A stretch of 64,000 bases of DNA, from assembly GCA_019359675.1 (NCBI GenBank), contig JAHHGX010000087.1:57458-121457 (forward strand), read 5' to 3'. A model generated the notes under the pieces. It worked only from the letters and a program-made list of their open reading frames with translations, was not told the origin of the DNA and did not search any database. Made by a program: the position numbers and the translations under genes. The DNA is from Calothrix sp. FI2-JRJ7. Lineage in GTDB: Bacteria; Cyanobacteriota; Cyanobacteriia; Cyanobacteriales; Nostocaceae. Below, piece by piece: positions 1 to 64,000 of this stretch (its first letter is position 1; every line of letters begins with the position of its first letter).

Positions 1-492
1 TGGGGTGGTTCAACCAAGGGTGAAATAGTTAAAGCACTCAATACAGCTTTAGCAGGTGAAAAATATTCGCTCGAAGCACTCGAACAATATTCGCAAAAAG
101 AATCTGATTCTCAAATCAAATCACTCTTTGGAGAGATGATTCAAAATAAAGGGCGCCATATTCAATATTTAGAAGCGCGATTAAATCAACTTGGTGAAAA
201 ACCTTCGTTGACTGCGAATATTGCTAACCAGTATGCAAAAGTGAAAACAGCGCTAACAGGTAGTGATAATATATTCCAGCTACGTTCAGCATTAGGTGAC
301 GTACAAACCGGTATTGGCGACCTTAGCAATTTAATGCCTTCTACTACTGACCCAATATCAACTGCTATTTTTGCAGAAATTGTCAAAGACTTAATGATGT
401 CCGAGCAGCGTTTAGTTGAATTATATCGTGCCAAAGTTGGCGCCGATATGAAACCAGCTAACCCAACAGCTGGCGCCGCTGTTACTATGTAG
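1..492 (+). CDS. Ferritin-like helical protein, 5' end outside window
   Basis: The reading frame is open from the first base and stops with TAG at 490-492, so the 5' end lies upstream of the window; an internal Met at 136 is only a shorter alternative. The visible 163 residues look all-helical. An early segment has spaced acidic residues and a late Glu-Met...His pattern (GEKYSLEALEQY, then GEMIQNKGRHIQYLE), reminiscent of ferritin-like or DUF892-type stress proteins, but a complete diiron ligand set cannot be confirmed from this part. It is followed on the same strand by SRPBCC, alcohol dehydrogenase and cupin genes, a neighbourhood that fits a general stress role. The functional class is an inference; the coding call itself is firm. 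Confidence 0.6.
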   Translation, partial: WGGSTKGEIVKALNTALAGEKYSLEALEQYSQKESDSQIKSLFGEMIQNKGRHIQYLEARLNQLGEKPSLTANIANQYAKVKTALTGSDNIFQLRSALGDVQTGIGDLSNLMPSTTDPISTAIFAEIVKDLMMSEQRLVELYRAKVGADMKPANPTAGAAVTM

Positions 493-505
493 ACCTTTTG
501 TTTAT

Positions 506-555
506 GTAGAGACGCGTTCACGTAGTGTCCCGCAGGGAATATATTACGTCTCTAC
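506..555. repeat. GTAGAGACG...CGTCTCTAC hairpin element
   Basis: Arms GTAGAGACG (506-514) and CGTCTCTAC (547-555) are perfect inverted repeats. The copy lies 14 bp after the stop of the first gene. Related copies are at 12089-12140, 40179-40210, 49770-49795 and, degenerate, at 32583-32635. This is a dispersed cyanobacterial intergenic palindrome that probably works as a terminator or 3' stabiliser. Confidence 0.75.
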
Positions 556-591
556 AAACAGAAATATTATTAATAAGTATGGAGTAGAAAA

Positions 592-1284
592 GTGGCATCA
601 ACATCAGAAAATATTAGTAGTAACCAAAACGAAGCAGGCGATACCGAACGCTGGGCTTCGTTAATTGGTGGTGGTACTATGGTATTAATGGGCTTGAAGC
701 AGCGTTCACTACGAGGAGTATTGACTGCTATAGCTGGAGGTGGCCTACTTTACCAAGGTGTAAAGAAAAAAAGTACTATTCAACAAGCACAAGAAGCTAT
801 AGGAATAGGGCAAGTCATTAAAGTTGAAAAAACCGTAACTATTAATAAAGCTGTTGAAGAGTTATACAGTTTTTGGCACAACTTTGAGAATTTGCCCAAT
901 TTTATGAAGCACCTCAAAGAAGTTAAAGTGCTTGATAACAAACGGTCGCACTGGGTCGCAACGGCGCCACTAGGTACAAGTATTGAATGGGATGCTGAAA
1001 TTCTCGAAGACCGCGAAAACGAGTTTATTTCTTGGGCTTCAGCAGAAGATGCCGATGTGGAAAACTCTGGGTTTGTAAGGTTTAAAAAAGCACCTGGTGA
1101 TAGAGGTACTGAAGTTAAAGTAGTTATGGAATATACCCCACCAGGAGGTGCCTTAACAGCAGTTTTCGCAAAACTCTTTGGAGAAGAGCCAGAACAGCAA
1201 ATAGGTGATGACCTACGTCGCTTCAAAATGCTAATGGAAGCAGGGGAAATAGCCACAACTGAAGGACAACCACGCGGACAGTAA
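592..1284 (+). CDS. SRPBCC (polyketide cyclase/dehydrase-like) membrane protein
   Basis: The GTG start at 592 has a GGAG ribosome site at 581-584 with 7-nt spacing. Residues about 25-60 form two short hydrophobic stretches (GGGTMVLMGLKQRS and LTAIAGGGLLYQG), like the small membrane domain often fused to this family. Residues about 78-215 match the SRPBCC/START-like ligand-binding fold, with the typical opening VEKTVTINKAVEELYSFW and a middle EWDAEILEDRENEFISW. The cargo is unknown; relatives bind hydrophobic small molecules or act in stress protection. It ends 13 bp before the alcohol dehydrogenase and is probably co-transcribed with it. Family assignment is good; function is not determined. 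Confidence 0.8.
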   Translation: MASTSENISSNQNEAGDTERWASLIGGGTMVLMGLKQRSLRGVLTAIAGGGLLYQGVKKKSTIQQAQEAIGIGQVIKVEKTVTINKAVEELYSFWHNFENLPNFMKHLKEVKVLDNKRSHWVATAPLGTSIEWDAEILEDRENEFISWASAEDADVENSGFVRFKKAPGDRGTEVKVVMEYTPPGGALTAVFAKLFGEEPEQQIGDDLRRFKMLMEAGEIATTEGQPRGQ

Positions 1285-1297
1285 CAAAATAAAAAAT

Positions 1298-2467
1298 ATG
1301 AAAGCAGTTTGTTGGCGCAAAGCAAATGAGGTGCGGGTCGAAAATGTACCCGACCCAAAAATTCTCAACCCGCGTGATGTAATTCTCAAAATTACATCTA
1401 CTGCCATATGTGGTTCAGACTTACACGTCTATGGTGGTTATATTCCTACCGTTCAGGCTGGTGATATCATCGGTCATGAATTCATGGGAGAAGTAGTTGA
1501 AGTTGGTAGTAAAGTTACTAACCTAAAAATTGGTGACAGAGTAGTTGTACCTTCGACTATTGGTTGCGGTCATTGTAACTACTGCTCACGTGATATGTGG
1601 TCGCTATGTGACAACTCTATTCCAGAAGGTTGGATTGAAGAGAAATTATTCGGTAATATCACTTCAGCGATTTACGGATATTCTCATGCTTTTGGTGGAT
1701 ATGCAGGCGCCCAAGCTGAGTATATACGAGTTCCATTTGCAGATGTAGGCGTAGTTAAAGTACCCAAGGATATACCCGACGAGAAATTACTATTTATCTC
1801 GGATGCTATTCCTACAGGATATATGGGCGCTGAGTTATGTGATATTCAACCTGGTGATACTGTGGCTGTATGGGGATGCGGTGCAGTCGGTCAATTTGCT
1901 ATGATTAGCGCTTATATGATGGGCGCCGAAAGAGTTATTGGCATCGACCGCTTTCCAGAACGGTTAGAGCTAGCTTCTAAATTTGCCAAAGCAGAAGTTA
2001 TCAATTACGAAGAAGTAGACGCAGGTGAAGCATTAAAAGAGATGACGGGTGGTCGTGGGCCTGATGCTTGTATTGATGCTGTAGGTTTAGAAGCACATGG
2101 CATAGGTTTTGAAGACTTTTACGATCAAACCAAACAAAAACTGCGCTTAGAAACCGACCGTCCCCATGTTTTACGACAAATGATGTTAGCTTGTCGCAAA
2201 GGTGGCACCCTCTCGATTATGGGTGTGTATGGAGGTTTTATAGATAAAGTGCCTCTCGGAGCCGCATTCAATAAAGGTTTAACTTTCCGTATGGGACAAA
2301 TGCATGGTCAAAAGTACATGCATAAGCTGCTTGACATGATAATGGAAGGTAAATTAGACCCATCACAAGTAGTTACACATCAACTACCATTAGACCAGGC
2401 AGCGCACGGTTACGAAATATTTCAGCAAAAGAAAGATAAGTGTATTAAAGTAGTCTTGAAGCCGTAA
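1298..2467 (+). CDS. Zinc-dependent alcohol dehydrogenase, MDR family (copy 1)
   Basis: A 389-residue medium-chain dehydrogenase. The N-terminal GroES-like half carries the catalytic zinc motif ICGSDLH (Cys38) and [12 protein letters not shown] (His/Glu near 61-62). The structural zinc loop is CGHCNYCSRDMWSLC. A Rossmann segment with GCGAVGQFA follows near residue 190. An extra stretch around residues 255-300 (acidic and basic, before RQMMLACRKGG) is typical of the glutathione-independent formaldehyde dehydrogenase-like branch. Expected activity is NAD(P)-linked oxidation or reduction of an alcohol or aldehyde; the substrate is unknown. A second copy of identical length and very similar sequence lies at 3259-4428, with one small secreted protein between them. 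Confidence 0.9.
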   Translation: MKAVCWRKANEVRVENVPDPKILNPRDVILKITSTAICGSDLHVYGGYIPTVQAGDIIGHEFMGEVVEVGSKVTNLKIGDRVVVPSTIGCGHCNYCSRDMWSLCDNSIPEGWIEEKLFGNITSAIYGYSHAFGGYAGAQAEYIRVPFADVGVVKVPKDIPDEKLLFISDAIPTGYMGAELCDIQPGDTVAVWGCGAVGQFAMISAYMMGAERVIGIDRFPERLELASKFAKAEVINYEEVDAGEALKEMTGGRGPDACIDAVGLEAHGIGFEDFYDQTKQKLRLETDRPHVLRQMMLACRKGGTLSIMGVYGGFIDKVPLGAAFNKGLTFRMGQMHGQKYMHKLLDMIMEGKLDPSQVVTHQLPLDQAAHGYEIFQQKKDKCIKVVLKP

Positions 2468-2552
2468 AGAAAGTTTTTTGGCAAGCTTTTTGACAGATTT
2501 TGCGGATATTAAGCTCAAATTTTCAACATCTATCCAATGGAGGAACTTTTCG

Positions 2553-3155
2553 ATGAATATATTACGTAGAGCATTGACTCTATTAGTAGCAGCATTTACA
2601 TTCTTCACAATTCAATTTGGTTACAACAACATCCAGCCAGCAATTGCTGACAACACAGTAGTATCACCCGAAGGCATATACTACAAAGGTACGCCAGATG
2701 ATGTTCACAAAAGCTTCAACCAAAATAACTCCGGTAGCGGTAGCAACAAAAATTTCAAACAAAATAACTCTAGCGATACCGAGTACAACACAACCAAAGT
2801 TGACGACGGTACTGTTCCAGACCAAGTTAAAAACAAATCTCAACAAAGTGGTGGAACAGTAGTATCACCTGAAGGCGTATACTATAAAGGTGTGCCAGAT
2901 GATGATGTTCACAAAAGCCTCAGACAAAATAACTCTGGTAGCGATACCGAGAACTACAAAACTAGCAGCGGCAACATCATAGAAGAAATTAAAGAAAAAA
3001 TCGAAGAAACCGCTGGAACAGTAACAGAAAAACTTAACCTGAACGAAGAAACACCCCGTGCGACCAAAGAGTTCTTACGAGAGACTGAAAAGCAAGTAGA
3101 AAAAACAGTTGAACCTGTAACAGGTACTCGTAGCGGTTACTACCAACTTCCATAA
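2553..3155 (+). CDS. Secreted low-complexity protein with internal repeat
   Basis: The ATG at 2553 is preferred over an upstream in-frame TTG (2478) because GGAGG at 2539-2543 sits 9 nt before it and because it opens directly into a signal peptide (basic NILRR, hydrophobic core, cleavage near AIA-DN at residues 30-35). The mature part contains two copies of a unit that begins TVVSPEG(I/V)YYKG(T/V)PDD and continues VHKS..QNNSGS, separated by Asn/Ser/Lys-rich linkers. The C-terminus is acidic and basic and probably helical. I do not recognise a named family. It lies between two alcohol dehydrogenase paralogs on the same strand, so it may share their regulation. Probable periplasmic or cell-surface location is inferred from the signal peptide. 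Confidence 0.75.
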   Translation: MNILRRALTLLVAAFTFFTIQFGYNNIQPAIADNTVVSPEGIYYKGTPDDVHKSFNQNNSGSGSNKNFKQNNSSDTEYNTTKVDDGTVPDQVKNKSQQSGGTVVSPEGVYYKGVPDDDVHKSLRQNNSGSDTENYKTSSGNIIEEIKEKIEETAGTVTEKLNLNEETPRATKEFLRETEKQVEKTVEPVTGTRSGYYQLP

Positions 3156-3170
3156 CTCTTAGTTTGTGAC

Positions 3171-3230
3171 CTTTGTGTTCTTTGTGGTTCAAGTGTATAA
3201 ACCACAAAGGCACAAAAAACACAAAGAAAA
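3171..3230. repeat. Inverted CTTTGTG / CACAAAG purine-rich repeat
   Basis: CTTTGTGTTCTTTGTGGTT (3171-3189) is mirrored by AACCACAAAGGCACAAAAAA (3200-3219) and ACACAAAG, giving a long imperfect hairpin just before the second alcohol dehydrogenase. Related ACCACAGAGG..CACAGAGA tracts occur at 44903-44931 and about 54653-54673, so this looks like a dispersed repeat family. Confidence 0.6.
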
Positions 3231-3258
3231 GAAATATAAAAAATTAGGAATAATAATT

Positions 3259-4428
3259 ATGAAAGCACTATGCTGGCACGGCACCAATAAAGTCCAAGTA
3301 GATACAGTGCCAGACCCAAAAATATTAAATCCGCGCGATGCAATAATAAAAATCACTTCAACAGCAATCTGCGGTTCAGACTTACACTTATTCAATGGCT
3401 TTATTCCTACAGTTCAGAAAGGGGATATATTAGGTCATGAATTTATGGGAGAAGTCGTTGAAGTTGGAACATCTGTTAAAAACATAAAAATTGGAGATAG
3501 AGTAGTTGTTCCATTTACTATTGCTTGCGGAAACTGTTATTTCTGTCATAAAGACTTATGGTCATTATGTGATAACTCTAACCCCAACGGATGGTTAGCA
3601 GAGAAGATAATGGGTCATTCACCTTCGGGTTTATTCGGATATTCGCACATCTTCGGAGGATACGCTGGTGGACAAGCAGAATACGCGCGTGTACCATTTG
3701 CAGACACAGGTTTACTCAAAATACCTGATGGAATGACTGATGAGCAAGTCTTATTTTTAACAGATATTTTCCCAACTGGATACATGGCAGCTGAGAACTG
3801 TCATATCAAACCAGGTGATATCGTCGCTGTATGGGGATGTGGACCCGTTGGACAGTTTGCCATAAAAAGCGCGTTTATGTTAGGCGCCGAAAGAGTTATT
3901 GCTATTGACCGTATTCCTGAACGTTTACAAATGGCGAAAGACATATGTAAAGCAGAGGTTCTTAACTACGAAGAACTAGATGTAGGTGAAGCGCTTAAAG
4001 AAATGACAGGTGGTCGTGGTCCAGATGCAGTTATCGACGCAGTGGGACTTGAGGCACATGGTACAGATTTTATGGCATTGCACGACCAAGTTTTGCAAGC
4101 CGTCAAAATAGAACCCGACCGTCCTACAGCATTACGTCAAGTCATTCTATCTTGTGGTAAAGGTGGTCACGTATCAATAGCAGGCGCCTACGCTGGATTT
4201 GTTGATAAACTACCAATGGGCGCCGCAATGAACAAAGGTCTAACTTTTAAAATGGGACAAACACACGTTCATAAATATTTAAAACCTTTACTCGAACGTA
4301 TTCAAAACGGTGATATTGACCCCACCTTTGTAATCACACACACTTTACCACTCGATCAGGCGCCGCACGGTTACGACATATTCAAACACAAAAAAGACAA
4401 CTGCATCAAAATTGTCTTAAAACCTTAG
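3259..4428 (+). CDS. Zinc-dependent alcohol dehydrogenase, MDR family (copy 2)
   Basis: The ATG at 3259 is chosen because it aligns with the start of the copy at 1298; the in-frame extension upstream runs through an intergenic repeat and would add Lys-rich junk. The 389-residue protein has the same layout as copy 1: catalytic [19 protein letters not shown], structural zinc loop [15 protein letters not shown], and a GCGPVGQFA nucleotide-binding turn. The copies differ mainly in surface residues (for example a GHSPSG segment after the zinc loop), so both are probably functional and specialised. Position and length point to a tandem duplication. Substrate unknown. Confidence 0.9.
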
Positions 4429-4482
4429 CAAAAGTAGGAATAACAGTAGGTGCCGCTTCTATTATAAAAGGAGAAAATAATC

Positions 4483-4824
4483 ATGGCTGACACAAGCGTT
4501 AAAAAAGTAGATTCTGCTTACTCACCCACAGGTCAACTCGGACAAAAATATTTAGCATCTGGAAAAACCGTTTCAATGCGACTTTGGGAAGACGAACAAC
4601 CAGGTGAAGCTAAAGAATCAACAGCACGCGAGTATGAAACAGTTGGTTACGTCATAAAAGGTACAGCAGAATTACATATCGAAGGTCAAGTAGTAAAACT
4701 CGAACCAGGTAATTCATGGGTAGTTCCAAAAGGAGCATCCCACACCTACAAAATCTTAGAATCATTTACCGCAGTCGAAGCAACAAGTCCACCAGCACAA
4801 GTACACGGACGCGACGAAAATTAA
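4483..4824 (+). CDS. Small cupin-domain protein
   Basis: The ATG at 4483 follows an AGGAG site at 4469-4473. The 113-residue single-domain protein has the cupin pattern: GYVIKGTAELHIEGQ, then LEPGNSWVVPKGASHTYKI, with one His on the second motif. The N-terminal part carries acidic residues (WEDEQPGEAKES) before the beta barrel. Single-domain cupins of this size often bind a metal and a small ligand. It closes the same-strand cluster that begins at the left edge, 54 bp after the second alcohol dehydrogenase, and may be co-expressed with it. The specific role is unknown. Confidence 0.85.
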   Translation: MADTSVKKVDSAYSPTGQLGQKYLASGKTVSMRLWEDEQPGEAKESTAREYETVGYVIKGTAELHIEGQVVKLEPGNSWVVPKGASHTYKILESFTAVEATSPPAQVHGRDEN

Positions 4825-5027
4825 ACTGTTATTCTTTTCCAAATAAAAAACAATCAAAATCTCTTGTGGGGTGGGCAGAAAAACCCGCCTCAGAATTTCC
4901 TCCATTCGCTCTACTGAGTCATCAATTCTTTGCTTTAAATGCATGATACTCGTTAAATCTATAATAAAAATTAAATGTTGGTTGTGTTGGGTTACGCTGT
5001 CGCTACACCCAACCTACAATTGCAATA

Positions 5028-5810
5028 TTATCCTTTTAATAGAGATTCTCCACCGTCAATCCAAACTTCTGTTCCTGTGATTAAGTTGGATGCATCTGAT
5101 GCTAGGAAAAGTACGAGTTGTGCTACTTGCTCTGAACTTCCTGGTTCTCCGTCGGTTAAGGGAATTTTGCCTTCTGGAAATACGACGGGTTCTTGTGCTT
5201 TTTCTAAGTTTCTTTGTTCTGTATTTTCAGATATATTAGTATCTATGGCGCCAGGACATATGACGTTGACGCGAATTTTATGTTTGGCAAGTTCTAGTGC
5301 TGTCATTTTTGCAAATGCTACTTGTGCTGCTTTAGAACATCCGTATGCTGTGGCGCCTGATTTACTAAAGGTGCGTGTACCATTAATGGATGAGGTAATA
5401 ATAATTGAGCCACCCTGTTTTTTTAAGTAAGGTACTGTATATTTAACTGTTAAAAAAGTTCCTTTAAGGTTAACTTCGATAGTTTTATCCCATTCTTCGG
5501 GTTCTAATTCATCAATCGGCGCCCAAACTCCATTAATACCAGCATTTGCAAATACTATATCTAATCTTCCCCATTTATTAATAACTTCTTGAGTCGCTCG
5601 CTGCATATCCTCAACTTTAGAAATATCAGCAATTACTGCAATAGCTTCTCCGTTGGCTTGATTTATTTCTGCAACTGCTGCTTCAAGCTCGTCTTTTGTA
5701 CGCCCTAACGCTGCAATTTTTGCTCCTTCTTTGGCAAATAATATTGCTGCCGCTTTGGCTATTCCTGAACCTGCACCCGTTATTAATGCGACTTTATTAG
5801 CTAATTGCAT
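5028..5810 (-). CDS. SDR family oxidoreductase
   Basis: A 260-residue classical short-chain dehydrogenase. TGAGSGIA (11-18) is the cofactor loop, FANAG (87-91) stabilises the fold, and Ser140/Ser141, Tyr156 and Lys160 (YGCSK) form the catalytic set. The C-terminus ITGTEVWIDGG is typical of glucose-dehydrogenase or 3-ketoacyl reductase-like members. Arg37 after the second strand (LGRTKDE) suggests NADP preference, an inference. It is convergent with the cupin gene, with 203 bp between them, and divergent from the GT9 gene at 6022. Substrate not predictable. Confidence 0.88.
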   Translation of the reverse strand: MQLANKVALITGAGSGIAKAAAILFAKEGAKIAALGRTKDELEAAVAEINQANGEAIAVIADISKVEDMQRATQEVINKWGRLDIVFANAGINGVWAPIDELEPEEWDKTIEVNLKGTFLTVKYTVPYLKKQGGSIIITSSINGTRTFSKSGATAYGCSKAAQVAFAKMTALELAKHKIRVNVICPGAIDTNISENTEQRNLEKAQEPVVFPEGKIPLTDGEPGSSEQVAQLVLFLASDASNLITGTEVWIDGGESLLKG

Positions 5811-6021
5811 AAAATTTTAGTGACTTTTTGCATAAATTAGCAAATATAGGAGTCATAAATCATACTGCTATTGGTATAAATTACAAATATTTGTATACCT
5901 TTAGTCGTAGATTAACTATATCTACTATAAAAGAAAACAATTGTATATTATGCCGTTAGCACGATGACTTGGGGTAAAAATAGTTGGATATTGTTTAATG
6001 ATGCGGCGCAGGTAACAATAC

Positions 6022-7089
6022 ATGGTAGTGAATCAACTTTTGTTTAAACAGCATATTGAACGCATTGCAATAGTGCGCGCGTTGCCTGGTTTGGAAAATT
6101 TGATGTGTATTATTCCAGCTTTGCGAGTATTACGTGCAGCATTCCCTAATGCTCATATAACTTTGATTGGATTATTCTCTCCAGAGATTATAAAACAGCG
6201 ATGGCGCCACTTAATTGACGATTTTATTGAATTTCCAGGCTATCCAGGTATTCCAGAATCACCCTCAGTTGAAAAAATCCCAGAATTTTTAGCCAAAGTT
6301 CACGCTTTACACTTTGACTTAGCGTTACAAATGCACGATAACGGTACTATTATAAATAGCTTTACTTCTTTACTCGGCGCCCGTATTAACGCCGGATTTT
6401 ATATTCCCGGTTATTATTGTCCAGACCCCACCTATTTTATACACTATCCTGATAACCAACCGGAAATATGGCGCCATCTACAATTAATGAAATTTTTAGG
6501 TATCCCAGTTCAAGACGACGAATTAGAATTTCCACTTTTACAAACAGATTTTATTGAGTTGAGCAAAATTGAAGCTGCAAATTACCTACCACCAAATAAA
6601 TATGTCTGCATTCATTTAGATGATTTTCAACGGCATTTGTCTGCTGAAGACTTAGCGAAAATTGCCGACGCAATTACAGAACGCAGTTATCAAGTAGTAT
6701 TAACAGGTTCAGCAGAACAAACTAATTTAGCGGCCACAGTCGCTTCTCTTTCCTCAATTTCATCAGTCAATTTAGTAGGAAAAATCAGCATTGGAGCATT
6801 ATCAGCGCTCTTCGTTAATACTTCACTTTTAATTTCTAATAATATATTAGTATCATACTTGGCTGCTGCACTACACACTAAAAGTATCGTAATACTTGAT
6901 GGTGAAGTCGAACGGTGGGCGCCACAAGACCGTCAACTTCATCGTGTATTGAGTTCAGATTACAAAATTATAACCGAATGGATTGGTTTTAATAGTGAAG
7001 GTAATCTTCGTCAGATGTCTGCTAAATTAGCGGTGACTCCAGCAATGGTCATGACGCAAGTTGACGCACTACTGTCACCAAAATTCTAG
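6022..7089 (+). CDS. Glycosyltransferase family 9 (heptosyltransferase-like)
   Basis: The 355-residue protein resembles ADP-heptose:LPS heptosyltransferases. It opens with IAIVRALPGLENLMCIIPALRVL, the family N-terminal pattern, followed by FPNAHITLIG. The second Rossmann-like half includes a YVCIHLDD strand and LVGKISIGALSALF, then SNNILVSYLAAAL, corresponding to the usual acceptor/donor loop near the C-terminus. The classical GNDSG-type motif is altered to SNNI, so activity may be changed. An ATG at 6001 is followed by an in-frame stop, which supports the start at 6022. A role in envelope glycan or exopolysaccharide synthesis is inferred. Its stop overlaps the convergent small gene by 4 bp. 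Confidence 0.8.
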   Translation: MVVNQLLFKQHIERIAIVRALPGLENLMCIIPALRVLRAAFPNAHITLIGLFSPEIIKQRWRHLIDDFIEFPGYPGIPESPSVEKIPEFLAKVHALHFDLALQMHDNGTIINSFTSLLGARINAGFYIPGYYCPDPTYFIHYPDNQPEIWRHLQLMKFLGIPVQDDELEFPLLQTDFIELSKIEAANYLPPNKYVCIHLDDFQRHLSAEDLAKIADAITERSYQVVLTGSAEQTNLAATVASLSSISSVNLVGKISIGALSALFVNTSLLISNNILVSYLAAALHTKSIVILDGEVERWAPQDRQLHRVLSSDYKIITEWIGFNSEGNLRQMSAKLAVTPAMVMTQVDALLSPKF

Positions 7090-7316
7090 CTATTTTGGTT
7101 TAACACCCAATCTAAATAAGCCAAAATATCACGGTCTTCACGCTGTTGAAGCATTTTTTGCACTCGGTCTTGTAACTGAGTATCTTTTGCTTTTGAAGAC
7201 TGGTCATTGTTTTGTACGTTATCTTTGAGCAAATTATACAATCTCTCAAGATATGGCTTAGGTATGGTTACGGTAATCTCGTTTGTGTTGAAAAATTCTA
7301 AGTTAGCTGTGTTCAT
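7086..7316 (-). CDS. Small hypothetical protein (76 aa)
   Basis: Two nearby ATGs exist. The inner one (7316) is preferred because the GAGGG that overlaps the outer ATG (7328) is correctly spaced as its ribosome site. The product is charged, with an N-terminal beta-like segment (NEITVTIPKPYLERLYNLL), a middle Gln/Asn/Lys-rich stretch and a C-terminal helix (REDRDILAYLDWVLNQ). It has the size of an antitoxin or a regulatory subunit, but no toxin partner is next to it. Its stop overlaps the stop of the GT9 gene on the other strand. Function unknown. Confidence 0.5.
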   Translation of the reverse strand: MNTANLEFFNTNEITVTIPKPYLERLYNLLKDNVQNNDQSSKAKDTQLQDRVQKMLQQREDRDILAYLDWVLNQNS

Positions 7317-7787
7317 TATTTCCCTCATATTTTCACGTTTTGTTTTTTATCTTACAAAGCTTTGTTATTGAGCAATTTTTGACTTACATCTATAGATATT
7401 GCCTTGATTGTGATTACTTAATAAACCGAGAAAATGCGGACTTCCACATTACATGTTGATACAACGGTATGCATTACAACTCTGGAAAGCGCTTCTTTGC
7501 GTCATTACAATATATACAGTAGTCAAAAAATGTTTTGCTAACTTACATAAGTTAAAAACCCGGTTTCTTTGTTAAATCTTGTTATAAAAATTACAATCTC
7601 CTACAGAAACCGGGTTTCTTTATTGAATCTTGTTATAAAAATCAAGATCTCCCTAGAAACCCGGTTTCTCTATAATTTATTTCTTTTGACTGCGATGAGA
7701 AGTGTCTGTAGAAGGATGCTTACCTCAGTAGTGTGGAGTATTAATAGAATTCAGTGGAGTTGACGCTAGACAGTAAAGGAGAGTCAC
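7317..7787. other. Intergenic region with triple AAACCCGGTTTC repeat
   Basis: No convincing gene lies in these 471 bases. Three palindromic cores (AAACCCGGTTTC near 7556-7570, 7605-7620 and 7655-7669) are spaced by about 50 bp and separated by similar AT-rich spacers containing TTGTTATAAAAAT. This is a local tandem array of a dispersed family also found at 15560-15626, 31170-31184 and 51321-51392. The promoter of the downstream YihY gene must lie in the right part. Confidence 0.6.
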
Positions 7788-8792
7788 TTGATATTTAATA
7801 AAGTTGTAAGTCTGTTTAAGGAGACGTTTGAAGAGTGGTCAAAGGATAAAGCCTCACGGTTAGCAGCCGCATTATCTTATTACACAATCTTTTCCATCGC
7901 TCCTTTGTTAATTATTATCATTGCTATTGTCGGCGCCGTATTTACTGAAGAGGCTGCAAGAGGTGCTATCGAAGTACAACTTCGAGGTTTAGTAGGTCCA
8001 GAGAGTGCTGCTCTTATTCAAGGTGCCATTCAAAGCGCAAGTCAACCACGACAAGGAACGATTGCATCACTTATTAGTGTAATTGTTCTATTGTTTGGTG
8101 CTACTGGTCTATTTACAGAATTACAAGATTCACTCAATACAATTTGGGAAGTACAGCCCAAACCTGGACGTGCAGTAAAAAACATGATTCGCCAAAGGTT
8201 TCTATCGTTTACGATGATTTTGGGAATCGGGTTTTTATTATTAGTCTCACTTGTGATGACTACTGCTTTATCTGCTACAATCGCTTATTTTCAAAATATA
8301 TTACCAGGTATTGATGGTATTTGGCAGTTAGTCAGCTTTTTTGTTTCTTTTGTTGTTACAACTATATTATTCGGATTAATCTTTAAAGTTCTTCCAGATG
8401 TTAAAATTGCTTGGAGTGATGTTTTAATCGGCGCCTCGTTAACATCGTTATTATTCTCAATTGGTAGATATTTACTAGGTTTTTACTTAGCGAGAGCCAC
8501 ATTTAACTCTACTTATGGTGCCGCTGGTTCGATTGTAGTCATTTTGTTTTGGGTTAACTACGCTGCTCAAATTTTATTTTTCGGCGCCGAATTTACACAG
8601 GTATATGCACGTAGATACGGAACACAAATAGTTCCTGATAAAAATGCAGTACCAATAACAGAAGAAGCGCGTTTACAACAAGGAATGAAACCTAATAATT
8701 CTAAACGTACATCCCGTAAGAATAATAATTGGTTAAATCGTTTGTGGCGCCAGTTGAAACCGTCTAAAAATAATCGCAAAAAAAATTATTAA
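7788..8792 (+). CDS. YihY/BrkB family inner-membrane protein
   Basis: The start is TTG at 7788, 6 nt after an AGGAG site. The 334-residue protein has about six hydrophobic segments. It carries the family N-terminal signature DKASRLAAALSYYTIFSIAP and the WxVQPKPGR-like turn after the second segment, plus GSIVVILFWVNYAAQILFFG before the cytoplasmic tail. The C-terminal about 45 residues are very basic (RTSRKNNNWLNRLWRQLK). The family was once called ribonuclease BN in error; its true role is unknown, possibly transport or envelope integrity. It stands alone, convergent with the VCBS-repeat gene. Confidence 0.88.
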   Translation: MIFNKVVSLFKETFEEWSKDKASRLAAALSYYTIFSIAPLLIIIIAIVGAVFTEEAARGAIEVQLRGLVGPESAALIQGAIQSASQPRQGTIASLISVIVLLFGATGLFTELQDSLNTIWEVQPKPGRAVKNMIRQRFLSFTMILGIGFLLLVSLVMTTALSATIAYFQNILPGIDGIWQLVSFFVSFVVTTILFGLIFKVLPDVKIAWSDVLIGASLTSLLFSIGRYLLGFYLARATFNSTYGAAGSIVVILFWVNYAAQILFFGAEFTQVYARRYGTQIVPDKNAVPITEEARLQQGMKPNNSKRTSRKNNNWLNRLWRQLKPSKNNRKKNY

Positions 8793-8815
8793 TTGGCGCC
8801 CCGTCTGGATAAAAA

Positions 8816-8834
8816 CACAGGCGGGACGCCTGTG
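8816..8834. terminator. Bidirectional hairpin between convergent genes
   Basis: CACAGGC (8816-8822), loop GGGAC, GCCTGTG (8828-8834) is a perfect 7-bp stem placed between the stops of two convergent genes. It probably terminates or stabilises transcripts from both sides. There is no strong U-tract. Confidence 0.5.
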
Positions 8835-8837
8835 CTA

Positions 8838-10061
8838 CTAGCTAATATTGGTTTTCCATTCGGAGCCAGCATTAATTACGGTACTTTCCGAAGCAGTGGT
8901 ACCATTCATGAACCATAATTTATTGTCACCGCTTGTGGTGTCACGCCAGAAAATATCAGTCTTACCATCATCATCGAAATCACCGATAGTATATTTCAAC
9001 GATGGGTCAGTTTTAGCCAAGAATGCTGAAGTAGAAACAGATGAACCATCCATTAGCCAAGCTGTATTTTCTCCAGTTCTTTGATTACGCCAAAAAATAT
9101 CGGTTTTACCGTCTCCATTAAAATCGCCGATATCAGCTTTCCAATCTGAATTGACTTTCTCAAGGTCACTGCTGAAAAGTAAGGTTCCATTCATTAACCA
9201 CATTGATGTATCACCTGTAGCTTTGTTTTGCCACAGAACATCATTTCGACTGTCTCCGTTAAAATCTCCTATCTTATAATCCCAATTGGTATCCATTTTT
9301 TGTAGGAATGAACCAGAAAAATCGGTGCCATTCATTAACCAAACTGCGGTCTCAGTGGTTTTTTGATTACGCCAAAATAAATCGGTTTTACCGTCACCAT
9401 TGAAATCAACTATAGTTGGTTCCCAGCCTAAATCCTCTGTTCGAGTTAAATAAGCTGCGGTTTTAACGTTATTATTATCCATCAACCAAGTTGCATTTTC
9501 ACCAGTTGCAGTATTATGCCAAAATGCATCACTTTTACCATCACCATCAAAATCAGCAATATCTAGTTGCCAATTAGAGTCTATGGTTTGTAGTTGAGTG
9601 GAGGTAGCAACATTACCACCATCCATTATCCATAAGCTATTTTCACCTGTTGTTTTGTTGCGCCAAAAAATATCACTTTTAGCATCGCGGTTAAAATCAC
9701 CTAGTTTGTACTCCCAGTCTGAACTCATACTTGGCACAAACTTACCTTCCGATATATTTTTGCCATCCATTATCCAAATAGCTGTTTCACCCGTCTTATC
9801 ATTACGCCACAATAAATCTTTTCTGCCGTCTCCATTAAAATCTGTGTATGTAGCAGGATTACTAAAAATGGAATTAGGATTTGGATTAGACCTAGGTATA
9901 TTATATTGTTGATTCGATATTTCTCCTGAAGATGAATTAGAAGACTTACTAAAATCAAAAGTAAAACCTGGGTTGTCTATCAGGTCATTCTTTGGTATAA
10001 AAGCGCTAACTGAATCTATATTCCCAAAAGGGGAATTTGCTGATAATTTAGAAGAGTCCAT
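8838..10061 (-). CDS. VCBS/FG-GAP repeat protein with calcium-loop motifs
   Basis: The 407-residue protein consists mostly of seven repeats of about 45 residues from residue 72 onward. Each has a DFNGDGKTD-type loop (D-x-[ND]-x-D-x-x-x-D), then (L/I)FWRN and a WLM(N/D)G strand. Such repeats form integrin-like beta-propellers that bind calcium. There is no N-terminal signal peptide; the first about 70 residues are Ser/Asn/Pro-rich. Secretion by a type I route or surface display is plausible for this family but not shown here. It may act in adhesion or matrix binding. It is convergent with the YihY gene. Confidence 0.85.
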   Translation of the reverse strand: MDSSKLSANSPFGNIDSVSAFIPKNDLIDNPGFTFDFSKSSNSSSGEISNQQYNIPRSNPNPNSIFSNPATYTDFNGDGRKDLLWRNDKTGETAIWIMDGKNISEGKFVPSMSSDWEYKLGDFNRDAKSDIFWRNKTTGENSLWIMDGGNVATSTQLQTIDSNWQLDIADFDGDGKSDAFWHNTATGENATWLMDNNNVKTAAYLTRTEDLGWEPTIVDFNGDGKTDLFWRNQKTTETAVWLMNGTDFSGSFLQKMDTNWDYKIGDFNGDSRNDVLWQNKATGDTSMWLMNGTLLFSSDLEKVNSDWKADIGDFNGDGKTDIFWRNQRTGENTAWLMDGSSVSTSAFLAKTDPSLKYTIGDFDDDGKTDIFWRDTTSGDNKLWFMNGTTASESTVINAGSEWKTNIS

Positions 10062-10232
10062 GATACGATTATTGAGTAATTTTCAATAATTCTTAATGCT
10101 TTTTACTCAATAATCTGTAAAATATTAACATACTTTCTTTTTGAAAAAGTAGCGTAAATATCAAAAACATTTATCACGCATAAATATTATCATGATTTCT
10201 TCGGATGCGTGACGCCACGAAAAAATTTTAAC

Positions 10233-10295
10233 GTAGGGTGCGTGACGCCACGAAAAAATTTCAGCGTAGTTATAAGGCTTCAAGCGTCACGCACC
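10233..10295. repeat. GTAGGGTGCGT-family hairpin, inner word GACGC
   Basis: GTAGGGTGCGTGACGC (10233-10248) pairs with GCGTCACGCACC (10284-10295). A truncated extra left arm lies just before it (10206-10216). It is part of the 533-bp intergenic stretch 10062-10594, which is otherwise AT-rich and holds no credible gene; the apparent frame across it is made of these repeats. Confidence 0.8.
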
Positions 10296-10321
10296 AACTT
10301 CAAGCATCACTTAATGTATCA

Positions 10322-10388
10322 ATGGTGCGTGAAAGCACTACAATTTTGCGTTACATTGATTGATAGTAATAGCTTTCACGCACCCTAC
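10322..10388. repeat. GTAGGGTGCGT-family hairpin, inner word GAAAGC
   Basis: ATGGTGCGTGAAAGC (10322-10336) pairs with GCTTTCACGCACCCTAC (10372-10388). The element is the near-exact reverse complement, loop included, of the copy at 63777-63842 on the far side of the window. Confidence 0.8.
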
Positions 10389-10594
10389 TGTAAATTTGAC
10401 TTTCGCTTTGGTATCGGGAAAAAGTTGGGATACAAGGCGCCTCGTCTCCATCGAAAATAGTCATACTTTAGTTTGAAAATCTTTACAAAACGATACGTAG
10501 CGAGGGCTAATATGAAATGTTTTGCTCTAAAGTACATATTGCATATATTTTAGAAGATGGATAAGATTAATTTTTATTAACCGGGGGGTAAAAA

Positions 10595-12076
10595 ATGTAC
10601 ATTGTACAAATAGCCTCAGAGTGTGCGCCTGTAATAAAAGCAGGTGGCTTGGGCGATGTCGTGTACGGACTAAGTAGGGAGTTAGAGAACAAGGGGCATT
10701 GTGTCGAATTGATTCTTCCCATGTACGATTGTATGCGCTATGACCATATATGGGGATTACATGATGCGTACCGCGAACTCTGGGTACCCTGGTATGGTGG
10801 AAGAATTCATTGCTCTGTATATTGCGGTTGGGTGCATGGTCGAGTTTGCTTCTTTATTGAGCCACATTCTGAGGATAACTTTTTTCATCGTGGATGTTAC
10901 TACGGCTGCAATGACGACAATATGCGGTTTGCTTTCTTTAGTAAAGCAGCATTGCAGTTCTTACAGCAAAGTAATAAATGCCCAGATATTATTCATTGTC
11001 ATGACTGGCAAACTGGTTTAATACCTGTAATGTTATACGAGATATATAAGTATAACGGTATGCAATTCCAGCGCGTTTGCTATACTATCCACAATTTTAA
11101 ACACCAAGGTATATGTGGAAACGAGGTTTTAGAAGCAACTGGTTTGAACCGTCCTGAATATTATTATCAGTACGATAAGTTACAGGATAACTTTAATCCG
11201 TTTGCACTGAATATGATAAAGGCGGGTATTGTATACTCAAATGCTGTTACTACAGTATCACCGCATCATGCTTGGGAAGCCGAACATACTGATATTAGCT
11301 GCGGCTTAGGACATACTTTATACTTACATCGCGATAAGTTCCAAGGAGTTCTCAACGGTATTGACTTTGAATTTTGGAATCCCAAAGTTGATAAATATAT
11401 TCCTTTCAATTACACGACAGAAGATTTTGAACAGAAGCAATATAATAAAAAGGCTTTACGCGAACGGTTAAAGTTAGGCGATAGTGATAAACCGCTAATT
11501 GCTTATATCGGGCGCCTTGATGCTCAGAAGGGTGTACACTTAGTTCACCATGCAATTTATCATGCCCTCGAACGCGGCGCCCAATTTGTTTTACTTGGTG
11601 CTGCCACTGAACCCAGTATTAATAGTTGGTTTGTTCACGAACAATCTTTCCTAGCAGAGAACCCAGATGTACATATTGAATTAGGTTTCAACGAGGAATT
11701 ATCGCACCTAATATATGCAGGCGCCGATATGATAGTTGTACCAAGTAACTATGAACCATGTGGACTCACGCAAATAATTGGTTTAAAATATGGCACAGTG
11801 CCAATAGTGCGAGGCGTTGGTGGGTTAGTAAACACAGTATTTGACTGGGACTACGACCAAATGCACTCTAAAGAAACACGTAACGGGTTTGTATTCTTTG
11901 ACCTAGATAACTATGCTTTAGAATCAGCAATGGGACGAGCAATAGATTTATATAATATCAGTCCAGAACTATTCCGTCAGTTAGCTATTCAAGGAATGGA
12001 ATACGATTACTCCTGGAACCATCCCGGTGATAAGTATATAGAAATATACGATAGTATTCGCCACAAATGGGAATAA
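10595..12076 (+). CDS. glgA: Glycogen synthase (ADP-glucose glucosyltransferase)
   Basis: A GT5 family enzyme that extends alpha-1,4-glucan from ADP-glucose in the cytoplasm. The hallmark KAGGLGD (residues 15-21) binds the donor phosphate. SYNEPCGLTQ-type sequence (here SNYEPCGLTQI) and the following GTVPIVRGVGGL form the C-terminal active-site loop, and IAYIGRLDAQKGVHL starts the second Rossmann domain. The length of 493 residues is normal. GGGGGG directly before TAAAAA-ATG is a strong, unusually G-rich ribosome site. Many cyanobacteria carry two glgA genes; this one is Trp/Cys-rich in the N-terminal half, like the second type, but I cannot rank it with certainty. Confidence 0.95.
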   Translation: MYIVQIASECAPVIKAGGLGDVVYGLSRELENKGHCVELILPMYDCMRYDHIWGLHDAYRELWVPWYGGRIHCSVYCGWVHGRVCFFIEPHSEDNFFHRGCYYGCNDDNMRFAFFSKAALQFLQQSNKCPDIIHCHDWQTGLIPVMLYEIYKYNGMQFQRVCYTIHNFKHQGICGNEVLEATGLNRPEYYYQYDKLQDNFNPFALNMIKAGIVYSNAVTTVSPHHAWEAEHTDISCGLGHTLYLHRDKFQGVLNGIDFEFWNPKVDKYIPFNYTTEDFEQKQYNKKALRERLKLGDSDKPLIAYIGRLDAQKGVHLVHHAIYHALERGAQFVLLGAATEPSINSWFVHEQSFLAENPDVHIELGFNEELSHLIYAGADMIVVPSNYEPCGLTQIIGLKYGTVPIVRGVGGLVNTVFDWDYDQMHSKETRNGFVFFDLDNYALESAMGRAIDLYNISPELFRQLAIQGMEYDYSWNHPGDKYIEIYDSIRHKWE

Positions 12077-12088
12077 AATTCGCATGTT

Positions 12089-12140
12089 GTAGAGACGTGT
12101 AAACCGGAGGTTTTCCCGAAGGGATTAATCACGTCTCTAC
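12089..12140. repeat. GTAGAGACGTG...CACGTCTCTAC hairpin
   Basis: Perfect 11-bp arms at 12089-12099 and 12130-12140, with an inner AACCGGAGG/CCCGAAGG part. It lies between the convergent glgA and Uma2 genes, where it can serve as a two-way terminator. Confidence 0.75.
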
Positions 12141-12162
12141 ATCTATACATTTTTTCCAGTGT

Positions 12163-12738
12163 TTAAAATAACCTACTAACTAAAACCTGAATATTTGGAA
12201 AAGCCAATGGTGTAATAACTCCTTGTCGAATTATGGTTTCGCTTGTATATTCTGCATTTTCGGGATTCTGCATGACTATTAATTCATTTGCAGACAAATT
12301 TAAAACCCAATATTCTCGAATATTAGCAGTAGCATAAATTGATGCTTTTATTTCTAAATCTTTTTTTAAACTTGTTTTAGAAACTTCTATAAGCCAAAAA
12401 ATATCTTCTGGTTCAGGGTGACGGTTATCGTAGTTTGATTCAGGCAGCCGTACAATTGCAATATCTGGCTCAGGCTCTGAATCTTTTAGCGTAATTGGCC
12501 CATTAAAGCGTACTTCTGCCAAACCTGTAAGCAATGATTCTAAATACTTGGTATCTCGTTTTGCAGTACTATAATGAATCGGAGTTTCTGGACTCATTTC
12601 TACAATTTCACCTGTAAGCAATTCGACTTTGCGATTCTGTAAAATCCCCGCTTCTATCATGCGGTGATATTCATCAACAGACCATGTAGCCAGCGTCTTC
12701 TCTGTCATATTAGATTTAATAGTACATATAATGTTCAT
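12163..12738 (-). CDS. Uma2 family (DUF820) putative endonuclease
   Basis: A 191-residue protein of the PD-(D/E)XK-like Uma2 family, which is heavily expanded in cyanobacteria. The N-terminal TWSVDEYHRMIEAGIL is the family signature. Acidic residues are placed as in the nuclease fold: EPEPDIAIVR, then FWLIEVSKTSLKKDLEIKASIYA with the E-x-S/K arrangement. The start may be 12738 or the inner Met at 12708; neither has a clear ribosome site. The next gene, transcribed divergently 93 bp away, belongs to the same superfamily. Actual targets are unknown; activity is inferred from the family. Confidence 0.85.
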   Translation of the reverse strand: MNIICTIKSNMTEKTLATWSVDEYHRMIEAGILQNRKVELLTGEIVEMSPETPIHYSTAKRDTKYLESLLTGLAEVRFNGPITLKDSEPEPDIAIVRLPESNYDNRHPEPEDIFWLIEVSKTSLKKDLEIKASIYATANIREYWVLNLSANELIVMQNPENAEYTSETIIRQGVITPLAFPNIQVLVSRLF

Positions 12739-12831
12739 GGTATTTTACTACCATCTCATGCGGTGGTAACTTACCGCATCTGCCGTTAAACTGAGGATAA
12801 TTACCTCATGCCAAACTGGAGGTGCTGCAAT

Positions 12832-13587
12832 ATGGTACGACAAGTCACATATAAAGATAAAGATGCCGCTGATGATTTCGTTATCTACCCAGAAAGCGAC
12901 GGTCAACCAATGGCAGACAATACAGTACAATTTCGTTGGATTGTTTTAATTAAAGAAGGTTTAGAAATATTATTTGCAGCAATTCAAGATATATTTATTG
13001 CTGGTGATTTATTATGGTATCCAGTTCAAGGGCAAGATAAAAGCTGCGCTCCCGATATAATGGTGGTATTTGGTAGACCAAAGGGTGACAGGGGTCGTTA
13101 TTTACAGTGGCAAGAAGCAAATATTGCACCACAGGTGGTATTTGAAATATTATCACCAAGTAACACCAAAGCAGAAATGGATAAAAAGCGCGATTTTTAC
13201 GAGAAACATGGTGTAGAAGAATATTACCTTTATGACCCACAGAAAAACAACTTACAAGGTTGGTTACGGTCGAAAAAGAGTTTAAAACAAATCACTAATA
13301 TTAATGGGTGGACAAGTCCACGGTTAGGAATAAGGTTTGTATTAACAACAACACTCGAAATTTATCGTCCTGACGGATTAAGGTTTGTGACACCTGTTGA
13401 GTTAGACCAGCAGCGTCAGCAAGCAGAACAACGCGCTTTGCTTGAACAACAGCGGCGCCAGCAAGCAGAACAACTTGCTGAAACGGAACGACTTAATAAG
13501 GAAGCAGCGCAAAACGAACTTGCTCAGGAACGTCAGCGTTATCAAGAATTATTAAAGCAGCTACAAGATAGAGGTATTGATTTGTAA
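12832..13587 (+). CDS. Uma2 family protein with C-terminal coiled coil
   Basis: The ATG at 12832 is preferred over the one at 12808 because GGAGG at 12818-12822 sits 9 nt before it. Residues about 20-185 form the Uma2 nuclease-like domain: APDIMVVFGRP, then QVVFEILSPSNTKAEMDKK with the catalytic-type E and K residues, and GVEEYYLYDP. The last 55 residues are a Gln/Glu/Arg-rich heptad coiled coil (QQRQQAEQRALLEQQ and onward), common in this subfamily and probably a dimerisation stalk. Divergent from another Uma2 gene; the two may share a promoter region. Confidence 0.85.
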   Translation: MVRQVTYKDKDAADDFVIYPESDGQPMADNTVQFRWIVLIKEGLEILFAAIQDIFIAGDLLWYPVQGQDKSCAPDIMVVFGRPKGDRGRYLQWQEANIAPQVVFEILSPSNTKAEMDKKRDFYEKHGVEEYYLYDPQKNNLQGWLRSKKSLKQITNINGWTSPRLGIRFVLTTTLEIYRPDGLRFVTPVELDQQRQQAEQRALLEQQRRQQAEQLAETERLNKEAAQNELAQERQRYQELLKQLQDRGIDL

Positions 13588-13785
13588 ATTTACATCTTGC
13601 ACCTTCAAGGGCAATGATAAGCAAGGCTATGCCTAACTACGCAAAAATAAGGGTTACAAGCTTTTTTACTTTCAATAAGTTTATGGTGCAAAATGTTGAG
13701 TAAAGAAGTTTTACGAAATAAGGCGCCTTTTAATGGAACGGGCTTTCTCTGCCCATTCCACAAGATTTACACAAGATAAGGAATA

Positions 13786-14790
13786 TTAAACTTGATCTTT
13801 AGGAAGCAAGCCGAAAATGGTGGCAGCTCCTACAGCAGCAGCAAGACCCCATTTCAGGGTTGGATTTTTATCGAGGTTGTCTAAAAAAGTTGGTATTGTT
13901 AACTTGCCAAAATCACCCTCAATTTTGTCATACCCTTCAATCGGTTCATATAAGTTATCGGGTGCAGCTTCAGATTTTGGTTCTGTTGTACGCTGTCCAA
14001 CAAAACCTATTGTTGCTAATATTATATCTATTAATCCTGGTGAGAGTCGTTGAAGTACATCTAACACTCTGCCAACATCTCCAGCAATAAAATCGCGCGT
14101 TGGATGTTCTGCTGCGTAAATAATTGCTTCAGCAACAACGCTTGGTTGATAATAAGGTGGTATTCCTGTTGGTTTGACGCCCAGCTTGGTACGAATTTTA
14201 TTGTAGTAAGGTGTGTTTATAACTGATGGAAGTATGGATGTGACGCTAACGGGTACTTTATCGTGCATTAACTCAACACGTACAGCTTCTAAAAATCCTT
14301 CTAAACCATGCTTTGCTGTTGAGTATGCACTTTGCAATGGCAGACTTCTTCTACCTTCCATTGAGGAAACACAAATAATTGCTCCTCCTTGTTGCTTGAG
14401 GTAAGGTAAAGCTGCTGTTACACCATTGACTTGACCCATCAATGTTACATCAATTACACGCTGGAATTCTTCAACTGTAACATCTTCAAAGCGACCCATT
14501 ACACCTGTAGCTGCTGCGTTTACCCATGTATCTAGGCGCCCATATCGTGCTACTGTTTTCTCAATAAATGCTTTAACTTGTTCAATATTGCTGACATCAG
14601 CAACAACGTAATCTACTTCACCACCGAATAAATGAATTTCCGAAACTAACGATTTTAATCCCGCTTCCGAACGAGCGGATACCATGACTTTGGCGCCTTT
14701 TTGCGCGAACATAAACGCTGTTAACCGACCGATGCCACTGGAAGCACCCATTATGGCAACAACTTGCTGATTAATTGGTTTAAGAAGCAT
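13786..14790 (-). CDS. SDR family oxidoreductase with C-terminal membrane helix
   Basis: A 334-residue classical SDR. GASSGIG (15-21), NAAA in place of NNAG near 91-94, Ser142/Ser143 and YSTAK (156-160) are the cofactor and catalytic elements. After the about 250-residue SDR core comes a polar linker, then a Gly/Ala-rich hydrophobic segment at the end (KWGLAAAVGAATIFGLLP) that could anchor it to a membrane. Arg40 after the second strand favours NADP. Substrate unknown. It stands as a single gene with about 200 bp of empty sequence on either side. Confidence 0.87.
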   Translation of the reverse strand: MLLKPINQQVVAIMGASSGIGRLTAFMFAQKGAKVMVSARSEAGLKSLVSEIHLFGGEVDYVVADVSNIEQVKAFIEKTVARYGRLDTWVNAAATGVMGRFEDVTVEEFQRVIDVTLMGQVNGVTAALPYLKQQGGAIICVSSMEGRRSLPLQSAYSTAKHGLEGFLEAVRVELMHDKVPVSVTSILPSVINTPYYNKIRTKLGVKPTGIPPYYQPSVVAEAIIYAAEHPTRDFIAGDVGRVLDVLQRLSPGLIDIILATIGFVGQRTTEPKSEAAPDNLYEPIEGYDKIEGDFGKLTIPTFLDNLDKNPTLKWGLAAAVGAATIFGLLPKDQV

Positions 14791-14944
14791 AACTCAGTTT
14801 ATAATAATTTTTCCCTACCCTTATGTGATAAGTTTTATTACAGATTATTACATCATTCGACAGATTGAGGGTCAACTCTCTCTAAAGATATTAAGAAGGG
14901 AATAGAATACTTGGTTTTTACAGCAACCATACTGAAAAATTCAG

Positions 14945-15442
14945 TTAATATTTGAACAAATTAACAATTTTTTCAACTATAATAAATTTTGTGCCACGTT
15001 TGATTATCGTTGGAATTGACGAGAAATGGATGTCCCAAATATTTAAAGGTATCCAACGGTTGGGTTTTAAATTATTTTGAGGATTATTTGAATTTAATTG
15101 CTGTTGATGATAATTTTTGTTGACCTCAACGGCAACACTTTTAAAGTTGTGCATTTCGGTTTCGAGTTGAGCCGCTAAATAATTAATTCTTTCGGCTATT
15201 TGCTCTAACTCTTGTACACCAAATTCGATTTTTGATTCAAGAGTTTGCTGTTGATTTTGCTGTTTAGCTTGTGCTAATTGATTGGTCATAATTTCTAAGT
15301 CGGCTATATCCGCTTCTAACTTGGCAATAGTATCCTGTGGTGGTGATGTCACTTCAATTTCGGTATATTTACTAGGGTAAAAACCAAAGTCGCTATATAC
15401 ATACCCGTGAGGGCGAACCTTGATATTGAAGTCTAACACCAT
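14945..15442 (-). CDS. Hypothetical coiled-coil protein
   Basis: The ATG at 15442 is taken rather than an upstream TTG at 15475. The 165-residue protein begins with a short beta-like part (VLDFNIKVRPHGYVYSDFGF), followed by a central helical coiled coil of about 80 residues (DTIAKLEADIADLEIMTNQL and onward) and a C-terminal hydrophobic/basic segment ending VNLFKY. I do not recognise a family. No obvious operon partner; the nearest gene on the same strand (arfB) is beyond a repeat. The protein may be structural or accessory; nothing more can be said from sequence. Confidence 0.55.
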   Translation of the reverse strand: MVLDFNIKVRPHGYVYSDFGFYPSKYTEIEVTSPPQDTIAKLEADIADLEIMTNQLAQAKQQNQQQTLESKIEFGVQELEQIAERINYLAAQLETEMHNFKSVAVEVNKNYHQQQLNSNNPQNNLKPNRWIPLNIWDIHFSSIPTIIKRGTKFIIVEKIVNLFKY

Positions 15443-15559
15443 CGTTTTAAAATATAGAATGCAGGATACTACCAACTATGGACAATATCCTAGCTATAAA
15501 GTTCCACATCAGGAAGTATTTTGCACAAATATGAATCTAAATACAGTTCATGATATTTT

Positions 15560-15626
15560 AGAAACCGGGTTTCTATGCAAAATCGTCGTTATTATTACAA
15601 TATCTCAAACAAGAAACCCGGTTTCT
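15560..15626. repeat. Paired AGAAACC(C/G)GGTTTCT palindromes
   Basis: AGAAACCGGGTTTCT (15560-15574) and AGAAACCCGGTTTCT (15612-15626) flank a spacer with CAAAATCGTCGTTATTATTA. The same arrangement and spacer recur at 51321-51392, showing that the unit is the whole 67-72 bp pair. Confidence 0.75.
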
Positions 15627-15635
15627 AGGATTTGA

Positions 15636-16052
15636 TTAATAGTCTATGACGTTTCCTCGATTTGACTTGGTTTGGGCACGTTTCTTTTTACTATCAAGGC
15701 GCCGTAACTGTGAAGAACGAGTTGGTACAGATTCTTTTCGTTTTAATTTGATAACGGTAACACTTTTTATAAGTTCTTGAAGTCTTTTTAAAGCTTCTTC
15801 ACGATTTTGAAGTTGAGTGCGGTGTTCTTGAGATTTGATAACTATGACACCATCTTGGGTAATTCGTTTGTCTTTGAGGTTTAATAAGCGCTCTTTGTAG
15901 AACTCTGGTAAGGAAGATGCTTTAATGTCAAAGCGTAAATGGATGGCAGTTGCAACTTTGTTTACGTTTTGACCTCCGGCGCCTCCTGAGCGTACTGCGC
16001 TAATTTCGATTTCGTTTTCTGGTATAATTACCTTACTGGAAATTTCTAACAT
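15636..16052 (-). CDS. arfB: Alternative ribosome-rescue factor / peptidyl-tRNA hydrolase
   Basis: The 138-residue protein matches ArfB (YaeJ): GGQ at residues 26-28 in SGGAGGQNVNKVATA, the catalytic loop that hydrolyses peptidyl-tRNA on stalled ribosomes. It ends in a long basic tail (RRLDSKKKRAQTKSNRGN) that in the family enters the empty mRNA channel. The Met at 16052 is the natural start; the frame stays open upstream only because it runs through a nonanucleotide tandem repeat encoding YIR units. Adjacent to glcD on the same strand, 123 bp downstream of it. Confidence 0.9.
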   Translation of the reverse strand: MLEISSKVIIPENEIEISAVRSGGAGGQNVNKVATAIHLRFDIKASSLPEFYKERLLNLKDKRITQDGVIVIKSQEHRTQLQNREEALKRLQELIKSVTVIKLKRKESVPTRSSQLRRLDSKKKRAQTKSNRGNVIDY

Positions 16053-16066
16053 AGTAAGTTTTTTGC

Positions 16067-16093
16067 AACGGATGTAACGGATGTAACGGATGT
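16067..16093. repeat. AACGGATGT tandem nonamer, three copies
   Basis: Three exact head-to-tail AACGGATGT copies directly upstream of the arfB start. CACATCCGTT at about 16150-16159 is the inverted partner, so the gap between arfB and glcD can fold into a hairpin. Confidence 0.7.
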
Positions 16094-16175
16094 AATAGAT
16101 AAGGTTTTTATTATAAGTTGCATAGTTGTTAAATAAAATCAACCATCCGCCACATCCGTTCATAATCCGTTGCCA

Positions 16176-17663
16176 TTAGTATCTTTCGACTCCGGAGGTT
16201 TCAAATTTTTTGGCGCCATCTCCCATTGAAGAAGCTGCTTCTCCACAGGTGCGGGGAGTAGGGAAGATTTTGGTGGGGTTGGCTAAACCTTTGGGGTTAA
16301 AGACTTGTCGGACAAACTGCATTGTTTCTAGGTCACAGTCCGAGAACATTTCGGGCATGTAACAACGCTTTTCGGCACCGATTCCATGTTCTCCAGATAT
16401 GCTACCACCAACGCGGACACATAATTTTAGGATTTCGCCGCCGACTTCTTCAACTTTTTCTAATTCACCAGGTATGGAATTGTTGTAAAGGATGAGTGGA
16501 TGTAAGTTTCCGTCTCCTGCATGGAAGACATTGGCTATTCTATAGCCTGATTTTTGGCTTAATTCTTCAATCTCTTTTAATACGTATGGTAGTTGTGTAC
16601 GTGGAATGACTCCATCTTGTACATAATAATCTGGGCTGACGTGTCCTGCTGCTGCAAATGCTGCTTTTCGACCCTTCCATAATTTTAAACGAGTTTCGGG
16701 GTCACTTGCTGAGGTAACGTTACGGGCGCCGTTATTGCGACAAATTTCTGCGACTAGCTTTTTACTGTGAGCAACTTCAACTTCTAAACCGTCGATTTCA
16801 ATAAGTAATATAGCTGTGGCATCTCGTGGATAACAGTTTGTTTTAACGACATCTTCAACAGCATTGATGCTGAGATTATCCATTATTTCCATACCACCAG
16901 GAATAATCCCTGCACTAATAATATCGGCAACACTGGCGCCAGCAGCTTCAACATTAGTAAAATCAGCAAGCAGTACGCATATCGACTCAGCAGCTTTGAG
17001 AATACGCAATGTCACTTCACACGCAATACCTAAAGTACCTTCGGAACCAACAAATACACCAGTTAAATCATAACCAGGCATTTCTGGAACCATTCCACCC
17101 AAATCAACAATATCACCAGTCGCAGTAACTATTTTGAGTCCTAATACATGATTTGTTGTCACACCGTACTTAAGACAATGTACCCCACCTGAATTTTCAG
17201 CGACATTCCCACCTATTGAACAAATAATTTGACTCGAAGGGTCAGGAGCATAGTAAAAACCAGCACCACTTACCGTCTGTGTTACCCAACTATTAATAAC
17301 TCCTGGTTGCACTACTACACGTTGATTATCTAAATCTACATTCAATATTTGCCGCATCATTGAAGTGACAATTAGCACACAGTCTTCGACGGGTAAGGCG
17401 CCTCCCGATAATCCAGTACCAGAACCGCGCGCAATAAAAGGTATATTATACTTATTACAAATTTTAACAGCCGCTGCAACTTGCTCAGTAGTTCGAGGTA
17501 ATACCACCAAAGCAGGACGCTCACGATAACTAGCTAAACCATCACACTCATAAGTAATAAGCTCTTCACGACGCTGCACAACATTTTTGTATCCTAGTAG
17601 AGCTTCAAGTTCCTTAATTATTGGTTTCCAATTACGCTGCTGCGGTTTTTCTTGAATAAGCAT
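16176..17663 (-). CDS. glcD: Glycolate oxidase/dehydrogenase FAD subunit
   Basis: A 495-residue FAD-binding oxidase of the GlcD/D-lactate dehydrogenase family. The FAD-binding region has the ALVVLPRTTEQVAAAVKIC strand and the PFIARGSGTGLSGGALP loop; GSEGTLGIACEVTLRI marks the second half. The C-terminal catalytic part contains NVFHAGDGNLHPLI and ISGEHGIGAEK, with the conserved His residues. In cyanobacteria this enzyme oxidises photorespiratory glycolate to glyoxylate, linked to electron transport. The length is full. It is 123 bp upstream of arfB on the same strand. Confidence 0.93.
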   Translation of the reverse strand: MLIQEKPQQRNWKPIIKELEALLGYKNVVQRREELITYECDGLASYRERPALVVLPRTTEQVAAAVKICNKYNIPFIARGSGTGLSGGALPVEDCVLIVTSMMRQILNVDLDNQRVVVQPGVINSWVTQTVSGAGFYYAPDPSSQIICSIGGNVAENSGGVHCLKYGVTTNHVLGLKIVTATGDIVDLGGMVPEMPGYDLTGVFVGSEGTLGIACEVTLRILKAAESICVLLADFTNVEAAGASVADIISAGIIPGGMEIMDNLSINAVEDVVKTNCYPRDATAILLIEIDGLEVEVAHSKKLVAEICRNNGARNVTSASDPETRLKLWKGRKAAFAAAGHVSPDYYVQDGVIPRTQLPYVLKEIEELSQKSGYRIANVFHAGDGNLHPLILYNNSIPGELEKVEEVGGEILKLCVRVGGSISGEHGIGAEKRCYMPEMFSDCDLETMQFVRQVFNPKGLANPTKIFPTPRTCGEAASSMGDGAKKFETSGVERY

Positions 17664-17863
17664 AGATTTTTATTTATGAGTGTAATGCTTTGTAAGGTTA
17701 GTTTATATATCTATATTAATCCATCTATATGTATAACGATTAAACCCGGTTTACGCAGCGTGGCATACTTAGATGGGATTGTTGTAATAAAAAAACCGTG
17801 AAGAAAATATTAATCCAAACAAATTTTACAATCATTAGTTGTTTGGTTAGGCCGCTCTCAAAA

Positions 17864-19474
17864 TTATTTTGGTATTTGAGACGGTTTCAATCCTAAAGAG
17901 AATAGAATATTTCGAGCGGCAATTTCACCAGTTCTGCAACCACCTTCCATATATCCCTGAAATTTTTGGGAACAATGTTCACCTGCGAAAAATATATTAT
18001 CTACGCTTTGCTGTTCAACACCAGATATACCTGTCCACTGTCCAACTAGGTAACACGCATAAGAACCTTGTGTATATTCTTCTCCTGTCCAATATGCACG
18101 TAATGCATTACCTTGACGATATGAGCTAATATCTGGGAAAATTTGCTCTAATTGTGATAAGAACTTTTGTGCTTGAGATTCTGCGGCGCCATTACCTATA
18201 GCGAATCCTTGTTTACCACCTGTGAAGTTGGTTATAATTCCAGGTACGCTGCGATGATTACGAGTAGCTTCCCAAGTATAACCGAAGCCTAAGTCTGTAG
18301 AGACAAATGCTGTTGATTTATAACGAGTACGCCATATACGTTCTTTATAAGCAGTAATTAGTTTACTATTGGTTCCATAACCAAGTTCGGCAATTGCTTT
18401 TTGTTTGAGTGGTGGTAAATCTATGTTTAATGCTACCGCACGCAGTGTTGTATAAGGCAATGCTAACAAGACTCGTTCATAAATCTTTTCAAAGGTGCGA
18501 TTTCCTGCACGTATACTAACTTGGTAACGTCCATCTGGTTGGGTTGTAATAGCTTCTAACTCTGTCCCTGTTTCTATAGAATTTGTTAAAGCTTTTGCCA
18601 ATAAAGTTGGTATTTGGTCATTTCCACCCTTAATTTGGTAACGTTCATCGCTATCTCCAGTAATATTCAAACCCTCACCGTTAGTACCAATAAAAAGCAG
18701 CATGTTCAAACAAGATTGTTCTGCTGCTTCACGACCGTATAAACCAGTGTAAGCATTTTGTAGCAACTGATTTAAAATTGGGTTGATTTGCGCTTGCTCG
18801 AGATATTCACTAATCGAGGTATTATCCAACTTTATCGCAATTGGGTTACGAGTGCGGTAATTTATAGTGTTTACGGAATCTAAAGATACATTGCCAAGAA
18901 CAGCTAAATCTTGCTTAACTTTTTTTACTAACGGAATATTCCATTCAGCAACTTCTGTATCTTCAATTTTACGTCCTTGATAATACCGTATTGACGGCGC
19001 CAATTTTTGGTCGGCAGTATACAAATCAACTGTTTCCAAATTTAATTCTCTTGCTAATCTCCGTAAACTAGTATGAGTTGTATCAATAAACTCTCCACCG
19101 ATATCAGCATAAATTCTAGTACCACCCACGTTACGAGCAGTATATATTCTGCCACCAATACGGTTCCTTGCTTCGATAATATCTACAGGGACTCCAGCTT
19201 GTTTTAAACGATAACCAGCAGTTAATCCGGCAATTCCTGCACCTACTATCAAAACTTTAGGAACTGCTGCTGCTGCGATTTGGTTGTTTCCATCATGCCA
19301 TGTTGCGGCAGCTATTGCACTTACAATTCCCAATCCAGAGTAAATAAAACGGCGCCGAGTTGTTTTATGCTTGAACATATCAACTAACTCTGTAACCGGA
19401 ATTCCTGTTTCAATGCTTGTTTGAGCGATTCTGTAACTTCGCTGCAACATCGACATTAGTGTAGATTTTCCCAT
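17864..19474 (-). CDS. Flavin amine oxidase with twin-arginine-like leader
   Basis: The 536-residue protein has TTRRRFIYSG (about 38-47) followed by a hydrophobic stretch, a likely Tat signal, though it starts unusually far from the N-terminus. KVLIVGAGIAGLTAGYRL (about 73-90) is the dinucleotide-binding motif, with RNRIGGRIYT the second FAD contact. The C-terminal NIFFAGEHCSQKFQGYMEGG closes the flavin site. This fits L-amino-acid oxidase or monoamine oxidase-like enzymes that deaminate amines with release of hydrogen peroxide. Export to the periplasm is inferred. It is a single-gene unit; downstream toward glcD are 200 bp without genes. Confidence 0.85.
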   Translation of the reverse strand: MGKSTLMSMLQRSYRIAQTSIETGIPVTELVDMFKHKTTRRRFIYSGLGIVSAIAAATWHDGNNQIAAAAVPKVLIVGAGIAGLTAGYRLKQAGVPVDIIEARNRIGGRIYTARNVGGTRIYADIGGEFIDTTHTSLRRLARELNLETVDLYTADQKLAPSIRYYQGRKIEDTEVAEWNIPLVKKVKQDLAVLGNVSLDSVNTINYRTRNPIAIKLDNTSISEYLEQAQINPILNQLLQNAYTGLYGREAAEQSCLNMLLFIGTNGEGLNITGDSDERYQIKGGNDQIPTLLAKALTNSIETGTELEAITTQPDGRYQVSIRAGNRTFEKIYERVLLALPYTTLRAVALNIDLPPLKQKAIAELGYGTNSKLITAYKERIWRTRYKSTAFVSTDLGFGYTWEATRNHRSVPGIITNFTGGKQGFAIGNGAAESQAQKFLSQLEQIFPDISSYRQGNALRAYWTGEEYTQGSYACYLVGQWTGISGVEQQSVDNIFFAGEHCSQKFQGYMEGGCRTGEIAARNILFSLGLKPSQIPK

Positions 19475-19577
19475 ATCATTTACTGTAGTGGCGCCAATCG
19501 TATACAGATTTTATTAAAACATTAAAAAGGTCAGAGTTATTATCTCCGAGCCATGACTAAAGTATAGTTTTACTTTT

Positions 19578-20052
19578 TTACTGGTTATTTAACCATTTTT
19601 CGATATCAGATACATTGTTAAAATCTAAAAATGCTACTGCGAGATTTTATAACTGTTCGGTAGGCAAAATTTTTACCTTTTCAATTAATAGCGCATCTAT
19701 ATTTTTAATCTTCCATGTAACAGTGCTAAGTAGACAAAGCTCTTATTTTTTCAATTAATAATGCATCTACCTTTTTAAAACGTCGATTTAACAGACGACG
19801 AATTATTTCAAATCCTTCTTGCTGTCTACCTTACTGTAATATATCTTGATAAATAACAGATTCTTTCATCATGTCCTCACTGAGTAAACTGCGAATCAAA
19901 TTTTTGTCAAACCTCAAACCAGCTAATATTTCTGTATATCCTGCTGTGTTTTGCCTTTCACCTTTATTTGAAATTGTAGCAATCTTCTGGGCAACCTGCG
20001 ACAATAACGGTTGAGGTGCGTTTGTTTGTGTTAACGGTGCCATTTGATACAA
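19578..20052 (-). pseudogene. Broken Rpn-type nuclease (DUF4351) 3' part
   Basis: Only the C-terminal third of an Rpn/transposase-like nuclease remains. An open part (20052 to 19834) encodes LTQTNAPQPLLSQVAQKIA and ends ESVIYQDILQ at a TAA. Beyond that stop, the same frame continues with recognisable GRQQEGFEIIRRLLNRRF and VDALLIEKIRALST, then another stop. After a shift of frame, a second DALLIEKVKILPTEQL appears, then a stop, then NLAVAFLDFNNVSDIEKWL, the usual DUF4351 end. The N-terminal catalytic domain is missing. At least three in-frame stops, one frameshift and a partly duplicated segment show decay. In the family, intact proteins are dispersed recombination-promoting nucleases. Confidence 0.8.
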
Positions 20053-20257
20053 AGGGTGTGTAAAAGTTTCAATAAGTATGTAATAAAATATGTATAAACT
20101 ACATAATTAAAAATCTCAAGTAACAAAAATAACATTTATTATCAATTAAATTTAAAGATTTGGTTAAGCTATATTATTTTTTTGTTGAAACATATTGTGT
20201 AAATTTACTGAATTAGCTAAGTTAATTGCATCTTCAATATTATTTATATTAAATTGA

Positions 20258-21112
20258 ATGAAATTCACTTCATTGTTTGCAGTCGCAGGAATATCTGCTT
20301 TTATGATACAAGCGCAAGTAGCTGTAGCGCAGACCGAAAGTCAGGTAGATGAAATGACACAAAAGTTTACAGTTTTAATCGATAGTATAGATAATTCTTC
20401 CGGGTCTGGAGTTATTGTCAAAAAGCAAGGTAATGTTTATTCTGTACTGACTAACTGGCATGTTGTTGATGAAACTATTTCTAATTATAAAATTATTACT
20501 TCAGACGGTGACAGTTACGCGATAAATGAAGGTTCTGTAAGTCAATTGCCAGGAGTTGATGCTGCAATAGTTCAATTTACTAGTGATATTAATTACCCTG
20601 TTGCCAAATTAGGCAGTTCGCAGTCGTTACAGCGTAATCAAAAAGTTTATTCTGCGGGTTTCCCTGGACGTTCCTTTGCTATTAAACGTCCCATTTATCA
20701 TTTTGTCCCTGGTAAAGTGATTTTTAATGCTTCGTATTTAAAGCCAATTTCTGTAAAAGGTTATGGTTTAGTTTATGATAACCCTGTGTTGCCAGGGATG
20801 AGCGGTGGTCCAATCTTAAATGAAAAAGGTGAGTTGGTTGGTATCAATGGTAAAGTGGAAATATTTAGCTATGATACTCCTAAGTTAAATCCAGAGTTTT
20901 ATCGTATTCGCACTGCTAGAAGTCTTGGTATTCCTATTCAAACTTATATTCTTTGGGCAGATAACTCTAAACCTAATCATACTGTTACCCAGGCGCCGTT
21001 TGTTTTGACTTCACCGTCTCAAACAAGCATTACCGATAAATTTATACCCGTTGAAAATTATTACTTAAATGATAATGCAAAATTTAATACTACTAATTTT
21101 AAATTAAAGTAA
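20258..21112 (+). CDS. Secreted trypsin-like serine protease
   Basis: A 284-residue S1/HtrA-like protease. An N-terminal signal peptide (residues 1-24, ending AVAQ) predicts export. The catalytic triad can be read directly: His68 in TNWHVVD, Asp101 in GVDAAIVQF and Ser182 in LPGMSGGPIL. The domain ends near residue 215 with GELVGING, and the remaining about 65 residues are polar with no PDZ domain, so it is not a full HtrA/Deg protein. Likely role is periplasmic or extracellular proteolysis. It lies alone downstream of the Rpn remnant, with a very AT-rich promoter region. Confidence 0.85.
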   Translation: MKFTSLFAVAGISAFMIQAQVAVAQTESQVDEMTQKFTVLIDSIDNSSGSGVIVKKQGNVYSVLTNWHVVDETISNYKIITSDGDSYAINEGSVSQLPGVDAAIVQFTSDINYPVAKLGSSQSLQRNQKVYSAGFPGRSFAIKRPIYHFVPGKVIFNASYLKPISVKGYGLVYDNPVLPGMSGGPILNEKGELVGINGKVEIFSYDTPKLNPEFYRIRTARSLGIPIQTYILWADNSKPNHTVTQAPFVLTSPSQTSITDKFIPVENYYLNDNAKFNTTNFKLK

Positions 21113-21178
21113 TGCAAGAAATGGCTAATTGTAAACGACAATTAGCCAGGAGCAACCAGGAACGTTTAAATGAGGTAA

Positions 21179-21604
21179 TTAACAGCAGTCGTCATCGACT
21201 CGTTCGCACTGGTAATTAGCTCTAATTTCATGGTTAAAATATTTACCAATAGAATCAGTTTCTTGCAACTCATCCCAAATTTCTGACTCTACTCCTGTAT
21301 ATTGGTAAACTGCACCATTATTAAATTCGACTTGCAATATATGGTTTTCTGCATCGTAACCAAGAGCATTTGCCATCGATGAGTCTACAGGCAGCATCTC
21401 TACCCTTTCTGATACCGAAGGTAAAGCATTACTAGAAATAGATGCAACTATATTATTAAGTTGCTGCAACCCATTATACGCCGCAACAGGCGCCTCTATT
21501 TCTATCAACTCAAGTTCATCTTGAGTTTGTAGCAACAACTGTAAGTGTCCTTTATCATGACCAACAGCTACAACACTGCCTAAGTTTAATCTCGATAGCT
21601 TCAT
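21179..21604 (-). CDS. KTSC-domain protein
   Basis: The ATG at 21604 is preferred to a GTG at 21613 because GGAG lies 7 nt before it. The 141-residue protein has an N-terminal half of short strands (LNLGSVVAVGHDKGHLQLLL) and a C-terminal KTSC-like domain of about 60 residues: the stretch SSMANALGYDAENHILQVEF, then GAVYQYTGVESEIWDEL and SIGKYFNHEIRANY. KTSC domains are small and of unknown function, sometimes linked to RNA or nucleotide handling. It ends in DDDCC. No operon partner. Confidence 0.75.
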   Translation of the reverse strand: MKLSRLNLGSVVAVGHDKGHLQLLLQTQDELELIEIEAPVAAYNGLQQLNNIVASISSNALPSVSERVEMLPVDSSMANALGYDAENHILQVEFNNGAVYQYTGVESEIWDELQETDSIGKYFNHEIRANYQCERVDDDCC

Positions 21605-21827
21605 CAACTCCACTCCTGTTTATTTAAATTATTTGGCTTGAATCGTTTATAATGCTCTTATCACAAAATTTTTACTTAATACATAAATACTATAGAGTAG
21701 AGATTAAGTCAAGGGTTTGACGAAAAATAATTAGAACTTATAGAGCGTAAAGTTTTTAAGTTTAGTTTCGAGCTTTGTGTTTTCCCAGAGATTTGGTACA
21801 ATTCATGCAGCTAAGAAATGATAAACA

Positions 21828-23033
21828 ATGCTGCAAATTCGCGGGTTGGTAAAAGCTGCTCAGAAAGCGCAGGAACAATTGAAGATAGGAGTCAGGGATG
21901 CGGATGTCCCAACGTTCGCTCATTTTGTCCTCACTTCGGTTGAGACAGTGGAACGTTTATGTGCTGATGCGAGAGTAACACCGCATCAATTGCCAGCACG
22001 TTCACGTCAAGCGTATTATTTTCTTAAAAATATTGATTTGCAGAACTTACCATCTACAGGTACCCATCTACGTTCGATGGTGCAAACGATAGGAATTAAG
22101 AACATTAAAACGCAACAGCGAGCGATTTCGTGGAAAATATCGCAGTTAGCTCAAAATTCACATCTTGACTGTGAGCAAATACACGAAGTTAGCGACTGTA
22201 TACATGAAGTTGTGCAAGCAATAGAAAAGATATGTTTTACTCAGCAAGTCACACCAGCTAACCTTACTAGTTCATCGCGACAAATTTATGCTTGGTTAAA
22301 GTACTTGGCGCCACATGAAAATGTAAAGTTACATATAGAAGCAACTCAGCGTGTTTACACAATAGCAAAAGAATTATGCAGCAAATATGGACATGAATCA
22401 GTGAATTTTGTAGTAGAAATCACAAATTTGGCTGGACTGTATCGAAGTCGCTGGGTTGGAAACGATATAAATTTGGTAATGAGCGAAGGATTTATAAATG
22501 CAGGAGAAGAAGTACTAACAGCATTAGTTCAAACATCATTACGAGGAAAAAGTTCTTCAAATACGCGAATAATTCGTGAATACGCGAGTTTAGACGAATT
22601 TAGTGACATTTTATTAGAATTAGATTTAATTGTTGAGACAGTCACCGAAGACGGTAAAGGTTCGCATTACAACTTAGAAACATTATTTGACAAAATCAAC
22701 ACCGAGTACTTCAGTAACGCATTAACCAAACCGCGTTTAATTTGGAGTCAAATGCAAACTTACCGTAAATTTGGACATTACGAACCAGCACGTGACAGAA
22801 TAGTTATCAGCCTAACACTAGACGAACCAATAATACCTCAATACGTAGTAGAATTCGTCATCTACCATGAAATGCTGCACAAATATTACGGAGAAAAATG
22901 GGTAAACGGTAGACGCATGGTACACACAACAGAATTTAGAGCATCAGAAGCACAATTCAAATATTACAACGAAGCCGAAGCTTGGTTAAGCAAATTGGCA
23001 CGTAGGGTGTGTCACAGCAATAACAACCACTAA
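21828..23033 (+). CDS. SprT-like zinc metalloprotein
   Basis: A 401-residue protein. The first about 280 residues are helical and unrecognised, except for repeated segments around residues 28-60 and 125-155 (ETVERLCADARVTPHQLPARS vs a similar IEKICFTQQVTPANLTSSS), which suggests internal duplication. The C-terminal domain has the SprT-like layout: LFDKINTEYFSNALTKPRLIW, then VVEFVIYHEMLHKYYG, where HExxH is the zinc site, and a later His-Thr-Thr-Glu-Phe-Arg that may give the third ligand. SprT/SPRTN relatives are DNA-linked proteases; that role is not shown. The last nine residues are encoded by a hairpin repeat. Confidence 0.75.
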   Translation: MLQIRGLVKAAQKAQEQLKIGVRDADVPTFAHFVLTSVETVERLCADARVTPHQLPARSRQAYYFLKNIDLQNLPSTGTHLRSMVQTIGIKNIKTQQRAISWKISQLAQNSHLDCEQIHEVSDCIHEVVQAIEKICFTQQVTPANLTSSSRQIYAWLKYLAPHENVKLHIEATQRVYTIAKELCSKYGHESVNFVVEITNLAGLYRSRWVGNDINLVMSEGFINAGEEVLTALVQTSLRGKSSSNTRIIREYASLDEFSDILLELDLIVETVTEDGKGSHYNLETLFDKINTEYFSNALTKPRLIWSQMQTYRKFGHYEPARDRIVISLTLDEPIIPQYVVEFVIYHEMLHKYYGEKWVNGRRMVHTTEFRASEAQFKYYNEAEAWLSKLARRVCHSNNNH

Positions 23034-23068
23034 ACGAAGCGTAAATTTAACTAACTGTGACGCACCAT
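23002..23068. repeat. GTAGGGTGTGT-family hairpin, inner word CACAG
   Basis: GTAGGGTGTGTCACAG (23002-23017) pairs with CTGTGACGCACCAT (23055-23068). The left arm lies inside the coding end of the SprT-like gene and supplies its last codons (RRVCHSNNNH then stop), so the element arrived in, or replaced, the original 3' end. Confidence 0.8.
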
Positions 23069-23085
23069 CTTTATAAATTCCGAAT

Positions 23086-24300
23086 TTATTTGAACTTCAA
23101 ACCAGGCGCCTCTACTATATAATAGGTCAGCGTCGCCAACACAGACGAAAGAAATATCGTGCCAACGAGAGTTGAATAAAACTGTTCAATCGGAACCTTA
23201 GACAAAAAATTGACGCCAACCCGATTTATAATCGGCATATGCCATACATATATACCATACGATAACACCCCAAGTATTTCCAACGCACGTACTGGGTTTC
23301 TAACAATTGCTGTAAACGTTAATTTTGCATTCTGAGTATAGAAGTTATATACTTTCTTGTCAAATGCGTATATAAAGATACAAGTAATTAATGCAGTTAA
23401 AGGTTGTAGTATAAAGATTGTAGTTGATGTGCGAAAACCTTTGGCGCCTCTAGAAGGTAGTCCCCATAATTCTTGGGCATAAAAGTGATATGCTGTATAC
23501 AAGTAAAGTATAATTAGCAAAATAACAGCAAGAATTTTCAAGTTTGTTTTTACTGACTGTGTTTTTGAACATTGAATCAAGGGATTGATTAAAAAACCAC
23601 ACAGGAATACATCTAAATTTGTCAGTAATGGTGTATACCAATAAGTAAATGTGTACTGAATATGATTGGTAATTTGTGAGTAAAAGCTTAGATAAATTGC
23701 TAGTTTGATAAGTGCGACTGTAAGAATAATTAGTATTATGGCGATAAAAGCACGTTTTTGATTGGATACGAGTTTTGAGAATAACGCATATGCAAAAGGA
23801 ACAATCAAATAAAACTGTATCTCAGTTGATATTGACCATAATGCATCATTAAAGGGTACACTTCGCACGTTCATGTGAGGTTGATATGTGAAGGTTAGCA
23901 ACCTGATGAGATGTCCCCAGTTGTCGGTTTGAAGTATAGAAGGATAGACAAAGAGGGCACAGATAAACACGGTGAAGTAGTATAATGGACATATCCGAAT
24001 AATGCGGTTTTTCCAAAATTTGATAATTCCTTCAATATCTAAAGTATAGCGGTGAGTATAAAAAGCTTTTCCCATTAGATATCCTGAAAGGCAAAAGAAT
24101 ATCCATACAGCTACTAAACCGTTGCTAAATGTCAACCAAGATATGTCATAATTTTTATATATTATGGCGTTGCGAGGAGGAGAACAGTGAATTATCACTA
24201 CCATCAAACAGGCAAATCCTCGTAGTATGAGTAAAGCATCTGGTTTATTAGATGTTTCGTTGATAGGTTGATTAGTAAAAGATATATTTTCGACTTTCAC
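23086..24300 (-). CDS. Acyltransferase family 3 (OafA/YrhL-type) membrane protein
   Basis: The 404-residue protein has about ten hydrophobic segments and the family signature LRGFACLMVVIIHCS with the conserved His38. A cytoplasmic motif FWKNRIIRICPLYYF (about 91-106), the conserved Arg-x-x-Arg/Pro region, follows; LGVLSYGIYVWHMPII near the end is the last typical helix. These enzymes O-acylate cell-envelope sugars or lipids, usually from acetyl-CoA. The best start is GTG at 24300 and lacks a clear ribosome site; no better start was seen. Divergent from pepP with 88 bp between them. Confidence 0.85.
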   Translation of the reverse strand: MKVENISFTNQPINETSNKPDALLILRGFACLMVVIIHCSPPRNAIIYKNYDISWLTFSNGLVAVWIFFCLSGYLMGKAFYTHRYTLDIEGIIKFWKNRIIRICPLYYFTVFICALFVYPSILQTDNWGHLIRLLTFTYQPHMNVRSVPFNDALWSISTEIQFYLIVPFAYALFSKLVSNQKRAFIAIILIILTVALIKLAIYLSFYSQITNHIQYTFTYWYTPLLTNLDVFLCGFLINPLIQCSKTQSVKTNLKILAVILLIILYLYTAYHFYAQELWGLPSRGAKGFRTSTTIFILQPLTALITCIFIYAFDKKVYNFYTQNAKLTFTAIVRNPVRALEILGVLSYGIYVWHMPIINRVGVNFLSKVPIEQFYSTLVGTIFLSSVLATLTYYIVEAPGLKFK

Positions 24301-24388
24301 GCACGCTCGCTCGTTGTTTTTGCTTGCAATGAGATTATCATAGCAGTAGGATTAACAAACCTATGGGGAATTGAAAAGTTAGACAGTT

Positions 24389-25702
24389 ATGTATAATGAG
24401 TATCAGCAGCGTCGCGAGCAATTGATGGCTAAGATTGGTGATGGAACTGCGATTTTTTGCAGTGCGCCGAACGCGGTAATGCACAATGATGTTGAGTATA
24501 ATTATCGTCAAGATAGTGATTTCTACTATTTGACGGGTTTTAATGAACCGCAAGCTGTTGCTGTGTTAGCACCACATCACAATGAACATAAGTTTGTGTT
24601 GTTCGTTCGACCCAAAGATAGAGATGCAGAAATTTGGAGTGGTTATCGTTGTGGTGTTGATGCTGCTAAACAAATTTATGGCGCCGACGAAGTATACTCA
24701 ATTGCAGAGCTTGACGAGAAATTACCATCTTATTTAGAAAAAGCGAGTCGCATATACTATCACCTTGGACGTGAGCGGGGCTTTAATGATAAGGTAATAA
24801 TGCATTGGCAACGTTTGATGCGAACTTATCCTAAACGGGGAACAGGGCCAATCGCGATAGAAGATACTGCTCCTGTTTTACATAGTTTACGTTTAGTTAA
24901 GAGCGAATCAGAGTTAGAATTGATGCGAAAAGCTGCTGATATTGCAGTTGAAGCGCATAATTCAGCGATGAAGTTTGTAGAACCTGGACGTTATGAATAT
25001 GAAGTGCAGGCAGAAATTGAGCATATCTTTCGTTTACGAGGAGGGATGGGGCCAGCTTATCCTTCGATAGTCGCAAGCGGCGCCAACGCATGTGTATTGC
25101 ACTATATCGAAAACCATAGTCAAATGCAAGATGGACAGTTACTGTTAATCGATGCAGGATGCGCTTACGGTTATTATAATTCTGATATTACCCGCACCTT
25201 TCCAGTTGGGAATAAATTCACGTCAGAGCAGAAAATATTATATGAGATAGTACTCGAAGCACAGAAAAAAGCCATAGCTCAAGTGCAACCAGGCAATCCC
25301 TATAATCTTATTCACGATGTTGCTGTTCGTACTATTACCGAAGGACTTGTAGAAATAGGTTTACTCAAAGGTGAGATTGATACTCTGATTCAAGAAGAGA
25401 AATATAAACCTTTCTATATGCACCGCACCGGACATTGGTTAGGTTTAGATGTACATGACGTGGGTGTATATCAACATGGAGAAGATAAACCCCAAATATT
25501 ACAACCCGGTCAAATCACAACAGTGGAACCAGGTATATATATAGTACCAGGTACACAACCTGCTGAAGGGCAACCCGAAATAGACCCACGTTGGGTAGGT
25601 ATTGGAATACGTATTGAAGACGATGTGTTAGTCACACCTACTGGTAATGATGTACTGACAGCAGGAGTACCCAAGGAAATAAACGACCTTCAACATATCT
25701 AA
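24389..25702 (+). CDS. pepP: Xaa-Pro aminopeptidase
   Basis: A 437-residue aminopeptidase P of the M24B family that removes N-terminal residues before proline. The N-terminal creatinase-like domain covers residues 1-170 (QDSDFYYLTGF). The pita-bread catalytic domain has the five dimetal ligands in order: Asp255 and Asp266 (LLIDAGCAYGYYNSDITRTF), His349 (HRTGHWLGLDVHD), Glu380 (TVEPGIY) and Glu410 (RIEDDV). Length and spacing are normal, so the enzyme should be active and cytosolic. It is transcribed alone and ends at a strong hairpin. Confidence 0.95.
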   Translation: MYNEYQQRREQLMAKIGDGTAIFCSAPNAVMHNDVEYNYRQDSDFYYLTGFNEPQAVAVLAPHHNEHKFVLFVRPKDRDAEIWSGYRCGVDAAKQIYGADEVYSIAELDEKLPSYLEKASRIYYHLGRERGFNDKVIMHWQRLMRTYPKRGTGPIAIEDTAPVLHSLRLVKSESELELMRKAADIAVEAHNSAMKFVEPGRYEYEVQAEIEHIFRLRGGMGPAYPSIVASGANACVLHYIENHSQMQDGQLLLIDAGCAYGYYNSDITRTFPVGNKFTSEQKILYEIVLEAQKKAIAQVQPGNPYNLIHDVAVRTITEGLVEIGLLKGEIDTLIQEEKYKPFYMHRTGHWLGLDVHDVGVYQHGEDKPQILQPGQITTVEPGIYIVPGTQPAEGQPEIDPRWVGIGIRIEDDVLVTPTGNDVLTAGVPKEINDLQHI

Positions 25703-25721
25703 CTTCTCTACATTTTAAATT

Positions 25722-25743
25722 TTTGTCGCCTATGGGCGACAAA
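25722..25743. terminator. Hairpin between convergent pepP and aldo/keto reductase genes
   Basis: TTTGTCGCC (25722-25730), loop TATG, GGCGACAAA (25735-25743): a perfect 9-bp stem with A/T at its foot on both sides, which suits termination in both directions. Confidence 0.75.
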
Positions 25744-25760
25744 TTACATGTAATGGTATG

Positions 25761-26747
25761 TTACTTAGTTTGAAAGATGTTTTGCACCATTTTTTTATCT
25801 AAGCTAGCGGCTATTTTATCTAATTCTTCAACTTCTGCACTATCTAATAACCAACCAATGGCGCCTATATTCTGTTGTGCTTGTTGTGGAGATTTGGCGC
25901 CTGGTATTGGTATAGTACCTTTAGCGATGCACCAATTGATAGCAATTTGAGCTAAAGTTTTATTTCTAGTTTGGGAAATTTCCTGCATACAGTCTAGTAA
26001 CGGTTTCATCCCCGGTAAGATTTGTCTACAAGCTAAACCCCGAATACCTTTGGGATATGAACCTTCAGAATATTTTCCGGTAAGTAATCCTAATGCTAAC
26101 GGACTATAAGCAATTATTTTTATACCAAGCTCATCACAAACTTCTTTCAACCCTAACTCAGTCACAGGATAAGTTGATAATAAAGAGTACTGAACTTGGA
26201 GCGTAGTAATTGGTACTCCTCGCTCAGTGAATAATTTATGCGCCCATTTTAAACGCTTTGTTCCATAATTAGATAATCCTACACCTCTCACTAATCCTTG
26301 CTCATACAAATCTGCCAACCCGTTGAGAAGTGCAGGTTCTTGCCAAGGTGCATAATTTGCAGTTGACCAATGCATTTGCACTAAATCAATATTTCTACCA
26401 AGACGTTTTGCACTTATCTTACCAGCAGTGACCATTGACTTCCGAGTCAATCTCCAAGGATAAGCAGCAAGTTTAGTTGCTATACAGATATTTTCTTTAT
26501 TGGCGCCGTTTGAGTTTGTAGAATATGCTTGAGAAAACTGTCCTAAAAGTTGTTCGCTGCGACCATTGAGTTTACCAGTTCCATAAGAATCACCCGTATC
26601 GAACAAAGTGACACCGTTTGAAACACACAAGTTAAAGACGGCTTGTAAATCATTGTCCATAGAAGTATCATATCCCCAGAGCAAACGGTTTCCCCATGCC
26701 CAAGTTCCGCACCCCATTATTGGCAAAGTAATTTGGCTAAGTAACAT
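25761..26747 (-). CDS. Aldo/keto reductase
   Basis: A 328-residue (beta/alpha)8 NADPH oxidoreductase. The active-site residues are visible: Asp and Tyr in FDTGDSYGTG, Lys in ATKLAAYPWR and His in VQMHWS. The C-terminal cofactor part has IPIPGAKSPQQAQQN. The ATG at 26747 is used; an upstream TTG two codons earlier is possible. Similar proteins in cyanobacteria and plant plastids reduce aldehydes or pyridoxal; the substrate here is unknown. It lies 40 bp downstream of tsaB on the same strand, so the two may be co-transcribed. Confidence 0.9.
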   Translation of the reverse strand: MLLSQITLPIMGCGTWAWGNRLLWGYDTSMDNDLQAVFNLCVSNGVTLFDTGDSYGTGKLNGRSEQLLGQFSQAYSTNSNGANKENICIATKLAAYPWRLTRKSMVTAGKISAKRLGRNIDLVQMHWSTANYAPWQEPALLNGLADLYEQGLVRGVGLSNYGTKRLKWAHKLFTERGVPITTLQVQYSLLSTYPVTELGLKEVCDELGIKIIAYSPLALGLLTGKYSEGSYPKGIRGLACRQILPGMKPLLDCMQEISQTRNKTLAQIAINWCIAKGTIPIPGAKSPQQAQQNIGAIGWLLDSAEVEELDKIAASLDKKMVQNIFQTK

Positions 26748-26787
26748 TGCCAAAACCAGTAATTATAGAACAAGTAACATTTTACCT

Positions 26788-27417
26788 TTAAATATCCACA
26801 GGATGTTGTCCATAAAAAGGTAAAGCTTCTGACCAAATAGGGCGCCGACCTTGTTGCCAATCCGAATAGGCTAGTTGTAAAATAGTCGTTACGGTTGCTG
26901 CTAACCCAGATTTTACTTCTACTAAATCATAAGAATCAAAGCTGGCTAAGTTAGAGTGCCAAGCTTCAGGTGTAAATACGGTATCGTTCAGCAATGTATT
27001 TATTCCTGCTTCATTAGATATGATTTTATATACTGCTCCAAATAACTGTCCTCGTTGTGCGGGCATTTGTACTGCAATAATATCTGTATCTGATTTCTCG
27101 TTTCCCTTCATCTTCGCAACTGCTGCCAAAGTAGAAATAGCAAACACGGGTATATTTAACTGTTGTCCTAAAGTACGTGCAGCAACCATACCGATACGTG
27201 TTCCTGTGAAACCACCAGGACCTTTAGCAACAGCGATAAATGCGATATCCTTCCAAGTTTGCGGTTTGATGAACTCCATTAAATAAGCGTGTAAATGACT
27301 TGATAACTCACGTTCTAAGTTCCAAACCTGAGAACGTGTATCAATAGAATTACTTATCGCTAAACCTAATTCTGGTGTAGTAGTATGTAGTGCTATGCCG
27401 TATTTGCTTGCTTCCAT
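26788..27417 (-). CDS. tsaB: tRNA threonylcarbamoyladenosine biosynthesis protein TsaB
   Basis: The 209-residue protein belongs to the ASKHA-fold TsaB/YeaZ family, which partners TsaD in making t6A37 on tRNAs that read ANN codons. Diagnostic segments are YGIALHTTTPELGLAIS at the N-terminus and VAKGPGGFTGTRIGMVAARTLG near residues 68-90. The ATG at 27417 is preferred to a TTG five codons upstream. TsaB lacks catalytic activity and acts as a scaffold. It is followed by an aldo/keto reductase. Upstream is a 550-bp repeat-rich gap. Confidence 0.92.
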   Translation of the reverse strand: MEASKYGIALHTTTPELGLAISNSIDTRSQVWNLERELSSHLHAYLMEFIKPQTWKDIAFIAVAKGPGGFTGTRIGMVAARTLGQQLNIPVFAISTLAAVAKMKGNEKSDTDIIAVQMPAQRGQLFGAVYKIISNEAGINTLLNDTVFTPEAWHSNLASFDSYDLVEVKSGLAATVTTILQLAYSDWQQGRRPIWSEALPFYGQHPVDI

Positions 27418-27491
27418 CGAGTTAAACGCCAAAATTTGATAATGCGCCGATTTATAATTTTAACAAATATTTATGGCGTTACGAATATATA

Positions 27492-27664
27492 ATGGTGCGT
27501 AACGCTAGTAAATTATTTGCTTCGTTTAAGTATTGTTATGGCGTTACGCACCCTACTTATTTGCTTCGTTTAAGTATTGTTATGGTGTTACGAATATATA
27601 ATGGTGCGTAACGCTAGTAAATTATTTGCTTCGTTCAGTATTTTCATGGCGTTACGCACCCTAC
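27492..27664. repeat. Two GTAGGGTGCGT-family hairpins in tandem, inner word AACGC
   Basis: Copy 1 pairs ATGGTGCGTAACGC (27492-27505) with GCGTTACGCACCCTAC (27541-27556). Copy 2 pairs 27601-27614 with 27649-27664. The intervening sequence repeats TTATTTGCTTCGTTTAAGTA from the loop, so the array grew by tandem duplication with about 109-bp spacing. The rest of the gap, 27665-27967, is AT-rich and shows no gene. Confidence 0.8.
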
Positions 27665-27967
27665 TTATACATACCTCCAAAATGAAAACTCGATTATTTT
27701 GCGAATAATACTTAGAAAATGCGTAAATTAAAAAATAATGATACCAAAATCTCAAACCAGGCACCTTGATTGTATTATTTTACGCTAAAGATAAGACTCT
27801 ATTGCTGGTGTAAAAGAATTTTGATAGTCTACTGTGGCACCGCTTATATCTAAAATTGTAATAATATCTTTACATACTTATATTTCCCTGACTCCTAAAA
27901 ATTATAAATAGTAAGGTAGGATAACCCACCTTACTATTAAGTTAGACGATTTGGGATTTATATTAAT

Positions 27968-28456
27968 TTAAGCGGGAATAACTTGAACAATCAAAGAACG
28001 CTTATCGAGAGATTGAACTTTTCCGACTTGGGTGAGATCACTGACGATACGGTCAAGCATTTTTCCAGCTAGTTCACGGTGCTGATTTTCGCGACCTCGT
28101 AAACGGATAGCAAATTTTACGGAATCACCTTTACTCAACCACTCAGCAGCTTGCTTGATGCGTAATTCGTAATCAGCTGCACCGACATTTGGACGGAAGC
28201 GAACTTCCTTTACCGTTGGTCTGGAACTGTTGCCTTGACGTTTCTTCTTTTGATACTGAAGCTTGCCGTAGTTGATAATTTTCGCAATGGGAGCTTCTGC
28301 TCCTTCCGAGACTATAACTAAGTCTAATTCTAGACTTTCGGCCAACTCTAAAGCTTCGCGAGTATCCATAAGACCACGGTTATTATTTTCGTGGTCAATC
28401 AAGAAGACTTTAGGCGCCCTGATTTGCGAATTAATTTGTTGTTTTTGAACTACGAT
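27968..28456 (-). CDS. infC: Translation initiation factor IF-3, non-AUG start
   Basis: IF-3 controls start-codon fidelity on the 30S subunit. The protein shows the N-domain (QINSQIRAPKVFLIDHENN, then GLMDTREALELAESLELDLV), a linker (GKLQYQKKKRQGNSSRPTVK) and the C-domain ending SLDKRSLIVQVIPA. No ATG or GTG exists in frame between the upstream stop (about 28475) and the conserved N-terminus. The only usual start is TTG at 28402, which would delete the conserved INSQIRAPKVF. An AGAGAGG-like ribosome site at 28465-28470 points to ATC at 28456 (8-nt spacing); another ATC is at 28462. Rare start codons are known for infC (AUU in E. coli) and allow autoregulation. The exact start remains an inference. 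Confidence 0.88.
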   Translation of the reverse strand: MVVQKQQINSQIRAPKVFLIDHENNNRGLMDTREALELAESLELDLVIVSEGAEAPIAKIINYGKLQYQKKKRQGNSSRPTVKEVRFRPNVGAADYELRIKQAAEWLSKGDSVKFAIRLRGRENQHRELAGKMLDRIVSDLTQVGKVQSLDKRSLIVQVIPA

Positions 28457-28594
28457 AACGATTACCTCTCTGTTTCAACTAAGTAAAAGTAAGTAATACC
28501 AACATAGCACATGCTTATTATACCTTTCATCCGACTTGGGGCTGAAACGTTGATTTTTCGTAGCTGGGACACCCAAAAAATCATTAATTATTAT

Positions 28595-28661
28595 GTAGGG
28601 TGCCTGAAAGCCTTTATTATCCATCAATAGAACCCTTTACTCATCTGCTTTCACGCACCAT
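28595..28661. repeat. GTAGGGTGC-family hairpin, inner word GAAAGC
   Basis: GTAGGGTGCCTGAAAGC (28595-28611) pairs with GCTTTCACGCACCAT (28647-28661); one base of the outer stem is mismatched. It lies in the promoter region shared by infC and the epimerase gene, not at a 3' end, which is unusual for this family here. Confidence 0.75.
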
Positions 28662-28689
28662 TTACCAGAGTTAACAGACAGAAGATTAA

Positions 28690-29700
28690 ATGATGAAAAT
28701 TTTAGTTACGGGTGGTACAGGTTTTCTGGGTAGAAGACTGGCAGAAAGATTAAATTCTGTTAACTCTGGTGTAGAGGTAACAGTGCTTGGTCGCAACCGA
28801 GAAGTTGGGAGGCAGTTAGAGACGCAAGGAATAAAGTTTTTAGCTGCTGACATTCGTGATGCGGATGCGGTGTTAGCTGCTTGTAAACGTCAAGAATATG
28901 TATTTCACTGTGCAGCGTTATCATCTACCTGGGGTAAATATAAAGATTTCTATAATATAAATGTGGTTGGAACCCGAAATGTGATTAGGGGATGTGAAAT
29001 TTATGAAATCCAACGACTTATCAATGTATCTACGTCAAGTGTGTATTTCAACTACTCTCATAGTGTTAATTTGACTGAAACTTCGGTTGCATCCCCAATA
29101 AATACTTATGCACTGACCAAGTTAATGGCAGAAAACCTTATTAATAAAGTTCATCATCGGGGTTTGTCGGTGATAACGATTCGACCGAGCGCTATTTTTG
29201 GTTGTGGTGATACTATATTATCGAGGCTTATTGGCGCCAGTCAAAAAGGCATACCGTTAATCAACGATGGTAAAGCTTTGATTGACATGACTTATATAGA
29301 TAATGTCGTTGATGCACTATTACTATGTAAGACGGCGCCCAAAACGTTATCTGGTAAAATTTTTAATATTAGCAATCATCAACCAATATCTTTAATTAAG
29401 TTATTAAAAGTACTTTCTGAAAAAATCGGGTACGAATTAAAATTAAGACCAGTACCTTACTTGGTAGCGGATAAAATCGCACAAGCTTTAGAATTTGCAT
29501 CAAACAGAGTTTTATTTGGGAAAAAACCGATATTAACTCGATATGAGCTATTAGTAATAGCTTTTAGTCAAATCCTTGATATAACTTCAGCTATCGAAGA
29601 ATTGAAATATCAACCTCGTATTAGTCTTGAAGAAGGATTAGACATTTTTTGCCAAAACTTTAAATTCAAGCATGAGAATAATTTAAATTCCAAAACTTAG
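28690..29700 (+). CDS. NAD-dependent epimerase/dehydratase (3-beta-HSD-like)
   Basis: A 336-residue extended SDR. TGGTGFLGRRLAE (8-20) binds NAD; a Ser-Thr-Ser-Ser stretch and YALTKLMAEN provide the catalytic Ser, Tyr and Lys. ITIRPSAIFGCGD follows as in 3-beta-hydroxysteroid dehydrogenase/isomerase-like members. The C-terminal third is substrate binding. Relatives act on sterols, nucleotide sugars or flavonoid-like compounds, so the substrate cannot be given. The start is ATG at 28690 or 28693. Its 3' end overlaps the convergent hydrolase gene by 35 bp. Confidence 0.88.
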   Translation: MMKILVTGGTGFLGRRLAERLNSVNSGVEVTVLGRNREVGRQLETQGIKFLAADIRDADAVLAACKRQEYVFHCAALSSTWGKYKDFYNINVVGTRNVIRGCEIYEIQRLINVSTSSVYFNYSHSVNLTETSVASPINTYALTKLMAENLINKVHHRGLSVITIRPSAIFGCGDTILSRLIGASQKGIPLINDGKALIDMTYIDNVVDALLLCKTAPKTLSGKIFNISNHQPISLIKLLKVLSEKIGYELKLRPVPYLVADKIAQALEFASNRVLFGKKPILTRYELLVIAFSQILDITSAIEELKYQPRISLEEGLDIFCQNFKFKHENNLNSKT

Positions 29701-30403
29701 TTATTTCTTTAGCTACTGTGTCTGGGTAAAAGTGGTGAAAGAAGTGACCTCCTTGTGGACATTGCCACAAACGTATCGTTGGAGAAGCTTGTTCTGTAGT
29801 GTCGTCAGATGAAACTAAATTTTGCCAACCTTGAATTTGCTGTGGGTCTACAATTACATCATCCTGGCAACCACAAACTAACAAAGGTACTGATACGGGT
29901 ATTGGTGGAATACTAGCGTGACCGTAAAGGGAATGAGGTGATGCAGAATTATTTAAATCTCTATCGAGCATCGCAATTAGTTTTTGACGAGTACATTCGT
30001 TTTGATAGCCAAATAAAGTCTGAACCATATGTTTTAATATAAATTCACGACTACAAGGTAAGAGTTTACGTTGAACATAGTAATGCGAATGCCAATCAAT
30101 AACTGGGTTGACTCCTACAGATAGCAGCGTTAATGATTTTACTCTTTCTTTATGTTCTCGCGCGTAGAGTAATCCTAGCAAACCACCAATACTATGACCA
30201 ATTAAATTAACAGGCTTTTTACGTGTTTTTAAATAATCATGTAACAGCGTGACGGCAACAGCAAGTGAATTAGGGTCATCTGGTTTTTGATGATATTCCC
30301 ATTGAGCAATGGATGTTTGACGAGATAAATGACGTAACAATGCGTTATTGAAATATTTTAGCTCTGGGCTTGTCGTTAGCCACAATGTATCTGGTGTAGT
30401 CAT
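29666..30403 (-). CDS. Alpha/beta hydrolase
   Basis: The 245-residue protein has the nucleophile elbow GHSIGGLLGLLYA (Ser near residue 69), a PLLVCGCQDDVIVDP strand carrying the acid residue, and a late His in QGGHFFHHF that completes the triad. A short N-terminus and a lid-like helical insert (KLLPCSREFILKHMVQTLFG) follow the usual fold. Thioesterases that partner polyketide or peptide synthases look similar, but no synthase is near. Overlap with the previous gene on the opposite strand is 35 bp. Confidence 0.82.
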   Translation of the reverse strand: MTTPDTLWLTTSPELKYFNNALLRHLSRQTSIAQWEYHQKPDDPNSLAVAVTLLHDYLKTRKKPVNLIGHSIGGLLGLLYAREHKERVKSLTLLSVGVNPVIDWHSHYYVQRKLLPCSREFILKHMVQTLFGYQNECTRQKLIAMLDRDLNNSASPHSLYGHASIPPIPVSVPLLVCGCQDDVIVDPQQIQGWQNLVSSDDTTEQASPTIRLWQCPQGGHFFHHFYPDTVAKEITKFWNLNYSHA

Positions 30404-30464
30404 TATAATTACATTTAATAACTTGTTTTTATCAAGTAACGTGGGCTTCGGCCCACCCTACATA

Positions 30465-31067
30465 TTATAATCCAAACCTCTCTTTAATTTGAGCTACCCA
30501 AACACTGATACGCTCGATACTAAGCTCAGGTTGATTATCTTCATCAATGGCAAGTCCAACAAAATCTCCTTGAATAGAAGCTCTAACCCCATTACTAACG
30601 TGAATGACTTGAGACTCTACCAAAGCTATGGAACCATTACTCAATTCAACAGGTTTGAAACTGATTAAAGCTTTCGATTCTTCAAACTGATAACCTTCAG
30701 TAGACCAAGAACCAACTCGTATACCTCCCAAGGAAGTAATTTTGGCAGCTAATATACCCATTGCGTCAACAAAGTTACGTGGATATTCTACTTGATCCCC
30801 TAAACCAAAATAAGCAACCTTTTTGCCTCTAAAGTTTATATCATCAAGTTTTGGAAAGAATATTTCCCAATCATGCTGCAATTTCCCAAAACCCCAAGTT
30901 GGAGAACCGATAATCAAATTATCGTAGTCTGCAAAATCTTGCTCGGTAGCTTCTACCATGCAATGCAAATCGATTAAACCTTTGCCAAATTCGTTCCGAA
31001 TAAGTTCAGCGATGGCATCAGTGTTACCTGTTGTACTGCCGTAAAACAGTCCAATTTTTGCAGACAT
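30465..31067 (-). CDS. isiB: Flavodoxin with unusual insertion
   Basis: The ATG at 31067 has a GGGAG site in front. The FMN phosphate loop GSTTGNT (10-16), the Trp/Tyr flavin loops SPTWGFGKLQHDWE and GLGDQVEYPRNF are all present, and the protein ends IDEDNQPELSIERISVWVAQ. It carries electrons in place of ferredoxin under iron limitation. Long-chain flavodoxins are about 170 residues; this one is 200 because about 28 extra residues (135-162: ISFKPVELSNG to VRAS) sit between WSTEGYQFEESKAL and GDFVGLAIDEDNQ. The gene faces a Fur-family regulator 354 bp away, which suits iron control. Confidence 0.9.
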   Translation of the reverse strand: MSAKIGLFYGSTTGNTDAIAELIRNEFGKGLIDLHCMVEATEQDFADYDNLIIGSPTWGFGKLQHDWEIFFPKLDDINFRGKKVAYFGLGDQVEYPRNFVDAMGILAAKITSLGGIRVGSWSTEGYQFEESKALISFKPVELSNGSIALVESQVIHVSNGVRASIQGDFVGLAIDEDNQPELSIERISVWVAQIKERFGL

Positions 31068-31421
31068 TGTATCTCCCAACTGTGACGAACGATTTACTGC
31101 TATCTGTTGCAAATAATAATCAACTAGTATTGAGATTACACCAAAATTGAAATTATTGCAAAAAATTGCAGAAACCTGGTTTCTTTGGTTTCATTACCTG
31201 ACGTGAGTGATTTTGGCAAGCATTAAAAGTAAAGGTGCCTGCCCATAAAGTCGTCAGTCCTGCTTAAGCTACATGGGCTATTTCAATAAAATTGTAACAA
31301 AACTTAAAATAATTTATCAATAAAACTTTTTATTGCAAATCGAAGCAATAAGGAATAGCATAATAAATGTAGGGATGCAACAGGTTTGGCGCCTAATTCC
31401 CATATATATTAAGTAGTGACT
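31068..31421. promoter_or_regulatory. Shared intergenic region of flavodoxin and Fur-family genes
   Basis: A 354-bp divergent promoter region. It holds one AGAAACCTGGTTTCT palindrome (31170-31184) and very AT-rich stretches on both sides. AT-rich Fur-type boxes would be expected for a flavodoxin promoter, but no match is clear enough to place one. There is no credible gene here. Confidence 0.4.
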
Positions 31422-31940
31422 ATGAACACATCAGGTTCTCTCAAATCGGAACTAAATGCAAAAGGGTGGCGTTTTACTTCTCAACGCGAGGTAATACTAC
31501 AGCTTTTTGAGAATCTTCCTCAAGGAAGCCATTTAAGTGCAGAGGAAGTACATGAATTATTGGCTCTTCGCGAAGAAAGAATAAGTCTATCAACAATTTA
31601 CCGGACTCTAAAGCTAATGACTCGGATGAAAATTTTACGCGAGTTAGAGCTAGCAGAAGTACATAAGCACTACGAATTAAATACCAATTCTCAAATGAAT
31701 CATCACCATACGGTGTGTATTCAATGCAACATGACTATTGAGTTTGAAGATAGCTCAGTAATGAAACAAGCGCTGAAGCAGGTACAGAAAGCTGGTTTGG
31801 ATATGCTTGACTGTCAGTTAACAATTCATACAGTATGTCCAGAAGCGATAAGAAAAGGATGGCCTGCGATGCTCCCAAATGATTGGGTTTGCGCGCGTGC
31901 TATTCAGCAGAACGAGAAAGCTAAATCAGAAATCAAGTAA
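31422..31940 (+). CDS. Fur-family transcriptional regulator
   Basis: A 172-residue protein with a winged helix (GWRFTSQREVILQLFENLPQ and SLSTIYRTLKLM as recognition part) and the dimerisation domain with NHHHTVCIQC (His94-96, Cys99, Cys102). It resembles cyanobacterial FurA, but the usual second CxxC is CPEA, so only one of the structural zinc cysteines there is kept, and a 20-residue tail (KGWPAMLPNDWVCARAI) is added. It is probably an iron- or peroxide-responsive repressor, and it faces the flavodoxin gene. A GTG at 31416 is an alternative start. Confidence 0.87.
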   Translation: MNTSGSLKSELNAKGWRFTSQREVILQLFENLPQGSHLSAEEVHELLALREERISLSTIYRTLKLMTRMKILRELELAEVHKHYELNTNSQMNHHHTVCIQCNMTIEFEDSSVMKQALKQVQKAGLDMLDCQLTIHTVCPEAIRKGWPAMLPNDWVCARAIQQNEKAKSEIK

Positions 31941-31980
31941 AATATACTAAGATGTTTATAGTTCAACATAAATAATAAAC

Positions 31981-32562
31981 ATGAACTGGTTAGCGCATCT
32001 ACTATTATCCAAACCGGATATTGAAAGCCGCTTAGGTAACTTACTAGCCGATTTGGTTAAAGGAGCAGAGCGCGAAAAACTAAATGATAAAATTAAACAA
32101 GGTATAAAACATCATCAACTCATTGATGCTTTTACTGACTCACATTTAATAGTTCATCGTAGTAAACAACGAATAAGTTCAGTATACAGACGCTTTGCTG
32201 GCATATTGATAGATGGATTTTATGACCATTTTTTAGCCAAAAACTGGTATATATACTCAAGCCAGCCTTTAGATAATTTTACAACAGAAATATACGAATC
32301 ATTTTTAGCTTATCGTGAACCATTACCAAACTACGCCAATCAAGTTATTACACAAATGGCAAAAGAAGATTGGTTAGGAAGGTATCGCAATTTAGAAGGT
32401 ATAGAGTATTTATTAATTAGATTATCTAATAGACTATCACAACGATTTAAAAACAAAACTGAAATTCGCCTAGAACCAGCAATAAAAGAACTTACAAACA
32501 ACTACATCGACCTAGAAAACGATTTTTTAGAGTTTTTTCCTCTGTTAAAAGATATTCATTGA
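31981..32562 (+). CDS. ACP phosphodiesterase (DUF479)-like protein
   Basis: The 193-residue protein matches the AcpH/DUF479 family: MNWLAHLLLSKPDIESRLGN, then DLVKGAE, IKHHQLIDAFTDSH and VYRRFAGILIDGFYDHFLA, with the His and Asp residues of the HD-like metal site. In E. coli this enzyme removes the phosphopantetheine group from acyl carrier protein. Length is normal. It follows the Fur gene by 40 bp on the same strand and may be co-transcribed. Confidence 0.85.
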   Translation: MNWLAHLLLSKPDIESRLGNLLADLVKGAEREKLNDKIKQGIKHHQLIDAFTDSHLIVHRSKQRISSVYRRFAGILIDGFYDHFLAKNWYIYSSQPLDNFTTEIYESFLAYREPLPNYANQVITQMAKEDWLGRYRNLEGIEYLLIRLSNRLSQRFKNKTEIRLEPAIKELTNNYIDLENDFLEFFPLLKDIH

Positions 32563-32582
32563 TAAATTGAAAATCGCTCATT

Positions 32583-32635
32583 GTAGAAATGCAATATACC
32601 CTTTTGAGAAAATACAAATGTTTACGCATCTCTAC
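32583..32635. repeat. Degenerate GTAGAGACG-type hairpin
   Basis: GTAGAAATGC (32583-32592) and GCATCTCTAC (32626-32635) form an imperfect stem downstream of the DUF479 gene. It is a decayed member of the family at 506, 12089, 40179 and 49770. Confidence 0.55.
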
Positions 32636-32772
32636 ATCTAAGGGAATTATATACTATACTATACTGAATTATTAACAATCTCCTCAAACTTCTCTCCCAT
32701 TCATAGGCTTTTACGCAAAAATAGTACAAATTTGAGTGAATTTAGATTAAGTTAAGTAAAGTATCGTATGCC

Positions 32773-34017
32773 ATGAATGGTTCAGTTTGGTCAAGAAGTG
32801 AGAATCTCGCAATGTTTGAACAAGTAAAACCTAGCTATTCAGTCGCTTGGACTAACAAAATTGCCGAAGTACCGCAAGCTGCTTGGGATGCTTTAGCAAT
32901 GCCATTGAAGACTCCCTTTTTGGAGTGGGAATGGCTAAACAACTTAGAAGTGTCGGGTAGTGCAACGGGACGTAACGGTTGGTTGCCAAATCATTTGACT
33001 ATTTGGCGAAACAAAACTTTAATCGGCGCCGCTGCATTATACCTCAAAGGGCATAGTCAAGGTGAATTTGTATTTGACCATCAATGGGCTGATTTAGCAC
33101 AGCGCATTGGTGTAGAGTATTATCCAAAACTATTGGGGATGACACCATTTACACCAGCAGAGGGATATCGATTTTTAATAGACAGGGGTGAAGATGAAGA
33201 AGAAATCACAGCTATAATGCTGCATGAAATCGATAAGTACTGTACAAAGCACCGTATCGCAACATGCAATTTTCTTTACGTTGACCGCGAATGGCAATCG
33301 ATTGTGGAACGTCTTGGTTTCACTCCCTGGTTACATCATAGTTTCATTTGGCAAAATTTAGGTTTTAACACTTTTGATGATTATTTAGGGGTATTTAACG
33401 CAAACCAGCGTCGCAACATTAAACGCGAACGTAAAGCAGTGGAAAAAGTTGGTTTACGCTTACAACCTCTAACAGGGGATGATATTCCTAAATCATTATT
33501 CCCGTTAATGTACGAGTTTTATGCTGACACCTGCGATAAATTTGGCTGGTGGGGTAGTAAGTATTTGACGAAGCGCTTCTTTGAGTCGTTACATGCACAC
33601 TATCGTCATCGTGTTTTGTTTATGGCAGCTTACAGCGAACAAAATGACCATATACCTGTGGGAATGTCGTTTTGTTTATATAAAGGTGATAGGATGTATG
33701 GTCGTTATTGGGGGAGTTCTCAGGAAATAGACTCTTTACATTTCGACGCTTGTTATTATTCACCAATCGAATGGGGAATTTCTCAGGGTATCCAATTGTT
33801 TGACCCAGGTGCTGGTGGGCGCCATAAAAAGCGTCGTGGTTTTCCGGCAATGCCTAATTATAGCCTACATCGCTTCTACAACGCGCGCTTACAGCAAATT
33901 TTACGTCCTTATATTAGCGAGGTGAACCAATTAGAACAGCGCGAAATAGACGCAATTAATGCTGAATTACCTTTTAGTCAAAAAAATTCGCCCGGTGAAT
34001 CGGAACAAAAAGTATAA
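32773..34017 (+). CDS. GNAT/FemAB-like peptidogalycan biosynthesis protein (COG3146)
   Basis: The 414-residue protein matches the GNAT-fold family formerly DUF482. Signature parts are KTPFLEWEWLNNLEVSGSA near the N-terminus, LGMTPFTPAEGYRFLI in the middle, FNANQRRNIKRERKAVEKVG before the acyl-CoA domain, and DACYYSPIEWGISQGIQLFD with GAGGRHKKRRGF near the C-terminus. An aminoacyl- or acyltransferase role in envelope synthesis is likely by homology but unproven. Met at 32773 or 32812 could be the start. It is transcribed alone. Confidence 0.82.
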   Translation: MNGSVWSRSENLAMFEQVKPSYSVAWTNKIAEVPQAAWDALAMPLKTPFLEWEWLNNLEVSGSATGRNGWLPNHLTIWRNKTLIGAAALYLKGHSQGEFVFDHQWADLAQRIGVEYYPKLLGMTPFTPAEGYRFLIDRGEDEEEITAIMLHEIDKYCTKHRIATCNFLYVDREWQSIVERLGFTPWLHHSFIWQNLGFNTFDDYLGVFNANQRRNIKRERKAVEKVGLRLQPLTGDDIPKSLFPLMYEFYADTCDKFGWWGSKYLTKRFFESLHAHYRHRVLFMAAYSEQNDHIPVGMSFCLYKGDRMYGRYWGSSQEIDSLHFDACYYSPIEWGISQGIQLFDPGAGGRHKKRRGFPAMPNYSLHRFYNARLQQILRPYISEVNQLEQREIDAINAELPFSQKNSPGESEQKV

Positions 34018-34201
34018 TATATAGTTCTGTAATTGCACGTATTATTTACATAAGGTGTAAATTAAGAAAGCAAGTATTGTTTTATCTATTGGATTCTAGA
34101 TTTGCGTTTATTCATCAAATCTAGAATTCAACTAAAACAAACAATTGGCGCCCAAAGCCAAATATATAACCAGGAACAGGATTTTTTGTTGAAGGGAGTT
34201 T

Positions 34202-34588
34202 ATGAACTTGACATTAGAAGAAAATTTAGCAGCAATCGATGACAAACTCTCACAACGGCACATCGACCTAGACCCAGCAGGTTATTTTATTATTTACCTT
34301 GACCGTGATGCTGGGCTAATTTGCGCTAAACATTACACAAACGTTATTGATGAACGCGGTTTAGCTGTAGACCCTGAAACCGGAAAGGTAATTCCCGCAC
34401 GTGGCAAAGTCGAACGCACTCACACAGTTCTTTACACTGGCAGAACCGCTAAGGAACTTTGTGTCAAGCTTTTAGAAGAAACAAAACCTTGTCCAGTAAC
34501 TTTGTTCGACCATGCTGCATACCTCGGTCGCGAATTTGTCCGCGCGGAAATTGCTCTAATCACAGGCGCCGAGTACGTGCAAGACTAA
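34202..34588 (+). CDS. DUF4346 protein
   Basis: A 128-residue protein matching the DUF4346 domain: DPAGYFIIYLDRDAGLICAK, then DPETGKVIPARGKVERTHT, GRTAKELCVKLLEE, and DHAAYLGREFVRAE near the end. The domain is often found next to, or fused with, dihydropteroate synthase-like proteins in cyanobacteria; its biochemical role is unknown. The last 28 codons and the following hairpin have been duplicated in tandem (unit 2 at 34663-34821). No ribosome site problem: GAAGGGAG precedes the ATG. Confidence 0.85.
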   Translation: MNLTLEENLAAIDDKLSQRHIDLDPAGYFIIYLDRDAGLICAKHYTNVIDERGLAVDPETGKVIPARGKVERTHTVLYTGRTAKELCVKLLEETKPCPVTLFDHAAYLGREFVRAEIALITGAEYVQD

Positions 34589-34821
34589 GTAGGGTGCGTA
34601 AAAGCCATTACAACCAATCAATACAAAGAAAAATTAAACTGCTTTTACGCACCATCAACTATGTTCGACCATGCTGCATACCTCGGTCGCGAATTTGTCC
34701 GCGCGGAAATTGCTCTAATCACAGGCGCCAAGTACGTGCAAGACTAAGTAGGGTGCGTAAAAGCCATTACAACCAATCAATACAAAGAAAAATTAAACTG
34801 CTTTTACGCACCATCAACTCT
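34504..34821. repeat. 159-bp tandem duplication of a gene tail plus hairpin
   Basis: Unit 1 (34504-34662) and unit 2 (34663-34821) are almost identical; the visible difference is G/A within GGCGCC(G/A)AG. Each unit contains the 3' end of the DUF4346 gene with its TAA, then a hairpin of the GTAGGGTGCGT family (34589-34655 and 34748-34814; inner word AAAAGC/GCTTTT). Confidence 0.95.
34663..34747 (+). pseudogene. Duplicated 3' fragment of the DUF4346 gene
   Basis: This piece repeats the last 28 codons of the preceding gene (FDHAAYLGREFVRAEIALIT to the stop), with Glu changed to Lys near the end. It lacks a start codon and the first hundred codons, and so is a non-functional copy created by the tandem event. 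Confidence 0.85.
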
Positions 34822-34956
34822 GGTTTATCAGCTTCGTTGCTTGGTTATTAATAGCACCATCATCAACTCACATGGTAAACAATCGCGATGATGGTGCGTG
34901 ACGCCACTGGTTTATCAGCTTCGTTGCTTGGTTATTAATGGCGTCACGCACCCTAC
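34821..34956. repeat. Direct 31-bp repeat and GTAGGGTGCGT-family hairpin, word GACGCC
   Basis: TGGTTTATCAGCTTCGTTGC and the following bases at 34821 recur at 34908, giving an 87-bp period. The second copy is the loop of a hairpin whose arms are ATGGTGCGTGACGCC (34891-34905) and GGCGTCACGCACCCTAC (34940-34956). The right arm supplies the stop codon of the minus-strand psb32 gene. Confidence 0.85.
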
Positions 34957-35681
34957 GATGATGGTTGGTTGACTAGGTAGATGTAATAGGTTGCCATCGG
35001 GATGACGGTGGCAGCTATTAATAGTCCAATTACCCATGCTGTTGAATTGCTTCTTTCTTTTTCGGTTTCTTCAGCATCTTTAAAAGTGCCTTCAACTTGG
35101 ACATCCTCTACTATTGCTGGGGGACCTGGGTCGGGTTGACCAGAAAGTACGGCAACTAAGCGGTTACTTGCGTCAAGGAATGCTTGATTATATTTGTTTC
35201 CATCGCGTAACGGCGCCAAGAAAGTCTCGAAGGCGACACTTTTGGCGGTATCATCTGACATTAATGATTTAACTTTATCGCCAGTAATAATCGCGATACC
35301 GTTACTAACGGTGTCTATCATCATTATCGTTTGATTTGCTTGCGTTTCCTTATCGGGAAACCATTTATCCAAAAGTTCTTTCGCAAAAGTTTCTGGAGTT
35401 TCACCATAATCTAAACGGTGAACTGTAACAAATCGAACTTCTTTACCAGTTTGCTTGGCAAGGTCAGCAAACGCAGTACTAATTTTAGCTTCACTAGTGC
35501 GGCTAATAACTTCACCTTCATCGACGACCCAAGTATCGGGTGTCAAGTTAGGTAGTTCAAACACACTTGTAGCGAAAGCAGGGGTAGCAAATAGGGAAAC
35601 CGCAAAGAATAAGATAAGCGGCAGAATAATTGCGTGGACTTGCTTCCGTAAGTTTTTGACAACGTTTAGGAGCTTTTGCAT
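34953..35681 (-). CDS. psb32: Psb32-like TPM-domain protein (photosystem II repair)
   Basis: The 242-residue protein has a basic N-terminus and hydrophobic signal segment (HAIILPLILFFAVSLFATPA), then the TPM_phosphatase domain: PDTWVVDEGEVISRTSEAK, VRFVTVHRLDYGETPE, NQTIMMIDTVSNGIAIITG. A C-terminal helix (STAWVIGLLIAATVIPMATY) anchors it to the thylakoid or plasma membrane. Psb32/TLP18.3 proteins help assemble and repair photosystem II after photoinhibition. The ATG at 35681 is taken over an upstream TTG at 35708. The stop codon TAG lies in the arm of a hairpin repeat, so the last residues (PSS) may be recently altered. Confidence 0.87.
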   Translation of the reverse strand: MQKLLNVVKNLRKQVHAIILPLILFFAVSLFATPAFATSVFELPNLTPDTWVVDEGEVISRTSEAKISTAFADLAKQTGKEVRFVTVHRLDYGETPETFAKELLDKWFPDKETQANQTIMMIDTVSNGIAIITGDKVKSLMSDDTAKSVAFETFLAPLRDGNKYNQAFLDASNRLVAVLSGQPDPGPPAIVEDVQVEGTFKDAEETEKERSNSTAWVIGLLIAATVIPMATYYIYLVNQPSS

Positions 35682-35800
35682 CTGAGATAACCAAAACACA
35701 GACTTCAACCAAAAATACTACATAATTACGTGTTCTGTCTCGAAATAAGTAATATCATTTTCCTGAAAGTAACACTTACAGGAGCAGTGCGAAAACTAGT

Positions 35801-37234
35801 ATGGCTATCAAAACTCCATTTTCAACAAAAGGGTCGCAGATAATAGATGCTAACGGTAATGCTGTATGCTTGCGAGGAGTTAATTGGTTTGGGATGGAAA
35901 CCGATGTGCATGTACCGCATGGTCTGTGGAAGCGAGACTATAAAGACATGCTACGTCAAATTAAAAGCTTGGGTTACAATATCATTCGTTTACCTTATTC
36001 TGTTCAAGCATTACGCTCTTCTAATATTAGCTCTATAGACTTTAGTATCGGCGCCAATCGTGACTTACAGGGTAAAACACCATTACAAATAATGGATATC
36101 ATTATCCAGGAAGCCGCTAAAAATGAACTATTGATAATGCTTGACAGTCATAGACTCAATGATGTGACAATTCCTGAACTATGGTACGGTGACGGATTCA
36201 CCGAAGCTGACTGGGTAGATACTTGGAAGATGTTAGCTAACCACTATAGAAACCAAGGAAATGTCGTTGCTGCGGATTTAAAAAACGAACCACATGGACG
36301 AGCTAGTTGGGGAACAGGAGATTTAACGACCGACTGGAGATTAGCAGCAGAACGTTGTGGTAATGCAATTTTAGCAATAAACCCCAATTGGTTGATTGTA
36401 GTCGAAGGAGTTGCAAAGAATGTACCAAATCAACAGTTATCAGGACACTGGTGGGGAGGTAATTTAGAAGGTGTTGGGGATAACCCTGTACGTTTAAATA
36501 TTGCCAACAAAGTTGTTTATTCTCCCCATGAATATGGGCCAGGAGTCGCAGACCAGCCTTGGTTTAGCGAAGCAACATTTCCTCAAAACCTTTATACTCG
36601 TTGGGAAAAAGGTTTTTATTATATAGCAGCAAAAGGAATTGCACCAATTTTAATCGGAGAATTTGGAGGTAAACAAATAGATACCACTTCCAAAGAAGGA
36701 ATTTGGCAACGTCAACTAATTGATTATATTAAACAAAAAAACCTATCCTTTACTTATTGGTGTTGGAATCCAAATAGTACTGATACAGCAGGTATATTAT
36801 TAGACGATTGGGTAAATATTAACATCGCAAAACAAGAACTTCTCGCAACCTTACTAACACCCACTCCAACACCCACTCCAACACCAACACCCACTCCAAC
36901 ACCAACACCTACTCCAATTCCAATACCATCGGCGCCTATACTAGTAGTAGAAGTAGTAATACAAGCAGATTGGAACGCAGGATTTTGTATAAATTTCCGC
37001 GTTACTAATAAAGGCACAATTGCAACTAAAAATTGGAAATTAAACTTTATAATAAATCAAGCCAAAATACTACAAACTTGGAATGCAAGCTACACAACCA
37101 AAGATTTAATGTACGAAGCAACCCCTGTAGACTGGGCAAAAGTCATTCAACCAGGAAAAACAATAGAAATAGGGTACTGTGCCGACAAATTAGGAGCAAA
37201 CTATAAACCCTCACAAATTAGTGTCTCCATATGA
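35801..37234 (+). CDS. GH5 cellulase with Pro-Thr linker and CBM2 domain
   Basis: The 477-residue protein has a glycoside hydrolase family 5 domain (1-350). Glu163 in KNEPHG is the acid/base and Glu287 in LIGEFGG the nucleophile; CLRGVNWFG and SPHEYGPG are further family motifs. A (TP)n linker of about 28 residues and a C-terminal CBM2-like cellulose-binding domain (FCINFRVTNKG, then WKLNFIINQ, SYTTKDLMYEATPVDWA) follow. Predicted activity is hydrolysis of beta-1,4-glucan. No signal peptide is visible after the ATG at 35801, and upstream codons offer none, which is odd for a cellulase. Host cellulose remodelling or use of plant glucan is possible. Confidence 0.88.
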   Translation: MAIKTPFSTKGSQIIDANGNAVCLRGVNWFGMETDVHVPHGLWKRDYKDMLRQIKSLGYNIIRLPYSVQALRSSNISSIDFSIGANRDLQGKTPLQIMDIIIQEAAKNELLIMLDSHRLNDVTIPELWYGDGFTEADWVDTWKMLANHYRNQGNVVAADLKNEPHGRASWGTGDLTTDWRLAAERCGNAILAINPNWLIVVEGVAKNVPNQQLSGHWWGGNLEGVGDNPVRLNIANKVVYSPHEYGPGVADQPWFSEATFPQNLYTRWEKGFYYIAAKGIAPILIGEFGGKQIDTTSKEGIWQRQLIDYIKQKNLSFTYWCWNPNSTDTAGILLDDWVNINIAKQELLATLLTPTPTPTPTPTPTPTPTPTPIPIPSAPILVVEVVIQADWNAGFCINFRVTNKGTIATKNWKLNFIINQAKILQTWNASYTTKDLMYEATPVDWAKVIQPGKTIEIGYCADKLGANYKPSQISVSI

Positions 37235-37300
37235 GTAGGGTGCGTCATGCCTTAACAAAGCCCCAAACAAAAAAAATAACCTTGTAGCATGACGCACCAT
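37235..37300. repeat. GTAGGGTGCGT-family hairpin, inner word CATGC
   Basis: GTAGGGTGCGTCATGC (37235-37250) pairs with GCATGACGCACCAT (37287-37300). It starts on the base after the GH5 stop codon, as expected for a 3'-end element. The 420-bp gap to the next gene also holds a CHAT remnant (37370-37522). Confidence 0.8.
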
Positions 37301-37369
37301 TATTCAACATGAATAATGCATAACTTCAAAATCGCCAGAAATAGATAAATAAAGAATACTCAAGTGTAT

Positions 37370-37522
37370 AGAAAAGCTACAACATCACTCATCATAAGCT
37401 TCTATGACAACTATAGCAAAAATCATCGTGGAGCAGGCGCCTTGGGTCAAGCAATGTTAAAAACGATGAAAAAATATCCTAACCCCAAATATTGGGCAGC
37501 TTTTAGATTGATTGGCACATAA
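37370..37522 (+). pseudogene. Remnant of a CHAT-domain gene (C-terminal end only)
   Basis: The frame ending at TAA 37520-37522 reads RKATTSLIISFYDNYSKNHR then ALGQAMLKTMKKYPNPKYWA and AAFRLIGT. This is the typical CHAT end (short helix, ALR.AML, HP.YWAAF.LIG). The upstream catalytic half is gone: a stop at 37346 closes the frame and no His or Cys segment precedes it. An intact CHAT gene with the same kind of ending (YYWAGFTLIG) is at 41097-42491. Confidence 0.7.
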
Positions 37523-37654
37523 CCTATTATAAAGATTATGTAAAGATAACTAGCTATATAGTTAGTTTAAATTTTTGTTAGCCAATCTTTAAGGTTGATG
37601 TGCGATTTGTAAGAAATGTCATTGCTGTAAACATAAATACTCGTGGTGAGTTAT

Positions 37655-40168
37655 ATGACTTTTCAACTACAAATTCTTCATGCTTCTGACTTTGAAGGTG
37701 GTATTCCAGCGTTGAATGATGCAGTCGGATTTTCGACGGTTGTGAATGCGCTTAAAGATGATTACGCTAATACACTAATATTATCTTCTGGTGATAATTA
37801 TATTCCAGGTCCTTTCTTTTCTGCTTCTTCTGACCCTAGTGTAGCGTCTGCAATTGGCGCCGCAGGTGTAGGAAGGGGGGATATTGCAATTTTAAACGGT
37901 ATTGGTGTTCAAGCTTCAGTTTTTGGGAATCACGAATTTGATTTAGGAACTTCTACGATTCAATCTTTGATTGTTCCAAGTGGTAACTATCAAGGTGCCG
38001 AGTTTCCTTATCTGAGTGCTAACTTAGACTTTAGCGGTGATGCTAGCTTGGCAAGTCGTGTAGTTGCACCAGGACAAGACTTTACAAATGTTGGTAGTAC
38101 TCAATCGGTAGTGCTTGCAAACGGTACTACTGCAACCGATAACCGAGGCAGAATTTCTAGTAGTGCTGTAATTACTGTGAATGGTGAAAGAATAGGTATT
38201 GTTGGCACCACAACACCAACTTTACCAAGTATCTCATCACCTGGCCCAGGTGTAACGGTAACTCCTGATTCTTTTAACACAGACCCAACCGCAGATCAAC
38301 TTGATGCTTTAGCGGCAATTATCCAACCACAGGTAGATGCGCTCACCGCAACTGGTATTAATAAAGTAATTCTGCTGTCACACATGCAGCAGTTTCCTAT
38401 CGAGCAAGCTTTAGCTACACGTTTAAATGATGTAGATGTAGTAATAGCAGGTGGTTCACACCAACTGTTTGCAGATAATACTGACACTCGTCGTCCCGAA
38501 GACCTGGGAAGTACGGTACCTAACTATCCCTCAGTCATTACTAACACCACTACTGGGGAACAAGTTTTAGTAATTAATACAGCAGCTAATTACCGCTATG
38601 TCGGGCGCCTGGTTGCAGATTTCGATTTGGACGGTAAGATTATTCCAAATAGCATTGACCCAAACATCTCTGGCGCCTATGCTACAGATGCAGCGAATGT
38701 AGCAGCTTTAATTGCAACAAATACAGCTGCTGGTGGTGTCACTGCAACACCTAACGCTGAAGTAGTAGCTGCCACAAATGCACTACAAAACGTAATTGTT
38801 AGTAAAGACGGTAATATATTCGGTAGCACAAGTGTATTTTTAAACGGCACTCGTGACGATGTGCGAATTCAAGAAACCAATTTGGGTAATTTAACGGCAG
38901 ATGCAAATTTAACCATCGCACGTGATTATGACCCAACCGTAACAATTTCAATCAAAAACGGTGGTGGTATTCGTGACAATATTGGTTTCATTCCTTCTGT
39001 TAGTGGTTCACAGCAAGTAGAAAAACTTCCTCCTTCCTCTAACCCATTAGCAAACAAAGACGCAGGTGATATATCTCAGCTTGATATTGAAAACTCGCTG
39101 CGTTTTAATAACGATTTGAGCTTAGTAACAATAACAGCAGCTCAACTCGAACAAATTATGGAACACGCAGTAGCAGGAACAGGAACTGGGAGAACACCCG
39201 GTCAGTTTCCTCAAGTTGGGGGTATTGCTTTCAGCTTTGACGCAACTCGTACTGCACGCACTGCTACTACTGAAGGTGATAGAATTCGCTCATTAGCTAT
39301 CAAAGACGAAAATGGTAAAACTATAGATATTGTAGTTAATGATGGGCAATTAGTAGGAGACCCGAACCGCACCTTCCGAATGGTTACATTGGGCTTTTTA
39401 GCAAGTGGTGGTGATGGTTATCCATTCCAAGGGTTTACTAGCACACTTAACCGTCGTGATTTATTAATAGCAGGCGCCGCTCGTACTGGTCAAGCGACAT
39501 TTGCAGCAGACGGAACAGAACAAGATGCGTTTGCTGAATATTTAACTCGCATTGACACTTATAACCAAGCAGATACAGCACCTGCACAAGATACACGCAT
39601 TCAAAACTTGGCAGCACGTACCGACACAGTATTAAGCGACGTAGTTACTGGTAGTGGTAGCTTGTTTGGTACTAACACAGACGATATCTTCTTAGCACGT
39701 GGTGATAATAACACCATTTACGCGAACGAAGGCAATAACAAAATAACTGCCACTGGTTTAAACAATAAAGTATTTGCTGGAAACGGCAACGATAATATTA
39801 CTGTTGGCAACGGTAATAATGAAATCTATGCCAACGAAGGAAATAATACTATCTTTGCTGGTAACGGCAATGATATCATATACACTGGCTCTGGTAATGA
39901 CTTTATTAATGCAGGAACGGGTATTGATACTATTTGGCTTAATGGTGGTAAAGATACTGTTGTTCTAAATAGAGATGGCGCCGATATTATTAACGGTTTC
40001 CAACTTGGTCAAACAAGTTTAGCATTATCTGGGGACTTAAAGTTTACTGACTTAACAATAACTCAAGGTGATGGCGCCGCATTAATTAGTGTAGGTGACG
40101 AATTACTTGCATCATTATCATGGGTACAAGCAACATCGTTAAATAGTAATTCCTTTGTAATGGTGTAA
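37655..40168 (+). CDS. 5'-nucleotidase-type metallophosphatase with RTX-like C-terminus
   Basis: The 837-residue protein begins with a calcineurin-like phosphoesterase domain: ILHASDFEG, LSSGDNYIPG, FGNHEFDLG and LLSHMQ provide the dimetal ligands. The 5'-nucleotidase C-terminal domain follows (NLTADANLTIARDY, then SIKNGGGIRDNIG and FSFDATRTA). From about residue 660 there are nonapeptide-like GN-rich calcium repeats (ANEGNNTIFAGNGNDIIYTG) and a terminal domain. It lacks an N-terminal signal, so type I secretion via the RTX end is inferred. It would release phosphate from extracellular nucleotides. ATG 37655 is preferred over GTG 37643. Confidence 0.88.
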   Translation: MTFQLQILHASDFEGGIPALNDAVGFSTVVNALKDDYANTLILSSGDNYIPGPFFSASSDPSVASAIGAAGVGRGDIAILNGIGVQASVFGNHEFDLGTSTIQSLIVPSGNYQGAEFPYLSANLDFSGDASLASRVVAPGQDFTNVGSTQSVVLANGTTATDNRGRISSSAVITVNGERIGIVGTTTPTLPSISSPGPGVTVTPDSFNTDPTADQLDALAAIIQPQVDALTATGINKVILLSHMQQFPIEQALATRLNDVDVVIAGGSHQLFADNTDTRRPEDLGSTVPNYPSVITNTTTGEQVLVINTAANYRYVGRLVADFDLDGKIIPNSIDPNISGAYATDAANVAALIATNTAAGGVTATPNAEVVAATNALQNVIVSKDGNIFGSTSVFLNGTRDDVRIQETNLGNLTADANLTIARDYDPTVTISIKNGGGIRDNIGFIPSVSGSQQVEKLPPSSNPLANKDAGDISQLDIENSLRFNNDLSLVTITAAQLEQIMEHAVAGTGTGRTPGQFPQVGGIAFSFDATRTARTATTEGDRIRSLAIKDENGKTIDIVVNDGQLVGDPNRTFRMVTLGFLASGGDGYPFQGFTSTLNRRDLLIAGAARTGQATFAADGTEQDAFAEYLTRIDTYNQADTAPAQDTRIQNLAARTDTVLSDVVTGSGSLFGTNTDDIFLARGDNNTIYANEGNNKITATGLNNKVFAGNGNDNITVGNGNNEIYANEGNNTIFAGNGNDIIYTGSGNDFINAGTGIDTIWLNGGKDTVVLNRDGADIINGFQLGQTSLALSGDLKFTDLTITQGDGAALISVGDELLASLSWVQATSLNSNSFVMV

Positions 40169-40178
40169 ATCGTATAAT

Positions 40179-40210
40179 GTAGAGACGCTCCTGAGCCGGA
40201 GCGTCTCTAC
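40179..40210. terminator. Perfect 13-bp GTAGAGACGCTCC hairpin between convergent genes
   Basis: GTAGAGACGCTCC (40179-40191), loop TGAGCC, GGAGCGTCTCTAC (40198-40210). It sits between the stops of two convergent genes (40168 and 40218) and suits bidirectional termination. Confidence 0.8.
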
Positions 40211-40217
40211 ACCATAA

Positions 40218-40928
40218 TTAATTACATTTAGAGCAGGATTTTGGTTTTATCCAAGATACCCCTATCCACAACCAATGTATTTGTACACCACAACCTTTGT
40301 CAAAAGCATTTAAAATTGCGATAAAGAAAATAATCGCAGCTTTAATAGGCGCCGGAGCAGCAAGTGCGGCAATGTTACCACCTGCGGTTGCCCACTGTAC
40401 AGCACAATGATTGAGTCTTATTCTCACTCCCCACCATTTAAATTTCCAGCAAACTCTGCCGTTACTACACGCTTGTTTTGTTTGTAATGGAAATTCTACA
40501 GTTTGTTCATCTTGCTTTAAGTCTAATTCAGTAAATTCTCCTGCTTTCAGTTTTTCTTGAAAAGCTGTCACAAGATTATTGGCTGCTTGTTTTTCTTGCG
40601 ATGTTAAAGATTCTACAGCATTTACTTCTATTGTTGATGCAACTGCACTATCTGATGATGCTTTAATACGAACGAGTTTATTTTCTAATGCATCAAGCGC
40701 TGCATCTATTTCATCAGCTGTGGCATTTAATTCTTGTGAACGTCTTCCTACCTCCTGAATATCAATTCGTCTTGTTGTTTCTGCTATTTGAGGAATTAAT
40801 TTTGCTTGCAATCCTGATATTTTAACTGGAATTTGAGCAAAGCTTTTTTTTGCAATACTATTGAGTAATACAAAAAAGGCGCCTGTTATTGAAGACAGCA
40901 CAAATTGTCTACGTTTGAACTTTGGCAT
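40218..40928 (-). CDS. Exported hypothetical protein with Tat-like leader
   Basis: A 236-residue protein with KRRQFVLSSITGAFFVLLNS at the N-terminus, a twin-arginine-like signal ending near AKKSFAQ. The mature region contains a helical segment (residues about 35-130, rich in Glu, Ala and Ser), then a Cys/Trp-rich C-terminal part (SNGRVCWKFKWWGVRIRLNH, hydrophobic helix, KPKSCSKC). At least six cysteines in the last 90 residues suggest disulfides. No family is recognised. Convergent with the nucleotidase gene; promoter side faces the CHAT gene 168 bp away. Confidence 0.65.
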   Translation of the reverse strand: MPKFKRRQFVLSSITGAFFVLLNSIAKKSFAQIPVKISGLQAKLIPQIAETTRRIDIQEVGRRSQELNATADEIDAALDALENKLVRIKASSDSAVASTIEVNAVESLTSQEKQAANNLVTAFQEKLKAGEFTELDLKQDEQTVEFPLQTKQACSNGRVCWKFKWWGVRIRLNHCAVQWATAGGNIAALAAPAPIKAAIIFFIAILNAFDKGCGVQIHWLWIGVSWIKPKSCSKCN

Positions 40929-41096
40929 AGTAAAATTAACTTGAAATCAACTAATTACATACACGCGACAATCTTTATCGTTATGCACTATAAAATTTAA
41001 TTTTTACTAAGTTGTAGAGTCGGTACTCGCAATGTAGAATAAAAATGAAAAGGTGTATTCACGTTCATTACAACTCAGCTTGGTGTATACAACTAT

Positions 41097-42491
41097 ATGA
41101 ACAAGACTAAGCTAACTATATTATTAAGTTTTGCTACACTCCTAACTATTGTTGGGCTATACGCAAGGATTTCTAAGGAATCTAGTAATGCTGTTCCACC
41201 CCCTTCTGTTGAGGCGCCACAAAAGACTAAACTACCTGTGTCACCTCTCAAACCAGAAGTTCTACAAAAAATTCTTGATACGCAAAATGTCAACTCTGGT
41301 ATTCAATATGTCGAAAAGTCATGGCAACAGCAATATCAAGACTACCTTCAAGCTAAGTTACCTTCTAATCAAATATTCGATGCTCAACAAATGAGTCGAA
41401 TATTAGATAAACTTCACCAACAATCAGGTAAAAAAAGTGCTTTAATATACGCTATTCCTACACCAAAACACTTAGAATTAATGTTGGTGGCGCCTGGTAT
41501 AACTCCCATTCATAAACGAATTCCAGCCGGAAAGCGAGATGAATTAATAAAACTTGTTAGTAAATTTCGGACAGCTATCGTAAATCCGAATTTACCACGC
41601 GATGAGTACCTAAGTTCTGGTAAGCAAATATATGAATTGGTTATAGCTCCTTTGGAAGGAACATTACGAGGACAAAAAATTAATAATTTAATATTTTGTT
41701 TAGGTGGTGGTTTACGAACCGTTCCTTTAGCTGCGATTAATGATGGTAAAAGATTTTTAATCGAAAAATACAGTCTGGGCATTATCCCAGCTTTTAACTT
41801 ACTCGATTTTAACAGAGCCAATATTGCCCAGACTCAAATTTTAGCAATGGGCGCCTCGCAATTTCAAACTCAAGAACCTTTACCCGCCGTACCCCTAGAA
41901 TTATCGAGTATAGTTAATAACGAGTGGAAAGGCAAATCTTTATTAAATCAAGCTTTTACACCAACAAACTTAAAGCTACAACGTGCAATATATCCGTTTG
42001 GCATTGTACATTTAGCTACTCATGCGGAATTATCACCCGATTCTGTAGAACATTCGTACATCCAATTTTGGGACAAAAAGGTTCGGTTAGATGAACTCAA
42101 AACCCTAAATTTAAACAAACCCCCTGTACAGCTATTAGTACTAAGTGCTTGTCGTACTGCTTTAGGAAACCCGCAAGCTGAATTAGGTTTTGCTGGGTTA
42201 GCAGTACAGTCAGGTGCGTCTTCGACAATAGCAAGTTTGTGGTCGGTTGATGATGCGGGTACTTTAGCTTTAATGTCTCAATTTTACCAACAACTTAAAG
42301 ATACCCCAATCAAATCAGAAGCACTGCGACAAACTCAAATTGCTATGATTAAACAGCAAGTTAGCTTAAAAAATAATCCAGCAATTCGTGGTAGCAGTAA
42401 TTTGCCTACAGATATTACTAACTTAAACAGTCGAGAGTTATCACATCCTTATTATTGGGCAGGTTTTACCTTAATTGGTAATCCTTGGTAG
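41097..42491 (+). CDS. CHAT domain (caspase-like) protease, membrane or exported
   Basis: A 464-residue protein. The N-terminus (KLTILLSFATLLTIVGLYA) is a hydrophobic anchor or signal. The CHAT domain occupies about 180-464. The predicted catalytic dyad is His309 in LATHAE and Cys352 in LSACRTALG, both intact; LGFAGLAVQSGASSTIASLW and the end YYWAGFTLIGNPW are standard for the family. Residues 27-180 form a helical region of unknown role. Such CHAT proteins are common in filamentous cyanobacteria, usually with TPR repeats, which are absent here. It precedes the sigma/DUF1822/CHAT-CHASE2 genes on the same strand. Confidence 0.88.
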   Translation: MNKTKLTILLSFATLLTIVGLYARISKESSNAVPPPSVEAPQKTKLPVSPLKPEVLQKILDTQNVNSGIQYVEKSWQQQYQDYLQAKLPSNQIFDAQQMSRILDKLHQQSGKKSALIYAIPTPKHLELMLVAPGITPIHKRIPAGKRDELIKLVSKFRTAIVNPNLPRDEYLSSGKQIYELVIAPLEGTLRGQKINNLIFCLGGGLRTVPLAAINDGKRFLIEKYSLGIIPAFNLLDFNRANIAQTQILAMGASQFQTQEPLPAVPLELSSIVNNEWKGKSLLNQAFTPTNLKLQRAIYPFGIVHLATHAELSPDSVEHSYIQFWDKKVRLDELKTLNLNKPPVQLLVLSACRTALGNPQAELGFAGLAVQSGASSTIASLWSVDDAGTLALMSQFYQQLKDTPIKSEALRQTQIAMIKQQVSLKNNPAIRGSSNLPTDITNLNSRELSHPYYWAGFTLIGNPW

Positions 42492-42494
42492 GAT

Positions 42495-42557
42495 GTAGGG
42501 TGCGTGACGCTAACAACAATTTTAAAACGAAGCAATAATCTAATAGCGTCACGCACC
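42495..42557. repeat. GTAGGGTGCGT-family hairpin, inner word GACGC
   Basis: GTAGGGTGCGTGACGC (42495-42510) pairs with GCGTCACGCACC (42546-42557). It lies 3 bp after the CHAT stop and separates that gene from the sigma-like gene, so the first CHAT may be a transcription unit of its own. Confidence 0.8.
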
Positions 42558-42588
42558 TTATTAACAAATTACCAAAAAATTTAATTTT

Positions 42589-43773
42589 ATGCGTGTACGT
42601 CAAAATATCACTGACATATTTTCTACCTTTTTACTGTTTTCCGATGACAGAACTAGCGGTTGGGCAACTGATGCTAGACTACATCGCAGTATCAAAGCTT
42701 TTTTGGATAATTCTGATAAATATAAAGAAGAATTTTTAGCTGTATATTGGCACAAACAATCACAAACATCAAAAAATCCTCAACTTGCATTAGGACATAT
42801 GTCCGCTTACTTGCAAGAAGCTTGTTACTGGGCTATATATAAATTGATGCCTCGATTGCAAGAGTCTCAAGAAAAATTCTCAGACTTTTTCCAAATTGCA
42901 ATTGCTGGAGTTCCGAAAATTCTCCACACTTGTAATCCTGATGTTAGTGGTAGTCTCAAAGCATACGCTAGCACAACTTTTGCAAATATTATCCGTAATT
43001 ATTTACGTCAAAACCGAGAAGTTAATTTTTGTACTGATTGGGGTTTACTACTCAAAGTCAGTCGCAAAATTTTGATAGAGTCATTACAAAACTCTGGTTA
43101 TGATACCCCAACGATTGAACGTTATGTACTAGCTTGGAGTTGTTATACTCATATTTACCTACCCCAAAAATCTCCACAACTAAGACAACGAAAAGCGCCT
43201 GACCCTGAAATATGGCAACAAATCGCTGTATACTACAATCAAATCCGTCATCAACTTTCTCATCAAAGTCCAGAATGTAGCAAAGAAAGTATAGAACGTT
43301 GGATAAGCGAATGCGGCGCCCAAGTTCGTAAATATTTGTATCCTTCTGTAAAATCTCTCAACTCTCCCAAACCAGGATATGAAGAAGGAGAAATTCAGGA
43401 TGACCTTGTAGATACATCTTCGTCTTTACTCACAGAACTAATTGAACAAGAACAACAAACCACACGTCTTGACCAAAAAAATCAAATCAATACTCTTTTA
43501 CAAGAAGCTGTTACAAAACTTGACGAATCCGCTCAACAACTACTCCAGCTATACTACCAACAAAATCTCACCCAACAACAAATAGCAAAACAACTAGCAG
43601 TACAACAGTACACTGTATCCCGTAAATTATCCAAAACCCGTGAGTCTTTACTACTAACTCTAACTCGTTGGAGTCAAGAGACGCTGCATATTACCGTAAC
43701 TTCAGACGTGGTTAAATATATCAGCGCAACCCTTGAAGAATGGTTACAGACATACTACACGCAGAAATTATGA
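42589..43773 (+). CDS. Sigma-70 family-like protein with long inter-region insert
   Basis: A 394-residue protein. Residues about 70-165 look like a divergent sigma region 2 (QEACYWAIYKLMPRL, then LKAYASTTFANIIRNYLRQN). The last about 110 residues hold a region-4 helix-turn-helix: LQLYYQQNLTQQQIAKQLAV then QYTVSRKLSKTRESLLL. In between lie about 180 residues rich in polar helices, much more than the short linker of ECF sigma factors. Role as a specialised sigma factor or a sigma-derived regulator is inferred. The stop TGA overlaps the next ATG (ATGA), evidence for translational coupling with DUF1822. Confidence 0.78.
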   Translation: MRVRQNITDIFSTFLLFSDDRTSGWATDARLHRSIKAFLDNSDKYKEEFLAVYWHKQSQTSKNPQLALGHMSAYLQEACYWAIYKLMPRLQESQEKFSDFFQIAIAGVPKILHTCNPDVSGSLKAYASTTFANIIRNYLRQNREVNFCTDWGLLLKVSRKILIESLQNSGYDTPTIERYVLAWSCYTHIYLPQKSPQLRQRKAPDPEIWQQIAVYYNQIRHQLSHQSPECSKESIERWISECGAQVRKYLYPSVKSLNSPKPGYEEGEIQDDLVDTSSSLLTELIEQEQQTTRLDQKNQINTLLQEAVTKLDESAQQLLQLYYQQNLTQQQIAKQLAVQQYTVSRKLSKTRESLLLTLTRWSQETLHITVTSDVVKYISATLEEWLQTYYTQKL

Positions 43774-44885
43774 CTATCCTACTCGATAACCCCAACCAAA
43801 TAGAATTAGAAATTTCTCCAGACCTAGTAGAACAATTATGGCGCCATAAAGGTGCGTCATGGAATATATTTCTCAACCAAGTTTGTTTACAGACCTTTTT
43901 ACCAACATTAGAAGAGGATGTAACATTAGACGAGATATCAGTTCCTAGTTTTTGGACACATGTTAACGGCGCCGCTTTTACTTGGAGAAATAAACGTATA
44001 ATCTTAATACCAGAAATATCTATAGATACAACAGAATGCACAATACCCCAAGAATGGGTAGATATTCCTAAATTAGCAGGAGATTACTATTTAGCGGTTC
44101 AAATTAATCCAGATGAACTATCGCTGCGAGTTTGGGGATATACTACGCACAAAGATATCAAATTATCAGCTACTTACAATTTTGATAGAACATACAGTCT
44201 AGATGCTCAATATTTTATTCCCGATTTAAACGTGTTATGGGTAGTTAGTCAATTAAACCCGAATGAACCTACTCGTGTTACGGTTCCTGCTTTATCTCCA
44301 GTTCCTGCAACCCAAGCAGAAAATTTACTATCCAGATTAGCAAATTCCAATATTATCCAACCTCGATTAGAAATACCTTTTTCGTTATGGGCAGGGTTAA
44401 TAACAGATGATAACTGGCGCCAGCGTTTATATCAACTGCGTCAAGGAATATCTATTAAAACGAACCTTGGTCAGTGGTTACAAAATACTTTTGCTGATAC
44501 CTGGCAATCGTTGGATACTATATTATCTCCTAACTTGGGCGCCAGTTTTGGGTTGAGAACAACGGAAAATGATACATCTATCAAAAGGGTGAAATCTTTA
44601 AATTTGCCAAGTGGTGAAGCTTTTTTAGTGTTGGGATTGGAAACTGAGGCAGATGGTAGAATTGGTATTCGTATTCAATTACGTTCTAGTAGTCAAGATG
44701 AGTATTTAGCACCTGGGACTAGTTTGAAGTTGGTTTCTGCGAATGGTGATGTTATTCAGTCGGTTCAATCGCGTAATTTAGATAATATTATTCAGTTGAA
44801 GCGGTTTAAGAGTCCTGTTGGTGTTGAGTTTAGTGTTCGAGTTGAAGTTGGAGAGTTTGTGGTGATGGAAGATTTTGTGTTGTAA
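43770..44885 (+). CDS. DUF1822 family protein
   Basis: The ATG at 43770 overlaps the sigma-gene stop (ATGA) and is favoured over an upstream in-frame ATG at 43740. The 371-residue protein matches DUF1822, a family confined to cyanobacteria: NPNQIELEISPDLVEQLWRH at the start, WTHVNGAAFTWRNKRIILIP, GDYYLAVQINPDELSLRVWG, then a mid-part W-x-(x)-L-R-Q-G and a C-terminal beta-rich domain (FLVLGLETEADGRIGIRIQL) of the kind seen with sigma/CHAT neighbours. No membrane segments. Function unknown. The coupling makes it a candidate partner, for example an anti-sigma or protease substrate. Confidence 0.85.
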   Translation: MTILLDNPNQIELEISPDLVEQLWRHKGASWNIFLNQVCLQTFLPTLEEDVTLDEISVPSFWTHVNGAAFTWRNKRIILIPEISIDTTECTIPQEWVDIPKLAGDYYLAVQINPDELSLRVWGYTTHKDIKLSATYNFDRTYSLDAQYFIPDLNVLWVVSQLNPNEPTRVTVPALSPVPATQAENLLSRLANSNIIQPRLEIPFSLWAGLITDDNWRQRLYQLRQGISIKTNLGQWLQNTFADTWQSLDTILSPNLGASFGLRTTENDTSIKRVKSLNLPSGEAFLVLGLETEADGRIGIRIQLRSSSQDEYLAPGTSLKLVSANGDVIQSVQSRNLDNIIQLKRFKSPVGVEFSVRVEVGEFVVMEDFVL

Positions 44886-44902
44886 TGTGAGATTTTTTAT
44901 TT

Positions 44903-44931
44903 TACCACAGAGGCGCAGAGGGCACAGAGAA
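44903..44931. repeat. ACCACAGAGG...CACAGAGA repeat before CHAT-CHASE2 gene
   Basis: A G/A-rich tract (ACCACAGAGGCGCAGAGGGC and on) immediately before AAAAAGAAA-ATG of the next gene. It is a dispersed sequence (compare about 54653-54673 and 3200-3219) and here doubles as a purine-rich ribosome-binding region. Confidence 0.55.
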
Positions 44932-44938
44932 AAAGAAA

Positions 44939-47293
44939 ATGCATCGACAAATTATTTTAAATTTGGGACAAGGTGATTTGTTACAAGGGTTTCCAACTGT
45001 AACTGTGCAATTTTGGGACTCGGAAAGAACCAGTATGCAGTTTACTGGGAGTTTGCCTCCAATGCCAAATCTTGATACACTTTATCAACGTTGGCAATTA
45101 TTGTACAAATCGTTTTATGCGAACTTTCGCATTTCCCATGTAAATCCTTATAATCAAAATCAATCTTTGGATTTTGAGATTGATGAGGATGAGGATATTG
45201 GGCAGATTTCTCACGCTGAGTTTCAAGAACTATGTCGAGATGTACAAGTTCAATTTAACCGCTGGTTATGTGCTAACTCTTTTTTAAGTATCGAGCGCAA
45301 ATTACGAACGCACTTAACACCATTTGATGAAATTTATTTTGTGATTGTGGCGCCTTCGCCAATTTTAACATTACCTTGGTCTTTGTGGGACTTTTTATCT
45401 GATTATCCGCTCGCTGAAATTGCTCTTAGTCCTCCTGAATATGCACGTCCCTTTAAAACTAATACACCAAATGGCGCCAAAAAAAAGGTGAAAATTCTCA
45501 GTATTTTGGGTGATAGTACTGGTATTAATGTAACTCAAGACCAAAAGATACTCGTAGAAAAACTTCCAGAAGCAGAAATTACCTTTTTGACAGAACCAAC
45601 GTCACAAGAACTAAACGAACAACTTTGGCAATTAGAATGGGATATATTATTTTTTGCTGGACATAGTTCGAGTCAAGCAAAGGGTTCTATAGGATGTATT
45701 CAAATTAACTCGACGGAAACTCTCACAGTTGAGCAATTGAAGTATGGTTTAAGAAAAGCCATATCTAACGGTTTAAAATTAGCTATCTTTAACTCTTGTG
45801 ATGGTTTGGGGTTAGCTGTTGATTTGGCAGATTTACATTTACCGCAAGTCATTGTAATGCGGGAACCTGTTCCTGATAAAGTTGCTCAGGAATTTTTGAA
45901 GCATTTTCTCACTGCTTTCAAACAAGGAAAGTCTCTTTATATTGCGGTTCGAGAAGCAAGGGAAAAGCTACAAGGGTTAGAAGCGCAATTTCCTTGTGCA
46001 ACTTGGCTACCTGTAATTTGTCAAAATCCTGCGGAAGTACCCTTTACTTGGTTAGAATTGTGTGGAAAGCACCCATCCATTCAATTATTCCCATCACGTC
46101 GTGCGTTACAGAAGATTTTGGCATGTACTCTGGCAAGTACGCTATTAGTTACAGGAATCAGATTTTTTGGATTATTATCTGCTGTAGATTTGTGGGCATT
46201 TGATTTATTAATGCGGTCACGAACTCCTGAACCGCCTGATGATAGAATATTAGTTGTTACCGTTACACCCGAAGATATTCAAGCGCAACCGAAAGAGCCT
46301 CGTTATGGTTCTTTATCTGATAGTACACTAAATCGACTACTAACTTACTTAAATAAACATCAACCTACACTGATTGGTCTAGATATCTACCGAGATTATC
46401 CTAGCTTGAAACCAGAATTAGCATCCACATTAAAAAATTCAAACTTAATAGGTGTTTGTAAACGTCCCGATACTAAAGATGACCCCATAGGTACTTTACC
46501 ACCACCAGAAATTCCTGCTTCACAGTTAGCATTTAGCGATTTTGTTCAAGATAATGACGGTGCAATTAGGCGCCATTTATTATTTATGACACCAAATACA
46601 ACTTCTCGTTGTACAGCATCATATGCATTTAGTACAAAGCTTGCAATTCAATATTTATACGCTCAACATAATATTAAAACAGAATTTACACCCAATGGAA
46701 ATTTAAAATTAGGTAAAACTATATTTCCATCTATAAGCGCACGTACAGGAGGATATCAAGGTATAAATTCGTCAGGGAGTCAGATATTATTAAATTATCG
46801 GGCAATGACTGACCCCAACATGATATCACAAAGAGTCACACTCAAAGATATTTTCAGCGATAAAGTAAATCCGCAAGCTATCAAAAATCGTATCATCTTA
46901 ATTGGCATAGTAGACCGTAGTGCAGGTGATTATTGGTCAACTCCCTATGGTGCGAGTTCAAACAAAATACCCGGTGTGTTAGTTCATGCACATATGTTGA
47001 GTCAAATACTCAGCGCAGTTTTAGATAACAGACCATTACTATGGGTTTGGTCAATCTGGCAAGAAATTATTTGGATTGCTTGCTGGTCAACACTTGGTGG
47101 ATTTATTGCTTGGAAATTTCGTAGAATATTATTTATGGGTATTGCTGTGTCTATCACAGTCATAATACTATTTACTACGTGTTGGATAATACTAAATTAT
47201 AGTGGTTGGGTGCCTTTGATGGCACCGTTATTAAGTTTTGTGATAAGTAATGGCGCCGTCGTTTTTATATTATTAAACAATAAAGACATTTAA
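44939..47293 (+). CDS. CHAT protease - CHASE2 transmembrane sensor protein
   Basis: A 784-residue protein. Residues about 1-375 form a soluble CHAT domain with His242 (FFAGHSSSQ) and Cys287 (FNSCDGLG) as the predicted dyad, plus VIVMREPVPDKVAQEFLKHF and a closing LPVICQNP. A first membrane helix lies at about 391-415. Residues 416-650 are an extracytoplasmic CHASE2 domain: AFDLLMRSR, LNRLLTYLNKHQPTLIGLDI, then FSDKVNPQAIKNRIILIG and TPYG...PGVLVHAHMLSQIL. Three more helices end the protein (about 690-780). In other proteins CHASE2 senses extracytoplasmic signals ahead of kinases or cyclases; here it is coupled to a protease. It lies 53 bp after DUF1822. Confidence 0.9.
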   Translation: MHRQIILNLGQGDLLQGFPTVTVQFWDSERTSMQFTGSLPPMPNLDTLYQRWQLLYKSFYANFRISHVNPYNQNQSLDFEIDEDEDIGQISHAEFQELCRDVQVQFNRWLCANSFLSIERKLRTHLTPFDEIYFVIVAPSPILTLPWSLWDFLSDYPLAEIALSPPEYARPFKTNTPNGAKKKVKILSILGDSTGINVTQDQKILVEKLPEAEITFLTEPTSQELNEQLWQLEWDILFFAGHSSSQAKGSIGCIQINSTETLTVEQLKYGLRKAISNGLKLAIFNSCDGLGLAVDLADLHLPQVIVMREPVPDKVAQEFLKHFLTAFKQGKSLYIAVREAREKLQGLEAQFPCATWLPVICQNPAEVPFTWLELCGKHPSIQLFPSRRALQKILACTLASTLLVTGIRFFGLLSAVDLWAFDLLMRSRTPEPPDDRILVVTVTPEDIQAQPKEPRYGSLSDSTLNRLLTYLNKHQPTLIGLDIYRDYPSLKPELASTLKNSNLIGVCKRPDTKDDPIGTLPPPEIPASQLAFSDFVQDNDGAIRRHLLFMTPNTTSRCTASYAFSTKLAIQYLYAQHNIKTEFTPNGNLKLGKTIFPSISARTGGYQGINSSGSQILLNYRAMTDPNMISQRVTLKDIFSDKVNPQAIKNRIILIGIVDRSAGDYWSTPYGASSNKIPGVLVHAHMLSQILSAVLDNRPLLWVWSIWQEIIWIACWSTLGGFIAWKFRRILFMGIAVSITVIILFTTCWIILNYSGWVPLMAPLLSFVISNGAVVFILLNNKDI

Positions 47294-47326
47294 TTATGGC
47301 GCCATTTAGTTAAAATTTATGAATGA

Positions 47327-47541
47327 TTAACTAGCGTTTTTATTCGCTTCCTCAAAATTAAGTTTCATCATAAAAATCTCCGTTCTTCCGTTTGCGGATA
47401 CTATAACTTCTATACTGTTGCCTGCCAAAATATACATTTCTCTTGTCCGGGTATCAAATCGATACAAACGAATATCTCTATAACCTAAACCAATATAAAT
47501 CCATCTGTACTAGCAAAAACTAATTTAGGTATAAGTAATTA
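47327..47541 (-). pseudogene. Frameshifted small conserved protein
   Basis: On the minus strand, the frame ending at 47327 encodes GYRDIRLYRFDTRTREMYIL then AGNSIEVIVSANGRTEI; a different frame directly upstream (to 47541) encodes LLIPKLVFASTDGFILV. Joined, they resemble a short (about 75 residues) cyanobacterial family with PKLV..S.DG...V GYRDIR.YRFDT. A one-base shift near 47490 and a stop at 47536 break the gene. The rest of the 458-bp gap (47542-47751) shows nothing. Confidence 0.5.
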
Positions 47542-47751
47542 AACTGTCACAAGCTAAGGCACTTTTGTCACGCTTTATATTGCTTGCCATCAATAACGAA
47601 CTTTACCTAAAATCTTTGCGGATAAACTTTTAAGCATCGCGTCTCTACGTGTTTCTTGAGAATACATAGCAATAGATGAATATATCTTGCATATATTTCT
47701 TTTTCCAACTGTTGTAGGTAGTTGGACAGGTTTGAACAGTAGGATGTAAAG

Positions 47752-48939
47752 ATGGGAAGAACGATAGAAATCAATCTGAAGCGGGTAATGTGGTTACAAG
47801 TCGGCGCCTTGGCTGGAATGCAATTTGCAATTACTTTGTGCTGGGTGGTTTATAATCTCTATATACCTGAGCTTTTAGTAACAATTGGTTTTGATAAGAA
47901 TTTCGCTGTTGGACTGTTAATTGTTGAAAATTTACTGGCTGTGGTATTAGAACCTTTGATGGGTGGTCTTTCTGATAATGCCAAGCGCTGGTTTGTTGGT
48001 CATTTTTATTTTGTTTCTGCTGGTGTAATTGTTTCATCGGCTTTATTTATTGTTATACCTGCTGTTATTGCGCTTTTACCTTTGTCTGAAGCTACTCGCT
48101 GGATTTTTTTGTTTGTTATTGTCGGTTGGTCATTCGCGATGGCTGTTTTTCGTAGTCCTGCAACTGCACTATTAGGAAAATATGCTTCAAAAAATGATTT
48201 ACCGTTGGCAGGTAGTTTGTTGACTTTAGCTTCTGGTGTTATTACTGCTTTTAAACCTATTAGTACTAATTTTATTCTTAGTTTAGGCGCCGTTTTTAGT
48301 TTTGCTGTTGGTTCGTTTGTTTTACTTGGTGCCGCTTTATTATTACGATATGTTAATCCACCTGAAGAACCCGTTGCTAAACCTGTACAAAGTAGATTAT
48401 TAGAACCATCATCAGTACTATTTTTACTTTTAGGAACTGGTTTTGGAGTTGCTTGGAGTTCACGGTTATTAATGGATGTTTTGGGAAAACTGCTTAAAAT
48501 TGAGTTAGGCATAAATAATGTTGATGGAATAATGTTTATTATTGCTCTGGCACTCGCATTTGCATCTTTACCTGCTGGTGCGTTTGCAAGTAAAATTGGT
48601 AATCGTCAAGCAATGATTTGGGGGAGTCGTATTATTTCAGTATTAATGTTACTGATGCTGTTTTTCGGCGCCAATTTTATTTTACTTTTACTGACTGTTG
48701 GTACATTTAGTTTAATTATGAATGGTGCAATCCCCTTGGCACTATCGCTCTTTAGACCGCAACGAGCAGGTTTAGCTGTAGGAACATATTTTGCTGGTGT
48801 TGCTTTAGGAGGAAGTTTGCTGTCGGTTATATTTCCCCAGTTAGTTAATGTTGCTGTTGTACCTGAAGCATTTATTGGTGCTGTAGCTTTTCTAGTAACA
48901 GGCGCCTGTGTTAAAGCAACTCGTCCATTTTCTGCATAA
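47752..48939 (+). CDS. MFS transporter
   Basis: The 395-residue protein has about twelve hydrophobic segments in two halves with a polar loop near residue 205 (PPEEPVAKPVQSR). The loop after helix 2 contains EPLMGGLSDNAKRW, matching the MFS motif A (G-x-L-(S/A)-D), and LPAGAFASKIGNRQ is the symmetric one in the second half. Substrate cannot be told; relatives include sugar and drug transporters. It lies 458 bp downstream of the CHAT-CHASE2 gene, past a decayed small gene, and 48 bp before the DUF928 gene. Confidence 0.88.
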   Translation: MGRTIEINLKRVMWLQVGALAGMQFAITLCWVVYNLYIPELLVTIGFDKNFAVGLLIVENLLAVVLEPLMGGLSDNAKRWFVGHFYFVSAGVIVSSALFIVIPAVIALLPLSEATRWIFLFVIVGWSFAMAVFRSPATALLGKYASKNDLPLAGSLLTLASGVITAFKPISTNFILSLGAVFSFAVGSFVLLGAALLLRYVNPPEEPVAKPVQSRLLEPSSVLFLLLGTGFGVAWSSRLLMDVLGKLLKIELGINNVDGIMFIIALALAFASLPAGAFASKIGNRQAMIWGSRIISVLMLLMLFFGANFILLLLTVGTFSLIMNGAIPLALSLFRPQRAGLAVGTYFAGVALGGSLLSVIFPQLVNVAVVPEAFIGAVAFLVTGACVKATRPFSA

Positions 48940-48987
48940 ACGCTTTAACTAAACCCTATTAAGATATATAACGAAAATCTATAAATT

Positions 48988-49773
48988 ATGACTACATTGA
49001 AATTTTATACCCATACAGTGAAAATTCTTTTACTTGCTGCAATATCTACAAGTTGCGGAAACCTTCCTAACGCTGAGTCAAAAGAACCACTAAATACTAA
49101 AAACCCTAATTTAATATTAGCATCGATAAAATACGAACCACCCCCACCACCAACAACTAGCGGTGAACCAACAGGAAGGGGAGGACAAGGAGGCGCCGGC
49201 AGAGGTTGTGAACCAACAGCGTTGGTACCAACAATATTGGGTAAGAATCGTAATTATTTGTGGGGACAAACAGTTTCTTCTAGACCTCAATTTTGGTTCG
49301 CATTACCTAGAAATTTAACGAAAAAAGATGCTGTAGAGTTTGTTTTGAAAGATAACCAGGGTAAAGAAATTTATAAAACCACGTTAAAATCAGAAGTTCC
49401 ACATGGAATTGTTAGTTTTAACGTTCCTAATACAACACCACCATTACAAACGAATAAAATTTATAGCTGGTCGTTCTCAGTTTATTGCGATGTTGATACT
49501 GTTGAAGACAAACCAGGCAGTGTGGAGGGTAGTATTCAAAGAGTTACTATATCAACAAAACTAAAAAATCAACTTACAGGCGCCAAAACTCCTATTGAGC
49601 AAGCAGGTATATACGCTCAAAACGGTATATGGTTCGATGCGTTGACTAGTATAGCAGTAAATATGCGCGCCACTAAGTCAAAGGATGCCTCGTTGGCTTG
49701 GAATGAGTTGCTAACGCAGGTAAAGTTAGAAAAAATTGCCAAGCTTCCTGTAACGAATTGTTGTACAAAGTAG
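48988..49773 (+). CDS. DUF928 family exported protein
   Basis: A 261-residue protein with an N-terminal hydrophobic leader (TVKILLLAAISTSCG) ending in a Cys that could be a lipoprotein site, although the lipobox is weak. Then a Pro/Gly-rich stretch (PPPPPTTSGEPTGRGGQGG) and the DUF928 domain: TVSSRPQFWFALP, KDNQGKEIYKTTLK, IVSFNVPNTTPPLQTNK and YSWSFSVYCD, ending with GIWFDALTSIAVNMRA. The family is typical of cyanobacteria and often neighbours CHAT, CHASE2 and sigma genes; its function is unknown. Its stop TAG is part of a perfect palindrome. Confidence 0.85.
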   Translation: MTTLKFYTHTVKILLLAAISTSCGNLPNAESKEPLNTKNPNLILASIKYEPPPPPTTSGEPTGRGGQGGAGRGCEPTALVPTILGKNRNYLWGQTVSSRPQFWFALPRNLTKKDAVEFVLKDNQGKEIYKTTLKSEVPHGIVSFNVPNTTPPLQTNKIYSWSFSVYCDVDTVEDKPGSVEGSIQRVTISTKLKNQLTGAKTPIEQAGIYAQNGIWFDALTSIAVNMRATKSKDASLAWNELLTQVKLEKIAKLPVTNCCTK

Positions 49774-49795
49774 AGACGTTACATGTAACGTCTCC
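49770..49795. terminator. Perfect palindrome overlapping the DUF928 stop codon
   Basis: GAGACGTTACATGTAACGTC and a final TC (49773-49794) form an 11-bp perfect palindrome; GTAG at 49770-49773 makes the TAG stop. It belongs to the GTAGAGACG family and probably marks the transcript end. Confidence 0.7.
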
Positions 49796-49833
49796 AGATT
49801 TCATCCTGATTCATCCTAAGTTAAGCTGGATAA

Positions 49834-49898
49834 AGTATTTTAGATGCACCCTGATTAAACCATTTACCCCGAACACTTGTTGTTTAGGGTTTTTTTTC
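49834..49898 (+). terminator. Terminator-like element A, possibly end of a small RNA
   Basis: TAGATGCACCCTGATTAAAC is followed by an imperfect stem (ACCC..AACA / TGTT..GGGT, 49866-49890) and eight T. A paralogous element with the same TAGATGCACCCT(A/G)ATT lead and a T-tract lies at about 50072-50128. Either a tandem pair of small RNAs or two terminators. Confidence 0.4.
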
Positions 49899-50000
49899 AT
49901 TCACTTAAAAAAGTAGTTAATTACACGTATAAATTAAAACTACTTAATTCCTAATTTAGTTTGAACTTAGTTTCAAGAAACTACCCTGTATTTTTATGTG

Positions 50001-50130
50001 TATACAATGATGCAAGCATACTTCAATAATTCGTAAAATCTTCCGGATGCACCAACGGTTAGAATGGAACAATAAAATAGATGCACCCTAATTCATCGAA
50101 CTCTCAGTCTTTAAGGCTGAGGGTTTTTCT
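50001..50130 (+). ncRNA. Candidate small RNA B with intrinsic terminator
   Basis: A TATACAAT -10-like box at 50001-50008 is followed about 95 bp later by CTCAGTC, loop TTTAA, GGCTGAG (50103-50121) and GGGTTTTT, a good Rho-independent terminator. No credible reading frame lies between. It shares TAGATGCACCCT with element A, and GGATGCACC occurs once more near 50044. Evidence is pattern only; the 557-bp gap 49774-50330 otherwise holds nothing. Confidence 0.35.
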
Positions 50131-50330
50131 CTTGGAAGATGCCATCCATGATTATTTAACTTAATTCAAATCTTGGCAGATGTAATGCATGTACTAGAAG
50201 TACCTGCGTTTTAATGCGCTTTGTTAGTGCCAGACTCCATACAGCCTGAATTTCAATATAGAAGATTTTGTGAAAATCTTGCTACTGCCAAAAGGAGTAT
50301 TTCTTAATTTACTCAATTCATATATTATTG

Positions 50331-51203
50331 TTACTTAGGTACAAAAACTTCGAGTGCTTTGGGAATAACCCGAAAACGTGCGGGTGTATAAGTAGTAATT
50401 TCACCGTCAGTGTTTATTGGACGTGGTTTACGAGTAATTACTTCTATTTCTTGTCCAGATACTGCCCGAACTTGGCGCCAGTTGACATGGTGTCCGCTAC
50501 GCATTGCTGGTAATATTAAAATGATTTCCCACCAATGTTTAATTTCTAAGCTATACATATCAAGTTTTTGGTCGTCGATAGTAGCATCTGGAGCTACTGC
50601 CATTCCACCCCCGTAATAACGACCGTTACCAACTGCAATTTGAACAGTTTTACCTTGATATGATTTGTTATTGACACGAATTTCAGCAGTGAATGGTCGA
50701 GATTTTAAAATTACTTTGAGTGCTGCGACTGCATAAGCTAATACTCCCCAGCGACGCTTTCCTTGCTTTGTGAGATTTTGCGTGATTTTGACGCTTAACC
50801 CTAAAGAAGCAACGTTAAAAAAGTGCTTATCGTTAACCCACCCTAAGTCTATCCGACGAGTATTACCTGCTGCTATTACTTTACACGCTTCGGAGAGCGA
50901 GGTGGGAATACCTAAAGTCCTAGCTAAATCATTTGCAGTGCCCAGTGGTAAAATACCTAACCGTAACTGCGTCTCTACTAACCCGTCTACAGCAGCATTA
51001 AGAGTCCCATCTCCTCCACCTATTATTACCAAATCTACTTTATGCTTATATTGGTGAATAAGATCTACCATTTGATGTGGCCGTTCCCATGACTCTTTGA
51101 TTAACTCAAAGCCTAATTTCTCTAGGTAACCTATAGCTTCTGGTAGACCCTGACTTCCTTGCCGTGAGTGATGATTTACTAACAACAGCGCGCGCTGATT
51201 CAT
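50331..51203 (-). CDS. YegS/diacylglycerol kinase family lipid kinase
   Basis: A 290-residue protein with the DAGK catalytic core: LLVNHHSRQGSQ, VDLVIIGGGDGTLNAAVDGL (the ATP-binding GGDGT), LGILPLGTANDLARTLGIP and IDLGWVNDKHFFNVASLGL. The C-terminal beta domain includes VGNGRYYGGGMAVAPDATID. It should phosphorylate diacylglycerol or a related lipid. Length is normal. Single gene, with the promoter facing a long repeat-containing gap before ispG. Confidence 0.9.
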   Translation of the reverse strand: MNQRALLLVNHHSRQGSQGLPEAIGYLEKLGFELIKESWERPHQMVDLIHQYKHKVDLVIIGGGDGTLNAAVDGLVETQLRLGILPLGTANDLARTLGIPTSLSEACKVIAAGNTRRIDLGWVNDKHFFNVASLGLSVKITQNLTKQGKRRWGVLAYAVAALKVILKSRPFTAEIRVNNKSYQGKTVQIAVGNGRYYGGGMAVAPDATIDDQKLDMYSLEIKHWWEIILILPAMRSGHHVNWRQVRAVSGQEIEVITRKPRPINTDGEITTYTPARFRVIPKALEVFVPK

Positions 51204-51739
51204 AACTTATTTTGGTAGTAGTTAATAATCATAAACTTAAATTTACCTCACGAGTTGCTTAATTTAACCATAAATTATTCTTCACTCCTGCTTATATAAA
51301 TTATTTTAATTCACTTAATCAAAGAAACCCAGTTTCTAGGCAAAATCGTCGTTTTTATTACAATATGTTAACGTATAAACCCGGTTTCTAGGAGTAATAA
51401 AATTTGGTGCCGTAAATATTTTATGTGTTAAATATTTGACAGTATACTTTTATCATCACTATAGTATTTTTGCACTATTATAGACGAGACGCCGATGCTA
51501 GGGGTAATGATAAATTGATTCAACCAATGGAACATATAAGAGTAATTTAGCGTCAGCCTATGGGATGATTGTGGAAAAATTGAATTATTGAGTCTTTTGG
51601 GGAATACGATAGTTTTTTTTAAAGCTTCAGGCTATTTTTATGAAAAATCATCAACCAAAAATGACTCTTCTGTGGCAATCTGAAAAGCAGAACGTTTAAA
51701 ATCTGATATTTTCGCTACAGATAATTACCGATTCATGTT
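51204..51739. other. 536-bp intergenic region with one palindrome pair
   Basis: No credible gene. It is AT-rich and holds the divergent promoters of the lipid kinase and ispG. The palindrome pair at 51321-51392 is annotated separately. A GACGAGACGCCGATG segment near 51483 is more GC-rich than its surroundings but has no clear meaning. Confidence 0.5.
51321..51392. repeat. Paired AAACCC(A/G)GTTTCTAGG palindromes
   Basis: AGAAACCCAGTTTCTAGG (51321-51338) and ATAAACCCGGTTTCTAGG (51375-51392) flank a spacer with CAAAATCGTCGTTTTTATTA, the same spacer as in the pair at 15560-15626. Confidence 0.75.
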
Positions 51740-52969
51740 ATGCAAACACTGCCTACGCTGACTACAAACAACACAACACCCACCCAACCGACTTTTGACA
51801 CTACAATCAAAAGGCGCAAAACTCGTCCTGTCAAAGTGGGTAATATCACTATTGGTGGTGCATACCCCGTGGTGGTACAGTCGATGATTAATGAAGATAC
51901 CCTTGATATTGAGGGTTCTGTTGCTGCTATTCGGCGCCTACATGAAGTTGGTTGCGAAATAGTTCGCGTCACAGTGCCAAGTATGGCACATGCCAAAGCG
52001 TTGGCTGAAATCAAACAAAAACTCAAACAAACCTATAAAGATGTACCTATCGTTGCCGATGTTCATCATAACGGAATGAAAATCGCCTTGGAAGTAGCCA
52101 AGCATATCGAGAAGGTTAGAATTAATCCGGGTTTGTACGTGTTTGAAAAGCCCAACGCAACCCGTACAGAGTATACACCACAAGAATTTAAAGAAATTGG
52201 TGAAAAAATTCGTGAAACTCTCGAACCGTTAGTTATATCACTTCGTGACCAAAATAAAGCGTTACGTATTGGTGTAAATCACGGTTCGTTAGCAGAAAGA
52301 ATGCTATTTACTTACGGTGATACACCCGAAGGAATGGTAGAATCCGCGCTCGAATTTATTCGTATTTGTGAATCGCTCGATTTTCATAATATCGTTATTT
52401 CCATGAAAGCTTCGCGTGTTCCTGTAATGGTAGCTGCCTATCGTCTCATGGCAAAGCGTATGGACGATTTAGGAATGGACTATCCTTTACATTTAGGTGT
52501 CACCGAAGCTGGAGATGGAGAATACGGACGCATAAAATCAACAGCGGGAATTGCAGCACTACTCACCGATGGTATTGGTGATACTATTCGTGTTAGCTTG
52601 ACTGAGGCGCCGGAAAAAGAAATACCAGTATGCTATAGTATCCTGCAAGCATTAGGTTTACGTAAAACAATGGTAGAATATGTTGCATGTCCATCTTGTG
52701 GACGCACATTATTTAACCTTGAAGAAGTATTACACAAAGTCAGGGAAGCAACAAAACACTTAACAGGACTCGACATAGCAGTAATGGGTTGTATTGTTAA
52801 CGGGCCTGGAGAAATGGCAGATGCAGATTATGGATACGTAGGAAAAACACCCGGTTACATTTCCCTATATAGAGGTCGTGAAGAAATCAAAAAAGTCCCC
52901 GAAGACAAAGGAGTCGAAGAACTAATTAACCTAATCAAAACCGACGGACGCTGGGTAGAACCAGAATAA
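51740..52969 (+). CDS. ispG: 4-hydroxy-3-methylbut-2-enyl diphosphate synthase
   Basis: The 409-residue protein is IspG/GcpE, the sixth enzyme of the MEP isoprenoid pathway. In cyanobacteria it takes electrons from ferredoxin and supplies precursors for carotenoids, chlorophyll tails and quinones. [20 protein letters not shown] and [20 protein letters not shown] open the TIM barrel. The 4Fe-4S domain has its cysteines in [11 protein letters not shown] and [19 protein letters not shown]. Length matches the plastid/cyanobacterial class without a large insert. The first 20 Thr-rich residues are poorly conserved. Confidence 0.96.
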
Positions 52970-53123
52970 GAGTTATGAGTTAGGAGTTAGGAGTTAGGGA
53001 AGATATCAATTGTCATTAGTCGCGTAGGGAAGAATCTTTCAAATACTGATAAGTTATAGAGATGCTTCACTACGTTCAGCATGACAAGGCACTCAAAACT
53101 CATAACTCATAACTCACAACTCG
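52970..53123. repeat. Heptamer-type tandem repeats, inverted across the gap
   Basis: GAGTTATGAGTTAGGAGTTA (from 52971) is answered by AACTCATAACTCATAACTCA at about 53096-53115 in reverse orientation. Short tandem GAGTTA(T/G) units of this kind are typical of filamentous cyanobacteria. The remaining bases up to 53275 are promoter-like sequence without a gene. Confidence 0.75.
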
Positions 53124-53275
53124 TTTGTAAAGTTTGTATTATCTACCACACAAATTACCGGATATAAGCGACAATTTTAAGAAATAGCAAGATATGCTCA
53201 CTCAGTACAGCAGTAGCGTGTGTTAGATTGAGCATACCGACTTATAAAATCTCCAACTCCGCGCAACTGTGTATT

Positions 53276-54565
53276 ATGGTAATTACTAAAAATGGACTTG
53301 TTTTGGGTGCTACGGCAGTAACGCTAACTACAATCGCATTTACTGGCCTAGGCATTCACTCACGAGGACAAGCACTGTTTAAAGAAAGTCCAAAAGAGTT
53401 AGTGGACGAAGTATGGCAAATTATTAATCGCCAGTACGTAGATGGTACATTCAACCAAGTAGACTGGCAAGCTACTCGTAAACAGTATTTAAACAAGTCC
53501 TACAGTAGCAAGCAGGAAGCTTATAAGTCAATTCGGGAAATGCTCAAAAAGCTCGATGACCCATACACCCGGTTTATGGATCCCGAAGAGTTTAAAAACA
53601 TGCAAGTCGATACCTCTGGAGAACTCACGGGTATTGGTATTCAAATAGGTCTTGATGAAAAAACCAAAAAACTTACTGTAATCGCACCAATAGAAGACAC
53701 ACCAGCGTTTAAAGCTGGTGTTTTAGCGAAAGATATCATAACAAATATCAACGGCAAAAGCACAGAAGGAATGGATACCAACCAAGCGGTATCTTTAATC
53801 CGAGGTGAAGCTGGTACCAAAGTCAAATTAACAATTTTGCGGAACGGTCAGCGAAAAGACTTTGAAATTGCCCGTGCAAAAATCGAAATTCACCCAGTTA
53901 AATTCTCACAGCAAAAAACACCTATTGGTAATATAGGTTACATACGCCTCAATCAGTTTAGTGCCAATGCAGGAAAAGAAATGCAAGCTGCTATTAAAGC
54001 TTTAGAGCAAAAGCAAGTTCCTGGCTATATTCTTGACTTACGTGGTAATCCAGGTGGTTTACTCTTCTCAAGCGTTGAAATTTCTCGTATGTGGTTAAAC
54101 AGTGGTACTATAGTATCAACAAAAGGCCGTCAAGGAGAGCAAGAGCGCGAAGTTGCTAGTGGTAGAGCGTTAACTAACAAACCTTTGGTAGTATTAGTTA
54201 ATAAAGGTTCTGCAAGTGCAAGTGAAATCTTATCAGGCGCCTTACAAGATAACAAGCGTGCAGTTTTAGTAGGTTCGCAAACCTTCGGTAAAGGGTTAGT
54301 ACAGTCAGTGCGTCCGCTAGATGATGGTTCGGGTGTTGCAGTGACTATCGCGAAATACCTTACTCCTAACGGTAGAGATATTAATAAACATGGTATTGAC
54401 CCTGATATCAAAGTCGAGTTAACACAAAAACAAGAACAAGACTTGTGGTTACGCGAACGTGATAAACTTGGCACTCTCAAAGACCCACAATTTGCAAAAG
54501 CTGTAGAAGTCCTAGGTAACAAAATTGCAGGTAGAAGCATAACCAATACTGCCGCAGGAAAGTAA
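53276..54565 (+). CDS. C-terminal processing peptidase, S41 family
   Basis: The ATG at 53276 is preferred to a TTG at 53228 because it begins a signal-like segment (GLVLGATAVTLTTIAFTG). The 429-residue protein has the helical N-domain (ELVDEVWQIINRQYVDG), a PDZ domain (GELTGIGIQIGLDEKT, then VIAPIEDTPAFKAGVLAKD) and the catalytic part: NKGSASASEILSGAL with the active Ser near residue 314 and TFGKGLVQS with the Lys near 339. It is a CtpA/B/C-type exported protease; a role in maturing the D1 protein applies only to CtpA, and I cannot assign which paralog this is. Confidence 0.9.
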   Translation: MVITKNGLVLGATAVTLTTIAFTGLGIHSRGQALFKESPKELVDEVWQIINRQYVDGTFNQVDWQATRKQYLNKSYSSKQEAYKSIREMLKKLDDPYTRFMDPEEFKNMQVDTSGELTGIGIQIGLDEKTKKLTVIAPIEDTPAFKAGVLAKDIITNINGKSTEGMDTNQAVSLIRGEAGTKVKLTILRNGQRKDFEIARAKIEIHPVKFSQQKTPIGNIGYIRLNQFSANAGKEMQAAIKALEQKQVPGYILDLRGNPGGLLFSSVEISRMWLNSGTIVSTKGRQGEQEREVASGRALTNKPLVVLVNKGSASASEILSGALQDNKRAVLVGSQTFGKGLVQSVRPLDDGSGVAVTIAKYLTPNGRDINKHGIDPDIKVELTQKQEQDLWLRERDKLGTLKDPQFAKAVEVLGNKIAGRSITNTAAGK

Positions 54566-54694
54566 AAGCTTCTTGTGAAATGGCACTTCTTGTAGAATGG
54601 CATATAAGAGTGGAATGGGCATCCTTGCCCGTTCCAAATGGTATTTGTTTTTACCATAGAGACACAGAGAAGAGGCGGCTGCCGTTACGGTATG

Positions 54695-54758
54695 GTAGGG
54701 TGTGTGATGCCACGGAAAAATTCCACGTTTCACGAAAAGACTTATAGCGTCACGCACC
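54695..54758. repeat. GTAGGGTGTGT-family hairpin, inner word GATGC
   Basis: GTAGGGTGTGTGATGC (54695-54710) pairs with GCGTCACGCACC (54747-54758), with one G-T pair. It starts the 420-bp repeat-filled gap 54566-54985; ACCATAGAGACACAGAGAAG lies just before at about 54653. Confidence 0.75.
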
Positions 54759-54794
54759 GACATTCTCCGTAGTGCGTCAAAGCACATAATTTTC

Positions 54795-54986
54795 TATTGC
54801 GGTTGACATTTTCCAGACATTCTCCGTGGTGCGTCAAAGCACATAATTTTCCGTTTTATTGAAGATAGTAACGGCTTTGACACACCCTACTATTGCGGTT
54901 GACATTTTCCAGACATTCTCCGTGGTGCGTCAAAGCACATAATTTTCCGTTTTATTGAAGATAGTAACGGCTTTGACACACCCTAC
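54795..54986. repeat. 96-bp tandem repeat: gene tail plus hairpin, amplified
   Basis: TATTGCGGTTGACATTTTCC starts at 54795, 54891 and 54987, exactly 96 bp apart. Each of the first two units carries that segment, which is the 3' end of the small gene at 54986-55174, and a hairpin with the inner word CAAAGC (54826-54890 and 54922-54986). A partial earlier unit begins near 54760. Confidence 0.95.
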
Positions 54987-55174
54987 TATTGCGGTTGACA
55001 TTTTCCAGCACGAATTAATCCAATACGACGAGCAATAGCGTCTCCTTGCGAATCAAACGGCCCCCACTTCTCAATAACTTCGCTATTGTTTTCTACATCA
55101 TCATTAACTATCTCACAGTGCCCAACTGGGCGCCTGACTATATACCATTTTTGTACATCTAGTGTATCAGTCAT
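54986..55174 (-). CDS. Small conserved hypothetical protein (62 aa)
   Basis: The product reads as a compact single-domain protein: QKWYIVRRPVGHCEIV, then VIEKWGPFDSQGDAIARRIG and LIRAGKCQP. The pattern KWGPF.S..EAIARR.GLIRAGKC is one I associate with short conserved cyanobacterial proteins of unknown function. Its last seven codons (GKCQPQ and stop) have been copied twice downstream within the 96-bp tandem array. The stop codon TAG is shared with the CTAC end of a hairpin arm. No partner gene. Confidence 0.7.
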   Translation of the reverse strand: MTDTLDVQKWYIVRRPVGHCEIVNDDVENNSEVIEKWGPFDSQGDAIARRIGLIRAGKCQPQ

Positions 55175-55475
55175 ATAATGTTAAGTTCGGGAAAGATACA
55201 TTTTACAATTCATCAATTGTCACTATTCCACCTTACTACGTTCAGGTCTAGATTATGTCAATCATTTACAAAAACAATATTTAGTATAATTTGTACCATT
55301 CTCAAAAATCTATTTTATTGTTAACTTAATAAAAGTTTACAATGTGGGTATACTTGCATTGGTAGGAACGTTGAGACGGCGCCTTCGTCTTAAAGGACAG
55401 ATCAATTAAGGGCACAGGTATAAGCATCTACTAAGAATAAAAGGCATAACTATAATATTTATTAAATATTGAGCG
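55175..55475. other. Divergent intergenic region
   Basis: 301 bases, AT-rich, holding the promoters of the small gene to the left and the membrane protein to the right. One short stem, GAGACGGCGCC...CGTCTTAAAGG near 55372-55396, contains a GGCGCC site. No gene seen. Confidence 0.45.
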
Positions 55476-55997
55476 ATGATTAATAAGAATATTGTAACTT
55501 TACCTATGACCCCACAGCAGCGTGTGTGGTTACGAAAAAAAGCGTTTGCACCATTGGTTGTATTCATTATTGGGGCAATTGGATTTAGTTTTTTGTTTGG
55601 ATTTGTGCCAGTACAGATTTTAGCGAAACCAAATGTCAGTTTTGAAATGCAAATGTTTGCTAGAACTTTGATTTTCTTGCTACTTGTATACACAGTATTC
55701 GCGTTTGTTACTTGTTGGCGCCATATTCGTAACCATCTTGCTGATGCACGGCAAGGGATTTTACATGTGGAAGCTGTGCGTTTAAAGAGTAAACGTCGAA
55801 GATTTCGCTCTGGTTTACGTTACTATGGGGAATTTGAAAAAGTTGGTTCACTAAGATTGATACGAGATAACCGTGAAACTTACGACCAACTTGCTGAAAG
55901 AGATTGGTATCGTGTTATTTATAGTCCGCACACGAAATACGCTTGGGTTGTTCAACATTGTCCAACCTGGTTAGAGTCGATATACAGACGCTTCTAA
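55476..55997 (+). CDS. Hypothetical protein with two membrane helices
   Basis: The 173-residue protein has two hydrophobic segments (FAPLVVFIIGAIGFSFLFG and TLIFLLLVYTVFAFVTCW) joined by about 20 polar residues. A soluble C-terminal domain follows, rich in Arg and aromatic residues (SKRRRFRSGLRYYGEFEKVG and ERDWYRVIYSPHTKYAWVVQ). Positive residues next to the helices put the C-terminal domain in the cytoplasm. No family recognised. It is followed 64 bp later by the ExbB/ExbD pair on the same strand. Confidence 0.65.
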   Translation: MINKNIVTLPMTPQQRVWLRKKAFAPLVVFIIGAIGFSFLFGFVPVQILAKPNVSFEMQMFARTLIFLLLVYTVFAFVTCWRHIRNHLADARQGILHVEAVRLKSKRRRFRSGLRYYGEFEKVGSLRLIRDNRETYDQLAERDWYRVIYSPHTKYAWVVQHCPTWLESIYRRF

Positions 55998-56061
55998 TAT
56001 CACGTCTCTATAAAAATCTGTTACCCTAGGTTGGTGTTGTTCATCAACTCAAATATAAAAT

Positions 56062-56715
56062 ATGGGAATTGGTAATATATTTGTTGCGGGTGGGGTTGTA
56101 ATGTACCCCCTGCTAGGGTTTTCGATTTTGGCAGTGTCGCTAATTATTGAGCGTATGTTATTTTGGATGCAAATTAACGGGCGCCAAGAGCGTGTTGTCA
56201 AGGAAGTTTTAAGTCTTTATAAACATAATAATGTAGTTAGTACCCTCGACAAGCTAAAACAAAATACTGATTTACCAGTTGCTCGTATATTTTTGGCAGC
56301 ACTTGAACTTGAAGAAAGTACCCCCGAAGAGTTTCGACTTGCGCTTGAAAGTTCTGCTTGCGCTGAAATTCCTATTTTAAAACGCTTTCAAACTGTTTTT
56401 GATACAATTATTTCCCTGGCGCCTTTACTCGGCCTCTTGGGAACGGTACTAGGATTAATTGCTTCCTTCGCTTCTTTAGGTAGTAATGGTATCGGTGGCG
56501 CCAGAACTCTTGGTGTGACTGGTGGGATAAGCGAAGCGCTTGTTTCAACGGCATCAGGTTTAGTTGTAGCAATATTTACTTTGTTATTTGCTAACATGTT
56601 TCGAGGGTTGCATCAACGTCAGATGGCTTTTATTCAAGAACATGGTGGACAATTAGAATTGCTTTATCGGCGGCGTTACGAAAGAGGAGAAAAATCTTAT
56701 GCGTCTTCCCGATGA
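56062..56715 (+). CDS. exbB: MotA/TolQ/ExbB proton-channel protein
   Basis: A 217-residue three-helix protein. The first helix is near residues 8-28; the second and third (TIISLAPLLGLLGTVLGLIA and ISEALVSTASGLVVAIFTLL) form the conserved proton path, with the GLLGTV and A-x-S-T-A-x-G-L motifs. It forms the channel of an energy-transducing complex with ExbD. The overlap of 17 bp with exbD shows they are made together. No TonB or TolA gene is nearby, so the driven partner is unknown. Confidence 0.9.
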   Translation: MGIGNIFVAGGVVMYPLLGFSILAVSLIIERMLFWMQINGRQERVVKEVLSLYKHNNVVSTLDKLKQNTDLPVARIFLAALELEESTPEEFRLALESSACAEIPILKRFQTVFDTIISLAPLLGLLGTVLGLIASFASLGSNGIGGARTLGVTGGISEALVSTASGLVVAIFTLLFANMFRGLHQRQMAFIQEHGGQLELLYRRRYERGEKSYASSR

Positions 56716-57106
56716 CCAAGATATTCCAGCACAGATTAACATTGTACCAATGATTGATGTGGTGTTTGCGATTTTGACGTTTTTTATATTCTCTAGCTTA
56801 TCATTAACAAGTACCGGAGAATTACCCGTCGATTTACCAAAAGCCGGAACCCAGCAAGAGCAAACTTTAGGTGAAGCAGATATTATTCTTACTATTGACT
56901 CGCAAGGACAAATTACTGTTAACGACAAACAAGTTGATATAAAAAATTTAACCCAGGAAGTCCAGGGTATAGTTGGAAATAGCCAAGGTCAGTTAGTTGC
57001 TGTTAGCGCAGATCAAAACAGTAACTACGGTAATTTTGTAGCAGTTATGGATAGTCTACGTCAGATACCTGGTTTACGTATTGCGGTAGAAACCCAAAGG
57101 CAATAA
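56699..57106 (+). CDS. exbD: ExbD/TolR biopolymer transport protein
   Basis: The 135-residue protein has one membrane helix after NIVPMIDVVFAILTFFIF, where the Asp (about residue 21) is the proton-carrying residue of ExbD/TolR. The periplasmic domain follows: LPVDLPKAGTQQ, ILTIDSQGQITVN, DSLRQIPGLRIAVETQ. It lacks a peptidoglycan-binding OmpA domain, which separates it from MotB and ZorB. It is translationally linked to exbB by overlap. Confidence 0.9.
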   Translation: MRLPDDQDIPAQINIVPMIDVVFAILTFFIFSSLSLTSTGELPVDLPKAGTQQEQTLGEADIILTIDSQGQITVNDKQVDIKNLTQEVQGIVGNSQGQLVAVSADQNSNYGNFVAVMDSLRQIPGLRIAVETQRQ

Positions 57107-57169
57107 TTTGTCATCAGCGGTTATATTGGAATAGCGGGTCAACATCTAGCTAATATCCAATTCATAAAA

Positions 57170-57784
57170 ATGACTGATATGACAAGTAACCGTGATTACA
57201 CACTAATTATCGACAAAAGCGGCAGTATGTCTACCCCTGACCAAGTCGGAGGTAAAAGTCGCTGGGATATCGCACAGGAGTCTACGCTTGCCTTGGCACG
57301 TAAATGTGAGCAATTTGACCCAGATGGAATTACTGTATACGTATTCTCAGGGAAGTTTAAACGTTATGATGATGTAACTTCACAGAAAGTAGCACAAATA
57401 TTTATGGAAAATGACCCAGCAGGAACTACAAACTTAGCTGGTGTGCTACAAAATGCTACAGATAATTACTTTCAGCGCAAAGCTGCGGGTCAAACAAAAC
57501 CAAATGGTGAGACTATAATAGTAGTAACAGACGGCGAGCCAGACGATAGAAAAGCCGTATTCGAGGTAATAATTAGCGCATCTCGACAAATGGAGCGAGA
57601 CGAAGAATTAGCAATTACTTTAATTCAAGTTGGTTCAGACTCCTCAGCAACAAAATTCCTAAAAGCGTTAGATGACCAATTGACTGGAGTAGGCGCCAAG
57701 TTTGATATTTGTGATACTGTGACATTAGATGACATGGAAGACATGAGTCTTGCGGAAATTTTAATGAACGCAATAAACGATTAA
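57170..57784 (+). CDS. VWA-domain protein (copy 1)
   Basis: A 204-residue protein that is essentially one von Willebrand factor A domain. The MIDAS metal site is intact: Asp15-x-Ser17-x-Ser19 (IIDKSGS), a Thr in AGTTNLAGVL and Asp in VVTDGEPDD. Such stand-alone VWA proteins scaffold metal-dependent assemblies and are often linked to tellurium-resistance-like (Ter) or ATPase partners, which are absent here. The first residues differ from copy 2. It lies 63 bp after exbD and is followed by its paralog. Confidence 0.87.
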   Translation: MTDMTSNRDYTLIIDKSGSMSTPDQVGGKSRWDIAQESTLALARKCEQFDPDGITVYVFSGKFKRYDDVTSQKVAQIFMENDPAGTTNLAGVLQNATDNYFQRKAAGQTKPNGETIIVVTDGEPDDRKAVFEVIISASRQMERDEELAITLIQVGSDSSATKFLKALDDQLTGVGAKFDICDTVTLDDMEDMSLAEILMNAIND

Positions 57785-57828
57785 TATTTACAAAGGAATG
57801 TGAATAATTAATATAGGAGAATATAACG

Positions 57829-58434
57829 ATGCTAGAAAATCGTGATTACACATTAATTATTGATAAAAGCGGTAGTATGGCAACTCCCGACCAAAAAGGA
57901 GGAAAAAACCGCTGGTTCACAGCACACGAATCTACTTTTGCACTAGCAAGTAAGTGTGAGCAATTTGACCCAGATGGCATAACTGTTTACGTATTTTCAG
58001 GTAAATTCAAACGTTACGAAAACGTAACTTCCAACAAAGTCTCACAAATCTTTGTAGAAAACGACCCTTCGGGAACCACGGACTTAGCAGGTGTATTAAA
58101 ACACGCTACAGATAACTACTTTGAACGTAAAAACGTAGGTCAAACCAAACCAAACGGAGAGACTATCTTGGTCATAACCGACGGAGAACCCGACGACCGT
58201 AAAGCGGTAATGCGAGTCATTATCGAAGCATCTCGACGTATGGAACGTGATGAAGAACTAGCACTTTCTTTCATTCAAGTTGGAACCGACCAGCAAGCAA
58301 CACGCTTTTTAAAAGTATTAGACGACGAACTGCAAAGCGCAGGCGCCAAGTTTGATATTTGTGACACAATTACAATGGAAGATATGGAAGATATGAGCTT
58401 ATCTGAAGTGTTGTTAAATGCAATCAATGATTAG
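57829..58434 (+). CDS. VWA-domain protein (copy 2)
   Basis: A 201-residue paralog of the preceding gene, similar over its whole length, with MIDAS residues Asp12, Ser14 and Ser16, the Thr in SGTTDLAGVL and the Asp in VITDGEPDD. An AGGAG site precedes the ATG. The pair arose by tandem duplication and has drifted; the charged loop after SGSM differs (TPDQKGGKNRWF versus TPDQVGGKSRWD). Two distinct copies suggest a hetero-complex or dosage role; this is inference. Confidence 0.87.
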   Translation: MLENRDYTLIIDKSGSMATPDQKGGKNRWFTAHESTFALASKCEQFDPDGITVYVFSGKFKRYENVTSNKVSQIFVENDPSGTTDLAGVLKHATDNYFERKNVGQTKPNGETILVITDGEPDDRKAVMRVIIEASRRMERDEELALSFIQVGTDQQATRFLKVLDDELQSAGAKFDICDTITMEDMEDMSLSEVLLNAIND

Positions 58435-58482
58435 ATTTATTACATAGGGACTGGTAGTCAGGCTGTTCCACAAGAAAAGTTT

Positions 58483-59334
58483 ATGGGATACACAACTACA
58501 TTTATCGGTAACTTTGAAATTGACCGTCCTTTGTATGACTTCCAAGTACTGTACCTATTAGAATTTGCTCGCACCCGAAGAGTTAAGCGCAATGAAGCAA
58601 TGCTGACTACTATTCCTGATTTGCTTCGCAACGCTGTTGGTTTACCATTGGGTGAGGAAGGATGTTATTTTATCAATGAGTCTCATCCAGAAGCAGATGC
58701 ATCAATTATTGACGATAACCGTCCTCCTAAAGGACAACCAGGATTATACTGTCAGTGGCAACCCACTTTTAATGGACATGGGATAGAATGGAACGGTCAT
58801 GAAAAGTTTTATAAATATGTTGAATGGTTACAATATCTAATTGTTCACTTCATTGTTCAATGGGGTTATGAATTAAATGGCATTGTCACTTGGCAAGGTG
58901 AGACAGCATCAGATATTGGCAAAATTATAGTAGTAAAAAACCAAATTGTAGAACCATACGGCGCCGAAGTTAAATTAAAAACTATCACCAGTCCAGTTAC
59001 AGTACCTGGAAATATTTGGCAAGGACTTTACGCTGTACATCTACATGATTCACACGTATTAGCAAGTTGGATAGCTGCTTTGCACTCCTGTGAAGAATTA
59101 GGCTACCCTGAAACTGCTAAATGGATAGAAGACAATCTAATTGGATTATACGGCGCCGGAATCAATAGAGGGTTTCAAAATCAAGAAACTAGTACCGTGC
59201 GGCGTAAATACGCCTACCATTTTCAAAGGCTGCAAATCATGATTTTTTCAAGGCTCGTAATGGTGGGTTTATTTCCGCCGTCGTATACTAGAGAAGCATT
59301 TATTCCCAACTGTTATCCAATGGGCGCCAGCTAA
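58483..59334 (+). CDS. Conserved hypothetical protein following the VWA pair
   Basis: The 283-residue protein has an N-terminal domain of about 160 residues that I recognise as a widespread uncharacterised one in bacteria and phages: MGYTTTFIGNFEIDRPLYDF, then TRRVKRNEAM, QPGLYCQWQPTFNGHGIEWN and KFYKYVEWLQYLI, with ELNGIVTWQGE and DIGKIIVVKN. The second half (PGNIWQGLYAVHLHDSHVLA, ARLVMVGLFPPS-like end) is not assigned. It lies 48 bp after the second VWA gene, so these genes may form one unit. Function unknown. Confidence 0.7.
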   Translation: MGYTTTFIGNFEIDRPLYDFQVLYLLEFARTRRVKRNEAMLTTIPDLLRNAVGLPLGEEGCYFINESHPEADASIIDDNRPPKGQPGLYCQWQPTFNGHGIEWNGHEKFYKYVEWLQYLIVHFIVQWGYELNGIVTWQGETASDIGKIIVVKNQIVEPYGAEVKLKTITSPVTVPGNIWQGLYAVHLHDSHVLASWIAALHSCEELGYPETAKWIEDNLIGLYGAGINRGFQNQETSTVRRKYAYHFQRLQIMIFSRLVMVGLFPPSYTREAFIPNCYPMGAS

Positions 59335-59348
59335 TTGTAATATAAATA

Positions 59349-59405
59349 ATGCGAGAGGCGCCTACACAGTATTATCAAGATGATGAAGATTGGGAAGAAG
59401 AATAA
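59349..59405 (+). CDS. Possible micro-ORF (18 aa, acidic)
   Basis: ATG at 59349 opens a frame for MREAPTQYYQDDEDWEEE and a TAA. It lies 14 bp after the previous stop, is very acidic at its end, and has no clear ribosome site. Too short to judge by content. Confidence 0.2.
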   Translation: MREAPTQYYQDDEDWEEE

Positions 59406-59527
59406 TTAACACTATAGTATGATTAGATTCTACTGCAATTTGCCCTTTGGGTAGAAGACTAGGATATATAAATAAACTTAATATGCATCCATAGTAGGGA
59501 GTAGTTGAGTATAAAGTTGAGAAAACT

Positions 59528-60382
59528 ATGCGTTGGCAACTGGGTCGTCGAAGTGATAATGTTGAAGACCGTCGTGGCGCCTCGATAAGTGGGCCTGTAG
59601 TGGGTGGTGGTATTGGGGCATTAGTATTATCGCTGATTGTAGCGTTGTTAGGTGGCGACCCTAGTGTGATTTTGCAGCAGGGAGGTTCAAGAACTAATAA
59701 TCCTCCTGTAAATTCTCCTCGCTCTCCTCGTTCTGCGTCCGATGACCAAGCTGCTGAATTTGTTTCTGTGGTTCTAGCTGATACAGAAGATGTTTGGAAT
59801 CAAGTTTTTAGGGAAAATGGACGAAATTATGTTGAACCTAAATTAGTTTTATTTTCAGGTAGAGTTGAATCTGCTTGTGGTTTAGCTAGTTCTGCTGTTG
59901 GACCATTTTATTGTCCTGCTGATGAAAAGGTTTATATTGACTTGAGCTTTTACCGAGATTTGAAAAATAAATATCAGGCGCCTGGAGATTTTGCTCAAGC
60001 ATATGTTATAGCTCATGAAGTGGGACATCACGTCCAAAACCAACTTGGTATTTCCGATAAAGTTCGCAGTTTACAAAGTCGAGCTAGTAAAACACAAGCA
60101 AATCAGCTTTCGGTACGATTAGAATTACAAGCTGACTGTTTTGCAGGAGTTTGGGCAAATCGCGCACAAAGGTCACGACAAGTTTTAGAACAAGGTGATA
60201 TTGAAGAAGCAATCAACGCTGCAAGCAGTATTGGAGATGACCGTTTACAAGAACGTTCACAAGGTCATGTAGTACCCGACTCGTTTACTCACGGTAGTTC
60301 TGCACAGCGAGTAAGTTGGTTTAAACGTGGTATTCAATCGGGTAACATTGACCAGTGTGATACTTTTCAACAAAATATTTAA
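59528..60382 (+). CDS. YpfJ-type neutral zinc metallopeptidase
   Basis: A 284-residue membrane-anchored protein. The N-terminus opens [16 protein letters not shown], then a hydrophobic helix ([19 protein letters not shown]), as in the YpfJ/KPN_02809 family. The soluble domain has [38 protein letters not shown] and the zinc site [15 protein letters not shown], with [14 protein letters not shown] giving the third ligand. The catalytic activity and substrate are unproven for the family. It is transcribed alone, convergent with DUF5331. Confidence 0.9.
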
Positions 60383-60394
60383 TTATAATTTACA

Positions 60395-61225
60395 TTAGAA
60401 GGGGATAAAAGTAGATTCATCTTTATCCCAGTCTCGACCTTGGCAAAATTCATCAATCCAATTTGCTAATTTTCGACGGTTGATTGTTGATAGTTGATTT
60501 ACTTTGTCTTGTATTTCTGGCCCCAGCTTATAATTTTTAGATGCTGCTTTGTTCTGTATAGAAGTTTGAGTTAAAAGTGCTACTGGTTGTAATGATTTTA
60601 TTTCATTCTGGCACGAAGTTTTAACTGCTAAGAGAATATTATTGTTTTTGCTTGCTGTATATTCAATGGCGCCTAATACCATTTGATGTTGTAATGAATT
60701 ATTTGGTGTAATGTGAATAATTTGTTCAGATTTAAGATTCTGATTTTTAACATCATCCTTGGAACCTAACCCCCCAACCCCCTTCCCTCTGAGGGAAGGG
60801 TGAGTATCTTTGTATTGTTCTTGTTCGCCTCTCCTTGTAGGAGAGGGGTTAGGGGAGAGGTCTTTAACATCCCGTGAGTCACATTTATTTCGAGGATGTT
60901 TATAGCTTGTTTCTTCTATTACTTGTGTACCGCTAAGATTATCATTATCATTATTAAGTTTTTTAAGTTCGTTTTCAGGGTTAAAATTAAGGCCTAATGC
61001 TGCTATCATATCGTCTGGATTTGTATTTAAATCCACAAGCAGTGGTAAAATGTCAACTAAGTTTGGCTCTAATATCGAAACTGTAGCTAACACAAAACTA
61101 GATAATGGGCGCCGTTCTCCATCAAACACTGCCCAAATTTGCATTTTTTCTAACCAGTGGCAATTTTCTTGGTAATAGTATAGCCACTTTTGTTTTAACG
61201 ATTGACGCAACTCCTGGATATTCAT
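60395..61225 (-). CDS. DUF5331 protein carrying an in-frame repeat insertion
   Basis: The 276-residue protein starts with the DUF5331 pattern: MNIQELRQSLKQKWLYYYQE, WLEKMQIWAVFDGERRPLSS and FVLATVSILEP. It ends with INRRKLANWIDEFCQGRDWD, also conserved. In the less conserved middle, residues about 121-154 (LSPNPSPTRRGEQE, then HPSLRGKGVGGLG) are the translation of a dispersed palindromic element (60764-60866), inserted without breaking the frame. Function of the family is unknown; it often precedes the small ferredoxin-like gene found here 12 bp downstream of its start side. Confidence 0.8.
   Translation of the reverse strand: MNIQELRQSLKQKWLYYYQENCHWLEKMQIWAVFDGERRPLSSFVLATVSILEPNLVDILPLLVDLNTNPDDMIAALGLNFNPENELKKLNNDNDNLSGTQVIEETSYKHPRNKCDSRDVKDLSPNPSPTRRGEQEQYKDTHPSLRGKGVGGLGSKDDVKNQNLKSEQIIHITPNNSLQHQMVLGAIEYTASKNNNILLAVKTSCQNEIKSLQPVALLTQTSIQNKAASKNYKLGPEIQDKVNQLSTINRRKLANWIDEFCQGRDWDKDESTFIPF
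60764..60866. repeat. CCCTCTCC palindromic element inside a coding region
   Basis: AACCCCCTTCCCTCTGAGGG and a second stem built from CTCTCCTTGTAGGAGAG with GGGGTTAGGGGAGAGG form two hairpins, total about 100 bp. Copies of this kind are usually intergenic in cyanobacteria. Here it lies wholly within the DUF5331 gene and is read in frame. Confidence 0.85.
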
Positions 61226-61237
61226 TGATTTAAAGTC

Positions 61238-61576
61238 TTAATTATTTTCTCCCTTTGGATGGAAGCGAGCATAAAGCATTTTTTCAACCCTTTGATTTTT
61301 TTGTAAATGCTGCTCAACAACCAACGGTACTTCCTGTACTCGTACACCACAGTACCATACCATATCAGGTACAACTAATACCATCGGGCCATTACCACAT
61401 TGTCCTAAACAACTACTTGCTGTAATATTGACATTATCAACAGGATGTGATTGAAAAGCTTCTAACACAGATTTGGCGCCAGCTTTACGACAAGCACGAT
61501 TTTGACATACTCGTACACACCTGGAATACTCAGACTCTGATGTAGGCAAAGAATTGGAAGAAGATACAACGTTCAT
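61238..61576 (-). CDS. Thioredoxin-like 2Fe-2S ferredoxin-domain protein
   Basis: The ATG at 61576 is used; an in-frame GTG at 61630 would add 18 basic residues. The 112-residue protein has cysteines Cys20, Cys24 and Cys29 in RCVRVCQNRACRKAG and two more in SSCLGQCGNGPMVLVVPD, the arrangement of the thioredoxin-fold 2Fe-2S family (HoxE/NuoE-like small ferredoxins). It could accept electrons for a redox enzyme or sense redox state. It lies just upstream of the DUF5331 gene on the same strand, with 12 bp between them, probably one operon. Confidence 0.87.
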   Translation of the reverse strand: MNVVSSSNSLPTSESEYSRCVRVCQNRACRKAGAKSVLEAFQSHPVDNVNITASSCLGQCGNGPMVLVVPDMVWYCGVRVQEVPLVVEQHLQKNQRVEKMLYARFHPKGENN

Positions 61577-61680
61577 TGAAATTTTAGATTTTGAGATTTT
61601 GCTTTCCTGCGGAACACTGCGTGAACGCACATGAATGGATTTTTGATTGGGGAAAAGGAATATAACCTTTCCCCTGTAAT

Positions 61681-62658
61681 TTAATTATCTGGTGAAAGTC
61701 CTTTTGATTTGAGCCACTCAGGGTTGAAAATTCTAGACTGATAACGGGCACCGCTATCACAAAGTATAGTTACAATGGTAGACCCAGGTTTCAAAAGTTT
61801 CGCTAAGGCAACGGCGCCTGCTACATTAATACCAGTTGAACCACCCATTAATAAACCTTCTTTGCGTAATAACTGGTAAACGACCTTAATTGCGTCTTCG
61901 TCGTGAACTTGAATAGCATCGTCTGCTTTCAAATCCTCCATATTTGCCGTCACGCGACTATTACCAATACCCTCAGTAATCGAACTACCCTCCATATGTA
62001 GCTCACCAGTCTTAACATAACTATATAGGGCACTGCCCATTGGGTCAGCGAGTACGCATTTTATATCAGGATTTTTTTCCTTTAGAAACATCGAAACCCC
62101 AGCAAACGTTCCACCCGTACCAGTCGCACAAATCCATCCATCAACCTTACCATCCGTTTGCTCCCAAATTTCTCGTGCTGTAGTCTCATAATGTGCGCGA
62201 CGGTTTGCCAAATTATCAAATTGGTTTGCCCAAATAGCGTTTTCCATCTCCGACGCAACTCGACCTGAAAGTCGTACATAATTATTTGGGTCTTTATATG
62301 ATACCGCTGGAACTGGTCGCACCTCCGCACCTAACGCGCGTAATGCATCCATTTTTTCCTGCGATTGTGTATCGGGAATAATAATCAAACACTTATAACC
62401 CTTGGCATTACATATATGAGCTAATCCAATACCAGTATTACCCGCAGTACCTTCAACTACAGTCCCACCAGGTTTAAGCAAACCTTTCTCTTCGGCATCT
62501 TTAATAATATAGAGTGCAGCACGGTCTTTAACCGAACCTCCAGGATTAAGAAATTCTGCCTTCGCTAGGATATTACATCCTGTTTCCTCACTAAAACTCT
62601 TGAGTCGAATTAGGGGTGTATTGCCAACAGTACCGACAAAACCGTCTTTAATGTCCAT
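61681..62658 (-). CDS. cysK: Cysteine synthase A (O-acetylserine sulfhydrylase)
   Basis: A 325-residue PLP enzyme that makes L-cysteine from O-acetylserine and sulfide. Lys44 in NPGGSVKDRAA binds PLP; GNTPLIRL opens the protein, EGTAGNTGIGLAH is the substrate loop and GGTFAGVSMFL holds the phosphate. LLMGGSTGINVAGAV and TILCDSGARYQSRIF close the fold. The length suits the cyanobacterial CysK class. It is about 100 bp upstream of the 2Fe-2S gene on the same strand. Confidence 0.93.
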   Translation of the reverse strand: MDIKDGFVGTVGNTPLIRLKSFSEETGCNILAKAEFLNPGGSVKDRAALYIIKDAEEKGLLKPGGTVVEGTAGNTGIGLAHICNAKGYKCLIIIPDTQSQEKMDALRALGAEVRPVPAVSYKDPNNYVRLSGRVASEMENAIWANQFDNLANRRAHYETTAREIWEQTDGKVDGWICATGTGGTFAGVSMFLKEKNPDIKCVLADPMGSALYSYVKTGELHMEGSSITEGIGNSRVTANMEDLKADDAIQVHDEDAIKVVYQLLRKEGLLMGGSTGINVAGAVALAKLLKPGSTIVTILCDSGARYQSRIFNPEWLKSKGLSPDN

Positions 62659-62722
62659 TTTACTTACCTTGTCTCTTCACATATAAAAATTCTCACTCAT
62701 AGAGGTAAGTTTCTGGCATTAT

Positions 62723-63577
62723 TCAAAGGCACCGATACTGAATTTTTCGATTTGCAGGAATCCATATCCATCCATACAAAGGGATAAAAATCAACATCAA
62801 ACCGCTAAAAACAATCGCTGTAGCAATTCTACTTTGTTTACTACCCAACCGATTCGATTCATCTAAAACAATTTTTCTTTGTTGAGTAGCTCTTTTCAAC
62901 TTGTCTAACAACTCTTCCTGCTCAAAAGTCAGATTTTGAGGAATTTCGACTTTAGATAAACTATCGGGAGGTGGGTCTTGGTATCCAACTACATACTTTG
63001 CAAAACCCCAAATACCTCTTGACTTTTTAGCAGGAAAGCTCTTTAACGTTGCTGAATACACCTGATTATATGTAGTATTCACTTCACCCAACTGTTGCTC
63101 AATAATTTCCCGTTGCTTGCTAACTCCGATGTTATCGTAAATATTAAAACCCATCCATGCTGTACATACTACAGATAAGGCGCCTAATCCTACACGTATA
63201 CGACGTATCTTTTTATCATGCTGGGCAATTCGTGCCAACATAATATTAACCTTGGCTTTTAAAACTTCTGGCGTTAACTCATAATGATGAGCAGTAGATT
63301 CTACCCATTCCTCAACTAGCTTTACATAAGGTTCGTACAATTCACCCGCATCGCTAAAATGCGCTATCGACTTTGCAAGCAGGTAATCGTTTGCATACGA
63401 CTTAATATGTTGTATCAAATGAGCAGTGGGTGTTTGTATGTTGATTAATTGGTTAGAATTATCTAGGCGCCATTTATTTTTGAGCTTGACTGACTGTTGC
63501 CATAACTCATTATCTACCAACTCAATCGCTTCGACAACTCTATTCGGGTTGCTATCGTATATTGACACCATAAGCAT
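62723..63577 (-). CDS. Hypothetical membrane protein with central coiled region
   Basis: The 284-residue protein has a soluble, mainly helical N-terminal half (residues 1-135), a membrane segment (VGLGALSVVCTAWMGFNIYD), a coiled-coil-like extracytoplasmic or cytoplasmic stretch (QREIIEQQLGEVNTTYNQVY and then LTFEQEELLDKLKRATQQRK) and a second membrane segment near the end (IATAIVFSGLMLIFIPLYGW). I do not recognise a family. The start may be 63577 or 63571. It is 64 bp upstream of cysK on the same strand. Confidence 0.6.
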   Translation of the reverse strand: MLMVSIYDSNPNRVVEAIELVDNELWQQSVKLKNKWRLDNSNQLINIQTPTAHLIQHIKSYANDYLLAKSIAHFSDAGELYEPYVKLVEEWVESTAHHYELTPEVLKAKVNIMLARIAQHDKKIRRIRVGLGALSVVCTAWMGFNIYDNIGVSKQREIIEQQLGEVNTTYNQVYSATLKSFPAKKSRGIWGFAKYVVGYQDPPPDSLSKVEIPQNLTFEQEELLDKLKRATQQRKIVLDESNRLGSKQSRIATAIVFSGLMLIFIPLYGWIWIPANRKIQYRCL

Positions 63578-63672
63578 ACGAACAAGATAAGCTTAAATTA
63601 TTATCCCCCTTTCTTACGCTGAATTTAACTTAATGAGTCATATGTTTATATAACTATACATAGAGAAGAATT

Positions 63673-63707
63673 AGATATTTTGTGCGCCAATGGCGCACAA
63701 AATATCT
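63673..63707. terminator. Perfect 16-bp stem-loop
   Basis: AGATATTTTGTGCGCC (63673-63688), loop AAT, GGCGCACAAAATATCT (63692-63707). It is the strongest stem in the window and stands 96 bp upstream of the start of the membrane-protein gene. It may end a transcript coming from outside the window or act in the leader of that gene. Confidence 0.6.
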
Positions 63708-63776
63708 TCTAAGTATCTCAACTATGCCATTTAGCACTCTTCATCTATGTACCAATTAAAAATTTGGCATATCCAG

Positions 63777-63842
63777 GTAGGGTGTGTGAAAGCTATTACT
63801 ATCAATGAATGTAACGCAAAATCCAGTGCTTTCACGCACCAT
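63777..63842. repeat. GTAGGGTGTGT-family hairpin, inner word GAAAGC
   Basis: GTAGGGTGTGTGAAAGC (63777-63793) pairs with GCTTTCACGCACCAT (63828-63842). The loop matches that of 10322-10388 in reverse. The remaining bases to 64000 show only a 29-codon frame (63881-63970) that cannot be judged. Confidence 0.8.
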
Positions 63843-64000
63843 AGTAAACGTGTTATACATAGTATCTCGCTACTTAGGGCATGCTGAAAAAGAAAGGAAA
63901 GCTGACACTTGAAGATTATCAGACCAAAGGAATATACCCACGTGCAAGACAAAAAGGTAAGATTACCTAAAATTCATGCATCTACATGACTGGCGCCAAA

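Follow-up and report, generated by a model that had tools for sequence, protein, structure and literature searches.

A sigma factor-DUF1822 gene pair beside a CHASE2-linked CHAT protein in cyanobacteria: a possible CRISPR-free protease-sigma switch

Results

A sigma factor and DUF1822 next to a putative membrane protease

In a 64,000-nucleotide stretch of the Calothrix sp. FI2-JRJ7 genome (the window), a sigma factor gene is directly coupled to a DUF1822 gene and followed by a gene for a membrane protein with CHAT and CHASE2 domains. We propose, with a probability of roughly 60%, that DUF1822 acts as an anti-sigma factor and that the CHASE2-gated membrane CHAT protease relieves this inhibition by cleaving DUF1822. 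Soluble DUF1822 would bind the sigma factor and keep it inactive, CHASE2 would detect an extracytoplasmic signal, the triggered protease would cut DUF1822 at a presumed site, and the freed sigma factor would allow its putative regulon to be transcribed. The conserved unit is the sigma factor plus DUF1822, often with an EACC2-CHAT protease (here carrying CHASE2) and often with DUF928. The genes in the window are as follows:

41097..42491, + strand, CHAT protein of 464 aa (Pfam CHAT, E = 1.5e-65), N-terminal membrane stretch at residues 7-25
42589..43773, + strand, sigma-70 family factor of 394 aa (TIGR02937, E = 6.3e-34)
43770..44885, + strand, DUF1822 protein of 371 aa (PF08852, E = 1.2e-78; AF2 pLDDT 86.4)
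44939..47293, + strand, membrane protein of 784 aa (Pfam CHAT, E = 2.5e-13; CHASE2, E = 1.3e-63)
48988..49773, + strand, DUF928 protein (PF06051, E = 3.1e-48)

The DUF1822 open reading frame spans 43740-44885 (+), and the start adopted here is 43770. An earlier note on this sequence had reported that this start overlaps the sigma factor stop, and we see the overlap (stop at 43771-43773) in the ATGA at 43770-43773. The observations of that note at the gene level were confirmed overall, and its interpretation was partly supported. The DUF928 protein has an N terminus that resembles a lipoprotein signal when judged by eye.

The 784-aa protein comprises an N-terminal domain, CHAT, CHASE2, and C-terminal membrane stretches. 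The reported fusion of CHAT (His242/Cys287) to CHASE2 holds; of the four membrane helices reported with it, hydropathy recovered three (residues about 393-416, 730-748, and 760-778), the fourth falling under the threshold. By its layout, the N-terminal domain is probably the EACC2 domain described by Kaur et al. Thirteen paralogues in the same genome could be aligned over their N-terminal 370 residues, with a mean column identity of 53%. A Pfam CHAT domain with a His/Cys dyad places the protein among the CHAT proteases, its protease activity being a prediction. In an alignment of 256 rows from 250 proteins, where gaps are due to fragments, the histidine was kept in 249/249 covering rows and the cysteine in 247/247. 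Frequent loss of the dyad, which the earlier note had named as speaking against its proposal, was thus not found. Since the dyad is kept in this way, cleavage of DUF1822 by the CHASE2-linked CHAT domain is plausible.

The anchored upstream CHAT protein described in the earlier note is present, with its membrane stretch and a His309/Cys352 dyad that is kept among relatives (histidine in 67 of 68 and cysteine in 68 of 69 of the rows covering the site, out of 71). Its place in the core of the module did not hold up. A CHAT protein of similar size lies 5' of the sigma gene in 12 close loci (L110 to L121), and none was found at that place in the 60 sampled regions or the other copies in the same genome. 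The protein is a clade-specific upstream neighbor, and its single N-terminal membrane stretch would probably place its CHAT domain outside the cytoplasm.

Conservation of the gene neighborhood

The DUF1822 search matched 188 of 292 genomes (family f31, described below, included). From these we used a phylum sample of 60 regions, hand-picked from the best listed matches and with some genomes represented twice; a named set of the best 80 of 505 matches by similarity to the DUF1822 of the window; a co-occurrence set of 61 hand-chosen genomes, in which the 20 negatives are those among the genomes listed; and an f31 set of 23 loci, mostly best-scoring matches. All four sets are unbalanced for phylogeny and genome size, so counts are given without P values.

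The upstream neighbor of DUF1822 was a sigma factor or sigma-like protein in 146 of 163 copies; 118 of these are clear cases that match the long sigma profile itself, and 28 are sigma-like. Among copies with a visible neighbor, such a gene lay directly 5' on the same strand in 18/19 copies in the same genome, 56/64 in the phylum sample, and 72/80 in the named set, where the median gap was 2 bases with many overlaps (taking the first possible start). The gene-order check suggested earlier thus came out positively: the order recurs over the phylum and is therefore more than chance. The short proteins found 5' of some DUF1822 genes count against the proposal, with sigma models matching 3 of 8 in an NCBIfam scan and 0 of 9 in a Pfam scan. 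As a family, they matched the f31 sigma profile (E = 3e-4), whereas against the long sigma profile the match (E = 0.032) was no better than a sigma-DUF1822 control (E = 0.042).

DUF928 was the second or third gene 3' of DUF1822 in 41/70 named, 12/61 sampled, and 7/17 same-genome copies. It thus often accompanies the CHASE2-type protease on its downstream side.

The protease adjoins DUF1822 in only 29 of 64 phylum-sample copies, which counts against the proposed three-part switch and would suit an explanation in which protease and sigma pair are mere neighbors that paralogous duplication has kept side by side and that are not functionally coupled. We consider this improbable. The order sigma-DUF1822-protease is kept in 64 of 82 named-set copies, although that set was chosen by similarity, and EACC2-CHAT (E <= 1e-30) occurred in 27 of 30 selected DUF1822-positive genomes of the class of the window but in 0 of 20 DUF1822-negative genomes, which tend to be smaller. 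Co-variation bears on the same question. Partial correlations between distance matrices, computed for 39 thinned triplets with 300 permutations, were 0.66 for sigma-DUF1822 given the protease and 0.40 for DUF1822-protease given sigma (each above 300/300 permutations), and 0.31 for sigma-protease given DUF1822. The co-variation is thus closer between sigma factor and DUF1822 than between either of them and the protease, whose modest values are also what mere neighbors could give. A mirror tree of four triplets from the same genome pointed the opposite way (-0.63) and counts against the coupling picture.

Distant homologues resemble membrane anti-sigma factors

Anti-sigma factors of the RseA/RsiW type are cut by regulated proteolysis. 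Outside the class of the window, the DUF1822 N-domain was located in a membrane protein (family f31), with Pfam E values of 5e-16 (L190), 5.6e-12 (L191), 1.2e-11 (L230), 2.2e-11 (L232), 3.3e-11 (L233), and 1.5e-7 (L248); Pfam gave no DUF1822 match in L192 (E <= 1) or L243 (E <= 0.1). A small sigma gene on the same strand adjoins in 21 of 22 cases, supported by a profile match over sigma4 (E = 6.9e-8). All eight f31 proteins tested have a membrane stretch, and the C terminus is TonB_2-like. We infer a layout in which a membrane stretch separates an anti-sigma-like region on the cytosolic side from a C-terminal domain on the opposite side, which would resemble RseA/RsiW. In the class of the window, by contrast, the inhibitor would be soluble, and the predicted protease itself would serve as membrane sensor. 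The one-piece membrane anti-sigma factor of the distant genomes may be the older form, which the class of the window would have replaced with soluble DUF1822 and a separate membrane sensor-protease.

The H-x3-C-x2-C anti-sigma motif occurs in 6 of 23 f31 proteins; the 17 without it count against the anti-sigma reading. In genome G016, the motif lies midprotein in both proteins of near-canonical length. When 7 of the 8 zinc-motif proteins were scanned, zf-HC2 was above the cutoff in L190 (28.8 versus 22.2 bits), below it in L232, L233, and L248, and absent from L230, L243, and the first G016 protein. The distant homologues also gave a weak RsrA match.

DUF1822 is most likely the anti-sigma factor of the adjacent sigma factor, as the earlier note had suspected, given the gene coupling, the co-variation, and the zinc motif or membrane layout seen in distant homologues. 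From tight coupling alone the sign of the effect cannot be read, and DUF1822 might instead be a positive partner (a sigma chaperone, activator, or protease recruiter, with its C-terminal beta-sandwich as a binding module) while the protease cuts another protein. The zf-HC2 and weak RsrA matches, together with the membrane anti-sigma layout of the distant homologues, make this rather unlikely.

Structure of DUF1822 and candidate sites

The model of DUF1822 divides into four parts:

43770..44270, + strand, N-terminal alpha/beta domain (residues about 1-167), common to genomes outside the class of the window
44295..44444, + strand, middle helices (residues about 176-225; AF2 model), at the position of the distant zinc-motif region
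44517..44570, + strand, inter-domain loop of low confidence (residues about 250-267; AF2 model), with conserved Arg263
44580..44882, + strand, C-terminal beta-sandwich (residues 271-371; AF2 model)

The middle helices are a candidate degenerate anti-sigma domain. Equating them with the f31 zinc region rests on position and length, because the profile alignment with f31 (E = 0.0018, probability 15%) covers the N-domain only and stops short of the helices. The DUF1822 of the window has no C-x-x-C and hence no H-x3-C-x2-C (ZAS) motif. The inter-domain loop with Arg263 is a candidate cleavage region, and Arg263 is the weaker as a cut site because it is kept in three genomes without EACC2-CHAT. As to homology with Csx30, the inhibitor of the type III-E CASP system, DUF1822 had no NCBIfam family at E <= 1 and no significant PDB sequence match, and the fold search was weak.

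The sigma factor does not look ECF-type

Pfam placed region 2 at residues 82-143 (E = 3.1e-5; 24.1 versus a cutoff of 24) and region 4 at residues 310-354 (E = 4.6e-7, above the cutoff), with a conserved helical region between them. The AF2 model (pLDDT 86.4, pTM 0.47) is consistent with the order sigma2, helical sigma3-like region, disordered linker, and sigma4. All 50 Foldseek rows listed were, by title, either sigma factors or the sigma chains in structures of transcription complexes (288-379 columns); these matches (sigma A, B, S, 28, and 32) were nearly full-length but had TMq values of 0.16-0.22 and rmsd values of 18.6-26.6. The linker is conserved yet disordered:

43345..43428, + strand, sigma linker (residues about 253-280), pLDDT <50 at 255-277

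S256, N258, and D271 in it are invariant in 55 sequences, and it holds what we take to be a sigma3.2-like motif. ECF sigma factors consist of sigma2 and sigma4 only, without sigma3. The conserved helical region and the Foldseek matches speak against this type, and the modeled sigma factor of the window does not look like one. The "long insert" that had been offered as an alternative cleavage target is not supported as such, because it consists of the conserved helical, sigma3-like region and the linker.

Discussion

The locus itself is not new. The relevant parts of Kaur et al. (PMC8195603) describe EACC2-caspase neighborhoods with an "ECF sigma" and a "TPR protein" DUF1822; what is new here is the proposed role for DUF1822. 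The window has the same composition, with sigma factor and DUF1822 beside a caspase-fold protein that has an N-terminal alpha+beta domain, a caspase domain, and a variable C terminus (CHASE2). Two labels differ in those parts of the paper: the sigma factor called ECF has a sigma3-like region in the window, and the DUF1822 called TPR, for which we propose an anti-sigma role, gave no Pfam TPR match (E <= 1) and is modeled as an alpha/beta domain, a few helices, and a beta-sandwich.

The same source proposes autopeptidase activation. The protease could accordingly be mainly an autopeptidase in a conflict or cell-death-type response, with sigma factor and DUF1822 as output accessories (Kaur et al. 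2021). The variable C-terminal domains of the protease family (e.g., Peripla_BP and ANF_receptor), the 19 DUF1822 matches in this genome (fragments counted), and the match to BovA that PADLOC gave for the upstream CHAT protein (E = 1.4e-7) would fit such a role, which we nevertheless regard as unlikely, if less so than the other alternatives. Neither DUF1822 nor the 784-aa protein had a PADLOC match. Of 30 tested genomes of the class of the window, 3 have the sigma-DUF1822 pair but lack the protease, and EACC2-CHAT (E <= 1e-30) was found in 0 of 11 genomes of family f31, where the N-domain also pairs with a sigma factor; the pair thus looks like an autonomous regulator.

Returning to the proposed protease-sigma switch, a close functional parallel is the type III-E CASP system of Csx29 protease, Csx30 inhibitor, and CASP-sigma, as outlined in the passages of Strecker et al. 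(2022; PMC10028731) that concern it; RseA/RsiW-type anti-sigma factors are also named there. Both would combine a CHAT protease, a two-domain sigma inhibitor with flexible parts, and a sigma factor. The CASP signal is target RNA, whereas the signal proposed here would come through membrane CHASE2, and CASP-sigma is ECF-like, unlike the sigma factor of the window. Family cutoffs for CASP membership were not reached: Csx29 (NF041237) scored 20.3 bits on the upstream CHAT protein (cutoff, 300) and had no match at E <= 1 on the 784-aa protein. CASP-sigma (cutoff, 100 bits) was absent from the best 25 of 54 families for the sigma factor of the window, among which only TIGR02937 exceeded 100 bits; two short sigma factors reached 19.8 and 20 bits against it. 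By analogy, then, the module may work like the CRISPR Csx29-Csx30-sigma system without being a member of it.

More tentatively, and with slightly less than even odds, DUF1822 may be a phylum-wide, unrecognized anti-sigma family of membrane zinc origin that was split, in the cyanobacteria proper, into a soluble inhibitor and a CHASE2-gated caspase-like protease, forming a CRISPR-free counterpart of Csx29-Csx30-sigma with about 19 copies in this genome. If true, a large domain of unknown function would gain a role, a widespread cyanobacterial caspase-like membrane protein a possible target, and the CRISPR protease-sigma switch a functional counterpart that senses the cell exterior instead of RNA.

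HetF, described in the part of an mBio 2021 paper (PMC8406250) that introduces it as a membrane-anchored CHAT putative protease of cyanobacteria, resembles the 784-aa protein in all these respects. Identity is rejected by the score (31.5 bits versus a HetF cutoff of 1200), and an above-cutoff HetF match of 1406.8 bits lies elsewhere in the genome (G000:C20).

The sigma-DUF1822-protease unit and its nearest relatives

ORF, Pfam, and NCBIfam scans of the window confirmed the four genes described in an earlier note, as well as the ATGA at 43770-43773, in which the stop codon of sigma overlaps the start codon of DUF1822.

41097-42491, + strand: 464-aa CHAT protein
42492-42588: long inverted repeat
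42589-43773, + strand: sigma factor
43770-44885, + strand: DUF1822 protein
44939-47293, + strand: 784-aa membrane protein with an N-terminal domain (EACC2 by layout), CHAT, and CHASE2
from 47752, downstream of the module: MFS transporter (Pfam)
from 48988, downstream of the module: DUF928 protein (Pfam)

The best reading of this unit is that DUF1822 would sequester the sigma factor and that the CHASE2-linked CHAT protease would free the sigma factor from it. We give an anti-sigma role of DUF1822 a probability of about 0.75.

Judged by sequence identity, the closest relatives are Calothrix-like: the 784-aa protein is 96% identical over its first 380 residues to that of Dulcicalothrix desertica PCC 7102, and DUF1822 identity is 94 to 97% in four close loci (L110-L112 and L119). 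The ~464-aa CHAT protein lies upstream of sigma in 12 close loci (L110-L121) and in 0 of 60 sampled phylum regions. The inverted repeat (GGTGCGTGACGCTA ... TAGCGTCACGCACC) separates the upstream CHAT gene from the sigma gene and is present in close locus L113 and absent from the more distant loci aligned. It looks like an interspersed repeat and may separate the upstream CHAT and sigma transcripts.

Gene order and co-occurrence

We annotated the genes around the 19 DUF1822 matches of the window's own genome (fragments counted), 60 regions of other phylum genomes, and 80 named loci (the best 80 of 505 by similarity to the window DUF1822). Counting only copies with a visible neighbor, a sigma or sigma-like gene lay immediately upstream of DUF1822 on the same strand in 18/19 own-genome, 56/64 phylum-sample, and 72/80 named copies. 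These 146 upstream genes comprise 118 with a match to the long sigma profile, 24 from a ~220-aa family, and 4 from a ~470-aa family, which profile comparison identifies as sigma (E = 1.4e-10). The sigma assignment of the ~220-aa family is weaker: NCBIfam sigma models were matched by 3/8 members tested and the Pfam sigma model by 0/9, and its profile matched the long sigma at an E value of 0.032 (unrelated control, 0.042) and the sigmas of f31, a family outside the window's class in the same phylum, at 3e-4. The EACC2-CHAT gene directly follows DUF1822 in 10/17, 29/64, and 73/80 copies of the three sets, respectively, and DUF928 lies two or three genes downstream in 7/17, 12/61, and 41/70. One locus (L071) holds a decayed module with a short sigma, DUF1822 in two pieces, the protease, and CHASE2 and DUF928 pieces in the same order.

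When genomes were searched with the EACC2-CHAT alignment (E ≤ 1e-30), the protease was found in 27/30 DUF1822-positive genomes of the window's class, in 0/20 DUF1822-negative genomes, which tend to be smaller, and in 0/11 f31 genomes; the genomes are not independent of each other. The three protease-free exceptions, G078 (locus L059), G054 (L070), and G143 (L058), keep the sigma-DUF1822 pair. From this pattern, EACC2-CHAT seems to depend on DUF1822, and DUF1822 not on EACC2-CHAT.

The window sigma factor

The AF2 model of the window sigma (pLDDT 86.4, pTM 0.47) is mainly helical with one disordered stretch at residues 255-277. By title, all 50 Foldseek matches listed are sigma factors or chains named as sigma in transcription complexes, with sigma A, B, S, 32, and 28 represented; 10 of the 50 reach an E value of 0.001. 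The alignments span 288 to 379 columns, but superposition is poor, with TMq at 0.16-0.22 and rmsd at 18.6-26.6. Domains that agree in order and not in arrangement would give this result, and we therefore count it as moderate evidence. Residues S256, N258, and D271 of the linker are invariant, a pattern resembling that of sigma region 3.2. Given these residues and the Foldseek matches, the long insert looks like a functional sigma region. The earlier note's observations are confirmed, and its interpretation holds in part and in a sharper form: DUF1822 as a sigma inhibitor is supported, and its alternative that the protease cuts the long sigma insert is not, as the helical model, the sigma-only titles, and the invariant linker speak against it. 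Nor does the window sigma look like an ECF type.

Distant DUF1822-like proteins

The f31 genomes (~1.5-2.5 Mb) each have one DUF1822 match among the matches listed (23 loci, mostly the best-scoring matches), mostly to the N-domain only, in open frames of 518 to 1313 aa. Pfam DUF1822 was found in L190, L191, L230, L232, L233, and L248 and was not found in L192 or L243. In 21 of the 22 proteins whose next same-strand gene is visible, that gene encodes a small sigma; DUF1822 comes first here, opposite to the window order. An H-x3-C-x2-C motif lies ~35-40 residues C-terminal of the N-domain in 6/23 proteins; in the other 17, the motif positions align gap-free and the ligands are absent. The L190 protein exceeds the Pfam zf-HC2 cut-off (28.8 versus 22.2 bits) and matches RsrA weakly (17.5 bits; cut-off, 62.5). 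Membrane stretches were predicted in all eight proteins tested, two in L232 and a single one in each of the other seven. In two of five scanned proteins the TonB_2-like C-terminus exceeds the cut-off, and in three it falls just short. As predicted from sequence, this architecture matches that of a membrane anti-sigma factor. Genome G016 (family f30) encodes two proteins (412 and ~377 aa) with the zinc motif mid-protein, the first beside a weakly sigma-like neighbor (TIGR02937, E = 0.0032). By eye, the f31 DUF1822-N genes at L197 and L198 lie near flagellar-export-like genes.

DUF1822 and the protease

Distances co-vary most tightly between sigma and DUF1822. Partial correlations in 39 thinned triplets were 0.66 for sigma-DUF1822, 0.40 for DUF1822-protease, and 0.31 for sigma-protease (0.74, 0.30, and 0.29 in all 69); the four own-genome triplets show the opposite trend (-0.63, 0.87, and 0.78).

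In the AF2 model of DUF1822 (pLDDT 86.4), the N-domain is alpha/beta and is followed by helices at ~180-225, a loop at ~250-267 that is poorly ordered, and a beta-sandwich at the C-terminus. The fold is not that of a TPR protein. Five copies (L081, L087, L100, L103, and L035:12038-13207) carry long inserts in the interdomain loop with, by eye, HEAT-like repeats. In the CRISPR system (PMC10028731), a flexible linker connects the two domains of Csx30; the N-terminal domain is the one that binds sigma, whereas the cut by Csx29 falls in a flexible loop within the C-terminal domain. The window module would parallel Csx29-Csx30-sigma in function; no membership of its proteins in those families was found. 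The chances that EACC2-CHAT acts on DUF1822 are roughly even, and a cut in loop 250-267 is less likely than not.

Kaur et al. 2021 (PMC8195603) describe EACC2-caspases with variable C-termini near genes for ECF sigma and a "TPR protein (Pfam: DUF1822)" and propose activation by autopeptidase action. The literature located, as far as its text was available, nowhere describes DUF1822 as an anti-sigma factor. The module is already known; the proposed anti-sigma role is apparently new.

In EACC2-CHAT, the N-terminal 370 residues are the conserved unit, followed by a variable C-terminus (CHASE2 in the window; Peripla_BP/ANF_receptor in L035 and L049). The catalytic dyad (His242/Cys287 in the 784-aa protein) is kept in every row covering these positions (H in 249/249 and C in 247/247). 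CHAT precedes and CHASE2 follows the first membrane stretch of the 784-aa protein, so the natural reading is a cytoplasmic CHAT and an extracytoplasmic CHASE2. Two proteins, P0245 (743 aa) and P0246 (740 aa), score above closer relatives on the EACC2-CHAT profile, each with a second partial match, and may carry two copies each. At L098:8512-10278, a single case, the gene that follows a sigma-like gene and DUF1822 encodes, in place of the CHAT protease, a protein bearing two trypsin-like stretches.
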